A stretch of DNA of 64,000 nucleotides from Methylocaldum sp. 14B (GTDB taxonomy: Bacteria > Pseudomonadota > Gammaproteobacteria > Methylococcales > Methylococcaceae): assembly GCF_002005105.1 (NCBI RefSeq), contig NZ_MSCV01000003.1, positions 1-64,000 on the forward strand. The letters run 5' to 3'. The position numbers and the translations under genes were made by a program. Below are positions 1-64,000 of this stretch, piece after piece. Position 1 is the first letter of the stretch, and each line of letters opens with the position of its first letter. A model generated the notes under the pieces. The model saw nothing but the letters and a program-made list of their open reading frames with translations, did no database searches and was not told the DNA's origin.

Positions 1-51
1 TTTCTCTTTGGACACGACCTGGATACCTCGCTACTTCTTATTTTCTAAACA

Positions 52-2151
52 TTAACCCACAGATGCCTTCTTAATCACCGCGTCCGCAATGTTCGCAGGG
101 GCTTCTTGGTATTTCTTGAATTCCATCGAGTAAGTGGCTCGACCCTGACTTAATGAGCGCAGAGTGGTCGAATAACCAAACATTTCCGCCAAGGGAACTT
201 CCGCCTTCAGCACCTTGATGCCGGCATTATCTTCCATCCCGAGCACCATGCCGCGCCGCCTGTTCAAGTCACCCACGACATCACCCATATAATCCTCCGG
301 CGTCTCGACGTCCACACTCATGATGGGCTCAAGCAGGACCGGATTGGCCTTACGGGCACCCTCTTTGAAACACATCGAGCCAGCGATCTTAAATGCCATT
401 TCGCTGGAGTCTACGTCGTGGTACGAACCGTCGAACAGCGTGACTTTTACGTCAACAACGGGGTAGCCGGCTAATATACCATTTTGCAGTTGCTCTTGCA
501 CACCTTTATCCACCGCCGGAATATATTCCTTCGGAACAACGCCGCCTACGATCCCGTTGACAAACTCGTAACCGCCAGTCTCTAACGGCTCGATCCGCAA
601 CCACACGTGCCCATACTGACCGCGCCCACCGGTCTGGCGAATGTATTTCCCCTCTTGCTCGACCGACTTGCGGATGGTTTCCCGGTAGGCCACCTGGGGC
701 GCACCCACGTTGGCTTCAACCTTAAACTCGCGCTTCATTCGGTCGACGATAATCTCCAGGTGCAACTCCCCCATGCCGGAGATAATGGTCTGCCCCGACT
801 CTTCGTCAGTGTGAACGCGAAAAGACGGATCTTCCTGAGCCAGTCGCTGCAGCGCGAGCCCCATCTTTTCCTGGTCACTCTTAGTTTTCGGCTCCACCGC
901 AACCGATATTACCGGCTCAGGGAACTCCATTCGCTCGAGAACCACCGGCTTATCCACAGCCGAAAGGGTCGTCCCGGTAACAATATCCTTCAAGCCGACG
1001 CAGGCAGCAATGTCGCCAGCGCGAATCTCTTTTATCTCCTCACGGGTATTGGCATGCATGCGCAACAATCGACCGATGCGCTCTTTGTTTCCGGATTGCG
1101 AATTAATTACGCTATCGCCGGAGCTCAATACACCCGAATAAACCCGAACAAAGGTCAGGGTACCCACGAACGGGTCGGTCATAATTTTGAACGCAAGCGC
1201 CGAAAACGGCTCATTATCTTCCGATCTGCGCTCAACAGGCTGCCCGGAATCCGCATCCGCTCCTTTTATAGGAGGCACATCCACCGGGGACGGCAGATAG
1301 TCGACAACCGCGTCCAACATGGCCTGCACACCCTTGTTCTTGAAGGCGGAGCCACAGAGCATTGGAACGATTTCGAGGCCGATAGTCCGCTTACGGAGCC
1401 CGCCTTTAATCTCGTCTTCAGAGAGCTCACCCTGCTCCAGATATTTATTCATCAACTCTTCGTCAGCCTCGGCCGCAGCCTCGACCATCTTTTCCCGCCA
1501 CTCAACAGCAGCGTCCGCGAGCTCTGCGGGAATGTCCGCATACACAAACGTCGCGCCGTGGTCTTCTTCGTTCCACACAATAGCCTTCATCTTCACAAGG
1601 TCGATTACGCCTTTGAACGAATCTTCAGCACCAACGGGAATTTGAATCGGAACCGGGTTCGCGCGCAGACGCTCACGCATCTGCTTATAAACCTTAAAAA
1701 AGTCCGCCCCCGTCCGATCCATTTTGTTTACGAACGCGATGCGGGGAACGCCATATTTCGTAGCCTGGCGCCACACCGTTTCCGACTGGGGCTGAACACC
1801 ACCAACCGCGCAGTAGAGCATGCAAGCACCATCCAAAACGCGCATAGAACGCTCTACTTCGATCGTAAAATCGACGTGCCCAGGAGTATCGATAATATTG
1901 ATACGGTGCTCAGGATAGTTGAGACCCATACCCCGCCAATAGGTCGTAGTCGCCGCAGAGGTGATGGTGATACCACGCTCCTGCTCCTGCTCCATCCAGT
2001 CCATAGTAGCGGCGCCATCATGAACCTCACCGATCTTGTGATTTATGCCGGTATAAAACAACACACGCTCTGTGGTGGTAGTCTTACCCGCATCAATATG
2101 CGCGGAAATCCCGATGTTCCGGTATCTCTCGATTGGAGTCGTGCGTGCCAC
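52..2151 (-). CDS. fusA: Elongation factor G
   Basis: Translational GTPase that drives translocation of tRNA and mRNA on the ribosome and, with RRF, recycles it. The 699-residue product has the family's full length. It shows the G1 loop ([11 protein letters not shown], about residue 17), the G3 motif DTPGHVDF and the G4 motif NKMD, followed by the remaining EF-G domains. It is the last str-operon gene visible here. It starts 44 bp after rpsG on the same strand and ends 51 bp from the window edge, so whether tuf follows cannot be seen. Family and operon position agree. Confidence 0.98.
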
Positions 2152-2195
2152 TGCTTTAACCTTCGCTAACCTAATTGGAGATAAGAAGTCACTGC

Positions 2196-2666
2196 TTACC
2201 AGCGATAATGAGAGAATGCTTTGTTTGCCTCTGCCATTCGGTGCGTATCTTCACGCTTCTTCACAGCCGATCCGCGATTCTCGTTCGCATCGAGCAGTTC
2301 GGCGGCCAACCTCATGACCATACCCTTCTCACTCCTCTTGCGAGCAGCATCGATTAGCCAACGCATAGCCAAAGCAGCCCTACGCGCCGGACGAACCTCA
2401 ACTGGAACCTGATAGGTAGCCCCACCAACGCGACGCGACTTGACCTCCACCAGGGGCTGAACGTTTTCCAGAGCCTTGGTCAACACATCCAGGGACGATT
2501 GACTGGTCTTGGCAGAAATGTGATCCAAAGCACCGTAGACCACCTTTTCAGCCACGGACTTTTTTCCGTCCAACATCAACATATTGACGAAACGAGCCAG
2601 TATTTCGCTGCCGAAGCGCGGATCCGGAATAACTTCTCTTCTTTGAGCGACTCTTCTTCTAGACAT
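2196..2666 (-). CDS. rpsG: 30S ribosomal protein S7
   Basis: Small-subunit ribosomal protein that binds the 3' major domain of 16S rRNA and helps form the E site. The 156-residue product begins [12 protein letters not shown] and contains the conserved [16 protein letters not shown] and [15 protein letters not shown] stretches. The length matches the shorter S7 class. It lies 19 bp after rpsL and 44 bp before fusA on the same strand, as in the str operon. In E. coli S7 is the autogenous translational repressor of this operon; I did not identify the equivalent RNA site. Confidence 0.98.
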
Positions 2667-2685
2667 AACGCAACCTGGAACTCAG

Positions 2686-3060
2686 TTAACTTTTCGGTCT
2701 TTTCGCACCGTACTTGGACCGCCCTTGGCGACGCTTTTGAACGCCCGCAGTATCAAGACTACCTCGAACAATGTGATACCTCACACCCGGCAAGTCTTTT
2801 ACACGACCACCCCTAATTAAAACCACGGAGTGCTCCTGCAAATTGTGACCCTCTCCACCAATGTAGCTGGTCACCTCAGCACCATTCGTCAGGCGAACAC
2901 GAGCCACTTTTCTCAAAGCGGAATTCGGTTTCTTAGGCGTAGTCGTATAAACGCGCGTACATACGCCACGCCTTTGAGGACAACTGTCCAGGGCCGGCAC
3001 ATTGCTTTTGTCTTTTTTTCTGACTCGCGGCTTCCGAACCAACTGGTTTATCGTGCTCAT
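2686..3060 (-). CDS. rpsL: 30S ribosomal protein S12
   Basis: Ribosomal protein S12 sits at the decoding centre and affects accuracy. The ATG at 3060 ([12 protein letters not shown]) gives 124 residues, the same as E. coli, and has GGAG upstream; an in-frame TTG at 3066 is less likely. The [12 protein letters not shown] segment, where streptomycin-resistance changes fall in other bacteria, has the wild-type sequence. First gene of the str operon, behind the promoter at 3157-3185. Confidence 0.97.
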
Positions 3061-3156
3061 TACCAAACTCCAAAACTTTTTCGCTCAACCTTCGGAAAAA
3101 TCGTCACCAGAAACCTTGCCCACCCAAAACGTTAAAAGGCGCTGGTAAAGCGGCGA

Positions 3157-3185
3157 AATTTAAAACTAAAAAACCGACTTGTCAA
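3157..3185 (-). promoter_or_regulatory. Sigma-70 type promoter of the str operon
   Basis: On the minus strand there is a perfect -35 TTGACA (3185-3180), a 17-base spacer and a -10 TAAATT (3162-3157), about 95 bp before the rpsL start. The spacer is a T-rich run. It is the best promoter match in the gap between the tRNA genes and rpsL. The call rests on sequence match only. Confidence 0.6.
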
Positions 3186-3542
3186 CATCACGCGACCGAA
3201 ACCTAAAAACCCCAGAATCGCGAGACACAAAGAAATTGGCACTTCGAGAAACATCCCTTCTTAGCTGCGCCGAGATCTACGGAGGAATAAACCAGAACCG
3301 CGAACTTGGACGCTACCCACAATCCAATTACCCTCAATCCCGGCTCACAATGACGATCGAGCACATCAACGCATCTTCACAGCCCATCACACCAATCGCC
3401 GCGGACTGATGACACCCAAGAAGACAGAAGGGATAAGAAAGAAACCTTGCCAGGACCGCCCCGCGGCCCCAGAGATCGCACGATGACTTCTTACTCGCGA
3501 GCCTGACACCAAAAAGCGAACAGAACTCACAACATGGAAATG
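3186..3542. other. Gene-free stretch between str promoter and tRNA-Asn
   Basis: About 360 bases with no convincing coding sequence, repeat or RNA. Short open frames here lack family resemblance and have unlike composition. I see nothing specific beyond the promoter already listed at its left edge. Confidence 0.5.
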
Positions 3543-3618
3543 TGGCTCCCCCGGACGGGCTCGAACCGCCGACCCGCTGGTTAACAGCCAGCTGCTCTAC
3601 CGACTGAGCTACAGGGGA
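3543..3618 (-). tRNA. tRNA-Asn (anticodon GTT)
   Basis: A 76-base cloverleaf on the minus strand. Acceptor arms TCCCCTG and CGGGGGA pair (one G-T), the D arm has TAGCTCAGTCGGTAGAGC, the anticodon loop is CTGTTAA and the T arm contains GGTTCGAGCC. The 3' CCA is encoded (TGG at 3543-3545). GTT anticodon reads Asn codons. Confidence 0.96.
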
Positions 3619-3686
3619 ACAAATTGAGTCGTGGGATTATAGAAACAGACCAATCCCCTGTCAAACCCCACGCAAACCGTACAAGA

Positions 3687-3763
3687 TGGCGCGCCTGGAG
3701 AGATTCGAACTCCCGACCACCTAGTTCGTAGCCAGGTACTCTATCCAACTGAGCTACAGGCGC
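3687..3763 (-). tRNA. tRNA-Arg (anticodon ACG)
   Basis: A 77-base cloverleaf on the minus strand. Acceptor arms GCGCCTG and CAGGCGC pair, the D arm contains TAGCTCAGTTGGATAGAGT, the anticodon loop is CTACGAA and the T loop TTCGAAT. CCA is encoded (TGG at 3687-3689). The ACG anticodon is expected to be deaminated to ICG and read CGN codons. It lies 68 bp from tRNA-Asn on the same strand, so the two may be co-transcribed. Confidence 0.96.
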
Positions 3764-3911
3764 GCGGCAGAATGCGTATTATGAATTATGGCACATGCCT
3801 CGTCAAATTATTTTTCTTAACAACTTCACCGCTTCTGATAGTTGCACCGGCCCTAACCGGAAAAGGTCACGCACCAGCAAAAACGAATCAGAGCACTCCC
3901 ACAGCAAACCT

Positions 3912-4517
3912 CTACCCATGCCTTGCCCGCAGGTGATGCCGATTCAATGCGAGCCACTGAAGACCTATGATGGGAATAGCGGCCTCAATTCGGCCCCGAC
4001 TAAGCCAGTCCATCGCTTGATCGAAGCTCGCCACGCGAGCCAGAATATCTTCGTGCTCCTCTTCAACACCGTGAATACCACCCAAGCCCCGTGAGTCGAC
4101 GATTCCACAATACAGCGTAATTTTTTCCGAACAACCGCCGGGCGTCGGAAAAAACTCGGCAATACGAATAAGCTCAGTGATTTCACATCCCGCCTCCTCG
4201 GCGGCTTCGCGATAGGCGACGTCTTCTGGACTTTCCCCTTGTTCGAAGGCTCCCGCCACGATTTCGAGCAACCACGGATCCCCATTCACAAACATGGCTC
4301 CGACCCTGAACTGCTCGATAAGCACCACTTGATCCGCCACAGGATCATAGGGAATAACGGCAACGCTCCTGCCACGATGAAACAACTCCCTATCCAAATA
4401 GTCACTCCAGCCTCCACGAAACAATGCATGCCTAAATCGTATGCGCGACAGACTGAAGAATCCGCGATAGATCGGCTCTTCCTTGATCAACTCGAACGCC
4501 TTGTCGATTTCATTCAT
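3912..4517 (-). CDS. nudF: ADP-ribose pyrophosphatase, Nudix family
   Basis: Hydrolyses ADP-ribose and related nucleoside diphosphate sugars to AMP and sugar phosphate. The 201-residue protein has a complete Nudix box: GX5E (GAFEQGE), seven residues, then REAAEEAGC. An SQPGGSxE-like segment follows (FPTPGGCSEKITLY), typical of the ADP-ribose branch. Length matches E. coli NudF. It starts 12 bp after sppA on the same strand and is the last protein gene of the rluC-HAD-sppA-nudF run. The exact substrate within the Nudix family is inferred. Confidence 0.88.
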   Translation of the reverse strand: MNEIDKAFELIKEEPIYRGFFSLSRIRFRHALFRGGWSDYLDRELFHRGRSVAVIPYDPVADQVVLIEQFRVGAMFVNGDPWLLEIVAGAFEQGESPEDVAYREAAEEAGCEITELIRIAEFFPTPGGCSEKITLYCGIVDSRGLGGIHGVEEEHEDILARVASFDQAMDWLSRGRIEAAIPIIGLQWLALNRHHLRARHG

Positions 4518-4529
4518 AATTGCGCCGAC

Positions 4530-5519
4530 CTAGTTCAAATAGGGGCCGGCCGATACAGCAGTGCGCAGCATGTGGCCGAATGTGATACCAATGCGACTTG
4601 TGACGCGGTCCCAAAGATTTTCCTCCGGTGTGTAATTGACCATATCCTTGGCACCGATCACCGATTCTGCAACAGAACGGACATCCCCAAGCCCATCCGC
4701 TAGTCCGAGCTTAATACCTTCGTCACCCGTCCAAACCAGCCCCGAATACAGTTCAGGAGTATTCTCCTTGAGGCGTCCGGCCCGCCCTTGACGGACGGCA
4801 TCGATAAACTGTTGATGAATTGCATTTAACACCGATTGCACATGTTCTTTTGCCACGGGGTCGACCGGCGAAAAAGGATCGAGAATCGCCTTGTGTTCTC
4901 CGGCCGTCATTACTCTGCGCTCGATACCGAGTTTGTTAATAGCATCCACGAATCCGAAGCTGTCCATGATTACGCCGATCGATCCGACAATGCTCGATTG
5001 GTTGACGAAGATCTTATCGGCAGCGGAGGCAATGTAATACCCACCAGAAGTGCACATATCCGCAACCACCGCATAAATCGGGAGCTCCGGTTTTAGTTTT
5101 TTTATCCGTCGAATCTCCTCGTAAACGTAAGCCGACTGAACGGGGCTACCACCTGGCGTATTCATGCGCAATATGATCCCTTTTGCACCAACTGCTTCCG
5201 CGGCTGCCCTAAGTCCTTCGATAATGGCATCGGCATTAGCCTTTTCCCCGGCGGCGATCATCCCCGCCACGTCAATAACAGCTGTATGACTTTTCTCCCC
5301 CCTACTACGCTGATCCGACAACGGTTGTGCAACCAACCAAAGCGCAACGCCAAAGTAGGCCAGCATAAGCAGCTTAAAAAATATTCCCCAGCGCCTCGCC
5401 TGTCGCTGTTCCGTAAGAGACGCCAACAGCACTTTTTCCAGCGTATCGCGCTCCCATGCGGGTGAAGGCGTCGGTGTTTCCGGCTCTTGCTCGATTTCAC
5501 TCATGTCGCGTTGGTCCAT
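4530..5519 (-). CDS. sppA: Signal peptide peptidase SppA, 36 kDa type
   Basis: Membrane-anchored serine protease of family S49 that degrades cleaved signal peptides. A single transmembrane helix lies at residues 44-64 (GIFFKLLMLAYFGVALW region). The active site is a Ser/Lys dyad: Ser158 in MCTSGGYY and Lys210 in AGEHKAILDPF, 52 residues apart as in the family. At 329 residues it is the short single-domain form, not the 67 kDa duplicated form of E. coli. It follows the HAD phosphatase by 52 bp and precedes nudF by 12 bp, same strand. Confidence 0.92.
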   Translation of the reverse strand: MDQRDMSEIEQEPETPTPSPAWERDTLEKVLLASLTEQRQARRWGIFFKLLMLAYFGVALWLVAQPLSDQRSRGEKSHTAVIDVAGMIAAGEKANADAIIEGLRAAAEAVGAKGIILRMNTPGGSPVQSAYVYEEIRRIKKLKPELPIYAVVADMCTSGGYYIASAADKIFVNQSSIVGSIGVIMDSFGFVDAINKLGIERRVMTAGEHKAILDPFSPVDPVAKEHVQSVLNAIHQQFIDAVRQGRAGRLKENTPELYSGLVWTGDEGIKLGLADGLGDVRSVAESVIGAKDMVNYTPEENLWDRVTSRIGITFGHMLRTAVSAGPYLN

Positions 5520-5571
5520 AGCGTTATCTCAGTCGACTTCGTTTGCCTCAGATTCAAACCAAAGTAATTCG

Positions 5572-6222
5572 TCAGCTCAGAATTTCCAGAAGGTCGGTAG
5601 TCCGCTCTATACATGCCAAAGGATCAAACTCAGCCAACTCGAACAAATCATTCGCACCGCATCCGACACCTACCGCAGCGACCCCGGCATTGTGAGCCAT
5701 GCGCAGATCATGAAGCGAATCACCCACCATTAAAGTCCTCTCTCGGGCGATGCCGGCTTCAGACATGAGTTGAAAGAGCATTTCCGGGTTCGGCTTGGAA
5801 ACCGTCTCATCCGCACAGCGGGTCGAATGAAAAAACAGCTCCGTCCCAGTTGCGGCAAGCGCATGATTCAACCCCGCGCGGGTCTTCCCAGTAGCGACCG
5901 CAAGGCGGTAACCGCGCCCCCTCAACTCCGTCAACATATCGAGCACACCAGCGAATAAACCATCCGCACTAATTATCCTGTCACCGTAATGACGGCGATA
6001 ACCTTCCGCCAAGCGGCGCGCCATTTCGGAAGGATATTCGGGAAATAAAGCCTCCATCGCCTCCATCAACCCGAGACCTATGACGGATTTAGCCTCTTGG
6101 TCAGACGGAATAGGGAGACCGCAGCCGTGCGCAGCCCGCTGCAAGCAATCCACGATCCATCCGACCGAGTCGAACAGAGTGCCATCCCAATCAAAAACCA
6201 AAAGATCGAATTGGTTCCTCAT
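5572..6222 (-). CDS. HAD-superfamily phosphatase, phosphoglycolate phosphatase-like
   Basis: A 216-residue HAD hydrolase with a helical cap. Motif I is FDWDGTLFDS (nucleophile Asp about residue 11), motif II is the ATGKT segment, motif III the Lys in SKPNPEML, and motif IV MVGDSLHDLRMA. This is the Gph/YrfG class. The ATG overlaps the rluC stop by four bases (ATGA), so it is probably translationally coupled to rluC, an arrangement common in gammaproteobacteria. The substrate cannot be told from sequence; phosphoglycolate is one option. Confidence 0.85.
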   Translation of the reverse strand: MRNQFDLLVFDWDGTLFDSVGWIVDCLQRAAHGCGLPIPSDQEAKSVIGLGLMEAMEALFPEYPSEMARRLAEGYRRHYGDRIISADGLFAGVLDMLTELRGRGYRLAVATGKTRAGLNHALAATGTELFFHSTRCADETVSKPNPEMLFQLMSEAGIARERTLMVGDSLHDLRMAHNAGVAAVGVGCGANDLFELAEFDPLACIERTTDLLEILS

Positions 6223-7169
6223 CGCGGCAGCACTTTAAGAAATTCGGAAAGCTCCTGATCAAGCGGAGCCTTTACCTCGATCGGAGTGCCCGTACGCGGG
6301 TGGAGAAAAACCGTTTCCAAAGCGTGAAGAAAAAGACGTTTCAAACCAAGTCGACGAAACTCCCGATTGACTTTCTCATCGCCGTACCGCTCATCGCCGA
6401 CAATGGGATGCCCCATAGATTGAGCGTGGACCCGAATTTGATGGGTTCGCCCAGTAACCGGACGTGCCTCAACTAGCGTCGAATCAAAATAGCGCTCCCT
6501 TCGCCTGAATTCGGTAACTGCGGGCTTACCCTCGCGCGCGACCTTAACCATCCGTTCGCCGCTCTGCAAGACATTCTTTTTTAACGGCGCATCCGCAATC
6601 CATCGCGCTCTCGCCCACACTCCGGCAAGCAGTGCCAGGTAAACCTTCTTTACTTCGTCACCACGAAATTGCGCGTGCAGAGCTCGCAGGGCACTGCGCT
6701 TCTTGGCGATCAGCAAACAACCGGAGGTATCTCGATCCAAACGGTGCACAAGCTCCAAGAACCGTGCCTCCGACCGGATTTCCCTCAACCCTTCGATCAC
6801 ACCGAAACTCAATCCACTACCGCCGTGCACGGCCATGCCAGCAGGTTTATTAAGGACCAAAAGATCATCGTCCTCGTACAAAATGCGAGGCTCCAAACGG
6901 GCTCGCACGAAAGTCTCCGGAATTTGGCTGGGATTGCTCATCGTTACCCTAATCGGTGGAACACGGATCACATCCCCCGTATCCAGCCGATCTTGGGCCT
7001 GAATACGTCCGCCATTTCGGCGGACTTCACCGGTACGCAAAATTCGATAAATATGGCTTTTCGGCACTCCCTTAAGGCGTGTGAATAGAAAGTTGTCGAT
7101 TCGCTGCCCCGCGCTCTCCTCATCCACTTCGATCCATCTGACAGAGGCGCCACTCAATGCTTGTTTCAT
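6219..7169 (-). CDS. rluC: 23S rRNA pseudouridine synthase, RluC type
   Basis: Isomerises specific uridines in 23S rRNA to pseudouridine (955, 2504 and 2580 in E. coli). An N-terminal S4 RNA-binding domain (about residues 15-75, with RIDNFLFTRLKGVPKSHIYR) is followed by the RluA-family catalytic domain with HRLDRDTSGCLLIAKK, which holds the catalytic Asp. Its 316 residues suit RluC/RluD. The neighbouring rne gene, divergent across 680 bp, is also next to rluC in E. coli, which supports RluC over RluD. Confidence 0.9.
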   Translation of the reverse strand: MKQALSGASVRWIEVDEESAGQRIDNFLFTRLKGVPKSHIYRILRTGEVRRNGGRIQAQDRLDTGDVIRVPPIRVTMSNPSQIPETFVRARLEPRILYEDDDLLVLNKPAGMAVHGGSGLSFGVIEGLREIRSEARFLELVHRLDRDTSGCLLIAKKRSALRALHAQFRGDEVKKVYLALLAGVWARARWIADAPLKKNVLQSGERMVKVAREGKPAVTEFRRRERYFDSTLVEARPVTGRTHQIRVHAQSMGHPIVGDERYGDEKVNREFRRLGLKRLFLHALETVFLHPRTGTPIEVKAPLDQELSEFLKVLPR

Positions 7170-7850
7170 AGGAACATAATATCAGCTTTGCCCAGCCAAA
7201 TTGATGACTCTCCTTAAGATTGTTATAGTTAGCTTACGGTTGACAGCAACCGAACGCCTAGTAGTTATCCGGACCGTGCCCGGTGGTGATAGCCCATGAA
7301 GAATTAGAACGGCCTGGACTAAATGGTCGATAAGAATGCCTATAAAGCAATCTGTCTCGGGGCTACATGACATGGGGCGGGAGAATCGTAAGTTTCGCGG
7401 TTAAATGAGGACGCCGTCGCGCAGAGCGGCGGGATACGACTCGATTTTCGAGGTAGCGGGGCTCGACTGCTCACACGTCAGCCCAAAATAGTCCATCCCT
7501 GGCAAATGCCAGATCTAACCGAGAACCGTTTGCTGAACGGAATTATTGGCGACAGACAGAACATTTTGTTTAGAAGGTCAAAGTACCAAACAGAAAAATT
7601 TGGCCGGAAAAAACGACAACAGTAGGGTTTTTTCGCTCGACCCATGACGAGCGAGTATCGCGTGACCTGAAGAGAAGAATGGAACCCCCCTCCTCCGATT
7701 GAGGCAGGGTATCCCTCGCAACGTCAAGATTCGGTTTTCAGCGCAATAGGCGCATTCACGTCAATTGAGAACACGCTTTGATTGATAAGAACAATGGCTG
7801 CATGAAACCGCTTGCCCGCTTCTTCGGGGAACCGCTAAAGGACCAGCCGG
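7170..7850 (+). promoter_or_regulatory. Long intergenic region and probable structured 5' leader of rne
   Basis: About 680 bases between divergent rluC and rne with no credible gene. A TTGACA at 7240-7245 could be a -35 box, but the downstream -10 (AGTTAT, 7263-7268) is poor. Closer to rne lie two adjacent hairpins: arms 7607-7614 and 7627-7634 (GAAAAAAC/GTTTTTTC), then 7634-7639 and 7648-7653 (CGCTCG/CGAGCG). E. coli rne has a long 5' UTR through which RNase E controls its own mRNA; this region has the size and position for the same job. That function is inferred. Confidence 0.45.
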
Positions 7851-10430
7851 ATGAGAAGAATGTTAATCAACGCCACTCAGCCCGAGGAACTTCGGGTTGC
7901 ACTGGTGGACGGACAAAAACTTTACGACTTTGATATAGAAATCCCTTCCAAAGAACAGAAAAAAGCCAACATTTATAAAGGTATTATTACCCGCATTGAA
8001 CCCAGTCTCGAAGCGGCCTTCGTCAATTATGGCGCCGACCGCCATGGCTTCTTGCCATTCAAGGAAATTACGCCGAACTATTTCGGACAGCCCCTGGACG
8101 AGGAATTTTCCCGCCGGGATATCAAGGATTTAGTCAAAGAGGGACAGGAAGTCATAGTTCAGGTCGAGAAGGAGGAGCGCGGGAGCAAAGGGGCGGCGTT
8201 AACGACTTACATCAGCCTGGCCGGCAGTTACCTGGTGCTAATGCCCAATAATCCGCGCGCCGGCGGCATTTCTCGACGTATCGAGGGCGATATTCGTTCC
8301 GACATGCGCGAGGTTATGAATCAACTCCAAATTCCGGAAGGCATGGGGCTTATCGTGCGGACTGCCGGGGGCGGCAAGTCAGCCGAAGAACTTCAATGGG
8401 ACCTGAATTACCTTTTGCAATTGTGGGAGGCTATTGACCGCTCGGCCAAGGAAAAGGCCGCCCCGTTCCTAATCTTTCAGGAAAGCAACGTGATCATTCG
8501 TGCGCTGAGAGATCATCTCCGCGGCGATATCGACGAGATACTGATCGATGATGCGGGCACTTTCAAGCTGGTGCGCAGCTTTTTGCAGCAGGTCATGCCG
8601 CAGTTCATCCAAAAGGCAAAGCTTTACCAAGACACAGTCCCGCTATTCAGTCGTTATCAGATCGAAAGCCAGATTGAAACAGCTTACAGCCGCGAGGTCC
8701 CTTTGCCATCCGGTGGAGCCATCGTAATCGATCACAGCGAAGCCTTGACAGCGATCGACATCAACTCCGCCCGGGCAACCAAAGGCGGCGATATCGAAGA
8801 AACAGCGCTAAATACCAACTTGGAAGCCGCCGACGAAATCGCGCGCCAACTCAGACTGCGGGATTTGGGCGGTTTGTTCGTGATCGACTTCATAGACATG
8901 ATGGCGGCGCGTAATCAGCGGGCCGTCGAAAACCGATTACGTGACGCGATCAAGGCGGATAGAGCCCGGATACAAATCGGCCGAATCTCTCGTTTTGGTT
9001 TGCTCGAGATGTCCCGTCAGCGCCTCCGACCGTCGCTCGGTGAATCCAGCCTGCTCACCTGTCCACGATGTAACGGCCAAGGCTCCGTGCGCAGCGTACA
9101 GTCGTTGGCACTCTCGGTACTGCGTATCATCGAAGAAGAGGCGATGAAAAAAAATACCGACAAGGTTATCGCGCATCTGCCCGTAGATTCGGCTACCTAC
9201 CTTCTCAACGAAAAGCGCTCGGCTGTCGCGGACATCGAAAAGCGCCACCTAGTTAGTGTTATCGTAATACCGACCAAACATCTTGAGACGCCGGCGTATG
9301 AAATCCAGCGCGTGCGAAGCACTGGCGCAGAGGAAGAAGGAGAGCGGAAACCGAGCTATCAGATGCTGAAGTCAGCTGAATCCGAGCTCCCCAGATTTAC
9401 GAGGGAAAGCGCATCAATCAGCGCGGAGCCTGCCGTTAAGGAATTCCTGCCCGCTCATCCGGCTCCGATTACTAGCGCAGGGAAACACGCCGCAGGTGGC
9501 TTCATAAAGCGGTTCTGGTCGATTTTGACCGGCGGCAAACTTGAGGACGAAGCGGAAGCTGTCGTCGAAAAGCCTCAGCCGATACTCTCACAAGTCGCTC
9601 AACACCGCCCCCATCGGATAGCCGACTTCAAACAGCGTCAGCAGTCAATGAGCGGGGAAATGCTTGAAACCAGAGAAATCGAAGCCCGAACTCCAATTCC
9701 GGAGAAACAGGAATTCGGCAATGGTGACCGGCGAACCCGAGATCAGTCCAGACGCGGGGGGTCGCGCAGGAGACGCCCGAGGCGGGGCGAGCCCGGCTTA
9801 GCGCGTAGCGGCCAGCAAAACCAAGCTAGAGAGATCGCCCCGGAGAAAATCGAAGACGCCAATCTCCCGATCCCGGAGCGTCAAACGATTGGGTACAAAC
9901 CTACCGAAGAGGCACCGACTGAGACAATCATGTCCGCTCTGGTTTCCGACAATGGGGTCCAAATCGTAACCGAACCAGACCGTCCGTCGCTGGAGAAAGA
10001 GGAAAAGCCGGAGATTCCTGCGGTCCATTTGCCAAGGCCCAGGGCGCCCGAGGAATCTCGGGGCGAGCGCGAAAGCATAAGCTCAGTTAGTACGCCGGTT
10101 ATCGGGTCCTTTGAGCTTGATTCACCATCGGATGATAGCGAGGAAACCGAAGCGGAAGATTTGAGTCTCGAAGCGCGTAAATCGCCTCGCCGATCCTTGG
10201 CCAAACGCCGGGGGCGCGGCAGACGAGATAAGAGGTTTAGCGCCAAACGAAGTGAGTCCAGCGAAGGACCCGATGACAGTATTCACGAAGATCGCCGCGA
10301 AACGGGTGAAGTGGTCTCGACGGCCAATGACAACCGAGCCACCGATGAGCACCGACCAGCCGAAGAAAGTCGGAGCACTACTGCCGTTGTCGTACCGGAC
10401 AAATCGAGTGTCGAAAGTGGCACGGAGTGA
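7851..10430 (+). CDS. rne: Ribonuclease E
   Basis: Endoribonuclease that initiates mRNA decay and processes rRNA and tRNA; scaffold of the RNA degradosome. The 859-residue product starts [17 protein letters not shown], like E. coli. The catalytic half has the S1 domain (about residues 35-120), the DNase I-like site with IDIN and FVIDFIDMM acidic residues, and the zinc-link CPRCNGQG. The C-terminal 350 residues are low-complexity and charged with an arginine block ([13 protein letters not shown], near residue 640), as in RNA-binding scaffold regions. This length separates it from RNase G. Confidence 0.96.
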
Positions 10431-10467
10431 TTTTGGCCAGGGAGAAAGAAATAGCGTGCTAGTCAAC

Positions 10468-10500
10468 TTGTCGGGCGGCTCTGCCGCCCGACAACTTCTT
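10468..10500 (+). terminator. Rho-independent terminator of rne
   Basis: Perfect 12-bp stem TTGTCGGGCGGC / GCCGCCCGACAA (10468-10479 and 10483-10494) with a 3-base loop, followed by the T-rich CTTCTT and further T-rich sequence. It starts 37 bp after the rne stop codon. Confidence 0.85.
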
Positions 10501-10593
10501 CGTTTGTCTTAGATCTACCGTATAATCCGAGGGCCTTTGTCGCACTGCAAATGGCTCGTACAGTTCACTTCTTAAACAATCTTCAGCGCTCAG

Positions 10594-12282
10594 TCACACC
10601 TCCAACTCGCTTTGCAAGTGGCTATTCAACATCTCCTCGGCATGCGCCAAGGTTTGCTGGGTGACACGGATTCCACCAAGCATACGCGCAATCTCCTGCT
10701 TCCTCTCTTCACGAGAAAGCTTTCGGACGGTCGATAGTGTTACCCCATCGGTGCTGACTTTTTCTACTAACAAGTGGTAATGACCTTGAGCCGCAACCTG
10801 AGGCAGGTGGGTCACGCAAAATACCTGCCGCCCCTGTCCCAGCGCGCGCAGTTTTTGACCGACGATTTCGGCCACCCGGCCGCCGATTCCCGTATCCACC
10901 TCATCGAATATCAAGCTCGGAACTGTCTTGGAGTCGGTAGCAGCCACCTGAATGGCTAGACTGATGCGTGACAATTCGCCGCCAGACGCGACTTTGGCCA
11001 AAGGACGCGGCGGCAATCCCGGGTTGGCGCTTACCAAGAACTCGGCCTGATCCAGGCCAAACGGGGTCGGTTCTTTCGCATTCTCGGCACCCACATCCAC
11101 CAAAAACTGCCCCTGTGGCATGCCCAATTCCTGAATCATCTCCGAGATCCGTGACTGTAACCGGCTAGCGGCCGTACGACGGCGTTGGGACAACATATCG
11201 GCAACTTTCCCGTAATCCGTGAGGACCTGCCGAAGATCCGACTCCAACGCTTCGATTCTTTCCGATCCATGGGCGATACCGTTCAATTCCGAGCGTAGCG
11301 AATCAAGCAGTCCAGGCAATTCTTCCGGCCGGACCTGGTGTTTGCGGGCCAAACGATGGATATCGCCAAGGCGCTGTTCAAGCCAGTCCAGACGACCGGG
11401 GTCGGCCTCAATCCGCTCCAGTTGACGACGGAGCTGCAATGCCCCTTCTTTAACTTGCACTTGCGCTTCATTTAGGAGAGCGGTCGTTTCTTCCAGTTCG
11501 GGAGCCAGCCGGCTCAAATCCGATAGGGCATGGATAGCTTGCGCCAGGCGCGCGTTGACCGATTGACTTTCATCTTCATAGAGGAGTTCGAGCTGCGCCT
11601 GACCGGTGGTGAGAATTTTGCCAACATTGGCAAGGAGTGTATGCTCGTCAACTAGGGCCGGGTAATCGAGCCCAGAGATGTCGTGCTGCTCCAACTCGTC
11701 GATTTGGTAGCGCAACAACTCTTCGCGGGCGGCTTGATCCTTGGCTGTATTGGTAAGCTTTTCCAGCTCGCACCGAGTACTTCGCCAACGATCATAGAGA
11801 TTGCCGATCTGGACCAACAACGATTCGTTCCCAGCGGCTTCATCCAGTAACCGGCGCTGCTCCGCTGCCTTCAGAAGATGTACATGAGCATGCTGGCCGT
11901 GTATCTCGACCAAGCTGGAACCCAACTCCTGCAAGGCTTGCAAGGTAACCGGGCGACCATTGACGAAAGCCTTCGAACGGCCGTCTTGACTGATAACCCG
12001 CCGCACCAGACACTCGCCGTCCTCCGATAATTCATTTTCGTCGAGCCAGCGACGCGCATCTGCAGCATCCTCCAAGCCGAACGAAAGACTGATCTCGGCG
12101 CGCGCAGCCCCGGGGCGGATGAACCCCGAATCGGCACGCTCGCCCAAAGCCAACCCCAAAGCAGTTAATAATATCGATTTCCCGGCGCCGGTCTCGCCGG
12201 TTAGCACGGTCAATCCGCGCTCAAACTCCAGATCGAGTGATCGGACGACGGCCAAATCTCTGATGCTGAGGTGGACAAGCAT
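10594..12282 (-). CDS. recN: DNA repair protein RecN
   Basis: SMC-like ATPase acting in recombinational repair of double-strand breaks. The 562-residue protein has an N-terminal Walker A GETGAGKS (about residue 30), a long coiled-coil centre, and the C-terminal ABC signature (VASGGELSRI) with Walker B and following loop FDEVDTGIGG. Length equals the family norm. The start lies 2 bp after the nadK stop, so nadK and recN form an operon; nadK-recN adjacency is common in gammaproteobacteria. I saw no clear LexA box nearby. Confidence 0.96.
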   Translation of the reverse strand: MLVHLSIRDLAVVRSLDLEFERGLTVLTGETGAGKSILLTALGLALGERADSGFIRPGAARAEISLSFGLEDAADARRWLDENELSEDGECLVRRVISQDGRSKAFVNGRPVTLQALQELGSSLVEIHGQHAHVHLLKAAEQRRLLDEAAGNESLLVQIGNLYDRWRSTRCELEKLTNTAKDQAAREELLRYQIDELEQHDISGLDYPALVDEHTLLANVGKILTTGQAQLELLYEDESQSVNARLAQAIHALSDLSRLAPELEETTALLNEAQVQVKEGALQLRRQLERIEADPGRLDWLEQRLGDIHRLARKHQVRPEELPGLLDSLRSELNGIAHGSERIEALESDLRQVLTDYGKVADMLSQRRRTAASRLQSRISEMIQELGMPQGQFLVDVGAENAKEPTPFGLDQAEFLVSANPGLPPRPLAKVASGGELSRISLAIQVAATDSKTVPSLIFDEVDTGIGGRVAEIVGQKLRALGQGRQVFCVTHLPQVAAQGHYHLLVEKVSTDGVTLSTVRKLSREERKQEIARMLGGIRVTQQTLAHAEEMLNSHLQSELEV

Positions 12283-12284
12283 AG

Positions 12285-13169
12285 TCAGCTTCGATAACCG
12301 GAGCTCCAGTTGAGCTTCGCTCTGAGAATCTCAAAGAAATCATAGTCAAGCGGATGAAGAATGCGAAAAGTCTTAGGTTCTCTTCGAATCTCGATGCGAT
12401 CCTCTATTTCGACATCAGGAAACGACACATTGTCGCAAACGACCTGAGCTTTGAATTGTTTGCTGGGACGGAAGGCAATTTCGATTACGCTGTCGTCATC
12501 CACCACGATCGGACGATTAGACAAGGTATGGGGATTGATCGGCGCTAATACGATAGCCTTAAGCGTGGGATAAAGAATCGGACCTCCAGCCGACAGGGCG
12601 TAAGCCGTAGAGCCCGTGGGAGTTGACGCGATAAGCCCATCAGAGCGTTGCGAATTCAGAAAAACGCCGTTGATCGATGCCTCAATCTCGATCATGCTGG
12701 CGGCATTCCCGCTATGCACGACTACTTCGTTAACCGCCGTCTGCTCGTATATCACATGACCGTTGCGAAAAATTTTCGCCCGCAACAGAAAGCGCTCATC
12801 GGCACTGTAGCGTCCGTCAAGAATTTCATCGAGCTTCGCTCCGGCGTCCGACGGAGAAATATCGACCAGGAACCCCAATCGCCCCAGATTGACCCCAATC
12901 AATGGAATCTCGAACTGCGCGAGAACACGCGCGGCGGATAAAAGTGTGCCATCGCCGCCAACCACAATTGCGAGATCGCAGCACTGGCCTATTTCGGCAA
13001 CGGTACACGTTTCCGGCGAAGAATCGGCTACGAAATGAGCGCAGTCCCGTTGCACCAAAACACGCAGGCATCTCCCGGTAAGATGTCCGTAAAGCGAGGA
13101 AAGGGTTTCGGCTATGCGTGGCGCATCGGGCTTCCCGATTAGGGCTACGTTCCGGAAAATGGATGGCAT
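12285..13169 (-). CDS. nadK: NAD kinase
   Basis: Phosphorylates NAD+ to NADP+ with ATP or polyphosphate. The 294-residue protein carries the catalytic GGDGT at residues 71-75, the NLGRLGFL segment, NE (AVNEVVVHSG) and the SDGLIASTPTGSTAYALSAGGPI signature region (residues split here by position: about 175-197). Family length. It is the upstream partner of recN. Confidence 0.96.
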   Translation of the reverse strand: MPSIFRNVALIGKPDAPRIAETLSSLYGHLTGRCLRVLVQRDCAHFVADSSPETCTVAEIGQCCDLAIVVGGDGTLLSAARVLAQFEIPLIGVNLGRLGFLVDISPSDAGAKLDEILDGRYSADERFLLRAKIFRNGHVIYEQTAVNEVVVHSGNAASMIEIEASINGVFLNSQRSDGLIASTPTGSTAYALSAGGPILYPTLKAIVLAPINPHTLSNRPIVVDDDSVIEIAFRPSKQFKAQVVCDNVSFPDVEIEDRIEIRREPKTFRILHPLDYDFFEILRAKLNWSSGYRS

Positions 13170-13229
13170 ATGTTTCTGAAGCCGCGAGCGTCCCGCGTCA
13201 CTGTAAATGGGGCTGACCGGTACCGCAGC

Positions 13230-13694
13230 TTACATCTGAGACTGCAAATAGTTCTGCAGGCCGATTTTCCGAATCAACTCCGCCTGCGTTTCAAGCCAGT
13301 CGACCTGCTCTTCCTCATCTTCGAGTATCTCTTCCAGAAGATCTCGGGAGACATAATCTCCGGCCTTTTCACAAAACTCGACCGCTTCGCGCAGCAAAGA
13401 TACGCTTTGAAGTTCCAACTGAAGGTCGCAGCCGAGCATTTCCTCCGGATTTTCTCCGATCTTCAAATGCCCCAAATCCTGCAAGTTTGGCAATCCTTCA
13501 AGAAACAAAATACGCTCGATCAACTTGTCGGCACGCTTCATCTTACCGATAGATTCATCATATTCGTGCTTGTCGAGCTCGCCCAACCCCCAGTTCCTGT
13601 ACATTCTCGCATGAAGAAAATACTGGTTGATGCCGATCAGTTCGTTGCCCAGCACGCGATTAAGATAATCGATAACCGTCGAGTCGCCTTGCAT
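13230..13694 (-). CDS. bfr: Bacterioferritin subunit lacking ferroxidase ligands
   Basis: Iron-storage protein of the 24-subunit, haem-binding ferritin class. The ATG at 13694 ([11 protein letters not shown]) has AAGGAG six bases upstream and gives 154 residues; a longer reading from 13727 lacks such support. It aligns without gaps to E. coli Bfr through most of its length. Haem ligand Met52 is kept, as are Glu18, Glu94-equivalent and Glu127. But ferroxidase ligands Glu51, His54 and His130 are replaced by Lys51, Arg54 and Gln130. That pattern suits a haem-binding, catalytically silent subunit of a mixed bacterioferritin, whose active partner would be elsewhere. Confidence 0.92.
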
Positions 13695-13787
13695 AATTCT
13701 CTCCTTGGATATGGAAGCGTTCGCCATGTGGTGACCTAAGATTTACACCTAATTAGACGCCGCTTTGCTCGATATGGTATGAGCTTC

Positions 13788-13816
13788 TTGACACATTATC
13801 TAGGGGTTGCTAACTT
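13788..13816 (+). promoter_or_regulatory. Sigma-70 type promoter of hrcA-grpE-dnaK
   Basis: TTGACA (13788-13793), 17-base spacer, TAACTT (13811-13816). The CIRCE operator begins two bases later, so a repressor bound there would cover the transcription start. No sigma-32 type CCCCAT box is seen at this site. Confidence 0.65.
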
Positions 13817-13817
13817 T

Positions 13818-13844
13818 TTAGCACTCGATGGTCTCGAGTGCTAA
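13818..13844 (+). promoter_or_regulatory. CIRCE operator for HrcA
   Basis: Exact match to the CIRCE consensus TTAGCACTC-N9-GAGTGCTAA. It lies directly after the -10 box and 24 bp before the hrcA GTG start. HrcA represses through this element at normal temperature and is released on heat stress when GroE is titrated. Confidence 0.96.
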
Positions 13845-13868
13845 AACCCCCACCATTCGAGGATACCG

Positions 13869-14927
13869 GTGCCTAAATATCCCCAATTGAGCGAGCGAGC
13901 CCAACACTTGCTTAAAGTGCTGGTGGAGCGTTATATCGGCGAAGGCCAGCCGGTTGGTTCGCGGGCTTTAGCGCGCGACACCGGCTTGAATTTAAGCCCG
14001 GCGACGATCCGCAACATCATGGCGGATCTCGAAGACATAGGGCTGATCACATCGCCACATACGTCAGCGGGACGCATGCCGACGGTAACCGGCTACCGTT
14101 TTTTTGTTGATACCTTGCTGACCATCAAACCTTTGCAGCAAGACATCATCCGACAGCTCCGCCAGGACCTGAATACTCAGGAAGATCCCGACGATTTGCT
14201 CGAAGCCGCCTCTCGCGTCCTCTCGGAAGTAACCCATATGGCGGGCCTCGTGATGTTGCCGCGCAGGGAGATAGTCACCTTCAGACACATCGAATTTATC
14301 CCGCTGTCCGGTCAACGCTTGCTGGTCATCCTGGTCACTAACGAACAGGAAGTCCACAACAAGATCATTCACTCACCCCGTCAGTTCACGCCTGCCGATT
14401 TGCAAGCGGCAGCAAATTTCCTCAATTCAACCTATGCAGGCAAGGATCTAACTGCGATCCGCGAGAGTCTATTTAACGACTTGCAGGAAATGCGGAATCG
14501 TTTAAGCCAGGAAATTATTGATGCGGCTGAAATCGCGGATTTGGCACTTAAGGATAAAGGAAAACGTCGGAACCCGTTTGTGCTAACCGGCGAAATCAAT
14601 CTGATGGATTTTGCCGATTTGGCCAATATGGAGCGGCTCCGTTCCTTATTCGAAACGTTTCATCAGAAGGAAGACTTAGTCCATCTACTAGACCGTTGCC
14701 TAGAAACCCCCGGCGTCAAGATCTTTATAGGCGAGGAATCCGGCTATCGTGCGCTGGATCAGTGCAGCCTGGTAACCGCCTCTTACTCTCTCAATGGCGA
14801 GGCGGTAGGCGTACTCGGCGTTATCGGCCCCACCCGCATGGCGTATGAGCGGGTCATTCCTTTGGTTGACATTACCGCGAAATTGTTGGGGGCCGCCTTG
14901 AATCAAAAATCGCTGACCCCATCTTAA
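13869..14927 (+). CDS. hrcA: Heat-inducible transcription repressor HrcA
   Basis: Repressor of class I heat-shock genes. The 352-residue product has the N-terminal winged helix (LSPATIRNIMADLEDIGLI, about residues 40-60; TSPHTSAGRMPTVTGYRFFVD) and the HrcA C-terminal domain ending with the GVLGVIGPTRMAYERVIPLVD segment. It starts with GTG at 13869, preceded by GAGG. It is first in hrcA-grpE-dnaK-dnaJ and sits behind a perfect CIRCE, so it represses itself and the chaperones after it. Confidence 0.96.
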   Translation: MPKYPQLSERAQHLLKVLVERYIGEGQPVGSRALARDTGLNLSPATIRNIMADLEDIGLITSPHTSAGRMPTVTGYRFFVDTLLTIKPLQQDIIRQLRQDLNTQEDPDDLLEAASRVLSEVTHMAGLVMLPRREIVTFRHIEFIPLSGQRLLVILVTNEQEVHNKIIHSPRQFTPADLQAAANFLNSTYAGKDLTAIRESLFNDLQEMRNRLSQEIIDAAEIADLALKDKGKRRNPFVLTGEINLMDFADLANMERLRSLFETFHQKEDLVHLLDRCLETPGVKIFIGEESGYRALDQCSLVTASYSLNGEAVGVLGVIGPTRMAYERVIPLVDITAKLLGAALNQKSLTPS

Positions 14928-15012
14928 TTCTTAACCCATATTGGTAGAAATCGTCGACCTGTGTGCGTGCATAGGCACACGGGCTCATTATTTTTCGTTG
15001 AGGAGCAGTTAT

Positions 15013-15630
15013 ATGAGCAAAGACCAGGCTTCGCCCGAATCGGCGCCAAAGGCGCCAGATCAAGCGGAACAAGCCGCTTCTGTCGACACGGCAATCACAA
15101 CGGAAGAAGGTGTTGTCGAACCAACGCCGATCGAGCAACTTGCACAGCAATTGACCGAAGCAACTCGCCGAGCGGAGGAGAATTGGGACAAATTCGTACG
15201 CACCCAGGCCGAGTTGGAGAATTTGCGCCGACGCTCGGAAAAAGAACTCCAGAATGCCAATAAATATGCTCTGGAGAAATTTTCGAAGGAGCTATTGACC
15301 GTGGTCGATAGCCTCGAACTCGGGCTGCAAGCGGCCGTCGGAGAGACCTCGGATGTGGTGAAATTGCGCGAAGGCATGGAGCTCACGCTAAAGCAGCTGA
15401 ATTCGGTACTGGAAAAATTCAGCGTCCGAGCAGTGGATCCCATAGGCGAAAAGTTCAATCCGGACTTACACCAGGCCATGGCGATGCAACCGACCACTGA
15501 TATCGAGCCCAATACGGTGGTAAAAGTTTTCCAAAAAGGATATCTCCTCCATGATCGCCTGTTACGTCCGGCCATGGTGGTTATTGCCCAAGCCGCCGCA
15601 GAATCCACGCGCATCGACGAGCAAGCTTGA
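15013..15630 (+). CDS. grpE: Nucleotide exchange factor GrpE
   Basis: Exchanges ADP for ATP on DnaK. I chose ATG 15013 (MSKDQASPESAP) because GAGGAG lies just upstream; an in-frame TTG at 14941 would add 24 unlike residues. The 205-residue product has an acidic disordered N-terminus, the long coiled-coil helix (RAEENWDKFVRTQAELENLRRR) and the beta-domain with FNPDLHQAM and VVKVFQKGYLLHDRLLRPAMV. It lies between hrcA and dnaK. Confidence 0.96.
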   Translation: MSKDQASPESAPKAPDQAEQAASVDTAITTEEGVVEPTPIEQLAQQLTEATRRAEENWDKFVRTQAELENLRRRSEKELQNANKYALEKFSKELLTVVDSLELGLQAAVGETSDVVKLREGMELTLKQLNSVLEKFSVRAVDPIGEKFNPDLHQAMAMQPTTDIEPNTVVKVFQKGYLLHDRLLRPAMVVIAQAAAESTRIDEQA

Positions 15631-15706
15631 AATCAGCCTTGGCGCCCCCATATTAACGCTAAACCCACACCTAACCCACAAGCTATTGATTAATTTGGAG
15701 AATTAA

Positions 15707-17635
15707 ATGGCGAAGATTATTGGCATCGATTTGGGCACCACCAATTCCTGTGTGGCCATTCTTGAAGGGGGCAAACCGCGCGTCATCGAAAATGCCGAAG
15801 GCGCTCGCACCACCCCCTCGGTCGTGGCCTTTACGGCCGATAACGAGGTACTGGTCGGGCAGTCCGCTAAGCGGCAGGCGATCACCAATCCCAAGAATAC
15901 CTTATATGCCATAAAGCGGCTTATCGGACGCCGCTTCAAGGATTCTGTGGTTCAAAAAGACATACATCTTGTGCCGTACAAGATTGTCGAAGCCGATAAC
16001 GGCGACGCGTGGGTCGAAGTCAACGGCAAAAAAATGGCCCCTCCGGAAATTTCGGCACGCGTATTGATGAAGCTGAAAAAGGACGCCGAAGCGTTTCTCG
16101 GCGAGGAGATCAAAGAGGCGGTCATCACCGTACCCGCGTACTTTAACGACTCCCAACGCCAAGCAACGAAAGACGCCGGCCGCATTGCTGGGCTCGATGT
16201 CAAGCGCATCATCAATGAGCCGACCGCCGCAGCCATGGCCTTCGGTCTGGACAGAAAGCACGGAGACATCAAAGTTGCGGTCTACGATCTCGGCGGCGGT
16301 ACGTTCGATATTTCCATCATCGAAATTGCCGAAGTCGACGGTGAGCATCAGTTTGAAGTACTTTCCACCAACGGCGACACCCATCTTGGCGGCGAAGACT
16401 TCGACCTGCGCATCATCGATTACATCTGCGACGAGTTTAAAAAAGAGAACGGCATCGACCTGCACAATGATCCGTTGGCTCTGCAACGCCTGAAGGAAGC
16501 GGCGGAAAAGGCGAAGATCGAGCTGTCTTCGAGCCAGCAGACCGACATCAACCTGCCCTACGTCACGGCCGATGCGAGCGGGCCCAAGCATCTCAATATG
16601 AAGCTTACCCGTGCCAAGCTCGAATCCTTGGTCGAGGATCTGATCTTGAAGACAAAAGGCCCGTGCGAAACCGCGCTCAAGGATGCTGGCCTCAAGCCCA
16701 GCGAAATCAACGAGGTTATCCTCGTCGGTGGGCAGACGCGCATGCCGAAAGTTCAGGATTTCGTGAAGGACATCTTCGGCAAAGAGCCTCGCAAGGACGT
16801 CAATCCGGATGAAGCGGTGGCGCTCGGTGCGGCGATCCAAGGCGGCGTTCTAGGTGGACAGGTCAAAGACGTACTGCTGCTGGACGTCACTCCGTTGTCT
16901 CTAGGCATCGAGACCTTGGGCGGCGTCATGACCAAGCTGATCGAGAAGAACACCACCATCCCCACCAAAACCGGGCAGGTCTTCTCGACGGCCGAGGACA
17001 ACCAAACCGCGGTTACGATTCACGTCCTGCAGGGCGAACGTGAAATGGCGAAAGACAACAAGTCTCTCGGCAAATTCGATCTGACCGACATCCCGCCGGC
17101 TCCGCGCGGCATACCGCAGGTCGAAGTGACTTTCGATATCGACGCCAACGGCATCCTGCACGTGTCGGCCAAGGACAAAGCTACTGGCAAGCAGCAATCG
17201 ATCCGCATCACCGCCTCCAGCGGCCTGACCGAGGACGAGATCAAGCGTATGGTCAAGGATGCGGAACTGCATGCCGAAGAAGACAAGAAACTGCACGAAC
17301 TGGTAACTGCGCGCAATAACGCAGACGCCATGATCCATGCAACGAACAAGACGCTGCACGAACTTGGCGATAAAGTGGAAAGCGACGAGCGCAGCAAAAT
17401 CGAAGGTGCGATTAGTGAATTGAAGACCGCCATGAACGGTGACGATAAGGCGGAAATCGAGCGAAAGACTGAACATCTGACCGAGCTTTCGGGTAAACTG
17501 GCGGAACGCTTATACGCACAGAAAGGCGAGACAGCTGGTTCGCCCGGCGCTGAAACCGAACAACCGACGGAAGCCAAGGCAGGCGAAGATGTCGTCGATG
17601 CCGAATTCGAAGAAGTGAAAGAGGATCGGAAATAA
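15707..17635 (+). CDS. dnaK: Molecular chaperone DnaK (Hsp70)
   Basis: ATP-driven chaperone that binds exposed hydrophobic peptides. The 642-residue protein has the family's ATPase signatures: [13 protein letters not shown] (residue 4 on), [14 protein letters not shown] and [14 protein letters not shown], then the substrate-binding domain and helical lid. The C-terminus ends in the usual acidic tail ([16 protein letters not shown]). A clear GGAG precedes the ATG. It is part of the CIRCE-controlled cluster. Confidence 0.99.
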
Positions 17636-17858
17636 GGCCTTATCGCTCGGTTTGGCACTGTGCCATGAATGCAGATGAGCGGAAGCAAACTGCTCTGCTC
17701 ATCCGCCCTCCTCTCCTAAGTTTATGCGTAAAGCAGTCGAGCTTTCGGGTGAGGGAAGGTGGCGAGGAATTAACGCCTGAGTATTTCGGGCAAGTTTGAT
17801 GCGTCCTGCGCATTGACTCCAACTTAGCCGCAGGCAAAGCCCTGCGGCTCTTTATGTT
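17636..17858 (+). other. dnaK-dnaJ intergenic region with three palindromes
   Basis: The 223-bp gap holds TGGCAC-T-GTGCCA (17653-17665), a longer hairpin GATGAGC...GCTCATC with an inner AGCA/TGCT pair (17674-17703), and AGCCGCAGG / CCTGCGGCT (17826-17834 and 17841-17849, 6-base loop) followed by CTTTAT. The last ends nine bases before the dnaJ ATG, where a ribosome-binding site would normally be. Attenuation or translational control of dnaJ is possible; sequence alone does not decide. Confidence 0.55.
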
Positions 17859-19891
<2,033 letters not shown>

Positions 19892-19925
19892 CGGCTTACC
19901 TTCGCCTTAACGTGACAATTAGGTA

Positions 19926-21671
19926 ATGGACAGTCGATTCCGTCCGTACTCTCCATGGGTCAACCGCCAAGTCAACACGCTTAAACTTCTTAGCAGGTCG
20001 TTTCTTAAGCCGCGGCTAATCCGGCTCACTTTCTGCCTTATCTTTTTCTTGCCGGTAGCGACGGCTGCTCCGCCACAAGCTGCCATCGCCAGCGCGCACC
20101 CGCTCGCCACGGAAGCCGGTTTTGAAATTCTGGATAAGGGCGGTAATGCGTTCGATGCCGCGGTGGCCATCAGTGCAGCACTCGCAGTGGTCGAACCTGC
20201 GGGATCGGGGCTCGGCGGTGGCGGCTTTTGGCTTCTTCATCGAGCGTCCGACGGCAAAACGGTGATGCTGGACGGTCGAGAGCGGGCTCCCTTGGCGGCC
20301 CGGCCCGACATGTACCTCGATGACGAAGGAAAAGCCGTGCCCAACAAATCAGTCAACGGAGCTCTTTCTGCGGGCATTCCAGGCATGCCGGCTGCGCTCG
20401 TGCATCTTGCCCGGAATTACGGACGGCTCCCACTCTCTAGCGACTTAGCGCCGGCTATTCGCTATGCCGAAGACGGGTTTCCCATAAGTGAACGTCATTG
20501 TCGACTACTGTCATTTCGCGCCGACGTATTGCGCAGGTCGAAAGCAGCAGCCAACGTTTTTCTAGTCAATGGGAAAATGCCCGAGCCCGGTGCGCTTTTG
20601 AAGCAAAAGGAACTCGCGAATACGCTCACGCAGCTCGGCGAATCCGGCAAGATCGGCTTTTATAACGGCGATACCGCGAAAAGATTAGTCGAAGGCGTCC
20701 GAAGTGCCGGCGGCATTTGGACCGTACAAGACTTGTCCGATTATCGTGTAGTCGAGCGGGAGCCCGTTCAAGGCTTCTACCGTGGAATACGCATAACCGC
20801 GCCACCACCGCCTTCCGCGGGCGGGATCGGCTTGATCGAAATCCTGAACATATTGTCCGGCTACGATCTGAAAGCCGTCGACAGCACTACCCGCAAGCAT
20901 CTCATAGTCGAAGCCATGCGGCGCGCCTATCACGACCGCGAGCGATTCCTGGGTGATCCCGATTTCGTAATGATGCCGTTACGTCGGTTACTCAGCCCGA
21001 ATTATGCCGCCGGTTTACGCGCGGCGATACACCCGAGCCGAGCACTCCCGAGTCTGTATTTAAGTCAGTTCAACGCCCCTGAGCCGGATGGCGAAAACAC
21101 CACTCATTTTTCCGTTCTAGACAGGGAAGGCAATCGTGTCGCCGCCACTCTAAGCGTCAACTATCCTTTTGGCTCCGGATTTATGCCTCCTGGCACCGGC
21201 GTATTGCTGAACGACGAGATGGATGATTTTGCCGCTCATCCCGGCTCAAGCAACGTTTACGGATTGGTAGGCGGTGAGGCTAACACCATTGCACCCGGTA
21301 AACGGATGCTGTCCAGCATGACGCCGACGTTTGTTGAGGACCAGCATCGCATAGGCATGATCGGAACCCCCGGCGGAAGCCGTATCGTCTCCATGGTACT
21401 GCTAGCCGTTTTGGATTTCGCCGAAGGCCACACACCGGATTCTTGGGTGTCCATTCCTCGATTTCACCATCAATATCTACCGGATGTTATCCAATATGAA
21501 CCCGGCGGCCTAACCGAGGAGGAGCAAGTGGAACTTAAGAAAAGGGGTCATGAGTTGAAACCCATCGATCGCCGCTACGGTGACATGCAATCGGTTCTCT
21601 GGGACAAGAGCATTAATCGGGTTTACGCCGCCAGCGATCCGCGAGGCGAAGGCTTGGCCAAACTGAAATAG
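19926..21671 (+). CDS. ggt: Gamma-glutamyltranspeptidase
   Basis: Periplasmic enzyme that cleaves the gamma-glutamyl bond of glutathione and transfers or hydrolyses it. The precursor has 581 residues, normal for bacterial GGT. A hydrophobic N-terminal stretch (about residues 33-48, ending ATAAPP) serves as signal peptide. The autocatalytic nucleophile is the first Thr of the small subunit in NTTHFSVLDREGN. GTPGGSRI and the ERAPLAARPDMY segment are also present. It begins 34 bp after dapB; whether co-transcribed is unknown. The start could be further in, since the N-terminus before the hydrophobic stretch is long. Confidence 0.93.
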   Translation: MDSRFRPYSPWVNRQVNTLKLLSRSFLKPRLIRLTFCLIFFLPVATAAPPQAAIASAHPLATEAGFEILDKGGNAFDAAVAISAALAVVEPAGSGLGGGGFWLLHRASDGKTVMLDGRERAPLAARPDMYLDDEGKAVPNKSVNGALSAGIPGMPAALVHLARNYGRLPLSSDLAPAIRYAEDGFPISERHCRLLSFRADVLRRSKAAANVFLVNGKMPEPGALLKQKELANTLTQLGESGKIGFYNGDTAKRLVEGVRSAGGIWTVQDLSDYRVVEREPVQGFYRGIRITAPPPPSAGGIGLIEILNILSGYDLKAVDSTTRKHLIVEAMRRAYHDRERFLGDPDFVMMPLRRLLSPNYAAGLRAAIHPSRALPSLYLSQFNAPEPDGENTTHFSVLDREGNRVAATLSVNYPFGSGFMPPGTGVLLNDEMDDFAAHPGSSNVYGLVGGEANTIAPGKRMLSSMTPTFVEDQHRIGMIGTPGGSRIVSMVLLAVLDFAEGHTPDSWVSIPRFHHQYLPDVIQYEPGGLTEEEQVELKKRGHELKPIDRRYGDMQSVLWDKSINRVYAASDPRGEGLAKLK

Positions 21672-21808
21672 AGTGTTTCGCTGTTTTCCGAGGACTTGCG
21701 TTAACTGGACCTATGCGTCGCTTTCTCCGACACTGCATTGACGCGCGTTCGCGCAGCGCTCTCTATATTTGAGTGGTCAATTGCGCGTACGAAGCATTGT
21801 TTAAGTCT

Positions 21809-21838
21809 TGGCGGTCGAGAGAGATCACTCGACCGCCA
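21809..21838. terminator. Strong hairpin between convergent ggt and galU
   Basis: Perfect 11-bp stem TGGCGGTCGAG / CTCGACCGCCA with an 8-base loop, between the ends of two convergent genes. No T-run follows on either strand, so it may act with Rho or only protect 3' ends. The rest of the 330-bp gap (21672-22002) shows nothing else I can name. Confidence 0.5.
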
Positions 21839-22002
21839 CGCTCACCTCAAAGCTTAGCATCGGGCCGTACAACGCGCGACGTCTGAGTTCGTAAAAAATC
21901 GCGCGGACGATGCACTGATTTTAGATGTCCGACCTTACCTAAACCCTCCCCTACTTCCGCGTATGGGAACTCCATCCGCCCGGTGACACCCTTCAGGCGC
22001 TA

Positions 22003-22881
22003 CTACGACAACTTGAGAGTGGTCAAATAGTCCTTGAAGCTATCACTCAGTTCTGGATGTTTCAGGCCCTGCTCTACCGTTGCGATCAAATATCCGAGCT
22101 TTGAACCGCAGTCATAACGTTTACCATGGAATTCATAAGCTAGAACCGGTTCCTCGTGCAGCAGCATCGCAATAGCATCGGTAAGTTGAATTTCGCCGCC
22201 GGCCCCTTTAGCCACGTTATCGAGTTTGTCAAAAATGGCAGGGGTTAAAATGTACCGACCAACTACCGCCAAATTCGAAGGTGCATTTTCTGGCTTCGGT
22301 TTCTCGACGATTTGCTCCAACTTTCCAATGTTGTCTTGAATCAGATTAGCTTTAACGATGCCGTAGCTTTGAGTTTCCGAAGGAGCGATCCTCTCAACTC
22401 CCAGTACCGAACACTGCCATTCGTCGAAGATTTTAACCATCTGCGACAGACAGCCGGTATGCCCATCGTCGATCATGTCGTCAGCCAGCAACACGGCGAA
22501 GGGTTCATCTCCAATCACAGCCCGAGCACAATTGACTGCGTGCCCCAAGCCCAAGGCTTCCGCTTGGCGAATGTAAACGCAAGTGACATGGGGCGGGACG
22601 ATGTTTTGAACAATCCGCAAGATCTCCGACTTACCGCGGTTGGCCAGCTCGGTTTCAAGTTCGTAGGCCTTGTCGAAATGATCTGAAATTGCCCTTTTCG
22701 TCCGGCTAGTAATGAACACCATGACGTCGACCCCGGCCGCAACCGCTTCTTCCACGGCATATTGGATCAATGGCTTGTCTACAATAGGCAACATTTCTTT
22801 CGGGCTCGCCTTAGTGGCTGGAAGAAATCGCGTTCCTAGGCCGGCAACCGGAAAAACTGCTTTTCTTACAATCCTCTTCAT
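22003..22881 (-). CDS. galU: UTP-glucose-1-phosphate uridylyltransferase
   Basis: Makes UDP-glucose, precursor for surface polysaccharides. The 292-residue product starts at the nucleotide-binding motif (KAVFPVAGLGTRFLPATKASPKEM split around residues 7-26) and has EMLPIVDKPLIQYAVEEA, VLLADDMI and IVEKPKPENAPSNLAVVGRYI. Length fits the GalU family. Downstream of cysC by 28 bp on the same strand, so the two may be co-transcribed. Confidence 0.95.
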   Translation of the reverse strand: MKRIVRKAVFPVAGLGTRFLPATKASPKEMLPIVDKPLIQYAVEEAVAAGVDVMVFITSRTKRAISDHFDKAYELETELANRGKSEILRIVQNIVPPHVTCVYIRQAEALGLGHAVNCARAVIGDEPFAVLLADDMIDDGHTGCLSQMVKIFDEWQCSVLGVERIAPSETQSYGIVKANLIQDNIGKLEQIVEKPKPENAPSNLAVVGRYILTPAIFDKLDNVAKGAGGEIQLTDAIAMLLHEEPVLAYEFHGKRYDCGSKLGYLIATVEQGLKHPELSDSFKDYLTTLKLS

Positions 22882-22909
22882 TGTTTGCTTTGCTCTTTAC
22901 TCAACCAAA

Positions 22910-23503
22910 TTAAATCTTGTGTTTATCCTCGAGATATCGAAGCACTATCTGAGCACATGTATCCAAAGAGTCGACACCTGAATGTAAGGTAATTTCAGGA
23001 TTTTCTGGCTCCTCGTACGGAGAAGAGATGCCTGTAAAATCAGGAATTTCGCCAAGTCGAGCCCTCTTATACAAACCTTTGACGTCACGATTTTCGCACA
23101 CCTCTACCGATGCATCGCAGTAAACTTCGATGAAATCTCCCTCACCGACTAGTGATCTCACCATTTGTCGGTCCCGTCGAAACGGGGATATAAAAGCCGT
23201 CAGAGCAATAACGCCTGCATCGATGAACAGCTTACTCATCTCGCCGATGCGGCGGATATTTTCCCGTCTGTCTTCTATACTGAACGCTAAATCAGAGCAA
23301 AGTCCATGCCGTACGTTATCGCCATCGAACACGTAGGTACGACATCCCCGTTCGAACAGCAGCTCTTCGACACGATGAGCCAAGGTCGATTTACCGGCCC
23401 CGGAAAGGCCGGTAAACCATAAAATAAAGCTTTTGTGCCCATTAAGCCGCTCTCGCTTTTCTCGTGTTACGGACGCGTTGTGCCATACGATGTTTGAACT
23501 CAT
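22910..23503 (-). CDS. cysC: Adenylylsulfate kinase (APS kinase)
   Basis: Phosphorylates adenosine 5'-phosphosulfate to PAPS, for sulfate reduction or sulfation. ATG 23503 ([17 protein letters not shown]) aligns with the known N-terminus (NVVWH...VT) and gives 197 residues; the frame is open to 23785 but the extension would run through the upstream terminator and looks non-coding. Walker A is [19 protein letters not shown] and the [15 protein letters not shown] segment follow. It stands without cysDN, next to galU, so surface-polysaccharide sulfation is possible as well as assimilation. Confidence 0.94.
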
Positions 23504-23588
23504 AGAAATCACTTTCACTCTTTTAATTCCCTCGAGTATTTTAGCCTTGAGTTCGATGGCGCTCACCAAGGATGGAAATTTATTTTTC

Positions 23589-23616
23589 AAAAAAAAGGCT
23601 CCACGAAGGAGCCTTT
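23589..23616 (-). terminator. Rho-independent terminator after the ComEA-like gene
   Basis: Read leftward: AAAGGCTCC, 5-base loop, GGAGCCTTT, then further T's (eight in all). It starts 24 bp after the stop codon of the small helix-hairpin-helix gene and separates it from cysC. Confidence 0.92.
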
Positions 23617-23639
23617 CGGAATCGATAGTCGATTTTTGA

Positions 23640-23945
23640 TTATTTGGCCTTGGCAGATGCCGCTGCCGAATTTGGTGCTTCAGCGCCGACAGTAATCTTG
23701 TCGCGGTTCTTTTCGATTGTCGCGGTGCCAATTCCTTTGACACGCGCCAAATCATCCGCCGACTTAAATTTGCCGTTTTTTTCACGATCCTGAATAATCG
23801 CTTCCGCTTTTGCCTTGCCTACACCGTTTAAACTTTGGGCAAGCTGGTCGGCCGTAGCGGAATTAATATCTACTGGTTCAGCTGATACGCACCACGCACA
23901 GCTAAAAAGCATTAATGCAAATATAACTTTCCTAAGCTTCAACAT
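23640..23945 (-). CDS. Small secreted helix-hairpin-helix protein, ComEA-like
   Basis: ATG 23945 has AGGAG eight bases upstream and gives 101 residues. A signal peptide ([22 protein letters not shown]) precedes a double helix-hairpin-helix DNA-binding domain: [19 protein letters not shown] and [16 protein letters not shown]. This is the minimal ComEA form of many gammaproteobacteria, which in competent species binds incoming DNA in the periplasm. There is no membrane-anchor domain or competence operon next to it, so a role in DNA uptake is inferred. It has its own terminator. Confidence 0.88.
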
Positions 23946-24435
23946 GACGGCTCCTGTAGGTTGCAAATATGTTGCAAGCTTAAAGCTAGCAGTCGATGCC
24001 GCATATGCAATTGAAATTACTGTAGGAATTTTCGGATTTTTGCGTAAGCTTTTGCCGACAAGTCATTTAGGCAGTGCTTTACAGATGAGAGACCGATGAA
24101 AGCAGCGCTTGGGTTCTGTTACTGCCGAAGCGGACAGTATTGGAGGCGTTCTCATAGACACCTTCAAGGCAGTTGATAGGCGTGGTTGCTGACACTCCAG
24201 CGCATTCCACTGCACTTTCCAAGATTGACTTGTCGCCGGACCCAGACGATCCCAGTGCAGCAATGCACGTCGGAGCACGTCACGGCTGGATGGCAATTTT
24301 TGTGAGGAAGGACTTACACCGGCTGGTGTGCTAAACAGAATATGCTAGGACAGAGACAGAGGGACGGAGACGCAATACGATGCCTTTAATGGACCAAATC
24401 TATATCGCCTAATTTGTGGCGGCCTCAGGGGCAAC
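23946..24435. other. Gene-free stretch between ihfB and the ComEA-like gene
   Basis: About 490 bases without a supportable coding sequence; the frames that are open show no family. On the minus strand a segment reads CCAGCCGGTGTAAGTCC near 24315, which reminds me of the domain-I text of bacterial group II introns, and there are several short stem-like segments nearby. I cannot outline an intron or an RNA. The region could be a decayed element or a long 3'/5' UTR. Confidence 0.3.
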
Positions 24436-24735
24436 TCAACTCCGCGCTTGATTGACTCGATCTCGCAGTTCTTTGCCAGGCTTAAAATGAGGTACAAACT
24501 TGGAAGCCAACTCGACTGAGTCGCCTGTTTTTGGATTCCGCCCCATCCTCGGTGGACGATAATGCAGCGAGAAACTCCCGAACCCTCTAATTTCGATGCG
24601 CTCGCCCGATGAAAGGGCATGGGTCATATGTTCGATCATTCCTTTTACCGCCAACTCGACATCCTTAAACGCCAAGTGGCCGTACTTCTCTGCTAAGAGA
24701 TTGATCAATTCTGACTTTGTCACTGTCATTTCCAT
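24436..24735 (-). CDS. ihfB: Integration host factor beta subunit
   Basis: One half of the IHF heterodimer, which bends DNA sharply and assists sigma-54 promoters and recombination. The 99-residue product has [19 protein letters not shown], the GRNPKTG beta-arm and a C-terminal [11 protein letters not shown], as in IhfB. Two ATGs six bases apart (24735, 24729) could start it; neither has a clean Shine-Dalgarno. It follows rpsA by 43 bp, the usual rpsA-ihfB pairing, with a GC-rich hairpin between. Confidence 0.94.
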
Positions 24736-24742
24736 AAATAGC

Positions 24743-24765
24743 GGGGGGCAGTGTGTCCGCCCCCC
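24743..24765 (-). promoter_or_regulatory. GC-rich hairpin in the rpsA-ihfB gap
   Basis: On the minus strand GGGGGGC and GCCCCCC pair perfectly across a 9-base loop, followed by GCTATTT and the ihfB ATG. The only purine-rich stretch that might bind the ribosome is in the 5' arm. It could damp read-through from rpsA or hide the ihfB initiation region. Confidence 0.5.
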
Positions 24766-24778
24766 TTGCTTGACCTGA

Positions 24779-26449
24779 CTATTTATTTTCCATCTGTTCC
24801 TTGAAGATATCTCCCAAAGTAGGCATACCGGAGGAAGATTGCTGTGAGTACCCCTTGATTGCAGCAGCTTCCTCTTCTTGATCCTTCGCCTTAATCGAGA
24901 GAGTAATGGATTTGTTTTTCTTGTCGACCCCGATGAACTTCGCTTCGACTTCGTCGCCTACCTTCAACTGGGTACGAGCGTCTTCTACTCGATCGCGAGA
25001 AATTTCGGACGCGCGGAGATAGCCTTCAACACTGTCAGCCAGGGTGATAACTGCCCCCTTAGCGTCGACTTCCTTGACAACCCCGTTGACAATGCTGCCT
25101 TTTTCGTGGGTCGCCAAGTAATTCTGGAAGGGATCCTGCTCCAACTGCTTTATGCCGAGCGAGATTCGTTCCCGCTCAGGATCGATGGCCAGGATGATGG
25201 TCTCCACTTCATCGCCTTTCTTGTATTGGCGAATCGCTTCTTCGCCCGGAATGGACCAAGAAATGTCCGACAGATGCACCAGACCGTCGATAGCACCTTC
25301 CAGTCCGATGAAAATACCGAAATCGGTAATCGACTTGATGCTGCCCTTAATCTTGTCGCCCTTCTTGTGGCTCGCAGCAAATTCTTCCCAAGGATTGGGC
25401 TTGCACTGCTTCATGCCGAGAGAAATGCGACGACGCTCCTCGTCGATGTCGAGTACCATGACCTCGACTTCCTCACCCAACTGGATAACCTTGGCCGGGT
25501 TGACGTTCTTGTTGGTCCAATCCATCTCGGATACGTGAACGAGGCCTTCGACGCCCTCTTCCAACTCGACGAAACAGCCGTAATCCGTAAGGTTGCTGAC
25601 CTTTCCGAAAAGGCGCGTGCCCGGCGGATAACGACGTGCGATATTCAGCCACGGATCCTCTCCCAGCTGCTTCAAGCCAAGCGAGACGCGATTCTTTTCC
25701 TGATCAAATTTAAGTACCTTGACCTGGATTTCTTGGCCGATCTGAACGGCTTCCGAGGGATGCCGCACTCTCTTCCAAGCCATATCGGTAATGTGGAGCA
25801 GGCCGTCGATGCCGCCGAGATCGATAAAGGCGCCATAATCGGTCAGGTTCTTCACCACGCCCGTGACGATCGCACCTTCTTTCAGGTTCTCGAGCAACGC
25901 TTCCTTCTCGGCGCTGAACTCGGATTCCACTACGGCGCGGCGGGAAAGCACAACATTATTGCGCTTTTGGTCGATCTTGATGACCTTGAATTCGAGGTCG
26001 CGCCCTTCCAAGTAGGACGTGTCGCGGACCGGACGCACATCGACCAGAGATCCGGGCAAAAAGGCGCGCAACGCACCGACAGCCACCGTGAAGCCTCCGC
26101 GTACCTTGCCCGTAATTCTACCGACCACGGTCTCATTCTTCTCGTACGCCTGTTCGAGCTCTTGCCATGCCTTCAACCGCTTTGCCTTGTCGCGGGACAA
26201 CAGCGTAGCCCCTAAACCGTCCTCCAGCATGTCGAGCGCCACTTCGACCGTGTCGCCGATCTGTACTTCGATTTGTCCGTCGGAATTCAAGAACTGCCAT
26301 TTGGGTATGACGCCTTCCGACTTCAATCCCGCATTGACTACGACCACATCGGGGCCGATATCGATTACGGTGCCCGTGATGATGCTGCCTGGGCGCATTT
26401 CCGCCTGAGCCAGACTCTCTTCAAACAATTGTGCAAAGCTATCGCTCAT
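24779..26449 (-). CDS. rpsA: 30S ribosomal protein S1
   Basis: Binds mRNA leaders and brings them to the 30S subunit. The 556-residue protein matches the gammaproteobacterial length and has six S1 repeats; repeats 3-6 are plain, each with a GxIxxIxDFGxFVxL-like start (for example [41 protein letters not shown] by position about 195-300) and ISLGxKQ ends. It sits between cmk and ihfB, as in E. coli and Pseudomonas. Confidence 0.97.
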
Positions 26450-26558
26450 AAAACGAACTTGGTTCTAACAGCCAAGTTTCCCTAGCCGTTTGGGTTAATT
26501 GGTTAAACAAATTGCCGAGCAAACGCCGGCAACGCCTCAAAAATTACCGATTACGATC

Positions 26559-27227
26559 TTACCTACCGCCTATAATATCGAGACATCGGGCGATAACTTG
26601 ATCAATCGTGAGATCGGACGAATCAATCAGAACAGCGCCATCCGGTACAGTCAGCGGCGCCTCAGCACGTTCCTTGTCGCGCCGGTCCCGTTCTTCAATC
26701 TCTTTCGTTAAGCGTTCAAGGTTAACATCAGCCCCCTTCTCTTTCAACTGCTTATGCCGCCTTTTTGCGCGCACTTCCGCGCTGGCAGTTAAAAATATCT
26801 TATACGGGGCGTCGGGAAAAACGACTGTGCCCATGTCGCGGCCGTCTGCGACCAAGCCGGGTTCTCGCTGAAAATCGCGCTGCTTCTGCAAGAGTGCCTG
26901 TCGTACCGGTCCATAAGCGGCGATCTTCGAAGCCGTGTTGCCGCAGTCTTCCGTCTGGATTTGACAGGCAATATCCTGGCCGTTCAGAAGGATGCGCGGC
27001 GGATCGTTCGCCTCGAATTGAAGATCCATCGACCGAGCGACACTGACAACGGCGTCGACATTGTGGGGGTCGATCGCAGCCTGGGTAACGGCGAAGGCCA
27101 ATGAACGGTAGATGGCCCCGCTGTCCAAGAAATGCCAGCCCAGCGTCTTGGCCAACGCACGGCTCACCGTCCCCTTGCCGGCACCGCTCGGCCCATCAAT
27201 GGTGATCACCGGCACCTTCGTTGTCAT
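26559..27227 (-). CDS. cmk: Cytidylate kinase
   Basis: Phosphorylates CMP and dCMP. The 222-residue product has the Walker A GPSGAGKGT at residues 12-20, LDSGAIYRSLA, the substrate segment ADGRDMGTVVFPDA, and the LID region RDRRDKERAEAPL. Family length. The ATG overlaps the aroA stop by four bases (27224-27227), so translation is probably coupled. rpsA follows after 109 bp. Confidence 0.96.
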   Translation of the reverse strand: MTTKVPVITIDGPSGAGKGTVSRALAKTLGWHFLDSGAIYRSLAFAVTQAAIDPHNVDAVVSVARSMDLQFEANDPPRILLNGQDIACQIQTEDCGNTASKIAAYGPVRQALLQKQRDFQREPGLVADGRDMGTVVFPDAPYKIFLTASAEVRAKRRHKQLKEKGADVNLERLTKEIEERDRRDKERAEAPLTVPDGAVLIDSSDLTIDQVIARCLDIIGGR

Positions 27228-28552
27228 AGGATTTCGCCGAAAATGGCAGAGATGTTTAGGCCCATATCGCGCGCCAACTCCACGAAGCTCGGAAAGGATG
27301 TATTGACGTTCGCGCAGTCGTCGATTTCGATCAGGCCGGCGGCCCGCAGCGCGGCAACAGAAAATGCCATGGCAATACGATGGTCGCCGTGGGAATTTAC
27401 TTTCCCCCCGGACAGTTTTCCGCCCCGTACAATCATACCATCCGGCGTCGGCTGGGCGTCGATGCCCAAGGCTTGCAAACCGTCAGCCATTACTTGGATA
27501 CGATCGCTTTCCTTGACCCGTAGTTCCTCGGCGCCGGTCAATCGAGTTTCCCCCTCGGCGCAAGCCGCGGCGACAAACAGAACCGGAAACTCGTCGATCG
27601 CCAAAGGCACCAATTCTTGCGGAATCTCGATCCCGCGCAGGCGACTTGAACGGATGCGGATATCCGCAACCGGCTCACCGCCCATCTCGCGGACATCGAC
27701 GACCTGAATATCCGCCCCCATCAGACGCAGAATGTCCAAAACCCCGGTACGAGTCGGATTCACGCCCACATGCCGGAGGGTGACATCGGCATCTTCGCCG
27801 ATTGCTGCGCCGACCATGAAAAATGCCGCCGATGATATATCGCCAGGCACATCGATGTCGCAGGCAACAAGTCTCCCGTCCGGCTGTACGCATACGGTAT
27901 CGCCTTCACGAACCACCGGATAGGAAAATCCGGCCAACATGCGCTCGGTATGATCGCGCGTAGGAGCCGGCTCGCGCACACACGTCCTGCCGGCGGCGTA
28001 AAGCCCGGCCAAGAGAAGACAGGACTTGACCTGGGCACTGGCCACCGGCATATCGTAGTGAATCCCCCTCAGCTTCGTGCTGCCTCTAATCTTGAGCGGA
28101 GCGGTTCCCGCCTCGGTAGTTTCCACCACTGCGCCCATCGTACGTAGCGGCTCGGTTACTCGCTTCATGGGGCGGCGGGAAAGAGAAACGTCGCCGGTCA
28201 AAACCGAGTCAAAATGCTGCCCCGCCAACAGACCGCAAAGGAGACGCATCGACGTGCCCGAATTCCCCAGGTACAACGGTTCTTTGGGCGCACGCAACCC
28301 ATGCAGCCCCACACCTCGAATGCACACCTGCCCGTCTTGCGGGCCCTCGATGTCGACGCCCATCGCCCGAAACGCATTCATAGTGGCGAGGCAATCGTCC
28401 GCTTCCAAAAAGCCGGTGACGCGGGTCGTGCCTTCGGCCAGCGCACCCAACATGATGGATCGATGGGAGATGGATTTATCGCCGGGCACCCGGGCCTCTC
28501 CGCGAAGCGTGCCACCCGGCTGCACCCGAAAGCTGATCGTGTTGTTCTGCAT
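27224..28552 (-). CDS. aroA: 5-enolpyruvylshikimate-3-phosphate synthase
   Basis: Joins phosphoenolpyruvate and shikimate 3-phosphate in the shikimate pathway. ATG 28552 (MQNNTISFRVQPGG) gives 442 residues; a TTG at 28570 lies inside tyrA and is less likely. Conserved parts include PGDKSISHR, LGNSGTSMRLLCGLL, SRRPMKR and ELRVKESDR. The LGNSGTSMR loop (Ala at the class-deciding place not present) resembles class II EPSPS, which tends to tolerate glyphosate. It starts 8 bp after the tyrA stop. In Pseudomonas tyrA and this gene are fused; here they are separate. Confidence 0.95.
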   Translation of the reverse strand: MQNNTISFRVQPGGTLRGEARVPGDKSISHRSIMLGALAEGTTRVTGFLEADDCLATMNAFRAMGVDIEGPQDGQVCIRGVGLHGLRAPKEPLYLGNSGTSMRLLCGLLAGQHFDSVLTGDVSLSRRPMKRVTEPLRTMGAVVETTEAGTAPLKIRGSTKLRGIHYDMPVASAQVKSCLLLAGLYAAGRTCVREPAPTRDHTERMLAGFSYPVVREGDTVCVQPDGRLVACDIDVPGDISSAAFFMVGAAIGEDADVTLRHVGVNPTRTGVLDILRLMGADIQVVDVREMGGEPVADIRIRSSRLRGIEIPQELVPLAIDEFPVLFVAAACAEGETRLTGAEELRVKESDRIQVMADGLQALGIDAQPTPDGMIVRGGKLSGGKVNSHGDHRIAMAFSVAALRAAGLIEIDDCANVNTSFPSFVELARDMGLNISAIFGEIL

Positions 28553-28559
28553 GGACCTG

Positions 28560-29429
28560 TTATTTTTCAAGTTGATCTAAGAATCGTTGTCGCGCACTGC
28601 GGGCTTCGGAGAATAAAGAATAGAGTTCGTCCTCGGCCCCTCTCGAAATCAGACCAGCGGCCACACTAAGCTCTTCGCGGAACTGATGGATCAAGGATAC
28701 GATTTGCCGCCGGTTCGCGAGGCAGATATCCAGCCACATTTTCGGATCGCTGGACGCGATACGGGTAAAGTCCCGAAATCCGCCAGCGGCATACTGAAAA
28801 ATTTCCTGCTGCTCGTCTTTCTTACCTAGCATGTAAGTCAGCGTAAAGGCCAACACGTGAGGCAAATGGCTGGTCGCGGCCAACACTTCGTCGTGATGGG
28901 CTGGCTCCATTTCCGAAACCTTGGCTCCTATCGCTTGCCAAAAACGCTCAACCCGCTTGATGGCCAGCGGCGACGTGTTGTTTAGAGGCGTCAGGATAAC
29001 TCGCTTGCCCTGATACAAATCGGCGGTCGAGGCATCCACACCGCTCCGTTCGGCTCCCGCGATCGGGTGGCCCGGCACGAAATTTTCGGGAACCTCACCA
29101 AAAATTCTTTCGGCGGATTCGATGACATTACACTTCGTGCTGCCCGCGTCCGTAACGACCGCTCGGGTGGACCATACCGGTTTCAACGCGCCCAAAATGG
29201 CGTCAAAAGTTCCGACGGGGGTCGCGATCATCACCAAGTCTGCATTTGCAGCGCCCTGCTTTGCATCGGAAAACCCGACGTCGATGACACCGCATTCCAA
29301 TGCGTTTCGCAAGTTATCGGTATCGGCATCGACGCCCACGATTTCATGGCAGAGCCCTTTGGCGCGCGCGGCACGCGCCACCGATCCGCCGATCAGCCCC
29401 ACGCCGATGATGCATAGACGCTCGATCAT
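28560..29429 (-). CDS. tyrA: Prephenate/arogenate dehydrogenase
   Basis: Oxidative decarboxylation of prephenate or arogenate towards tyrosine. ATG 29429 (MIERLCIIGVGLIGGSVARAA) starts straight at the Rossmann GxGxxGGS and overlaps the hisC stop by four bases (ATGA). The frame continues upstream through hisC to 29903, but that part is out-of-frame hisC sequence. The 289-residue product has the GHPIAGAERSG catalytic segment and the HHDEVLAATSHLPH helix. No chorismate mutase or ACT domain is attached. Substrate preference cannot be read with confidence. Confidence 0.94.
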   Translation of the reverse strand: MIERLCIIGVGLIGGSVARAARAKGLCHEIVGVDADTDNLRNALECGVIDVGFSDAKQGAANADLVMIATPVGTFDAILGALKPVWSTRAVVTDAGSTKCNVIESAERIFGEVPENFVPGHPIAGAERSGVDASTADLYQGKRVILTPLNNTSPLAIKRVERFWQAIGAKVSEMEPAHHDEVLAATSHLPHVLAFTLTYMLGKKDEQQEIFQYAAGGFRDFTRIASSDPKMWLDICLANRRQIVSLIHQFREELSVAAGLISRGAEDELYSLFSEARSARQRFLDQLEK

Positions 29430-30541
29430 AAGGCCAAGACACAGTCCAGTGCGGCCAGGAAAATCCGGTTTTCTTCCTCGGTACCGACGGTGACGCGCAA
29501 ATGATTGGGAAGACCGTAATTGGCAACCGGCCGAACGATGACGCCCTGCCGTAACAGCGCCTCGTAAACCGGGGCTGCCGGTCTTCCCACGTCGACCATA
29601 ATGAAGTTGCCGACCGAAGGAATGAAGCTCAAGTCGCGCTCGGTGAAGGCTTCGCTTAGCCGGCACAGGCCCTCTCGATTCAAGCTCACCGAACGGGTCA
29701 GATGATCGTTGTCGTCGAGTGCAGCCTTGGCGGCTTCCAAGGCCAGAGAATTGACGTTGAACGGTTGCCGCACGCGATTCAAAAGATCGGCAATCGCTGG
29801 GCTCGACACCGCATACCCGACCCGCAGCCCCGCCAGTCCATAGGCTTTGGAAAAAGTCCGGATCACGATCAAACTGGGAAAATCGGACAGCCACTCTATG
29901 CAATCGGGATAGTCGGGAGCTTCAACATATTCGAAATACGCCTCGTCCACAACGGCGATGACATGCTCGGGAAGGTCGCCGAGAAAACTGCGCAACTCCG
30001 ATTTCGTCAAATAGGTCCCGGTCGGATTATTGGGATTGGCAATGAATACGACCCGCGTCGATTCATCAACTGCCTGGGCCATGGCCTGCAAGTCATGGCC
30101 ATAACGGGGCCCGTGAGAGCCGTCATGGGCCGGTGCAACGACCGCCTGTGCGCCGACGGCTTGCGTCACGATGGAATAAACCGCAAAGGCATATTCGGAA
30201 TAGATCGCTTTCGACTGCGGGGACAGGAAAGCGCGGGCCACCAACTCCAGTGCGTCGTTGGAACCGTTACCCAAGGTAATCTGTTCGGGTCGGACATCGA
30301 GTTTGCGCGATAATGCGGCCTTGAGCTCGAAACCGCTGCCGTCCGGGTATAGGTGGATTTCGGATGATGCACGACGTGCTGCTTCGAGCGCCTTCGGGCT
30401 AGGCCCTAGAGGGTTCTCGTTCGATGCCAATTTGACGATATTGCGTAGCCCTAACTCCCGTTCCAGTTCACTGATGGGTTTGCCGGGCAGGTAAGGCGTG
30501 AGCGCCCGAACTCCGGGAACGGCTAAATGCTCTGCTTTCAT
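29426..30541 (-). CDS. hisC: Histidinol-phosphate / aromatic aminotransferase
   Basis: PLP-dependent transaminase of fold type I. The 371-residue product has LGNGSNDALELVARAF, the NPNNPTGT motif, DEAYFEYV and the PLP lysine in RTFSKAYGLAGLRVGY. The family is HisC2, and its place between pheA and tyrA suggests it transaminates aromatic keto acids or prephenate as well as (or instead of) imidazole acetol phosphate. It overlaps tyrA by four bases and lies 30 bp after pheA. Confidence 0.93.
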   Translation of the reverse strand: MKAEHLAVPGVRALTPYLPGKPISELERELGLRNIVKLASNENPLGPSPKALEAARRASSEIHLYPDGSGFELKAALSRKLDVRPEQITLGNGSNDALELVARAFLSPQSKAIYSEYAFAVYSIVTQAVGAQAVVAPAHDGSHGPRYGHDLQAMAQAVDESTRVVFIANPNNPTGTYLTKSELRSFLGDLPEHVIAVVDEAYFEYVEAPDYPDCIEWLSDFPSLIVIRTFSKAYGLAGLRVGYAVSSPAIADLLNRVRQPFNVNSLALEAAKAALDDNDHLTRSVSLNREGLCRLSEAFTERDLSFIPSVGNFIMVDVGRPAAPVYEALLRQGVIVRPVANYGLPNHLRVTVGTEEENRIFLAALDCVLAL

Positions 30542-30571
30542 AAAGATGAGTCGAATACTAGGATCAAACGA

Positions 30572-31678
30572 TCAAGACGAGGCCCGAGGATAAGAACCGA
30601 GGATTTTCAACATCGTGACGCTTTTCTCAACTTCCTTTAATGCCTCCGCCAATCGAGGTTCATTCCGGTGTCCTTCCACATCGACGAAGAAGACATAGTC
30701 CCACGTACCCCGGCGAGACGGTCGGGATTCGATTTTGGTCATGCTGATGCTGTGCCTCGCAAAAGGCTCGAGGACAGCATAAAGAGCGCCGGGATTGTTC
30801 CGGGTCGAGAGGAGTAACGACGTCTTATCGTTTCCGGTGGCTCCGACCGGATTCCGCCCGATCACCAAGAACCGCGTGGTATTGTCCGGCTCGTCTTCGA
30901 TGTTGCGCTCCAGAACATTGAGTCCATACAGCTCGGCCGCCACTTCCCCCGCTATGGCCGCGGTATTCGGCATGACAGCGGCAAGTCGTGCCGCCTCGGC
31001 ATTGCTGCTGACGGCGGTCTTCCGAACGTTCGGAAGATAACGATCCAGCCATTCGCGGCATTGAGCGAGAGATTGTTGATGGGAGAAAACTTCACGTATT
31101 TCTTCGGAGCTACTCAACTTGCTCATCAGGTTGTGGTGAATACGCAGCCCCACCTCGCCGGCGATGAGCAAAAAGGATCGCAAAAAGCTATCCAGGGTGT
31201 GGGTGATCACCCCTTCGGTAGAATTTTCGACGGGCACCACGCCGTACTGGCAGGCGCCGCTTTCGACAGCCCGGAAAATTTCGTCGATAGCCGGCAAGGG
31301 CACCGCCTGAATGGCATGGCCGAAGTGTTTGTAAGCGGCCTGCTGCGTAAACGTGCCCTGAGGACCGAGAAAAGCAACGGTCAACGGTTTTTCCAAGGCC
31401 AGGCATTCCGACATGAGCTCGCGGAAAAAACGGGTGACTGCTTCCTGGCTCAAAGGACCGCTATTGTTTTCGGCGATGCGCCGCAGCACTTCCGCTTCCC
31501 GCTCGGGGCGGTGAAAACAATCGACCTCGCCCGCCGCCGTCTTGATTTCGGCAACTTGCTGGGCGCAGCGCGCACGCTGGTTCAACAGCTCCAAGATCCG
31601 ATCGTCGATCGCATCGATCTCCTTGCGGAGGTGAAGCAACGCAGTATCGACAGTCGATGTATTGTTCGAATTCTCCAT
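30572..31678 (-). CDS. pheA: Bifunctional chorismate mutase / prephenate dehydratase
   Basis: Makes phenylpyruvate from chorismate. The AroQ chorismate mutase domain (about residues 12-95, LRKEIDAIDDRILELLNQRA) is followed by the prephenate dehydratase domain (about 98-275, GPQGTFTQQAAYKHFG; PVENSTEGVITHTLD; TTRFLVIGR) and a C-terminal ACT domain with GALYAVLEPFA and the ESRPSRRGTWDYVFFVD phenylalanine-binding segment. The 368-residue length is normal. It lies 9 bp after serA. Confidence 0.97.
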   Translation of the reverse strand: MENSNNTSTVDTALLHLRKEIDAIDDRILELLNQRARCAQQVAEIKTAAGEVDCFHRPEREAEVLRRIAENNSGPLSQEAVTRFFRELMSECLALEKPLTVAFLGPQGTFTQQAAYKHFGHAIQAVPLPAIDEIFRAVESGACQYGVVPVENSTEGVITHTLDSFLRSFLLIAGEVGLRIHHNLMSKLSSSEEIREVFSHQQSLAQCREWLDRYLPNVRKTAVSSNAEAARLAAVMPNTAAIAGEVAAELYGLNVLERNIEDEPDNTTRFLVIGRNPVGATGNDKTSLLLSTRNNPGALYAVLEPFARHSISMTKIESRPSRRGTWDYVFFVDVEGHRNEPRLAEALKEVEKSVTMLKILGSYPRASS

Positions 31679-31687
31679 GACAACTCG

Positions 31688-32851
31688 TTATATGACGCGG
31701 GCGGAAAGCACTCCCTTGATGGCCCGGATATGTTCCAGCGTTTCGGCGGGCACCTCGGTATTGAGGTCGATGAGCGTATAAGCAAGTTCACCTCTCGACT
31801 TGTTCAACAAATCGAGAATATTGAGGTTAGCGTCAGCCAGCGCACCGGAAATCTGCCCTACCATCTTGGGCACGTTCTCATTCGCTACTCCGAGGCGGAC
31901 GCCCTCGGTCCGCGGCATGACCACGTCCGGAAAATTCACCGAGTGTCGGATGTTACCGTTTTCCAGAAAATCCCGCACCCTATCGGCCACCATTACCGCA
32001 CAGTTTTCCTCGGCTTCGGCGGTGGAGGCACCGAGATGCGGGAGTACGACTGCGCGGGGATGGTCCAGCATGGCGCGCGAAGGAAAGTCGCATACATAAG
32101 CGGCGAGATGGCCTGCGTTCAAAGCGCCGTACACGCTGGCGTCGTCCACGATGCCGGCGCGAGAAAAATTGAGCAAGACCGCCCCTTTCTTCATGATGCC
32201 GATTCGTGCCGCATTGACGAGGTGGCGCGTCTGGTCGTTCAGCGGCACGTGCAAGGTCAGGAGGTCGACCTTCGCAATCAAATCGTCGATGCTCGCGGCC
32301 CGCGCAACCGACGAAGACAGCTGCCAGGCGCTTTCGACGGTAAGCAGCGGATCGTAACCGATCACATGCATGCCCAAACCCGTCGCCGCATTGGCCACTC
32401 TTACGCCAATAGCGCCCAGTCCCAAAACCCCCAAGGTCTTGCCCGCCAGCTCGAAACCGGCGAATTGTTTCTTAGTTTTTTCGACGCGGTGATGAATCGT
32501 CTCGTCGTCGCCCTCCAACTGGCGGGCAAAGTCCCAAGCCGTACAAATGTTGCGGGCCGCCAATAGCATCCCCGCAATGACCAACTCTTTCACGGCATTG
32601 GCGTTGGCGCCCGGTGCATTGAACACCGGAATGCCGCACTTCGAATACTCCGCGACGGGAATGTTGTTCACCCCGGCGCCGGCACGTCCCACCGCCTTCA
32701 CCGATTCCGGGATGGGCACGCCGTGGAGGTTATGGGAGCGCAGCAGTATCGCGTCGGGATGCTGAATTTCCGACGCAATCTCGTAACGGTCGCGGGGCAG
32801 TCGCTCTAATCCGGCCACCGAGATGTTGTCGTAGGTGAGAATCTTGAACAT
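31688..32851 (-). CDS. serA: D-3-phosphoglycerate dehydrogenase family protein
   Basis: First step of serine synthesis, 3-phosphoglycerate to 3-phosphohydroxypyruvate. The 387-residue product has the NAD-binding GLGAIG (residues 144-149), RAGAGVNNIPV, NFSRAGIVDD with catalytic Arg231, LPHLGAST with catalytic His272 and a C-terminal ACT domain (about 315-387). In the FPTEP/FPTED place, where the family has the third catalytic residue (Glu269 in E. coli), the protein reads FPSRA (Arg259). It is 4 bp after serC and 9 bp before pheA. Homology and serC linkage argue for SerA despite this change. Confidence 0.9.
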   Translation of the reverse strand: MFKILTYDNISVAGLERLPRDRYEIASEIQHPDAILLRSHNLHGVPIPESVKAVGRAGAGVNNIPVAEYSKCGIPVFNAPGANANAVKELVIAGMLLAARNICTAWDFARQLEGDDETIHHRVEKTKKQFAGFELAGKTLGVLGLGAIGVRVANAATGLGMHVIGYDPLLTVESAWQLSSSVARAASIDDLIAKVDLLTLHVPLNDQTRHLVNAARIGIMKKGAVLLNFSRAGIVDDASVYGALNAGHLAAYVCDFPSRAMLDHPRAVVLPHLGASTAEAEENCAVMVADRVRDFLENGNIRHSVNFPDVVMPRTEGVRLGVANENVPKMVGQISGALADANLNILDLLNKSRGELAYTLIDLNTEVPAETLEHIRAIKGVLSARVI

Positions 32852-32855
32852 GAAA

Positions 32856-33938
32856 CTATCCGTGTCTGCGCTCGAACTCGCGCATGAATTCGATTAAGGC
32901 ATCGACTCCTTCTTCAGGCATCGCGTTGTAGATGCTAGCCCTGAATCCACCTACCGACCGGTGCCCCTCCAGGTTCACTAATCCTGCTGCTTTGGCTTCG
33001 GCCAAAAACGTTTTTTCCAGGTCCGCTTTCGCCAGCCGGAACGGGACGTTCATGCGGGAACGATAAGCCGGCTGGATGGGGTTCGAATAGAACGTCGAAC
33101 CGTCGATAGCGGCGTACAGTTTTTCCGCCTTACGGATATTGCGCGCTTCGACGGCAGCCAATCCGCCCTGATCCCTCAGCCACTCCAACACCAGGCCCAG
33201 CAAATACCAGTTGTAGGTCGGCGGCGTATTGAGCATGGAACCGCTGTCCGCCTGCTTCTTATAGTCGAAGATCGACGGCGTACCAGTCAGGGCCTGCCCG
33301 ATCAGATCTTCGCGCACGATCACCACGACGATACCGGCCGGCCCCATGTTTTTCTGCGCGCCGGCGTAAATCAGGCCGAATCGGCCGACATCCAGCGGGC
33401 GCGACAGGATATTGGACGACATGTCGCAAACCAGCGGCAGCCCGGCCGAGTCAGGAACATCCTGGAATTCGACCCCGCCGATGGTTTCGTTGGCGGTGTA
33501 ATGGAGATAAGCCGCATCCGGATCGATGCGCCAATCGGAGCGAGGCGGAACAGTCGTAAAGCCGCTTTCCTTGGAACTCGCCGCAATAGCGACCGAGCAG
33601 TACCGCTCGGCCTCGGAAACGGCCTTCTCCGACCAGAGGCCGGTATTGACATAGCAAGCCTTGAATTTTCCCCGAAGAAGATTCATTGGGACCGCCGCGA
33701 ATTGTCCGGTCGCGCCACCTTGTAAAAACAAGACTTTGTAATTCGCCGGAATCGTCAGAAGCTCGCGCAGGTCCGCCTCGGATTTCTCGGCGACGGCGAC
33801 AAAATCTTTGCCGCGGTGACTCATTTCCATGATCGACATACCAGTGGAATGCCAATCCGGCAACTCTTCGCGCGCGCGGAGCAACACCGGCTCGGGAAGC
33901 ATGGACGGTCCCGCGCTGAAATTGTAAACCCTAGCCAT
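32856..33938 (-). CDS. serC: Phosphoserine aminotransferase
   Basis: PLP enzyme making phosphoserine from 3-phosphohydroxypyruvate and glutamate; also used for pyridoxal phosphate synthesis. ATG 33938 ([19 protein letters not shown]) gives 360 residues, the family length; the frame runs on upstream inside gyrA and is not used. [17 protein letters not shown] and the PLP-lysine segment [12 protein letters not shown] are present. The start overlaps the end of gyrA by eight bases. Confidence 0.97.
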
Positions 33939-36510
33939 CGTCGCCCTCCTGGTCTTCATCCGTTTCCGCCAACTCGTCGTTTTCGCCCTCAAGGACCGGA
34001 ATCCTGTCCACTCCGACGACTTTTTCACCCGGACTGAGGCGGATCACCGTCACGCCTTGAGTATTGCGCCCGAGTTCCCGAATCTCTTCGACCCGCGTCC
34101 GCACCAGCGTGCCGGCATCGGTGATCAGCATGATCTCGTCCGAATCCTGAACGAGTACGGCGCCGACTACCGAACCGTTACGTTCGCTGGTTTGGATGGC
34201 GATCACGCCTTGGCCGCCGCGGCGGTGTATCGGAAAGTCGCTCAGCGCCGTACGCTTGCCGAACCCGTTTTCGGTAATGTTCAGCACCGAACCCTCGGTG
34301 CCGATGATGAGGGCAATGATCTTCTGGCCGTCGTGCAGCGTCATGCCGCGGACGCCGGTTGCGCCACGCCCCATGGGCCGCACGTCCTCTTCCTCGAAGC
34401 ACACGGCCTTGCCCGCATTGCTGAACAGCATGACATGCTGCTTGCCGTCTGTGATGGCCACGTTCACCAAGTGATCGTCCTGCCGCAGATCGATGGCGAT
34501 TTTCCCGGACGGGCGCGGACGCTCGAACTCCCGCAGCCCCACTTTTTTGACGATACCCGAGGCGGTCGCCATGAAAACGTAATGGCTTTCGTCGAATTCC
34601 CGAATCGGGAGGATGGCATTGATGCGCTCGCCCTGCTCCAGCGGCAGCAGATTGACGAAAGGCTTGCCGCGCGACACGCGGCTGGCCGAAGGCAGCTCGT
34701 AGACCTTGAGCCAGTACACCTTGCCCACGCTCGAAAAGCACAGAATGGTGTCATGGGTGTTGGCCACGATGAGTTTTTCGATGAAATCCTCTTCCTTGGT
34801 GGTCGCCGCCGCCTTGCCGCGCCCGCCCCGCCGTTGCGCCCGGTAGGCGCCGAGCGGCTGCGATTTCACGTAGCCTTCGTGGGAAACCGTGACCACCACG
34901 TCTTCCTCGGTGATCAGATCTTCCGCGGACAAATCGAGACGGTCCTCGATGATTTCGGTGCGACGCTTGTCGCCGAACTGGTCGCGGATGGCGACAAGCT
35001 CGTCGCGGATGACTTCCATCAATCGCTTGTCGCTGGCCAAAATTTCGAGGAGCTCGTCAATCTGCGCCAACAGCTGCTTGTATTCATCGATGATCTTGTC
35101 CTGCTCCAGCCCGGTCAGGCGGTGCAGACGGAGATCCAAAATTGCCTGCGCCTGCTCCGGCGACAGGTTGTAACCGTGTTCGGTCAGACCGTAACCGGCC
35201 GCGAGGTTTTCCGGACGGGACCGCATTGCGTCTTCCACCCTGGCCAGAAGATCCGAAACCACGCCGGGACGCCAGGTGCGCTCCAATAGCCGCTGTTTCG
35301 CTTCCGCAGGATTGGGCGACGTCTTGATCAGTTCGATCACTTCGTCGATATTCGCGAGAGCGACGGCCTGACCTTCCAGGATATGCGCACGTTCGCGCGC
35401 TTTTCGAAGATCGTACAGCGTGCGCCGGGTGACGACTTCGCGGCGATGATCGATAAACGCCGCGAGCAACTCCTTGAGGTTCAGACAGCGCGGACGTCCG
35501 TCCAGCAAGGCCACGGTATTGATGCCGAACACGCTCTGCATGGCGGTCTGCTGATAGAGATTGTTCAGCACCACTTCCGGCACTTCGCCGCGCTTGAGTT
35601 CGATCACCATGCGCATGCCGTCCTTGTCCGACTCGTCGCGCAGCCCGGAAATGCCCTCCAGCTTCCCCTCCTTGGCCAGCTCGGCGATTTTTTCCATGAG
35701 CCGGGCCTTGTTCACCTGATACGGCAACTCGCTGACGATGATGCTGGTGCGTCCGCCGTCTTCCTCGAAATCGCAGCGGGCACGGATGTAAATGCGGCCC
35801 CGGCCGGTGAGATAAGCTTCACGGATGCCGCTCGCCCCATTGATGATGCCGGCTGTGGGAAAATCCGGTCCCGGGATGTGTTCCATCAGTTCGGCGATGC
35901 CGGCATCCGGATTCTCGATCAGCAACAAGCAGGCGCTGATGACTTCGGTGAGATTGTGGGGCGGGATATTCGTCGCCATGCCCACCGCGATGCCTGCCGA
36001 ACCGTTGATGAGCAAGTTCGGAATGCGCGTGGGCAGTACCGAAGGCTCTTTTTCGGATTCGTCGTAGTTCGGGATGAAATCGACCGTCTCTTTCTCGAGA
36101 TCGGCGAGCAATTCGTGCGCAATGCGGGCCATGCGCACTTCGGTATAACGCATGGCCGCCGGCGGATCGCCATCGACCGACCCGAAATTGCCCTGACCGT
36201 CGATTAGCATATAGCGCAGCGAAAACGGCTGGGCCATGCGCACGATCGTGTCATACACCGCGGCGTCGCCGTGCGGATGGTATTTACCGATGACGTCACC
36301 CACGACGCGGGCAGACTTCTTGTAAGGCTTATTCCAATCGTTGCTCAGCTCGTGCATGGCGTAAAGCACGCGCCGATGTACCGGCTTCAAACCGTCACGC
36401 ACATCCGGCAAGGCGCGCCCCACGATCACGCTCATGGCGTAATCGAGATAGGACTGTTTCATCTCGTCTTCGAGACTGACCGGAATAATTTCTTTGGCGA
36501 AGGAAGTCAT
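33931..36510 (-). CDS. gyrA: DNA gyrase subunit A
   Basis: Breaks and rejoins DNA in the gyrase tetramer. ATG 36510 ([18 protein letters not shown]) gives 859 residues. The catalytic Tyr122 is in AAMRYTE, numbered as in E. coli. The C-terminal pinwheel has the GyrA box QRRGGRGK, confirming GyrA rather than ParC, and an acidic tail. In the quinolone-resistance region the protein reads [10 protein letters not shown], so it has Ala83 where E. coli has Ser83, with Asp87 kept. It heads the serC-to-ihfB supraoperon and lies behind a hairpin cluster. Confidence 0.98.
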
Positions 36511-36680
36511 GAGGGAGTGCTGTACCGTAAAGGAGCCGCGCCGCTTCAGATACGCCGCGTAAATAACCAACCGGCATTATAACCGTTGAGGCGTGGCCGC
36601 TCCACTAAAGCAGGAACGACAGTTGTTCACCGTCCCTGTGCATAAGATTGTGGACCGACCTTAGATAGGCAATCTAAATC

Positions 36681-36832
36681 ATTATTAACCCGGCCTATAA
36701 ATATAGGCCGGGTTAATCCGGGGCAGGGATGCCCCGGCGCGGCGACAAGCCGCGTGAGCCCAGGCCGGGCTTGTACCGGCCTGGGCGGCGGCCCGAAATA
36801 CCAGGAGGGTATTTACGGGCCTGATTAATAAT
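36681..36832. repeat. Cluster of five adjacent hairpins bounded by an outer inverted repeat
   Basis: In order: a 34-bp palindrome with 16-bp arms and an AA loop (36684-36717, ATTAACCCGGCCTATA arm); CCGGGGCA/TGCCCCGG (36718-36737); CGCGGC/GCCGCG (36738-36754); GCCCAGGCCGG/CCGGCCTGGGC (36758-36786); GGCCCG-AAATACC / GGTATTT-A-CGGGCC (36790-36821, one bulged A). The ends ATTATTAA (36681-36688) and TTAATAAT (36825-36832) are complementary, so an outer stem can form instead of the first palindrome. It lies between the herA end and the gyrA start. A REP-like or other non-coding element is the likely class; function unknown. Confidence 0.8.
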
Positions 36833-36889
36833 ACCTAAGACATTCAAGAAAATGGCGGAAATCTGGCCAGTACCGGACAAGCACCCGGC

Positions 36890-38545
36890 TTACCGCCCCT
36901 GCCGCCTCCATCGATCGACGATACCCTCGATGTCTAAATCTTCCGGACCGGACTTCCACGCCGAATAGAAATCCGCGTCGTTGCTGTTGGGCGTCGGGTC
37001 GGGCTTATAAATCTGGGTCCGGGTAGGGAGTGGGATGGCCTCGCCGAGGATCATGGCCTCGCCCCGGCTGAGAGACGTCAGGATATCGACCAAATCGGAC
37101 TCGCCCTCCGGCACCAGCTTGCGCACATAGTCCTGGTCGTCGGGATTGGTAATGCGCAGGCAGATGTACGTGCCGCATTGCGACAATACCGTTTCCGACA
37201 ACTCGTGGGGCCGCTGACTGATAACCCCCAAACCGACACCGTACTTGCGCCCTTCCTTGGCGATCCGCTCCATGGTCTTGCGAGTGCCTTCAAACTGGGT
37301 GTTGGACTCACGGGGAATATAGGCATGAGCTTCTTCGCAGACCAGGAGAATGGGAAACTCTCGGTTGAACGGGTTCCAGTAATTGAACTCGAAGGCCAAG
37401 CGCCCGATCTGCGCGGAAACGGTCGGACGCACGTCGAAAGGTACCGGGCTCAAGTCGATAATCGTGATCTGACATTTGGGGTCGCCCAATCCGACGAAAT
37501 CCCGCAGCAGCCCGGGCAGACTCTCCGAGCGGTTCCGTCTTACCGGATTGAGCAGAAAATCATAGCGCACGTCATTGAGCCGGCTCAGCAGCTTGACCAG
37601 AAACTCGTCGAACTGGCCGAACAGCGGGCCTTTGGTCTTGCCGAAATCGGTGCGGAATTCATTGGCTTCCTTGAAGCTGTCGTAAACCTCCTGTAACGAG
37701 AAATAAATTGGCGAGTCGAGCGAGATTGTTTCCAAATCCAGGGATTTCGCCGATTTTTTCTTCAACTCGTAAATCGTCTCGCGCAGGAAAGCAGTCTGTA
37801 TGGCAGCTCCCGGGTCGTTGCGATCGATCAGCAGGTCGAGCAACTCGGCGAAAGTCATCAGCCAATAAGGAATTTCCAGGGCTCGGGCGTCGAGATAACG
37901 CGTCTGTTCCGGCTTAAAGGCGGAATGGAGAGCCCTGCTCCTATCCTTCCAGCAATATTCGCCGTGCAAATCGAGCAGGATGATATGCGCGTTGGGCATG
38001 GCATCGACCATGCGCTGAATCAAACTTGCCACCGACCATGACTTGCCGGAGCCGGACTGCCCGAGAATAGCGAAATGGCGACTGCACAAAGCCGACGGAT
38101 CCAGGTAAACGCCGGTCGAGGGATGGCTGCGGAGATAGCCGGGATTGAACCGATACTGCCGGTAATTCGCGAAAATCGAATCGATCTCGTCCTCGGCCAC
38201 GATGTGCACTTCGGCGCCGGGTGTCGGAAAATGCCTTACACCGCGCTGGAACACGCCTTCATCGGTAATTTGTCCGAGCGGCGTAAGCGCGACCAGGCTG
38301 CCGGCCGCGGAACGGCATATTCGACCACCGGAACGATCTGCTTCTACATGATTGATCAGCGCCAAGGATCGAAAACCGTGCTGACGGATCGATACGTAAG
38401 ATCCCGGTTGTCCGACCACTTTGAGCTCACCGTCCACCGACACAGTCGGGCAAAAGCCTTCTTCCTCGCTCAATAGCTTGGCTACGAATTGACCGTTGCG
38501 AACTTCCAGCAAATGACCAATCAGCGTATCGGTGTGTTCGGACAT
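36890..38545 (-). CDS. HerA-like ATP-binding protein (DUF87)
   Basis: A 551-residue HerA/FtsK-superfamily ATPase. An N-terminal HAS-barrel-like region (about residues 1-130) is followed by Walker A GQSGSGKSWSV (about 168), Walker B PILLVCEEAHAYIP, the sensor SQRPHELSETVLSQCGTY and an arginine-finger region near the end. Archaeal HerA works with NurA in end resection; bacterial forms also occur in defence systems, for example with SIR2 or DUF4297 partners. No NurA or defence effector is next to it here, so a lone housekeeping role is as likely. Divergent from the chemoreceptor gene. Confidence 0.85.
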   Translation of the reverse strand: MSEHTDTLIGHLLEVRNGQFVAKLLSEEEGFCPTVSVDGELKVVGQPGSYVSIRQHGFRSLALINHVEADRSGGRICRSAAGSLVALTPLGQITDEGVFQRGVRHFPTPGAEVHIVAEDEIDSIFANYRQYRFNPGYLRSHPSTGVYLDPSALCSRHFAILGQSGSGKSWSVASLIQRMVDAMPNAHIILLDLHGEYCWKDRSRALHSAFKPEQTRYLDARALEIPYWLMTFAELLDLLIDRNDPGAAIQTAFLRETIYELKKKSAKSLDLETISLDSPIYFSLQEVYDSFKEANEFRTDFGKTKGPLFGQFDEFLVKLLSRLNDVRYDFLLNPVRRNRSESLPGLLRDFVGLGDPKCQITIIDLSPVPFDVRPTVSAQIGRLAFEFNYWNPFNREFPILLVCEEAHAYIPRESNTQFEGTRKTMERIAKEGRKYGVGLGVISQRPHELSETVLSQCGTYICLRITNPDDQDYVRKLVPEGESDLVDILTSLSRGEAMILGEAIPLPTRTQIYKPDPTPNSNDADFYSAWKSGPEDLDIEGIVDRWRRQGR

Positions 38546-38987
38546 AACGGACCCCTAAAAAGCGCCTGTAAGAAAACCGGAGCCTCCAGCCGGTTCGGTC
38601 CGACGGCTGGGAGCCGCCGCTCGCTCCGATCCCGACAGTCACTGTAGAACTTCTGGAGAACTGGCCCAAAAGTTAGACCAGTTCGGCGAATATGCGAATC
38701 GGGCCGGTGCGATTCGGCCTGCGCCGCCGCTCTTGGCGCCGCTCGCTTCCTACTATCCGAACTGCCTCGCTGGCAGTACAAGGACCAGGGAAACGCCAGC
38801 GCTAAAAATAAGAAATTTCTTGTTTCCTCCCACCTATACTCTAGGCCGTCATCCCCATGGTCCCCGGATTTTTCCTAACACCAGCGCGGATGGCCTTTTC
38901 GCAACGTGAACGAACCCTGCCTCGACGATGCAAACGGAACGCGCGCCCGCGCTTTGCCTGCCGAGCGGACTGAATAAAGGCTTCTCT
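38546..38987. other. Divergent intergenic region between herA-like and aer-like genes
   Basis: About 440 bases with no supportable gene. A TATACT at 38835-38840 is a fair -10 box for the rightward gene, but no good -35 is at the right distance. An imperfect GC-rich inverted repeat (AGCCTCCAGCCG with CGGCTGGGAGCC) lies near 38580-38624. Nothing else identified. Confidence 0.35.
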
Positions 38988-40565
38988 ATGAAAATCAATC
39001 TTCCCGTCACTGCAAACGAATCGACGTATCCCGCCGGTACACAACTGATCTCGACTACCGATCTTAAGGGAATCATCACTTACGCGAACAAGGACTTTCA
39101 GGCAGTCGCCGGGTTCACCGAACAGGAGCTATTGAATAAGAACCACAATATCGTTCGACATCCGGATATGCCGCCGGAAGCGTTCGCCGATCTCTGGACC
39201 ACCTTGAAAAACCGGACCCCTTGGATGGGCATCGTCAAAAATCGATGTAAGAACGGCGACTATTACTGGGTGGACGCATTCGTTATGCCGATGCTGGATA
39301 AAGACCGCATAATCGGCTACGAATCGGTGAGGGTGAGTCCTTCACGGGAGTACGTTGCTAGGGCCGAAGCGCTCTACCGGTCGTTCCGCGAAAAAAAGTT
39401 CAAGCTGCCTTCGCTGCTCCGATTGAGCTTCTCGGCGAAAGCGTTCGTCGGATTTCTCGTCGCCATGGCGCCCCTGCTAGCGCTCGGTTTTACCGGAGCC
39501 GGCGCACAACCCGTGTTTTATGCGGCAGCCGCCGTCAGTGTGGCCCTCTCGTTATTCATGGCACGTCTTCTCACACGGCCGCTCACCCAGGCTGCGAATT
39601 TCTCCAAGCAGTTCATCGACAACGGCATCGCCCGAAAGGTCTATGCCGGAAGAGATGATGAAGTGGGCCAATTGCAGACCGCTATCGTCTCCTTGCAGGC
39701 TAGGCTGCGAACCGTAATCGGGCGCTTCGATGATGCCGCCGCCCGGCTCCAGGACATGGCGACTCACGCCCGGCAGGCTGCGGGCCAGACCAGCAACGAC
39801 CTCACCCATCAGCAGTCGGAGATCGCCATGGTAGCGACGGCGGTCGATGAAATGACGGCAACCGTTCAGAGTATCGCCCGCAATGCCGCAGAAGCCGCTT
39901 CCGCAGCCGACCGCGCGACCCATGCAGCCGGCAAGGGCAAGCATGCCGTGGGGCAGACCAGCGTTGCAATCGACGACTTGGCCCATGAGGTCGAGAATGC
40001 CGCACAGGTGATAGAAAAACTGGAACAAGAAAGCAGAGGCATCGATGTCGTAGTCAACGTGATCCGCGACATCGCCGACCAAACCAATCTGTTGGCCTTG
40101 AACGCCGCCATCGAGGCTGCGCGCGCGGGCGAGCGGGGACGCGGTTTCGCGGTCGTTGCCGAAGAAGTACGCAAGCTGGCGTCCACCACCCAGAGTTCGA
40201 CCCGGGAAATCCAGAAAATCGTCGAGCGGCTGCAGAAAGAAGCCCAGGAAGCCACCGCCGTTATGGAGAAAGGCCGCCGGCAAGCTCAAGTGAGCGTGCA
40301 ACAGGCGGAGGTCTGCAATGAAACGCTTTCCGAGATCACGCGAGCGATTGAAGAAATCAAGGATATGAATGTGCAGGTAGCAAGTGCCGTGGAGGAGCAA
40401 TCCTGCGTCACTCAAGAAATCATGCGCAACGTTGAAAACATCAACCAAAAAACCACGAACATCGCGAAAGAGGCTGAGCGGACCGCCAACACTAGTGAAC
40501 AAGCGTTACAGTTGGCTGTGGATCTTGAAAACCTCATGAACCGTTTCGCCCAGGCCGACGAATGA
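38988..40565 (+). CDS. Aer-like PAS-domain methyl-accepting chemotaxis protein
   Basis: Energy or redox chemoreceptor. ATG 38988 has AAAGG upstream and gives 525 residues. Domains: PAS with [16 protein letters not shown] and [10 protein letters not shown], as in the FAD-binding Aer PAS (about residues 15-125); a hydrophobic hairpin of two helices (about 155-200); HAMP (LLTRPL onwards); and the cytoplasmic signalling domain with the hairpin tip [19 protein letters not shown] and [15 protein letters not shown]. There is no periplasmic domain, as in Aer. Its stop overlaps the start of the GGDEF/EAL gene (ATGA). Confidence 0.92.
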
Positions 40566-43255
40566 GCGATTCGACTAACCATCCAATCGGACGCTCGAGA
40601 CTTTGCGCACGGGAAGCATTAACCGATCAACTGACAAGAGCAAAAGCCGACGACCGGCCATCACGAGAGGAGCTCGAGCCGGGCTATATCTATAGCGTTT
40701 TCGATGTCCTCCCCGCTGGGATAAGTCTCTTTCTGGGACTCGTATCGAGCGAACAAATCGCCCGGAATCCGGACCAGATACTGGCGGACTTGGTGGTTGA
40801 CCCGATTCCGGCCCCTGTCCATGAAAACACGCCGCTCGAAATCGTGAAAAACCGGCTGAAAAACGAGCACCTGGCGGCTCTAGCGGTTTTCAACGATAGC
40901 GGTGATTTTATCGGAGCCGTAACCCGAACCAGCCTGATTGACGCGCTCCTGAAGCGCGAAAAGGAACTTTTGTCGGATGCATCGCATCGCCATGCCGAAT
41001 TGTCGACGAATCGCGACCCTTCGCCATCCTGGTCCGAGCAGCTGAGGTCGCTTAGCCTAGCGACCCGCTCCTTGCTGCGGATCATGAATACGATAAAGCT
41101 GGAACGGCATCTATTGGAAAGTTCTCTCGAATATCTGACCCGTCTGCTGTCGGCGCGCTACGGGGCGATCGGGATTTTCGACGAGCAAGGCCAACTCGCC
41201 GAATTCATCTACACAGGTTTGAGCGAAGAACAGGCGCAGCGCATCGAACACTGGCCGGAAGGAAAGGGACTCCTCGGGAGGGCACTGGCCCGGAACCAGT
41301 TTCTGCGGCTGCAGAATCTGCACGAGCACCCGCATGCGGCGGGATTTCCGCCGGGCCACCCGCCCATGCGCAACCTTCTCGCCGTCTCGATTTCCCACAA
41401 CGGAGAGACGTATGGGCGCCTCTATCTCTGCGATAAGACAGACGGCGGGTTCTTCGACGGGGACGACGAACTTCTCGTCGCCACCTTTGCAGATACTTTA
41501 GCCTTGGCAATTCGGAATATCTGGAACAAAGAAGGACGCCGGCGCGCCGAAGAACAGCTTCGAATCGCCGCCAGCGTGTTCGAAACCAGTTCGGAAGGCA
41601 TCCTCATCACCGACGCCAAAGCCAATATCGTGATGGTGAATCGTGCGCTGACCACCATCACCGGCTACTCGAAAGACGAGGTGATAGCACGCAAACCTTC
41701 GATGTTCAGTTCCGGACGGCACGACCGGCAATTCTATCGCCAAATGTGGCTCAGCCTGGATGAATCCGGCCAATGGCAGGGCGAAATCTGGAATAAACGG
41801 AAGAGCGGCGAGATCTACCCGGAATGGCTGAGCATCACTGCATTGAAGGACGACGGACATCAAGTCATTCGCTACATAGGTGTATTCGCCGATCTAAGCT
41901 CCCGAAAATTTACGAATTCTCTCGTCGATCAGCTGATCAATCACGACCATCTGACCGAACTTCCTAACCGACTGATGTTCCGCAATCACCTGAAAAAAGC
42001 CATCCTCAGGGCGCATGGCGAACGCAAGCAGGCAGCGTTGCTGTACCTCGACATCGACCGCTTCAAGACCATCAACGATACTTTCGGCCACCAGATCGGC
42101 GACCGCCTGCTGCAACAGGTTGCCGAGCGGCTGACAAAGTGCTTGCGTGAAAAAGGACGCACCCGCCGAGGCGACGTCGTTGCCAGGCTGGGCGGCGATG
42201 AATTTGCACTTATTGTCAACGATCTGGGTGGCCCAGACGATGCGAATAATATCGCCCAGCGGGTGTTGAAGGCATTTACGGAACCTTTTCTGTTCGGCAA
42301 TCGTACACGCCGCATTACCGTAACCATCGGCATTGCTTTGAGCCCCCGCGATGCCGAAAACGTCGACGACTTGATCCGCCACGCCGATTTGGCGATGTAC
42401 GATGCCAAGCACCAGGGCCGGAACACCTATCAGTTCTATTCCGGCAAAATCCACGAGAAAAACAGCACGCGGCTGGATTTGGAAAACGACTTATACAACG
42501 CCCTGGAGCGAAGAGAATTCTCGCTTCATTATCAACCTCAGGTTGACCTACGAAACGGCCGTATCGTCAGCATGGAGGCGCTCATCCTCTGGAATCACCC
42601 GGACCGCGGCATGATTCCTCCAGACCAGTTCGTGCCGCTTTTGGAAGACACCGGCCTGATTAATCCGGTCGGAGATTGGGTACTCGAGCAGGCCTGTCGG
42701 GACTGTCTTCAGTTCGGGAAAATCCTGGGAACCGATCTCAGCGTCTCGGTGAACCTATCCGGCCATCAATTCCGGAATAACCTCACCAAGATCATCGGGT
42801 ACATTCTGTCACGCGTCGGTCTTTCGCCGTCACGGCTCAAACTGGAGCTGACCGAAAGCCTCGCGATGCAGCAGGTGCAAGAGACCATCGCCGTGTTGGA
42901 TCAGCTGGCCGACATGGGGATCGACGTGCTGATCGACGACTTCGGCACCGGTTATTCCTCGCTAAGCTACCTGAGGCAATTCAAAATTTCCGCCCTTAAG
43001 ATCGACAAATCCTTCATCGCCGGCGCGTGTTTGGAGAACGATAACGGAAAAATCATTCGAGCGATCATCGGTTTGGCCCACAATCTCAACCTGCAGGTCG
43101 TTGCCGAGGGAGTAGAATCGCCCGAACAACTCGAATTTCTCCGCAGCCACCATTGCCATTTTGGCCAGGGCTATTTGTTCAGCCGGCCGCTGCCGCTTTC
43201 AGAGATCGCCCAGTTGGCAGGGCGCCGCATGGATCGCAGTGGCCCGTTGAACTGA
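40562..43255 (+). CDS. CBS-GAF-PAS-GGDEF-EAL cyclic-di-GMP enzyme
   Basis: An 897-residue soluble signalling protein. Domains in order: CBS-like segment (about 60-140), GAF (about 180-325, [22 protein letters not shown]), PAS/PAC (about 330-455), GGDEF (about 465-625) with intact RLGGDEF and an RxxD inhibitory-site motif (RRGD) just before it, and EAL (about 640-890). The EAL domain keeps the Glu of [29 protein letters not shown] and AEGVES, so both cyclase and phosphodiesterase activities are possible. The first motif reads EALILW rather than EALLRW. Translationally coupled to the chemoreceptor by a 4-bp overlap. Confidence 0.92.
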
Positions 43256-43301
43256 CAAGAATCTTGGACCAATTCCTAATCGCTCCCGGAACTGCCTGCC
43301 G

Positions 43302-44051
43302 TCAGCCTTGAATCCGATACCACGCCAGGCCGATCCATTCGTGAAATGCGAAGGCGCTGTTGGTTATGGCCCGATAGCTGGGTACAAAATCGATCGGGCT
43401 GAGGCGGTCCGTCGGCACATATCCCGTTCCGGCAGGGACCACTTCCAAGCCTTCCCGCTCGAACTCCGGAACCGCTCGCGGCAGATGCCAGGAATGGCTG
43501 ACGAGATAAATCCGGCGTATGCCTGCTTGCCTGAGAATCGGCGCGGAGAATCGGCCATTCTCTCTCGTATTTAGGGACCTGCTTTCGACCCAGCGGACCG
43601 GGACGCCAAACTCGTTCTCCAAAATCGAGCGCATGATAGGACCTTCCGCCGCGTAGCCTTCGGGCGCGCCGCCGGTGACCAAGATCGGTTTTCCGGTCTT
43701 GCGGCACAAGGACGCTCCGTATCGAATCCTTTCCAGAGTGCGATCATTGACGGTTGCATCGCCGCCATACTCCGGTGCATTCGACCGAATGCCCCCGCCG
43801 AGAATCACGATGGCTTCCGCATCGCGGTCGACGGCAGGCAGAGGCGGAACCTGGAGCGTAGCCAACAGACAGTTGGACACGTAAGGTATCGACAGCAGCC
43901 CCAATCCGAAAAGGCCGACGGCGATCAAACCGCGGCCCAGCCGAGGCCGCATCTTGAGCTGCCAGAAACCGATTGCTCCGATAACGAGCATGTTGAGCGG
44001 AGGCAACAGCAACGCAGCGAAAAGATTGGTAATAGACCAGTTCCAGTTCAT
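43302..44051 (-). CDS. YdcF/SanA-like DUF218 membrane protein
   Basis: A 249-residue protein with two N-terminal transmembrane helices (about residues 8-55) and a DUF218 domain: AIVILGGGIR, KPILVTGGAPEG, ESRSLNTREN and YLVSHSWHLPRAV. The ElyC branch of this family acts in cell-envelope carbon-lipid balance; the biochemical activity is not settled. It converges on the GGDEF/EAL gene with a 46-bp gap, and diverges from prsT. Which member it is cannot be told. Confidence 0.85.
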   Translation of the reverse strand: MNWNWSITNLFAALLLPPLNMLVIGAIGFWQLKMRPRLGRGLIAVGLFGLGLLSIPYVSNCLLATLQVPPLPAVDRDAEAIVILGGGIRSNAPEYGGDATVNDRTLERIRYGASLCRKTGKPILVTGGAPEGYAAEGPIMRSILENEFGVPVRWVESRSLNTRENGRFSAPILRQAGIRRIYLVSHSWHLPRAVPEFEREGLEVVPAGTGYVPTDRLSPIDFVPSYRAITNSAFAFHEWIGLAWYRIQG

Positions 44052-44254
44052 GATATGACTATATTTATGAAAAGAGACAGCAGAACGTATTAGCGGACAT
44101 CGGGGACGGGATAGCCGCTAGAATCAGAAGAAAAGCACGAAAATTCCAGGCTGCGTTTTTCCGCTTCCTCTCGTCCGGCTCGTAATATTTTTCAACTGCT
44201 CTTCTATCATTGAGAGCTCAGATCCAATCCACTTATTGTTGTCGAGACCATTTC

Positions 44255-47095
44255 ATGCAATCGATCAAGGCTCGAGTCTTTAAGCCTTTTGTATTTCTTA
44301 AAGTTCAAATGGCTTATGTTTTTGTGGCCGTCCTGCTAACGTCTCCTGTTTCCCGGGCCGAAACCCAGAGTGCCTCCGCTTTTTATGAAGACGCCTTGGT
44401 TTATTACAACAAGGAGGATTACAACACTGCGGTGATTCAACTGAAGAATGCTCTACAGTTATCACCTGGACTACCTTCGGCTCATCTGCTTCTGGGACTC
44501 TCTTATCTCAAACTAGGAAACGGAGAACTAGCGGCCGAGGAACTGCTTAACGCCAATCGCCTGGGCGCGGATCGCTCCTTGACCGTAGTGCCACTCGCCC
44601 AGGCCCTACTAACGCAGATGAAGTACCACGATCTGCTCGCGACGGTGTCGGCCGAAGGTTTTCCACCGGAGCTTCGGTCCGAGATTCTCGCTCTACGCGG
44701 ACAAGCTTATACGGAGGTGCGGGATTTCGAAGCAGCGGCGGCGAGTTTCCGGGAGGCAGGGAAACTCGATCCGAAAGCCGTTTCGCCATTGGTTGGGCAG
44801 GGAACCCTGCTCTTGCGGCGAGGCATGGTGGACGACGCCGAAAAGATCGCAGCAGAAGCCGTATCCCGCGATGCGACCAATGCCGATGGCTGGAATCTCA
44901 AGGCGTCGATCAGTCACGCCAAGGGGCAACATGAACAAGCCATAGAAGAATATGGCCGCGTGATCGACCTAGAACCGAAGCATTACGAGGCCCGACTCGC
45001 CCGCGCCGGCCTGCTGTTCGAGCTGGGCAAGAACGATCATACTTCGGAAGACCTGAATTTTCTGCGAAAGACGCAACCCTTCGAGCCTAGGGCCAACTAC
45101 CTTTACGCGCTGTTAATGGCGCGTAAAGGTGCGCCCGAAGCTGCGAAAACCGCGTTGAACGAAACTGTAACCGTTATCGATGGACTCGATACGCAAGTCG
45201 TAAGGGGAAAACCTACTTTATTGCTGGTGGCGGGGTTATCTAATTACAACCTGCGCCACTTCGAAAAAGCTCGTGAATTCCTGACCCACTATTTCGAGCA
45301 ATATCCAGGCCATGCAGAAGTCGCCGAAGCGCTCGGCTCGGTGCTGGTGGAGCAAAGAGACCATAACGAGGCTATCCGTATCCTCAGCCAGGCACTCAAG
45401 TACCATCCCGATCATTTCCGCTTGCTGTATTTGCTCGGCACCGCTTACATGCACAAAGGCCAGCATTCGGACGCGATCACCGCACTCGAGAAAGCGAGCC
45501 AAGCCAGCGGCGGTTTAGCGGAGGTCAAAACCCAGTTGGCATTTAGCCGCTTGGGAACGAGTCAGCAGAACATCGGTATCAGCGAACTGAGATCCATTCT
45601 CGAGAACGATCCCGGCCAGCGCCCAGCGGCAATCGCGCTCGGTGTGCTGTACCTAAAACGGGGGCAGCCAGCGGAAGCCGTGAAGATTCTGACAAAGTCG
45701 CTGGAGCGAGAACCGAATAACCTGACGCTGATCAACATGCTGGCGGCGGCCCAAATGGCATCCGGGGAGCGCGATTCAGCCCGGAAGAATTTCGAAAAAG
45801 CGCTCTCAAAAGACGCCAGCTTTCTTCCTTCGCTGATTAATCTCGGCAAGTTAGATCTAATCGAAGGGAAAATCGAGCAAGCCGAAAATCGCTTCTTGGG
45901 TATTCTTCGAGAACGGCCCCAGGATACGCAGACCATGATCCAACTCGCTGCGCTGGAGGATGCCCGCGGACGCAGCACCGAGGCTCTACGGTGGCTCGAA
46001 AAAGCGCGAGCCGCCGATAACAAGGCCATACACATCAAACTCAAACTGATCGACAGGTATCTAGGAGTCCGCGATACCCAAAGAGCACTCGCTGTGGCTC
46101 AGGAAGCGGAAACGATAGCTCCCGACAATTTGGACGTTTTGACGGCGTCCGCCCGCTGTCAGCTTGCCCTTGGTAAAAAACCGGTCGCGCAAGTTATCTT
46201 GCAGAAGATAGCCCGCTCGGCATTCAACGATGCCGAGCGATTGTTTAAAACGGCTGGATTGCAAATCGCTGCGGATGCCGTGAGCGACGCAATCTGGTCT
46301 CTCGAAAGCGCCGCCCGCGCCAACCCGGATTATCTTCCCGTCCAGGCGGCTTTGGTGGAGACTTACCTAAAATCTGGGATAACCGAAAAAGCCATCGAAG
46401 TAGTAGAGAATCTGCACAACCGACATCCCGACCTCGCTTTGAGCGATCAACTGACGGGCGACATTCGGATGCATCAATCCCAATACGCCGAGGCCATTGT
46501 CAGTTATCGATCCGCCTTCCAGAAGAACCAAGATTCACTGGGCGCCGTCAGGCTCTATCAGGCGCAAAGACTGGCGGGGAAAGGCGAGGAAGCGTTCCGT
46601 TTCCTGGAGCAATGGGTAAGTTCCCACTCGGAGGATTTCAATTCGATGCAAGCCCTCGCCGAGGGCTATCTCCAGGCTGGGAAACAGGCTGAGGCGATCG
46701 GGTATTTCGAACGGATTCTCAAAAGATACCCGGACTACCCGCCTACCTTAAACAACCTGGCTGTTCTCTATTCGAATGCAAACGACCCGAGAGCTTTGGA
46801 GCTCGCGGAACGAGCCCACAAAGCGGCTCCGGACAACCCCTCGGTGAACGACACGATCGGATGGATTCTCGTGCGACAGGGAAAGCCTGCCGAAGGATTG
46901 CCCTACTTGCGGAATGCCCATATTCGTTCGTCGTCCGACCCCGAAATCCGTTACCACACTGCCGTCGCCTTGGATGCACTGGGCCGGAGAAAAGAGGCCC
47001 TTAACGAGCTAAACGAAGCTTTACGTGCGAATACGATGTTCGATGAGATCGAAGACGCGAAGAAATTACAGGCTAAGCTGCAGGATCATCGGTAA
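44255..47095 (+). CDS. PEP-CTERM system TPR-repeat protein, PrsT-like
   Basis: A 946-residue exported protein made almost wholly of TPR repeats, of the type found with exosortase/PEP-CTERM loci. ATG 44255 (MQSIKARVFKPF) is preferred; the hydrophobic segment MAYVFVAVLLTSPVSRAE acts as signal peptide, and a start at 44309 is also possible. The mature N-terminus (FYEDALVYYNKEDYNTAVIQLKNAL) is typical of PrsT. No lipobox cysteine is seen, although PrsT is often a lipoprotein. The next gene encodes a PEP-CTERM protein; no exosortase lies in the window. Confidence 0.82.
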   Translation: MQSIKARVFKPFVFLKVQMAYVFVAVLLTSPVSRAETQSASAFYEDALVYYNKEDYNTAVIQLKNALQLSPGLPSAHLLLGLSYLKLGNGELAAEELLNANRLGADRSLTVVPLAQALLTQMKYHDLLATVSAEGFPPELRSEILALRGQAYTEVRDFEAAAASFREAGKLDPKAVSPLVGQGTLLLRRGMVDDAEKIAAEAVSRDATNADGWNLKASISHAKGQHEQAIEEYGRVIDLEPKHYEARLARAGLLFELGKNDHTSEDLNFLRKTQPFEPRANYLYALLMARKGAPEAAKTALNETVTVIDGLDTQVVRGKPTLLLVAGLSNYNLRHFEKAREFLTHYFEQYPGHAEVAEALGSVLVEQRDHNEAIRILSQALKYHPDHFRLLYLLGTAYMHKGQHSDAITALEKASQASGGLAEVKTQLAFSRLGTSQQNIGISELRSILENDPGQRPAAIALGVLYLKRGQPAEAVKILTKSLEREPNNLTLINMLAAAQMASGERDSARKNFEKALSKDASFLPSLINLGKLDLIEGKIEQAENRFLGILRERPQDTQTMIQLAALEDARGRSTEALRWLEKARAADNKAIHIKLKLIDRYLGVRDTQRALAVAQEAETIAPDNLDVLTASARCQLALGKKPVAQVILQKIARSAFNDAERLFKTAGLQIAADAVSDAIWSLESAARANPDYLPVQAALVETYLKSGITEKAIEVVENLHNRHPDLALSDQLTGDIRMHQSQYAEAIVSYRSAFQKNQDSLGAVRLYQAQRLAGKGEEAFRFLEQWVSSHSEDFNSMQALAEGYLQAGKQAEAIGYFERILKRYPDYPPTLNNLAVLYSNANDPRALELAERAHKAAPDNPSVNDTIGWILVRQGKPAEGLPYLRNAHIRSSSDPEIRYHTAVALDALGRRKEALNELNEALRANTMFDEIEDAKKLQAKLQDHR

Positions 47096-47269
47096 GCGGG
47101 TCGAGATTCGGATCGCTGTACGACGCTTACATTTTCCTTGTCGAGAACAATCGCTTGAAAAATTCGTTACTTAAGAAACGAGCACCGATTCACCCAAGTT
47201 TTTCGTTCTCGTTCTGTTCCCACAAGCGCGTCCTCATGTCAGTTTTTTTTACAGTTTTTCCATATGGCC

Positions 47270-47285
47270 GTCGCTCATTAGCGAC
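47270..47285. promoter_or_regulatory. Inverted repeat upstream of the sigma-54 promoter
   Basis: GTCGCT-CATT-AGCGAC, a perfect 6-bp inverted repeat 42 bp upstream of the -24 box of the PEP-CTERM gene, with A/T-rich DNA on both sides. Position suits an activator site, though rather close. Function inferred. Confidence 0.4.
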
Positions 47286-47326
47286 ATTAAAGCCCATGCC
47301 ATTGAAAATTAACAAAAAAACAGTAT

Positions 47327-47343
47327 TGGCACCTCGGTTGCAT
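47327..47343 (+). promoter_or_regulatory. Sigma-54 promoter of the PEP-CTERM gene
   Basis: TGGCAC-CTCGG-TTGCAT matches the -24/-12 consensus at every conserved position, with GG and GC ten bases apart. It predicts a start near 47353, about 18 bp before ATG 47371. PEP-CTERM genes in other bacteria are known to depend on RpoN and the PrsK/PrsR pair. Confidence 0.85.
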
Positions 47344-47370
47344 AATACTTGCTGTAACAACAATAAAACG

Positions 47371-48201
47371 ATGAGTAACAGAATGCGCACACTGAAACGA
47401 CTCGGTAAATTCGCTTTGGTTGGATTCTTTGCTTCATTTTTAGCGCCCATAGCTTCGGCGAACTATACCTGGGGACTCCCCAACAGTGGCATCACGACGA
47501 CTAGCGGTGCTCCTGGCCTAGAGTGGTCAGCCTACGTAAATTCAAGCAACACCTACGGAAGCGGAAATCTCCGGACAGCAAACGTAGGCACCTATTCCGG
47601 AGGATTGGGCGTTTGTTCCGCCGGCGACTCAAGTTGCTCCACACCGGAACACGCGATGGACAATTACCGACGCATTGATTCGATAGTCTTCGCTTTCGAT
47701 GCAGCCGTCGCACTGGACCAAATCACCATCGGATGGCCGAATTTTGGCAACACTAGCCAATGTGACATTGGCTATACTCAAATAACCTGCGACACGGATA
47801 TCACGGTTCTGGCGTATACCGCAGATACGAGCGACACCGCTGTGTTGCCGAACCTAACCGGATACAACTATAGCAATCTAACCACGACCGGCGGGTGGTC
47901 CTTGGTTGACAACTACGCCAATTTACAAAAAGACCAGCCGACGAACATCAACCCGACCGGCATCACCTCCAAATATTGGCTGGTCAGCGCCTACAATCCG
48001 AAAATTTCCTGCGGGTCTGGACAGACTTGTGGATTGACTACGAAAGACGACTTCGTGAAGATCGCCTCGCTGCACGGCTTGATTCGCACTCCGCCCCCGA
48101 CTTCGGGAAGCCCGGTTCCAGAGCCGGCGAGCCTCTTGTTGCTGGCATGGGGCATTCCCCTGCTGAAAACTCGTCGCGGCAAGAAGACGCTAACTGCCTA
48201 A
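47371..48201 (+). CDS. PEP-CTERM sorting-domain surface protein
   Basis: ATG 47371 (MSNRMRTLKRLGKFALV), or ATG 47383, gives about 276 residues with a signal peptide ending SASA/IASA-N and a mature region rich in Gly, Thr, Ser and Asn. The C-terminus is a full PEP-CTERM signal: VPEPASLLLLA, a short transmembrane segment and a basic tail (KTRRGKK). Exosortase would recognise and process this for export to the cell surface or matrix. Four to six cysteines in the body may form disulfides. Function of the mature domain is unknown. The frame is open from 47155 but that part contains the promoter. Confidence 0.9.
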   Translation: MSNRMRTLKRLGKFALVGFFASFLAPIASANYTWGLPNSGITTTSGAPGLEWSAYVNSSNTYGSGNLRTANVGTYSGGLGVCSAGDSSCSTPEHAMDNYRRIDSIVFAFDAAVALDQITIGWPNFGNTSQCDIGYTQITCDTDITVLAYTADTSDTAVLPNLTGYNYSNLTTTGGWSLVDNYANLQKDQPTNINPTGITSKYWLVSAYNPKISCGSGQTCGLTTKDDFVKIASLHGLIRTPPPTSGSPVPEPASLLLLAWGIPLLKTRRGKKTLTA

Positions 48202-48243
48202 CTGAAGTGTTATCCATTGGTCCGCGCTGAGCCGCCACTCCAG

Positions 48244-48918
48244 TTAAAGTGCTGGCGGCGAGACGGGCCTTTCGCTTCTTCCTACGTGTTCAAACAAAGG
48301 AGCAAATTCCGAGGCAGCAAGGCAAGGATCGCCCACCCCGAATACCGACTCGATCACCGCCAATAAATCCGCCCCGGCATGTACTAACTGGCCACCGTTC
48401 TCAGCCGTAATGCCGCCAATGGCCGCGATAGGAATGCTTAACTGCCGCTTGGCCAACGATAACGTTTCGAGGTGAGCGCAAGGCGCATCGGGCTTGGTCT
48501 TGGAAGGGAAAAACCGGCCAAAAGCGACATAGCTGGCACCGCCGGCTTCGGCCCGGACGGCGAGATCGACCGAATCGTAACAGGATACGCCGATGATGGC
48601 GTTCGGCCCCAGAACGTCCCGCGCTTCCGTCAACGACAGATCGTCCTTACCCACGTGCACCCCGTCGGCACCGACACGACGGGCAAGTTCCACATCATCA
48701 TTGATAATCAACGGCACGCCGCCGTCGCGACAGACGGCCAAGAGACGCGCCGCCTCGCGTAGCGGATCGCGGGAGGCTTTCGCGCGGTACTGAACCACGG
48801 CAGCCCCGCCCCGAATGGCTGCCGCCACAGCCTCGGCCAAGGCTTGTTCATTCCGGTAAGCTTCTCGAGTGATGGCATAAAGCCCAGAGCGGGGAAACGG
48901 TAAGCGGATGTTATGCAT
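48244..48918 (-). CDS. thiE: Thiamine-phosphate synthase
   Basis: Couples HMP pyrophosphate and thiazole phosphate to thiamine phosphate. The 224-residue TIM barrel has VQYRAKASRDP (family: VQYRxK), LIINDDVELARRVGADGVHVGKDDL, VSCYD and the GRFFPSKTKP loop plus AIGGITAENG. It stands alone, with no other thi gene, and I found no TPP riboswitch in the 147 bp upstream. Converges on the PEP-CTERM gene. Confidence 0.95.
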   Translation of the reverse strand: MHNIRLPFPRSGLYAITREAYRNEQALAEAVAAAIRGGAAVVQYRAKASRDPLREAARLLAVCRDGGVPLIINDDVELARRVGADGVHVGKDDLSLTEARDVLGPNAIIGVSCYDSVDLAVRAEAGGASYVAFGRFFPSKTKPDAPCAHLETLSLAKRQLSIPIAAIGGITAENGGQLVHAGADLLAVIESVFGVGDPCLAASEFAPLFEHVGRSERPVSPPAL

Positions 48919-48965
48919 GTCCTGGTCGATCAGCCCTTAATGGGTAAACTGGTGAATGGGCATTT

Positions 48966-48985
48966 GAGCGCCAAATTTGGCGCTC
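48966..48985. repeat. 20-bp perfect palindrome between thiE and the TauE permease gene
   Basis: GAGCGCCAAA/TTTGGCGCTC, 80 bp after the stop of the leftward permease gene and about 48 bp before the thiE start. It may end the dioxygenase-permease transcript, although no T-run follows, or be a protein-binding site. Confidence 0.5.
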
Positions 48986-49065
48986 TCAGAATCGCCGAAC
49001 AATTCCGTGCCGGATGCCAATATTACCGAAATTGCATGCCAATCATCTTTATAGCGCTCAGCAAT

Positions 49066-49989
49066 TTACCGGGATTCAGCGTAAATGCTACTTTTTTTTT
49101 GATGCAGGCCTTGAGCATGAATCCATCGCCAAAGCCGTGCAATCGCAACGATCCCCAGCATGGTGGCCATACCTAAAAAGAAATCGGGACGATTCAGAAG
49201 CGCTTCCCGAGTCTCTGCGATCAATTGGGGCGTCAGTTCTTTGTACAGGAGGTAGCAGGCGATCGCGATGACGAATACCGCAAAGATCCGCCGCAATGAT
49301 TGTCCACTGACATGGCGAGAGAGCAGTCCGCCTAACACGCTGCCAACGATTGCGACGCCGGTGACGATGGAAACCAATTCGAGATCGATACTGACGTGAG
49401 TAATATATCCGGCGAGGCCCGCAAACGATTTCATGGCGATGACCAACAATGAGGTGCCGATAGCCGCGTGCATGGGCAATCCACCGAGCAAATTCAAGGC
49501 AGGCACGACCAAGAAGCCGCCGCCGGCACCAACCAATCCGGTGAGGACACCAACCATGAGCCCGTCGAATATAATCGCCAGCAAAGGGAGATCGGCCGGA
49601 CAAATCGGCTTAACCGCATCCGCTTCCACGTTGTTTTGCCGTCGCCCGCGCAACATCGCCAAAGCTGTGCCGAACATAATGGCAGCAAACAGCAACAGCA
49701 AAACGCCGCCCGGAACATAGGCCGCCAGCCGTCCGCCGCCATAGGCACCCACCATGCCCGCGATGCCGAAGATCAGTCCGGTACGCCAGCAGACCCGCCC
49801 GTTGCGGGCGTGATTGACAACTGCGGCGAGGCTGGTGACGCCCACGACGACTAGAGATGTAGCAATGGCTGTTTTAGGTTCGATATGGACCAAATAGACC
49901 AGCACCGGGACTGTGAGTATCGATCCGCCACCGCCGAGCAATCCCAGCAGCAAACCGATCACGAGCGATAAGATGACGACGAGGGTCAT
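49066..49989 (-). CDS. TauE/SafE-family sulfite exporter-like permease
   Basis: A 307-residue integral membrane protein with eight to nine hydrophobic helices and the duplicated family motif: GLLLGLLGGGGSILTVPVLVYL near the N-terminus and VGVLTGLVGAGGGFLVVPAL in the middle (given by position about 12-33 and 147-166). ATG 49989 has GGGAG upstream; a TTG six bases earlier is not needed. It follows the persulfide dioxygenase gene by 90 bp on the same strand. The context suggests export of sulfite or thiosulfate made from persulfide oxidation. Confidence 0.88.
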   Translation of the reverse strand: MTLVVILSLVIGLLLGLLGGGGSILTVPVLVYLVHIEPKTAIATSLVVVGVTSLAAVVNHARNGRVCWRTGLIFGIAGMVGAYGGGRLAAYVPGGVLLLLFAAIMFGTALAMLRGRRQNNVEADAVKPICPADLPLLAIIFDGLMVGVLTGLVGAGGGFLVVPALNLLGGLPMHAAIGTSLLVIAMKSFAGLAGYITHVSIDLELVSIVTGVAIVGSVLGGLLSRHVSGQSLRRIFAVFVIAIACYLLYKELTPQLIAETREALLNRPDFFLGMATMLGIVAIARLWRWIHAQGLHQKKSSIYAESR

Positions 49990-50079
49990 GAGCAATCTCC
50001 CTCAAATACCGGATGACCCGACCTCTCAATTACGCACAGAGGCCGGGTTCCGGTAATGTTTCTCTGGCGAGCGAGCGTT

Positions 50080-50784
50080 TCAGCCGTGGCGTACGGCGAG
50101 TTCCCGGCCGCAGGCTTGGTTTGCCGGCAACGCCTGATCGATGTACTTCGGATACGGCAGGTCAAGTTTATTCATGATATCGATGAATTCCTCGCGACTC
50201 TTGCCGCCTCCCACGCGTGGATTTTTGGCCATCTCCTGTTTGATGGTAGAAACCGTGTTGCCGTTGTAGTCATGCCCCGGATAAACCAGAGTATCGGGCG
50301 ACAGGGTGAACAGTTTCTTGATGATGCTGTCGTACAGCCGACCGGCATCGCCCTGCTGAAAGTCGGTACGCCCGCAACCTCCGATGAACAACGCATCGCC
50401 GGTAAAAACCCGGTCGCCGACGACATAGCTTACGCAGCCGTTGGTGTGGCCGGGAGTGTGCCGCACCTCGATTTCGATGTCCCCTATCTGAAGCAGGATG
50501 CCGTCGGTCACCAGAAGATCGGCGCACATGGCGCCAGCGTCACGGTGCACGACGCTCTTGCTGCCCAAACGCTCGCGCAAAAGCCCGGAGCCCGTAATGT
50601 GGTCGGCATGGACATGAGTCTCCATCGTGTAGCGCAGATCAAGGTCGAGTTTTTTTATTAGGCCAATATAATTTTCGACCTCGGTCGCGACCGGATCGAT
50701 CAGCAACGCGCGACGGGTCCGTTCGCAGGCGAGCAGATAGGTGTAGGTAAAGGTATCGGGTTCAAAAAGTTGTTTGAAGATCAT
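50080..50784 (-). CDS. Persulfide dioxygenase, ETHE1 type
   Basis: Mononuclear iron enzyme of the metallo-beta-lactamase fold that oxidises glutathione persulfide to sulfite. The 234-residue product has the metal-binding set THVHADH, HTPGHTNG, the Asp in FTGDALFIGGCGRTDFQ and YPGHDY, with GCGRTDFQQGDA typical of ETHE1 rather than glyoxalase II. AAGGAGG precedes the ATG. A candidate sigma-54 promoter lies 44 bp upstream, and a FisR-like activator gene is divergent. The enzyme call is strong; the pathway is from context. Confidence 0.9.
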   Translation of the reverse strand: MIFKQLFEPDTFTYTYLLACERTRRALLIDPVATEVENYIGLIKKLDLDLRYTMETHVHADHITGSGLLRERLGSKSVVHRDAGAMCADLLVTDGILLQIGDIEIEVRHTPGHTNGCVSYVVGDRVFTGDALFIGGCGRTDFQQGDAGRLYDSIIKKLFTLSPDTLVYPGHDYNGNTVSTIKQEMAKNPRVGGGKSREEFIDIMNKLDLPYPKYIDQALPANQACGRELAVRHG

Positions 50785-50827
50785 CGTAGCCTCCTTTGGA
50801 TCAGGAATCCGCCAACTCTGACTGACT

Positions 50828-50844
50828 ACTTACAAAGACCGTGC
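50828..50844 (-). promoter_or_regulatory. Candidate sigma-54 promoter of the persulfide dioxygenase operon
   Basis: Minus strand AGGCAC-GGTCT-TTGTAA, against consensus TGGCAC-N5-TTGCAT: the -24 GGCAC is exact, the -12 has GT for GC. The start would be near 50818, 34 bp before the ATG. Confidence 0.6.
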
Positions 50845-50883
50845 CTACGCCGGAACAACCCTTCGCATCTACGGCGTGCCCGG

Positions 50884-50951
50884 CGTTTCGCGGGTTTTTA
50901 CGACTCCTGGCCATGGCCCTACCTACCCGACGTTTCATTATACGTTTCGCG
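50884..50951. promoter_or_regulatory. CGTTTC direct repeats in the divergent region
   Basis: CGTTTCGCG occurs at 50884-50892 and 50943-50951, and a further CGTTTC at 50931-50936 within ACGTTTC-ATTAT-ACGTTTC (50930-50948). They lie 40-105 bp upstream of the candidate sigma-54 promoter, where activator sites are expected. A FisR-like protein is encoded next door. Binding is inferred. Confidence 0.45.
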
Positions 50952-51016
50952 TGATACATTATGTGCAACAAAACACGTCGCTTGAAACACCCCCGAAACC
51001 TTTCAATCGCCTCATT

Positions 51017-52369
51017 GTGAGCCAGTTCTCTCCTTTTCTGAATCGTTGGTTGAGCACCGTCGGACCCGATAGAGCCGTATCGACTTTGGCCGAACTGATG
51101 GGCGGCGCCGTCTTCGTCGTTAACGCAAAAGGCGAAATTTTGCTATGGAGCCGTGGAGCAGAGCGCCTGCTCGGCTTTTCCAGCGAGCAAGTGCTGGGAC
51201 AACCTTGTAGCTCTGCCATCCGTTGCCGAGATCGCGATGTTCGAAATAGCATTGCCCAAGAAGGAAGGATCGACGGCGTTTCGATTGAACTCGATCATGC
51301 ACAGGGCGGAACCGTCCGCGTCAAACGCTCGGCCCAAGCTTTCTTCGACGCCCAAGGGCGTTTTGCGGGAGCGATCGAAATGCTTTGGCCGGCAGAGGCC
51401 GAGCCCAGAACGAAAAGCATCGGACTGCAAGCGGCGGATAAAGCGGAAGTCTTTCATGGCCTCATCACCCGCGATTCCGCCCTCAAGCAAGCCTTCCAAA
51501 TCATCCGCAACGTCGCCCAGACCGAAGCAACGGTTTTGATCCGGGGCGAATCGGGCACCGGCAAGGAATTGGTCGCTCAAGCCCTGCACGAGGAAAGCCA
51601 TCGCCGCAGTCATCCGTTCTTAGCCATCAACTGCGCCACGCTTAGCGCCAATCTGTTGGAAAGCGAGCTCTTCGGGCATGTCCGCGGCGCATTCACTGGC
51701 GCGATCAAGGATCACCAGGGACTGTTCAAACGCGCCGACGGCGGCACGATTTTCCTCGATGAAGTCGCGGAACTCCCGCTGGAGCTGCAAGCCAAGCTGC
51801 TGCGCGTACTCCAGGAGAAAACCTTTATCCCGGTGGGCGGCGATCATCCGATCACCGTGGACGTGCGCATCGTCGCGGCCACCCACCGGTCGCTGCGCGA
51901 GGAAGTCAAGGCCGGACACTTCCGCGAGGATTTGATGTACCGCTTGCGCGTGGTCCCCATCTTTCTGCCGCCGCTGCGGGCACGGCGGCAGGACATCGGT
52001 CTTCTGTTGCAGCACTTCATCGACCAGCACAATCTTCACGGGCCGCGCCGTATCCAGAGCATCGAACCGGAAGCCATGCGGGTGCTTTTGGATCATCACT
52101 GGCCCGGCAACGTGCGCGAACTGCAAAATGTCGTGGAATACGCCTTTGCCGTGGGACGGGGCGACGTACTGCAGCTGGACGATCTGCCGCCCGAATTTCG
52201 AGAAGAGCCCCTATCGCCGACGGTCGCCGACTTGCCGGTAACGGAAAACGAGGCCGATCGCATTCGCCGAGCCCTGGCATCCGCCCATGGCCATATCGAC
52301 CGCGCTGCGCAATTGCTCGGCATGAGCCGAGCGACCTTTTGGAGAAAGCGGAAGAAGTACGGGCTGTGA
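51017..52369 (+). CDS. FisR-like sigma-54-dependent transcriptional activator
   Basis: Domains: N-terminal PAS-like sensor (about residues 20-125, counted from GTG 51017), AAA+ with Walker [15 protein letters not shown] loop and Walker [10 protein letters not shown], and a C-terminal Fis-type helix-turn-helix ([25 protein letters not shown] by position at the end). The sensor has Cys64 and Cys70 (PCSSAIRC). FisR of Cupriavidus senses sulfane sulfur through sensor-domain cysteines and activates sqr-pdo genes; here the gene is divergent from a persulfide dioxygenase. The start is uncertain: GTG 51017 fits the domain, but ATG 50876 gives 47 more residues over the repeats. Confidence 0.85.
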
Positions 52370-52681
52370 AAGAACTGCGATATCGTTGCCGTTACGAGCC
52401 GGCATCGGCGACGAACTCGATGACCGTCGCGCGTGTTTGGGGGATCGAACTCGGCCATGGACACGACAGCAGCTCCGCGATCAACGCGGGATTTCCCAGA
52501 CGATCGCTGTTGGTCGCCTACTCTCACGGGACCGTCAGATCGGGATAGCAGAAAAATTCATCCGAGGTCATCCGAACCTTGACCTCTCGAAACGTTCGAA
52601 ATCCGTAGCCTCACGCTGCGCGAGCTTCGCGACAACGTTATAATCTCGCCGTTTTTCTCTTCTTCACGCAACGGGAACATC
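52370..52681 (+). promoter_or_regulatory. argG upstream region with a consensus -10 box
   Basis: A 312-bp gap without a credible gene. TATAAT at 52639-52644, 38 bp before the argG ATG, is a perfect -10; no good -35 lies 16-18 bp before it. I see no recognisable ArgR box. Confidence 0.4.
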
Positions 52682-53908
52682 ATGTCCAACCAGACTGTAA
52701 AAAAGGTCGCCCTCGCCTACTCCGGCGGGCTCGACACCTCTGTCATCCTCAAGTGGCTGCAGGAGACCTACGGCTGCGAAGTCGTCACCTTCACCGCGGA
52801 CATCGGCCAGGGCGAGGAGTTGGAGCCCGCGCGTGTCAAAGCTCAGGCTCTCGGCATCAAAGAAATCTACATCGACGACCTCAAGGAGGAATTCGCCCGG
52901 GATTTCGTGTTCCCGATGTTCCGCGCCAATGCGATCTATGAAGGCGAATACCTCTTGGGAACGTCGATTGCCCGACCCTTGATCGCCAAGCGTCTCATCG
53001 AAATCACCAACGAGACCGGGGCCGACGCCATCGCCCACGGCGCTACCGGTAAGGGTAACGATCAGGTCCGGTTCGAATTGGGCGCTTACGCGCTGCGGCC
53101 CGACATCAAGATCATCGCCCCTTGGCGGGAATGGGATCTGAATTCGCGCGAGAAGCTCCTGGCCTATGCCGAGCGGCACGGCATTCCGATCGAAATGAAA
53201 CGTGGCAAGGCATCGCCCTATTCCATGGATGCCAACCTGCTGCACATCTCCTACGAAGGCGGCATTCTCGAAGATCCATGGGCCGAACCCGAGGAAGACA
53301 TGTGGCGCTGGACCGTGTCCCCGGAAAAAGCAGCGGACAAACCGACCTATATCGAGCTGAGTTACGAGCGCGGCGACATCGTAGCTATCAACGGCGAATC
53401 GCTCTCACCCGCACAAATCCTGGCGAAGCTCAACCAACTGGGCGGCGCTAACGGCGTCGGCCGCTTGGATATCGTCGAAAACCGGTACGTCGGCATGAAG
53501 TCCCGCGGCTGCTACGAAACACCGGGCGGCACCATCATGCTCAGAGCCCATCGCGCCATCGAATCCCTCACGCTGGACCGCGAAGTAGCACATCTGAAGG
53601 ACGAACTGATGCCCCGCTATGCCAGCCTAATTTACAACGGCTACTGGTGGAGCCCGGAACGTCTGATGCTGCAAGAACTGATCGACGCCTCGCAGGCGGC
53701 AGTGAACGGCGAAGTCAGAGTGAAGCTTTACAAAGGCAATGTGACCGTCGTCGGCCGCAAGTCCGACAGCAACAGCCTGTTCGACATGAGCATCGCCACG
53801 TTCGAGGACGATCGCGGCGCGTACAACCAGAAAGACGCGGAAGGGTTCATCAAACTCAATGCCTTACGCATGCGGATTGCTGCGAAAAAAGGTCTGAAGT
53901 TCGTCTAA
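52682..53908 (+). CDS. argG: Argininosuccinate synthase
   Basis: Condenses citrulline and aspartate with ATP in arginine synthesis. The 408-residue product has the N-type ATP pyrophosphatase loop [11 protein letters not shown] (residues 11-21), [13 protein letters not shown], and [15 protein letters not shown]. It is the shorter, common bacterial type. A single gene with its own terminator; no other arg gene is close. Confidence 0.97.
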
Positions 53909-53911
53909 ACG

Positions 53912-53943
53912 AAAAAAGCCCGTGGTCTTACCGCGGGCTTTAA
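53912..53943. terminator. Bidirectional terminator between argG and the sigma-54 activator gene
   Basis: AAAGCCCGTGGT and ACCGCGGGCTTT form a 12-bp stem with one G-T and a 3-base loop. On the left is a run of six A's, giving a U-run for leftward transcripts; rightward there are three T's. It serves two convergent genes. Confidence 0.85.
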
Positions 53944-53988
53944 GAATTCCGTTGGGCGGGAGAGTGAGACCGCCCAGGAAAATGTCTC

Positions 53989-54930
53989 TTAGCTGATTCC
54001 GTATTTCTGCATGCGATAAAGCAAAGTATCCCGTGAGATTCCCAAAAGCCGGGCCGAACGGCTGCGGTTGCCATTGGTCCGCGCCAAGGCCTGGCGAATC
54101 AGATCCATCTCGACTTTTTCCAGATCGATGCCCAGCTCAGGCAAGTCAAATACCGGCTTCTGCGACGGCACCCGATTGACGATCTCCAGAGGCAGATTGC
54201 CCTCATCGATAGTCCGCCCGGCCAGCAGGATGGACAGTCGCTCGCACACATTGCGAAGTTCTCTGACGTTGCCAGGCCAGGAGTAAGTTGCAAGCCGGCT
54301 GAGAGCCGCCTTGCTGAACGAAGCCTCCGGAAGCTTATGCTCTTCGGCAAACTGCATCATAAAGTGCTGCAGCAGCAACTGGATGTCGCCCATGCGCTCG
54401 CGCAACGGCGGTATCTCGATCGGAACGACGTTGAGACGGTAATAGAGGTCTTTACGGAACTCTCCCCGCGCAATCTTTTCCTGAAGATTGGCATTGGTCG
54501 CGGCGATAATCCGGACGTCTACGTTCAACGTATGGGTTTCGCCGACCGGCTGAATCTCGCCGGTCTCGAGGAAACGCAGGAACTTCGCCTGCAGAGCCAT
54601 GGGCAGAGAATCGACTTCGTCGAGGAATACGGTACCCCCGTCAGCGGCTTGAAGACGGCCGGTTTGACCATTCACCGCACCGGTGAACGAGCCTTTGCGA
54701 TGCCCGAACAATTCCGACTCGGCCAACGCCTCGGGAAGTGCGGCGCAATTCAGCGTGATGAAAGGTTTATTTGCACGAGGACTATGTTCTTTCAAAGCAT
54801 GCGCCAGCACCTCCTTGCCGGTACCGGTCTCTCCGACGACCAAAACAGTCACGTCGGTCGCGGCAATCATTCTGGCGCTGCGCAATAACGCCTCGAAATT
54901 CGGTGATTGGCCGATCAGCTTCTCAAACAT
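53989..54930 (-). CDS. Sigma-54 activator without sensor domain
   Basis: A 313-residue enhancer-binding protein that starts almost directly at the AAA+ domain (LIGQSPNFEALLRSARMIA). It has Walker A GETGTGKE, a GSFTGA variant of the GAFTGA sigma-54 contact loop, Walker B GGTVFLDEVDSLP, the arginine-finger segment and a C-terminal Fis helix-turn-helix (RSRSARLLGISRDTLLYRMQ). No receiver, PAS or GAF lies before it, as in PspF, so control would have to come from a partner protein or expression level. Its start is 21 bp after the DsbD_2 gene on the same strand. Target unknown. Confidence 0.9.
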   Translation of the reverse strand: MFEKLIGQSPNFEALLRSARMIAATDVTVLVVGETGTGKEVLAHALKEHSPRANKPFITLNCAALPEALAESELFGHRKGSFTGAVNGQTGRLQAADGGTVFLDEVDSLPMALQAKFLRFLETGEIQPVGETHTLNVDVRIIAATNANLQEKIARGEFRKDLYYRLNVVPIEIPPLRERMGDIQLLLQHFMMQFAEEHKLPEASFSKAALSRLATYSWPGNVRELRNVCERLSILLAGRTIDEGNLPLEIVNRVPSQKPVFDLPELGIDLEKVEMDLIRQALARTNGNRSRSARLLGISRDTLLYRMQKYGIS

Positions 54931-54951
54931 AATCTCACCCTCCTCCTTCTT

Positions 54952-55677
54952 TTAGGAACCTATTGTATGGCGAACCATGGGGTTGAGCCAAGGGAATGCC
55001 GCCAATAGGGCCAAGACAATCAGAGTGACCCCTGCCGCCTGGCGAAATTTCTTCATATTGGACAACCGCACCATTAACGAGGTCATTATACCGACGCCCA
55101 TGACGGCAGGCAAAGTACCTATGCCGAACGCCAACATGGTGAAGGTGCTGCGCACCACATCTCCGGTCGTCGCGGCGAGCGCCAACGCGGTATAGACCAG
55201 ACCGCACGGCAGCCAACCCCAAATCATGCCGAAGATGAAAGCCTTGGGCAAGGTCTCCACCGGGATCAGGCGCCGGCCGTAAGGCTCGATTCTTTTCCAG
55301 ATGATTCCGCCGGCCTTCTCGATGTAAGCGAATCGCGGAAACCAGCCGGCGATATGCAGACCCGCTCCGGCCATGATCAGTGCGGATATGATTTGCAAGA
55401 TGCGATGCCCGTGCCCTTCTCCGAGCGGCATACTGAGAACATGATGAGCAAGACCCGCAAGCAGCCCCCCCAACGAGTAGCTGGCTATGCGCCCCAAGTT
55501 GTAGCTGAATACGAAGGGCATGAGCAGGGATTTTTGCTCGCGGATTTCCCGCCTCAAACTCAGGGTCAGCGAACCGATGATGGAACCGCACATCCCTAAG
55601 CAATGCAGGGAACTGAAAAGCCCCATCAGCAGGGCTACGAGATAGGACGTGCTGAACGCGGTTTCGAGATGGTGCAT
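54952..55677 (-). CDS. DsbD_2 / TauE-like membrane protein
   Basis: A 241-residue protein with about six hydrophobic helices and the motifs SSLHCLGMCG (about residue 22-31) and WGWLPCGLVYTAL (about 158-170), the cysteine-bearing signatures of the DsbD_2 (sulfite exporter TauE/SafE-like) family that often accompanies cytochrome c oxidase or copper-handling genes. The cysteines could bind metal or pass electrons. It is 21 bp upstream of the sensor-less sigma-54 activator. No cco genes are visible. Function unresolved. Confidence 0.82.
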   Translation of the reverse strand: MHHLETAFSTSYLVALLMGLFSSLHCLGMCGSIIGSLTLSLRREIREQKSLLMPFVFSYNLGRIASYSLGGLLAGLAHHVLSMPLGEGHGHRILQIISALIMAGAGLHIAGWFPRFAYIEKAGGIIWKRIEPYGRRLIPVETLPKAFIFGMIWGWLPCGLVYTALALAATTGDVVRSTFTMLAFGIGTLPAVMGVGIMTSLMVRLSNMKKFRQAAGVTLIVLALLAAFPWLNPMVRHTIGS

Positions 55678-55851
55678 AAGGGGGCGAACGATAGCACAAA
55701 AACTTATAGGTATAACAGATCGGGCTTAACGATAAGCTGCCTCGGCGCGTATCCTGGAGAGCCCTTCGTCAGGCAACGTTCAGGCGAGTCGACGGGAGCG
55801 AATCGGGGGTCCCACAGTCAGATTAAGAACTGCCATCGCAGGAGAAATTCC

Positions 55852-56433
55852 ATGAAACTGCGTTTTGCTGCTGTTTATTTTCTTTTCGCGAGTCTGGCCA
55901 CGCCGGCAGGAGCCGCGACTCTTTATCGTTGGACGGATAATTCGGGCACTGTCCGCTACGGCTATCATCCACCCGCGGGCATGAATGCGACTCCGGCCGA
56001 GGACGAGCAGCGAAACCTTTATAAAGGCCCGATCGACGCAGTCTGCCGAAATCTCGCCAAGGACCATTTGCGCCGGATCGATCGGGAAATGGATCGAATA
56101 AAGAAGATGCCGGCCGGTTTGGGACCGGAGTACGAATTGACGCCTGCGGCCAAGCAAGAGTTGATTTTGGACTTGCTCGCTCATCGCGCGGCCCTATTGA
56201 GCGGCAGGAAGGCGTCCGAATTCAGGTCTCCGAGCGGGCAGGACATGGAACGGCTGAAGGAAAGATATCAGGGGGAAAAAGCCCGCTTGCAGCAAGCTTT
56301 GGAATCGAAAGACGAAACGATTCAAACCCAGCAAGATCAACTGGAACGGACGCGCCGGAAGGTTGAGGCCGCAAGGCATATTCCGATTGCGCCATATCCG
56401 ATAGTGGTTCCGGGAATCGTCCACCGCCGCTAA
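55852..56433 (+). CDS. DUF4124-containing secreted protein
   Basis: ATG 55852 has GGAG upstream and gives 193 residues: a signal peptide (MKLRFAAVYFLFASLATPAGAA), a short DUF4124 domain (LYRWTDNSGTVRYGYHPP), a middle region and a charged coiled-coil (about residues 130-180, RLKERYQGEKARLQQALESK). DUF4124 is common in secreted proteobacterial proteins with no defined function. It stands alone between divergent and convergent neighbours. Confidence 0.82.
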   Translation: MKLRFAAVYFLFASLATPAGAATLYRWTDNSGTVRYGYHPPAGMNATPAEDEQRNLYKGPIDAVCRNLAKDHLRRIDREMDRIKKMPAGLGPEYELTPAAKQELILDLLAHRAALLSGRKASEFRSPSGQDMERLKERYQGEKARLQQALESKDETIQTQQDQLERTRRKVEAARHIPIAPYPIVVPGIVHRR

Positions 56434-56440
56434 AAATCGA

Positions 56441-57394
56441 CTATGGACGGATCAGCACCTTAAGGACGCCCGGCCTCTTAGCGAATTCGAAGGCTTCGAC
56501 CGCACGGGCTAGAGAATATTCCGCATCGATCAACGGAGCGGGATCAACGGCTTTCTGCTCCAGCAAGCGCAGGGCCGAACCGAAAGGGCCGCAGCGAGAA
56601 CCGAGCAGCGAAATCTCGTCCACGACCAAGGAAGAAAGATTCACGTTTACGCTGTCCCGATAAGTCGATTTCAACACCAGCGTGCCGCGCTGGCGGACGA
56701 CGCGCCGGGCAAGATCGAAACCGGCCGGCGAACCGGTCGCCTCGATGACGATGTCGTAATGTCGAGCGGGAATCTCGTCTTCGGCAATCAACCGGATTCC
56801 CCGACTCAGAAGCAGCGCTTTCTGCCGGGGATGTCGCGCCGAAACGCACAAATCGCAGCCGGTAAGCGTCAGCGTCTGAGCAATGAGCTGTCCCAACCGG
56901 CCCGCTCCGATCAACAATATTCGATCGCCGGCATTTATCGATATTTGCCGCTGAATTTGCAGCGCCGCGGCGAGTGGTTCGGCAAAGACCGCCGCCTCGT
57001 CCGGCACGGTGTCCGGCACCCGATGCAGATTCCGCAAAGGCAAGGTGAGATATTCGGCGAATGCGCCGTGCCGATCGCGGATACCGAGCACGGTACGGCG
57101 CTCGCAGTGGGTGGGAAGATTTCGCCGGCAGCTCTCGCACTCTCCGCAAGAGACATTGATTTCACCGACTATCCGGCAGCCTATGAGCGTACCATCGGGC
57201 GAGTCGGCGACTTCGCCGACGAATTCATGTCCGGGAATGCCGGCGTAAGGATAATAACCCCGCACCAACTCCAAATCGGTGCCGCAGATGCCTGCGAGCC
57301 GCACCCGAACCAGCGCCTCGCCTGCGGGCGGGACGGGAATGGAAAGATCGTTACGAATGGAGAGCCGTCTGTCTTCCAGCCAAAGGGCTTGCAT
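56441..57394 (-). CDS. Zinc-dependent medium-chain alcohol dehydrogenase family protein
   Basis: ATG 57394 (MQALWLEDRRLSIR) gives 317 residues, slightly short for the MDR superfamily. The catalytic zinc set (ICGTD, GHEFVGEV) and the structural zinc loop CGECESCRRNLPTHC are present, and the Rossmann fold has LIGAGRLGQLIAQ. The frame is open upstream to 57508 but the added residues are unlike the family. Substrate is unknown. It starts 37 bp after pyrF on the same strand. Confidence 0.88.
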   Translation of the reverse strand: MQALWLEDRRLSIRNDLSIPVPPAGEALVRVRLAGICGTDLELVRGYYPYAGIPGHEFVGEVADSPDGTLIGCRIVGEINVSCGECESCRRNLPTHCERRTVLGIRDRHGAFAEYLTLPLRNLHRVPDTVPDEAAVFAEPLAAALQIQRQISINAGDRILLIGAGRLGQLIAQTLTLTGCDLCVSARHPRQKALLLSRGIRLIAEDEIPARHYDIVIEATGSPAGFDLARRVVRQRGTLVLKSTYRDSVNVNLSSLVVDEISLLGSRCGPFGSALRLLEQKAVDPAPLIDAEYSLARAVEAFEFAKRPGVLKVLIRP

Positions 57395-57431
57395 AGCGGG
57401 ACTCGCGAGACGACAAGCCAGAGCTGACGTT

Positions 57432-58166
57432 TTAACTCGCCACCCTCCTGAACACGTTTTCGATCTGCGCCTGCACCTTTTCCGCCGCCTCGCGCGGATT
57501 GTCCGCATCCCGTATCGGGCGGCCGACGACGATGTAATCGGCGCCGTTCAAGAAGGCTTGCTCGACCGTTACAACCCGCTTCTGGTCGTCCGTCGGACGG
57601 TTTTCCACGGGACGAATGCCGGGTGAAATGACCAGCAGCTTTTCGTCAATTTCCTGCCGCAATGCGGGAACCTCAAGGCCCGAAGAAATCACGCCGTCGC
57701 AGCCCAAGGCCAAAGCGCGCCGGGCGCGGGAGAGAACCAAGCGCTGCACGTCGCACTCGAAGCCGAGATCTCTGAGATCGCCTTGATCGAGGCTGGTCAA
57801 TACCGTGACGGCCAGAATCTTGAGATTGTCCTTGGCTTTCGCAGCGGCCTCCATGATCGCATCGTTGCCGTGCACGGTGGCGAATTCGACGCCATGGGCG
57901 CTCAGGGCTCTAACTGCCCGCGCAACCGTTTCCGGCACGTCGAAAAACTTGAGGTCGGCGAAGATCTTCTTGCCCCGTTTCTTGAGCCATTCGATCAATT
58001 CGAAGTAGTCGCCGGCCATGAACAGTTCCAGCCCGATTTTGTAAAAACTCACCGAATCGCCCAAGGTTTCCACCAGGTCCTTGGCTTCGGCAATGCTCGG
58101 CAGGTCCAGAGCCATGATGAGGCGGTCTCGGGAGGGGATAGGTTTCTTCGAAAGGGTGTCGGTCAT
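57432..58166 (-). CDS. pyrF: Orotidine 5'-phosphate decarboxylase
   Basis: Last step of UMP synthesis. ATG 58166 (MTDTLSKKPIPSRDR) has AGAGGAA upstream and gives 244 residues. MALDLPS starts the barrel, the catalytic loop is FADLKFFDVPETV with Asp-Lys-Asp, and the phosphate-binding region is VVGRPIRDADNP. Divergent from the AEC transporter gene. Length is typical. Confidence 0.96.
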   Translation of the reverse strand: MTDTLSKKPIPSRDRLIMALDLPSIAEAKDLVETLGDSVSFYKIGLELFMAGDYFELIEWLKKRGKKIFADLKFFDVPETVARAVRALSAHGVEFATVHGNDAIMEAAAKAKDNLKILAVTVLTSLDQGDLRDLGFECDVQRLVLSRARRALALGCDGVISSGLEVPALRQEIDEKLLVISPGIRPVENRPTDDQKRVVTVEQAFLNGADYIVVGRPIRDADNPREAAEKVQAQIENVFRRVAS

Positions 58167-58262
58167 GGCTGTTCCTCTTTTTCCGGGTCGTTCGACCGCT
58201 GTGATCTCGGTGTCGGCACTGCGATTGCTAGAATAACGCCTCCTCGAACCCAGGAGTCGCGA

Positions 58263-59198
58263 ATGGTTTCCGTGCTGATGCAGATGGCCGTATTGATCCT
58301 GTGCGGCGCAATGTGGCGCATTATACGGCCTGGCGGGCTGGATGCCGATCAAACTCGCTTGGCGCTGACCGCTGTGGTATTTCATCTTTTGCTGCCGGCG
58401 CTGGTGCTTTCCGTGCTGTGGACGGCCGATTTAGGTATCGAGACATTGAAGATTTCGCTGTTCGGCGCGGGGATCATTCTGTTCGGCACCGCCATCACCT
58501 GGCTGGCCGCCCGTCTGGTCAAGCTGGCTCGGCCACGCCTGGGCGCCGCGATGCTGAGCATCGCTTTCTCGAACGTGACTTACATGGGGCTTCCCGTGCT
58601 GGAGCAGACCTTCGGTGCTTGGGCACGCACCATCGTTATTCAAATCGATTTGTTCGCGTCCATGCCGCTGGTTTTTACCCTCGGTATCCTGATCGCCCGG
58701 CACTACGGTACGACGAACTCGGAAAACGGTTCGATGCTCCGCTCTCTGCTGCTCAATCCGCCGCTCTGGGCCGCGGCGGTCGCACTAGGCCTGAATTTCG
58801 CGGGCGTGGCGCAACCCGCCTGGATGGAGCGGTTTTTGATGGGCTTGTCTGCGGCCGTCGTGCCTCTCATGCTGATTTCATTGGGACTCGGCCTGCGCTG
58901 GAATTCCTGGCATAGCCGTAACCTGCCGCTCGCTTCGGTTGTCGTGGCATTCAAAATGGGCGCCATGCCGTTGTTCGGTCTGGGGTTGGGGCTCTCCCTG
59001 GGATTCGAGGGCGATACTCTGACAGCACTCGTATTGGAGGCCGCCATGCCGAGCATGCTGCTCGGCGTCGTTTATTGCGACCGCTACCGGCTCGACACTT
59101 CGTTCTACGCCCTGGCCGTCTCGCTGACCACGCTCTTCGCCATGGTCTCCCTACCTTTCTGGCATCATCGGGTGGCCGCCATACATTCCGGACATTGA
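58263..59198 (+). CDS. AEC-family transporter (auxin efflux carrier type)
   Basis: A 311-residue membrane protein with about ten helices, of the AEC family that includes malonate and other carboxylate permeases in bacteria. ATG 58263 has AGGAG seven bases upstream. SIAFSNVTYMGLPVLEQTFG and the EAAMPSMLLGVVYCDRY segment are typical. It ends 2 bp before the CinA-like gene, so the two form an operon. Substrate unknown. Confidence 0.88.
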   Translation: MVSVLMQMAVLILCGAMWRIIRPGGLDADQTRLALTAVVFHLLLPALVLSVLWTADLGIETLKISLFGAGIILFGTAITWLAARLVKLARPRLGAAMLSIAFSNVTYMGLPVLEQTFGAWARTIVIQIDLFASMPLVFTLGILIARHYGTTNSENGSMLRSLLLNPPLWAAAVALGLNFAGVAQPAWMERFLMGLSAAVVPLMLISLGLGLRWNSWHSRNLPLASVVVAFKMGAMPLFGLGLGLSLGFEGDTLTALVLEAAMPSMLLGVVYCDRYRLDTSFYALAVSLTTLFAMVSLPFWHHRVAAIHSGH

Positions 59199-59200
59199 TC

Positions 59201-60436
59201 ATGCAAAGACCTATCGCAGAAATCTTTTCGCAAGGGGATGAAATCGTCACCGGCGAAATCACCGATACCAATTCGGCCTGGCTGTCGCGAAAGTTGACCT
59301 CACTGGGGTTTGACGTGGCCCGGCATACCGCGGTCGGCGACCGGCTGGAAGCGTTGGTCGATTTGCTCCGCGAAATCGCCGGGCGCGCCGATCTATGCAT
59401 TTGTACCGGCGGATTGGGACCGACCTGCGACGATCTCACCGCCGAAGCGGTCAGCCAGGCTTTCGGCCCGCCCCTCGAACTGGACGAAGACGCGCTGGCT
59501 CAGGTCGAGTCTTATTTCACGAGGCTCGGACGCGCGATGCCGGACGTCAACAGGAAGCAGGCACTCCTCCCGCGCGGCTCGGAGCGTCTCGACAATCTTT
59601 GGGGCACCGCTCCCGGCTTCGCCCTCACGGCCGGCCGTTGCCGCTTCGTCTTCATGCCCGGCGTGCCCGGCGAGATGAAGGCGATGTTCCGTCGCTGGAT
59701 CAAACCGGATCTGCACCGTCGCTTTCGGTTATGTCCGGCGCGGCTGGTGGTATTGAACACTGTGGGCATGGGCGAATCGAGTCTACAGGAGCGTCTCGAT
59801 CGAATCGCCTTGCCGCCCGAGGTAAAACTCGGCTTTCGCGCCGGCGGACCGGAAAACCAGGTCAAGCTGCTGTTTCCCGCCGATTTCTCCGAGACCGAGA
59901 TCAACGACATCGCAAAACGCGCCGCCGACGCAATCGGGGATGCAGTATTTGCTATCGGCGGCTCAGGGGAAGCGGAAAACGACATAGCTTCGGTGGTCGG
60001 CCGCGAACTCGCCGCGCGCCGGTCGACACTTCATGTCGTCGAAACTCTGAGCGGAGGCAAGCTGGCCAACCGCTGCGCCGGCGAGCCCTGGTTCCGCGGA
60101 GCGGTCGTGATCCCGGATTCGGCCGGCCTGTGCCGATATTTCGGCGTGGAGCCGTCCGACGATCTTGCCCGGGCCGCAGCATGGATTGCCCCGCGTCTAC
60201 GGGAGCAAGGCGCGGATCATGCGCTTGCTCAAATCGCCTACTACGCCCGCGACAAGCTACACGACGAAACAGCAACGATCGAAGTCCATTTCATCCTTGC
60301 GGCTCCCGATGGCGTCTGGCGGCAAACTCGGACTATAGGCGGCGGTACCGCACGTAAACAATCCACCGTCACGGCGCTTAGTTTCGATCTCTTGCGCCGG
60401 TACTTCCAGAAAAAACCAGGTCTCCACGCCTTGTAA
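59201..60436 (+). CDS. CinA-like protein with altered C-terminal amidase motif
   Basis: A 411-residue two-domain protein. The N-terminal MoCF/COG1058 domain (about residues 5-170) has IFSQGDEIVTGEITDTNSAWL, GGLGPTCDDLTAEAV and the MPGVPGEMKAMF segment. The C-terminal CinA/PncC domain should carry ESCTGG with the nucleophilic Ser in the nicotinamide-nucleotide amidase; here the place reads ETLSGG. So pyrophosphatase activity may remain while amidase activity is doubtful. It starts 2 bp after the AEC gene. Full length for the family. Confidence 0.85.
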   Translation: MQRPIAEIFSQGDEIVTGEITDTNSAWLSRKLTSLGFDVARHTAVGDRLEALVDLLREIAGRADLCICTGGLGPTCDDLTAEAVSQAFGPPLELDEDALAQVESYFTRLGRAMPDVNRKQALLPRGSERLDNLWGTAPGFALTAGRCRFVFMPGVPGEMKAMFRRWIKPDLHRRFRLCPARLVVLNTVGMGESSLQERLDRIALPPEVKLGFRAGGPENQVKLLFPADFSETEINDIAKRAADAIGDAVFAIGGSGEAENDIASVVGRELAARRSTLHVVETLSGGKLANRCAGEPWFRGAVVIPDSAGLCRYFGVEPSDDLARAAAWIAPRLREQGADHALAQIAYYARDKLHDETATIEVHFILAAPDGVWRQTRTIGGGTARKQSTVTALSFDLLRRYFQKKPGLHAL

Positions 60437-60456
60437 ATCAGCACGAAGCGGCCGTC

Positions 60457-60909
60457 TCAAACCCTGCTGACGACTCGTCGCTCGGTCAGCAATCGGTTCA
60501 GCACGGCGCGATTCTTAAGAAGATCCGCCAACGTATACCGATTCAGAACTTCCTGAAAGGCCGAGACCGCTTCCTGGAGTACCTTTTTCAGGGTGCAGCC
60601 CGGAATGATTCGGCACAAACTGCGTCCGGGATCAAGGCATTCCACAACGTGGAAGTTGCTCTCCATGTGGCGTACGACCTCGCCGATATTGATCTCCTCG
60701 GGAGGGCGTCCGAGCTCTATCCCGCCATGCTTTCCGCGCGTGCTCTTGACATAGCCCTTTGCGGACAGCTCCTGAACGACCTTCATCAAATGGTTGTGAG
60801 ACATATCGAACACGCTGGCGATCTCGGCGATAGTCACCATGCGTTCGGTATGTATGCCGACATACATCAGCACTCTTAAAGCGTAATCGGTGTAACGGGT
60901 CAGCTGCAT
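60457..60909 (-). CDS. nsrR: Rrf2-family regulator NsrR
   Basis: Nitric-oxide sensing repressor. The 150-residue protein starts MQLTRYTDYALRVLMYVG, has a winged helix with SHNHLMKVVQELSAKGYV, and three cluster-binding cysteines Cys91, Cys99 and Cys105, spaced CX7CX5C (E. coli NsrR: CX4CX5C). The Fe-S cluster is lost on reaction with NO and DNA binding is released. It is divergent from a multicopper oxidase gene, with an operator-like palindrome between them, as in the ncgABC-nirK locus of Nitrosomonas. Confidence 0.9.
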   Translation of the reverse strand: MQLTRYTDYALRVLMYVGIHTERMVTIAEIASVFDMSHNHLMKVVQELSAKGYVKSTRGKHGGIELGRPPEEINIGEVVRHMESNFHVVECLDPGRSLCRIIPGCTLKKVLQEAVSAFQEVLNRYTLADLLKNRAVLNRLLTERRVVSRV

Positions 60910-61061
60910 TTAGCACCTCGAATGGACAATTAGAGCCGTTTTACGATACCGATTGGCTTAAGGCAAATGCGGCACAAAAGTTTCGACTCAATAATTTCTT
61001 GACTTTTTCGGTCATGCCGTCTTGAAATATAAACATGCATGTGCGATACATTAGAACCGTA

Positions 61062-61084
61062 ATCATGTATTTAATATGCATGAT
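61062..61084. promoter_or_regulatory. Probable NsrR operator
   Basis: ATCATGTAT-TTAAT-ATGCATGAT: 9-bp arms with one mismatch and a 5-base centre, close in form to the known NsrR site (ATGCATTT-type inverted repeat). It follows a candidate promoter TTGAAA (61022-61027) and TACATT (61047-61052), so a bound repressor would block transcription. A second palindrome ACATGCATGT lies at 61033-61042. Confidence 0.75.
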
Positions 61085-61171
61085 AAACAAGATGCCATAA
61101 GAGATGCATCAATTTTTTGGGCCGACGTCAGGTCCGGAAACGGACTGGAACCCTTTATTAGGAGTGTGACT

Positions 61172-62173
61172 ATGAGTCTCTCGTGTATTCTCCGACGAAC
61201 GTCATCGTTTCTCTCATCACCTTTGCTGTTGGCGATCTTTTTTATCCCGATCGCGCAAGCGGAGTATGTCCCTGCCAAAACCGATTCGGTTTCGGGGAGC
61301 ACCCATCGCATCACCTTGCGTGCAGCCCCCTTACCGTCCGGGCAATTCGGCTATCAGATGGTGAGCCATAAGATCCAGACTGCTGGTGGCCAAACCGAGG
61401 ATGTCACTGCGCGGTACAGCGACAAGCCGACCATTCCGGGCCCTGCCATCGTCATGACCGAGGGCGATGTTGCGGAAATCACCCTGGAAAACGGCATCCC
61501 CAACACCGATCAGCCCGTCAGCCTGCACGTGCACGGGGTGCATTTCGATATCCGCAGCGACGGCACGATGAAGATGCTCAACGGCGTTGCCGACGAAGCC
61601 GCCTTCCCCGGCAAGCCGTACACCTACAAATGGACCGCAGCGCCGGGTACCGCCGGCACCTGGCCGTATCACGACCACACCTTCGGCAATCCCATGCTCG
61701 GAGCCGAGGACAAGGGACTGTTCGGTACCCTGATCGTCAATCCGCGTAGCGGAAAGGTGCCGGCACTCATCAACGGCAAGATCGAGGATGTGAATGTCGG
61801 CGATATCAAACGCGAGTTCGTCCTGTGGATGCACGAAACGACATTCTGGGGGATGGAAGTCAATAACATCCTCAAGGGCAAGCAGGTTCCGCTGTGGACC
61901 AATCCCACGGTGGGCGCGCGTCTCGGCGAGAAAGTCCGCTTCCACGTGATCGGGCTGGGAACCGCCTTCCACACCTTCCATTTGCACGGGCACCGTTGGC
62001 TCAACCCCGGCACCACCCATGTCGTCGATACGGTCAACATCGGACCGATCAGCCGCGACACGTTCGTCGTCCAAGCCGGCGAAGGCGTCGGCACCGGCGA
62101 CTGGCACTTCCACTGCCATGTCATCCAGCACATGCAGGCCGGCATGATGGGTGACTTCAAAGTCGTCAAGTAA
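61172..62173 (+). CDS. Two-domain (type B) multicopper oxidase, NcgA-like
   Basis: A periplasmic blue-copper oxidase. ATG 61172 has AGGAG upstream and gives 333 residues with a signal peptide ending at Ala30. The type 2/3 ligands are His119, His121, His167, His169, His270-His272 and His314/His316; the type 1 ligands are in domain 2 (His267, Cys315, His320, Met325). Domain 1 has HDH without a cysteine, so it has no type 1 copper. This excludes NirK, whose type 1 site is in domain 1, and matches type B enzymes such as the ncgA blue copper oxidase in the nitrite-reductase operon of Nitrosomonas. An upstream in-frame ATG at 61076 lies in the operator. Confidence 0.85.
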   Translation: MSLSCILRRTSSFLSSPLLLAIFFIPIAQAEYVPAKTDSVSGSTHRITLRAAPLPSGQFGYQMVSHKIQTAGGQTEDVTARYSDKPTIPGPAIVMTEGDVAEITLENGIPNTDQPVSLHVHGVHFDIRSDGTMKMLNGVADEAAFPGKPYTYKWTAAPGTAGTWPYHDHTFGNPMLGAEDKGLFGTLIVNPRSGKVPALINGKIEDVNVGDIKREFVLWMHETTFWGMEVNNILKGKQVPLWTNPTVGARLGEKVRFHVIGLGTAFHTFHLHGHRWLNPGTTHVVDTVNIGPISRDTFVVQAGEGVGTGDWHFHCHVIQHMQAGMMGDFKVVK

Positions 62174-62211
62174 GCTCTATCAAAATCACATCAAAACAAG
62201 AGGTTATGAAT

Positions 62212-64000
62212 ATGAATAAGTTTCGCAAACTGACCACCGCCATTGCCGTGAGTCTCGGAACCATGAGCTTGACGCCCATCGTGAGCGCCGAAACAGCCTC
62301 GTCCGAAGACGACGTCATTCTCAGCGTTCCGGGCGTCATGCCGGTCGGCGCGCTGGAAATGACCGACGAGCCCGGTCGGTGGTTCAAAGACCCGACGGAT
62401 GGCGACAGCCTGGTCGTGGTCAAACCCGGCGACGCGGTCTTGATCAAGATGACCGACGTCAACGCCGAACACACGATTACCAGCCTGTTGTGGCAGCCCG
62501 GCGCCGCCAAGTTCCCGGTCGACCAGGACAAGCCGTCGAGCGCCAGCGTCACACAAACGTTCGATAAACCCGGCCTGTACGTATTTACCTGCAAGGTCCA
62601 TCCCTACATGTTTGGCGCCGTCGTAGTGGATGACCCCAATACGGAAGGACTGGATCTGGGCAGCGAAATCCAGCTCGTCACCGGAGCAAAAGTGCCGACC
62701 ACCAGCGATATCGCCAAGAAGCTGCTTCGGACCTTCTTCGTTGCCACCACGCCGTCGCTCTGGCGTGACTATTCCAAGCCGAACTGGGACCTAAAGCTGC
62801 CGTCCATCCCCCTGAATCTGGGCGGAACCGTCATCAGCCTGGATGCGCTGAACGTATCCATGCCGAACAAGTTGTCCAATCCGGCTACGCCCGGTGTCGG
62901 CGAGGTCTGGGTGAACGCTCAGTTCGAGACCATCAAGGGAAAGAGCAAGCCGGGTTCCGCCACACAAGTTGACGCAGCGAACTGGACCATCAAGAAAAAG
63001 GTCAAGGGCGTCGACATCAATATGAACAATCCTCACAACATGTGGACGGACAGGTCCTACAAGTACATCTATCAAACCGAATGGTTCGATAAGCGCTTGG
63101 TCACCTTCGACCGTGAAACCGGACAGATTTACGGCGCTCTGACGGTCGGCCAATCGCCTTCTCATGTCATGTCGCGACCGTCGGATGACAGCCTGACCGT
63201 GGCACTCAACGGCGAAGACCGCGTATTGAAGCTGACCGGAGGCAAGCACCCGACGGCTCAGGACAGCGTTAACACTGGCCCGAACTCCGGACCCCATGGC
63301 CATCACGTGACCCATGACGGCAAATACGCGCTGACGCCGAATGCCTTGGCGGGCTCCGTATCCATCGTCGATCTGGACAGCGGCCAGGCCTCCACCGTGC
63401 CGAACGTGGGCGTGATTCCCATCGCCATCTGGGGCGACGCGACCGACAAGGCCTATGTAGCCAACCTGCTAGGCACGCCGCCGCTGCTCAGCACCCTGAG
63501 CGTGATCGACATCAAGAGCAAGCAGAAGATCAAGGACATCGATCTCGCTGCGGATTACGATCCGATCAGCGGCAAGACGACAGGCGAAGCGTATGGCCTG
63601 CTGCCGATCCAGACCCCGATCAGCCCGGACGGAAAATACGTGGTCACGGCCAACACCCTGAGCGCAACCATTACCATCACCGACACGTCGACTCACAAGG
63701 TGGTCAAGAGCCTGCCCTGCGAGCCGGGCTGCCATGGCGTCAACTTCGGCATGAAAAAAGGCGGTGGCTACTACGCCTATGTCGCCAGCAAGTTCGCCAA
63801 CGATCTCATCGTGGTCGACATGGACAAGCTTGAAGTCGCCGGCCGCGTGATGCTCGCCGACGCCAAGGATGCCGATATCGTCGGCAACAACGGCATGGGC
63901 GGCCAAGGCGTCCTGCCGCTGCCTGTCGCCGATCACGGCTGGATCGAGCAAACCGCCAAACTGGCCGGCTCGGGCCAGCTCAGCGCCGAGGTCGAGTCTT
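62212..64000 (+). CDS. Cupredoxin / beta-propeller protein, partial at the window end
   Basis: Open from ATG 62212 (MNKFRKLTTAIAVS) to the window end without a stop: at least 596 residues. A signal peptide ends near Ala26, then a plastocyanin-like cupredoxin (about 28-140) with type 1 copper ligands His87, Cys127, His130 and Met133 (CKVHPYM). From about residue 285 there are YVTN/N2O-reductase-like propeller repeats (ERVL, SVSIVDLDSGQ, TLSVIDIKSK, TITITDTSTH). ATG 62206 is also in frame, but ATG 62212 has AGAGG at a better distance. It starts 38 bp after the oxidase and is probably co-transcribed. It may be its electron donor or a c-type/d1-like partner further on; the rest is outside the window. 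Confidence 0.8.
   Translation, partial: MNKFRKLTTAIAVSLGTMSLTPIVSAETASSEDDVILSVPGVMPVGALEMTDEPGRWFKDPTDGDSLVVVKPGDAVLIKMTDVNAEHTITSLLWQPGAAKFPVDQDKPSSASVTQTFDKPGLYVFTCKVHPYMFGAVVVDDPNTEGLDLGSEIQLVTGAKVPTTSDIAKKLLRTFFVATTPSLWRDYSKPNWDLKLPSIPLNLGGTVISLDALNVSMPNKLSNPATPGVGEVWVNAQFETIKGKSKPGSATQVDAANWTIKKKVKGVDINMNNPHNMWTDRSYKYIYQTEWFDKRLVTFDRETGQIYGALTVGQSPSHVMSRPSDDSLTVALNGEDRVLKLTGGKHPTAQDSVNTGPNSGPHGHHVTHDGKYALTPNALAGSVSIVDLDSGQASTVPNVGVIPIAIWGDATDKAYVANLLGTPPLLSTLSVIDIKSKQKIKDIDLAADYDPISGKTTGEAYGLLPIQTPISPDGKYVVTANTLSATITITDTSTHKVVKSLPCEPGCHGVNFGMKKGGGYYAYVASKFANDLIVVDMDKLEVAGRVMLADAKDADIVGNNGMGGQGVLPLPVADHGWIEQTAKLAGSGQLSAEVES

Follow-up and report, generated by a model that had tools for sequence, protein, structure and literature searches.

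A five-hairpin stretch beside gyrA of Methylocaldum sp. 14B is one of about 70 copies of a small mobile DNA element, very probably an IS630-type MITE

Bacterial MITEs are short and have mostly TA termini and stable stems; A+T-richness is typical of them, and roles in RNA processing are described for the Correia and ERIC repeats (available portions of PMC10969869 and PMC2229807). RUP from Streptococcus pneumoniae is an intergenic repeat of 107 bp with 108 copies, which has TA as target and ends like those of IS630-Spn1 and has been proposed to be a MITE of this element (available portion of PMC2229807). The Correia/NEMIS repeats of Neisseria are small as well and combine TA termini, terminal repeats and target duplication with transcripts that fold (sections of PMC10969869 and PMC2229807 dealing with them). 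ERIC/RU-1, too, is described as short and intergenic; its termini are TA, its target is duplicated and its fold is stable, and according to the available section of PMC2229807 an IS partner was not looked for or found. Here, we report that a stretch of five hairpins next to gyrA in Methylocaldum sp. 14B is one of about 70 copies, most of them near-identical, of a small mobile DNA element. Judged from sequence, this element is very probably an IS630-type MITE, moved by an IS630-type (Tc1/mariner-like) DDE transposase into Y-TA-R targets.

Among these systems RUP is the nearest in kind, the likeness being one of description and not of sequence. As far as its available description goes, RUP is likewise short, intergenic and multicopy, with TA at its ends and as target and with IS630-like ends. 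It lives in another host, however, and the Methylocaldum element is longer (148 bp with the TAs) and forms a chain of five separate hairpins; moreover, its candidate transposase is intact in a relative and was not found in the own genome. The Correia/NEMIS repeats, as available accounts portray them, share the small size, the TA termini, the terminal repeats and the target duplication. Their terminal repeats form one long stem. Promoters and an IHF site are among the features described there, whereas neither promoter-like nor terminator-like sites were found in 36480-36920 of the DNA analysed here. ERIC/RU-1 resembles our element, again by description and not by sequence, in its short length, intergenic location, TA termini, duplicated target and stable folding, but its two ends form a closing stem, as in the repeats other than CIR (PMC2229807, available portion). 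CIR, the Caulobacter intergenic repeat, has separate hairpin arms and no single closing stem, as here, yet the number of its arms is two, and it has a linker and a GANTC motif (same portion of PMC2229807). In contrast with the A+T-rich norm given for MITEs in the available text, the Methylocaldum element appears by eye to be rich in G and C. The five-hairpin chain and ends that are common to families with other cargo set this family apart. Among the literature matches listed, none described this repeat at the level of title and opening of the abstract; we judge that the kind of MITE is already known and that the repeat family is newly described.

The element was detected at positions 36681-36832 of the window, i.e. 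of the whole stretch of 64,000 nucleotides that was analysed. As RNA, this segment has a predicted minimum free energy of -103.3 kcal/mol compared with -62.45 (sd 4.9) in dinucleotide shuffles, none of 200 being as good, and the same hairpins are obtained for the minus strand (z -10.7) and with DNA parameters (z -11.4). The predicted fold thus gives the five back-to-back hairpins that had been read from the letters in the initial annotation, and the 34-nt palindrome mentioned there is hairpin 1 (36684-36717), in which, according to both RNA and DNA folds, the left terminal repeat is succeeded by an inverse copy of itself. Fold and alignment together define hairpin 2 (36718-36737), the least conserved one with 72.4% of cells paired, hairpin 3 (36738-36754), hairpin 4 (36758-36786) with the clearest compensatory pair, and hairpin 5 (36790-36821), which has a loop around AGGAGGG and includes part of the right terminal repeat. 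The complementary ends, ATTATTAA (36681-36688) and TTAATAAT (36825-36832), are present as well, but the outer stem and the two alternative folds proposed for them fared differently: the stem is composed of the terminal TTAA, the duplicated TA and target bases, so a switching function is unnecessary. The neighbouring genes, both on the minus strand and outside the element, had been named correctly, as judged by their Pfam domains. These are gyrA (33931-36507; PF00521 and PF03989), the start codon of which is uncertain since its reading frame opens at 36570, and a gene for a HerA-like ATPase (36890-38545; PF01935 and PF05872).

With its approximately 148 bp (TAs included) this dispersed repeat is too short for a transposase gene. 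A DNA search of the own genome, in which 40 of 84 candidates were scored, revealed at least 40 long places at 96-100% identity and one at 79%, and pattern searches with up to 3 mismatches found 55 core matches and 66 right ends; by core pattern the 64-kb window holds a single copy. Our catalogue comprises 68 sites in retrieved DNA and a 69th (C6:168042, locus L245) with an internal deletion. Identity with the window copy reaches 97% or more in 48 of the 68 copies and lies between 79 and 97% in the other 20. Among the 51 near-full copies the median distance from their consensus is 1 position (mean 1.9, range 0-18), when the two outermost columns on either side and an indel column are omitted, and this low divergence suggests a recent burst atop older copies. 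A single G separates two sub-families, 31 copies being without and 20 with it. Four copies (L076:3019-3142, L076:5810-5932, L048:2980-3101 and L085:2948-3069) lack the left end and start inside hairpin 1 within three bases of each other. Two further copies, L067:396-515 and the one at C6, have kept the left end and lost much of hairpins 1-2, with most of hairpin 1 gone in the former. Counting genomic copies was the check named in the initial annotation for telling a mobile repeat from a single-locus RNA, and the many copies found here speak for the former. An origin from a plasmid or phage was rejected, as the 150-bp element had no match in either the plasmid or the phage collection.

A search of 61 genomes (the own one and 60 relatives) gave a match in 12; two of these (G023 and G025) show matches of 21-27 bases alone, which were treated as chance, and another (G031) has a partial match of 85 bases. 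This leaves nine further genomes, all from the same family, with relatives of the element, one of these relatives being partial. Convincing matches occur in all four genomes of the own genus and in five other genera of the family, among them that of the partially matching genome, which also holds a nearly full match, while 24 genomes from other families of the order contained none. An exact pattern with 24 fixed bases retrieved 30 stretches from named genomes, a collection in which records close to the own genome may be missing. They belong to Methylococcaceae bacterium isolate 8 or 16 or to a MAG titled Methyloversatilis universalis. The title of this MAG (TT109_59_23; L136-L138; DYIL01000002.1 and DYIL01000004.1) may be a misnomer.

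The boundaries common to 49 full-length own copies, together with the 66 right ends, delimit in the window a MITE body of 144 bp (TTAACCC...GATTAA, 36685-36828, plus strand, without target bases), flanked by a TA on the left (36683-36684) and on the right (36829-36830). TA occurs at both ends in 49/49 full copies, with a near-constant TTAA just inside. The base before the left TA is T or C in 47 of the 49, the base after the right TA is A or G in equally many, and the flanks further out look random; hence the ends can be written as Y-TA-[TTAACC...TTAA]-TA-R. The terminal inverted repeats including the TA (left, 36683-36705, plus strand; right, 36808-36830, minus strand) are identical at 11/13, 16/20 and 17/23 positions. 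A target duplication longer than TA was rejected, since a scan of the 49 full copies for duplications of 2 to 9 bases, with the boundary shifted by various offsets, found nothing enriched besides the element's own bases. The pattern fits the trace expected if the element inserts into Y-TA-R with duplication of TA.

A comparison of free and occupied sites points in the same direction. Copies L055 and L060 interrupt a second intergenic repeat of the own genome, the free form of which is GGCAATGCCGTTAAGTTAAGCC at C13:33593; the free form at C5:77218 departs from this by one change. The two occupied sites have GGCAATGCCA-T-TA[element]TA-A-GTTAAGCC and GGCAATGCCT-T-TA[element]TA-G-GTTAAGCC; barring one and two base differences, the gain amounts to the body plus one TA. 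Duplication of TA at insertion fits these sequences, which come from a single repeat context (two sites occupied, two free) and include no clean orthologous pair. In same-site comparisons L064 and L106 turned out to be unrelated insertions, and L065 and L137 (a MAG contig) carry a copy at a similar place with close flanks that do not align. The second repeat itself is seen at L149:1440-1600, L148:1440-1600, L055, L060, L079, L082 and L101, and the element landed in it at least twice; in several of its copies TCATTCCGGCAGGGAT adjoins GGCAATGCCGTTAAGTTAAGCC.

Placement relative to genes was assessed with a simple and crude codon-usage caller (threshold 8), leaving out three of the 68 sites that lie at contig edges. 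Of the remaining sites 62/65 are located between genes, in DNA of which 79% was called coding, and three overlap called frames with scores of 13, 17 and 58. The gaps that hold a site are tandem in 30, divergent in 18 and convergent in 14 cases, compared with 119, 33 and 32 among the other gaps, so that sites are somewhat commoner in divergent and rarer in tandem gaps. Within tandem gaps the element runs with the genes in 14 cases and against them in 16, which gives no sign of strand-specific use.

These data bear on the question whether the element serves gyrA. A structured cis-regulatory RNA in the gyrA leader, or a DNA sensor of supercoiling at this place, could explain the strong fold, which is found on both strands, and there is some likeness to the Rfam gyrA RNA (RF01740), the covariance model of which matches 36752-36838 (hairpins 4-5 and flank). 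This match is sub-threshold, however, reaching 27.2 bits where the gathering score is 45, and sits on the strand opposite to gyrA. No such match was obtained at L003, a second site with the identical 150 bp, and in a run of nine loci with tighter Rfam filters even the window copy itself (L001) gave none. The gyrA 5' region was located in 12/12 relatives searched, and in none of them did the 1.5-2.9 kb upstream contain more than 50 bases matching the element; gyrA and the HerA-like gene are still neighbours in the three congeners. Identity with the gyrA RNA was rejected on score, strand and this absence. Two of the readings considered in the initial annotation, an RNA structure in the herA-gyrA interval and a DNA site close to a gene for a topoisomerase, are not supported, given the absence upstream of gyrA in all 12 relatives, the 69 catalogued sites and the lack of orientation bias. 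A leader function is largely contradicted already and we regard its probability as close to negligible. Because of the absence in the relatives the gyrA copy is most simply taken as a lineage-specific insertion, which most likely landed beside gyrA by chance. In the same survey gyrA of relative G010 (L231, L244) was seen to be interrupted near codon 109 by an insert of about 1.56 kb. This insert reads in frame (...GQGNFG|CFTGDTRI...FLLAANVFVHN|SVDGDPP) and matches Pfam Intein_splicing with 63.1 bits (cut-off 35.8), and therefore is, by its sequence, a GyrA intein.

A candidate for the mobilising enzyme came from a terminal-repeat pattern that was chosen to avoid the known interior of the element. 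Run on relatives, it found other short families with the same ends in two of them and also an element of 1081 bp in genome G017 with a broken IS630-type transposase. A piece of the latter matched 18 of 38 genomes of the family, and G017 itself has five open copies of the IS630-type gene with 88% identity to the query piece. Two of the five were inspected (L208 and L218) and are elements of 1116 bp with TATTAACCCGGCC at both ends, TA included; the gene of L208 (345 aa) scores 238 bits with the IS630 family model NF033545 (cut-off 100). G017 carries the 150-bp repeat, too. Compared with the ends of both these elements, the left end of the window copy agrees at 13/13 positions and at 18/23 over the longer stretch, the right end at 11/13 and 17-18/23. 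In a control with 20,422 TA-starting 23-mers from the own loci, the counts fell off to 28 at 14 matches, whereas 142 had 15-18, which by number alone is about as many as the element ends present. Two congeners possess IS630 relatives of about half identity, the ends of which are similar by eye.

In the own genome three DDE_3 places were detected, two with other ends and one for which no ends were found, and these IS630 genes were rejected as parents of the element because their ends do not match. At DNA level the G017 IS had no match in eight genomes (the own one and seven related) in a search run without positive control. The present assembly, which with its 84 contigs may lack repeated ISs, shows no source transposase for the own copies. 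A TA-targeting transposase from outside the IS630 family might be held responsible, given that searches of the own genome found no IS630 gene whose ends match, but the exact 13-base terminal match to an intact IS630-family element of the same bacterial family and the more distant IS630 relatives with similar-looking ends in two congeners make such an origin improbable.

The initial annotation had suggested a REP/MITE-type element. Its MITE half stands, given the many copies, terminal inverted repeats, TA duplication and, in a relative, a candidate mobiliser of the IS630 type. Its REP half finds no support, since REP insertions are not known to duplicate a target. REP sequences are moved by RAYT (REP-associated tyrosine transposase) as a single hairpin with a guide tetranucleotide. 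A REP/BIME-type repeat mobilised in this way would be short, intergenic, hairpin-rich and dispersed, as our element is, and a family with the same ends in genome G003 does carry a REP-like hairpin. Yet every full copy has terminal inverted repeats of about 20 bp and TA at both ends in a Y-TA-R setting, neither of which is to our knowledge a RAYT mark, and the ends match an IS630-family IS, so that mobilisation by RAYT appears very improbable.

The assignment to the IS630-type MITEs is thus favoured by many near-identical copies with common ends, by the free/occupied comparison fitting TA duplication, by the absence upstream of gyrA in 12 relatives, by the predominance of intergenic sites (62/65) and by an intact IS630-family element whose ends match, seen in a relative that has this repeat as well. 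Against it count the missing transposase with these ends in the own genome, the right terminal repeat with its 17-18/23 agreement, a TA duplication read from one repeat context with two occupied sites and one and two base differences, the somewhat higher share of divergent gaps with sites (18/62 versus 33/184, raw counts) and some compensatory change, as the structure itself could be under selection. Following the favoured assignment, we infer that an IS630-type transposase moved the copies in this genome. Such a DDE enzyme of the IS630 group would recognise the terminal repeats of about 20 bp (TTAAyCmGGCC...TAAATA), move the element and insert it at Y-TA-R with duplication of the TA. Intergenic copies would survive, and the copy at 36683-36830 would have landed between herA and gyrA, most simply after the split from the relatives examined.

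The short families with the same ends deserve a closer description. In G003 a 116-bp family (L170, L173-L176, L178, L179 and L232-L243; e.g. L170:2067-2182) has TATTAA..GGCC ends and a REP-like hairpin (GAGCTTGTCGAAGCC...TTCGACAAGCTC). Inspection of 12 loci out of 17 places showed this hairpin within ends of that kind or slight variants of them. Similar hairpins occur in 19 plasmid records, 14 of them from Sphingobium. At G003:C1:4471427-4475932 and 5950405-5951932 the copies of this family are spaced by 1486-1489 bp, and near flanks are identical in L240-L243, which suggests that they sit in arrays of a repeat of about 1.49 kb. A 95-bp family of the same genome (L172:3009-3103, L177:2042-2136 and L181) has 21-bp ends, TATTAANNNGGCCCTTAAATA, around a plain interior, and in L172 and L177 the two ends differ in three middle bases alone. 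A further element of 95 bp, in L180/L161, resembles this family in its ends but not in its interior. Finally, in G017 a family of about 100-118 bp (L183, L184, L186, L188 and L189) has the same ends around a hairpin of the GTGGGAGCGGCCTTCAGGCCGC type, for which no match was found among the plasmid records. It is conceivable, although we consider it quite unlikely, that IS630-type ends are an interchangeable shell bounding at least four dissimilar short cargos (the five-hairpin chain, the 95-bp sequence, the REP-like hairpin akin to those of Sphingobium plasmids and the GTGGGAGCGG-type hairpin), and that strong hairpins are captured, spread and kept because folding helps. The folded form might then help as extruded DNA in transposition or as a tolerated barrier to transcripts, and hairpins would flip and be re-copied in place.

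How the hairpins themselves evolve was analysed with 59 diverged copies from the own and related genomes, taking the window structure as reference. In this set 89.4% of the cells are paired compared with 88.3 in shuffles. Pairs changed on both sides number 11, compared with 6.6 (sd 1.7) in shuffles, of which 8/500 were as high. The covariation score is 0.062 against 0.050 (sd 0.002), with 0/500 shuffles as high and values of 0.009-0.039 for slid versions of the structure. The compensatory pair in hairpin 4 appears as A-U in 21 of the 59 copies and as C-G in 20, with 17 unpaired and 1 gap. Compensatory change in the hairpins is therefore supported, but to a moderate degree, since the structure was derived from one aligned sequence and the shuffles ignore relatedness. 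Additionally, whole loops are found inverted. Among 97 distinct copies classified by patterns, the loop of hairpin 5 is reverse-complemented on an intact stem in four, forward in 83 and neither in 10. Hairpin 1, too, has its loop inverted in a number of copies, for instance in L100, L023 and L141. Loop inversion is a DNA-level event that is also able to restore pairing, and it counts against a pure RNA reading. A different module was observed in hairpin 2 of some own copies (L095:2894-3041, L099, L104 and L045), where a sequence around CTTAGC replaces GCCCCGGC; in L095, pairing of CCTTAGC with GCTAAGG can enclose hairpin 3 and result in a different predicted DNA fold.

The excess of compensatory pairs (11 versus 6.6) and of covariation (0.062 versus 0.050), together with a fold that is stable on both strands, would also be expected of a MITE the hairpins of which had been recruited as bidirectional barriers to read-through or as sites of transcript processing, its copies being kept by selection, and Correia/NEMIS and ERIC offer precedents in the available portions of PMC10969869 and PMC2229807. 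Such recruitment nevertheless seems unlikely to us. The tandem sites have no orientation bias (14 same, 16 opposite), convergent gaps are not clearly in excess (14/62 versus 32/184 other gaps), a search of 36480-36920 showed nothing resembling a terminator or promoter, and the inversions of whole loops on intact stems (4/97 copies) represent a DNA process that can restore pairing by itself. Returning to the IS630-type MITE, we infer that its five hairpins are internal cargo, kept partly by hairpin-mediated copying or inversion and not by a function related to gyrA.

With this, the tempting interpretation of the hairpins as a leader RNA of gyrA is removed. In its place stands an abundant and probably recently active MITE family in what is likely Methylocaldum and in related Methylococcaceae, with a candidate transposase in a relative. 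Its repeated hairpins illustrate that compensatory changes can arise by flipping and copying at the DNA level and not solely by selection on RNA. Should a shell with changing cargo indeed exist, it would provide a route by which REP-like hairpins could spread without RAYT.
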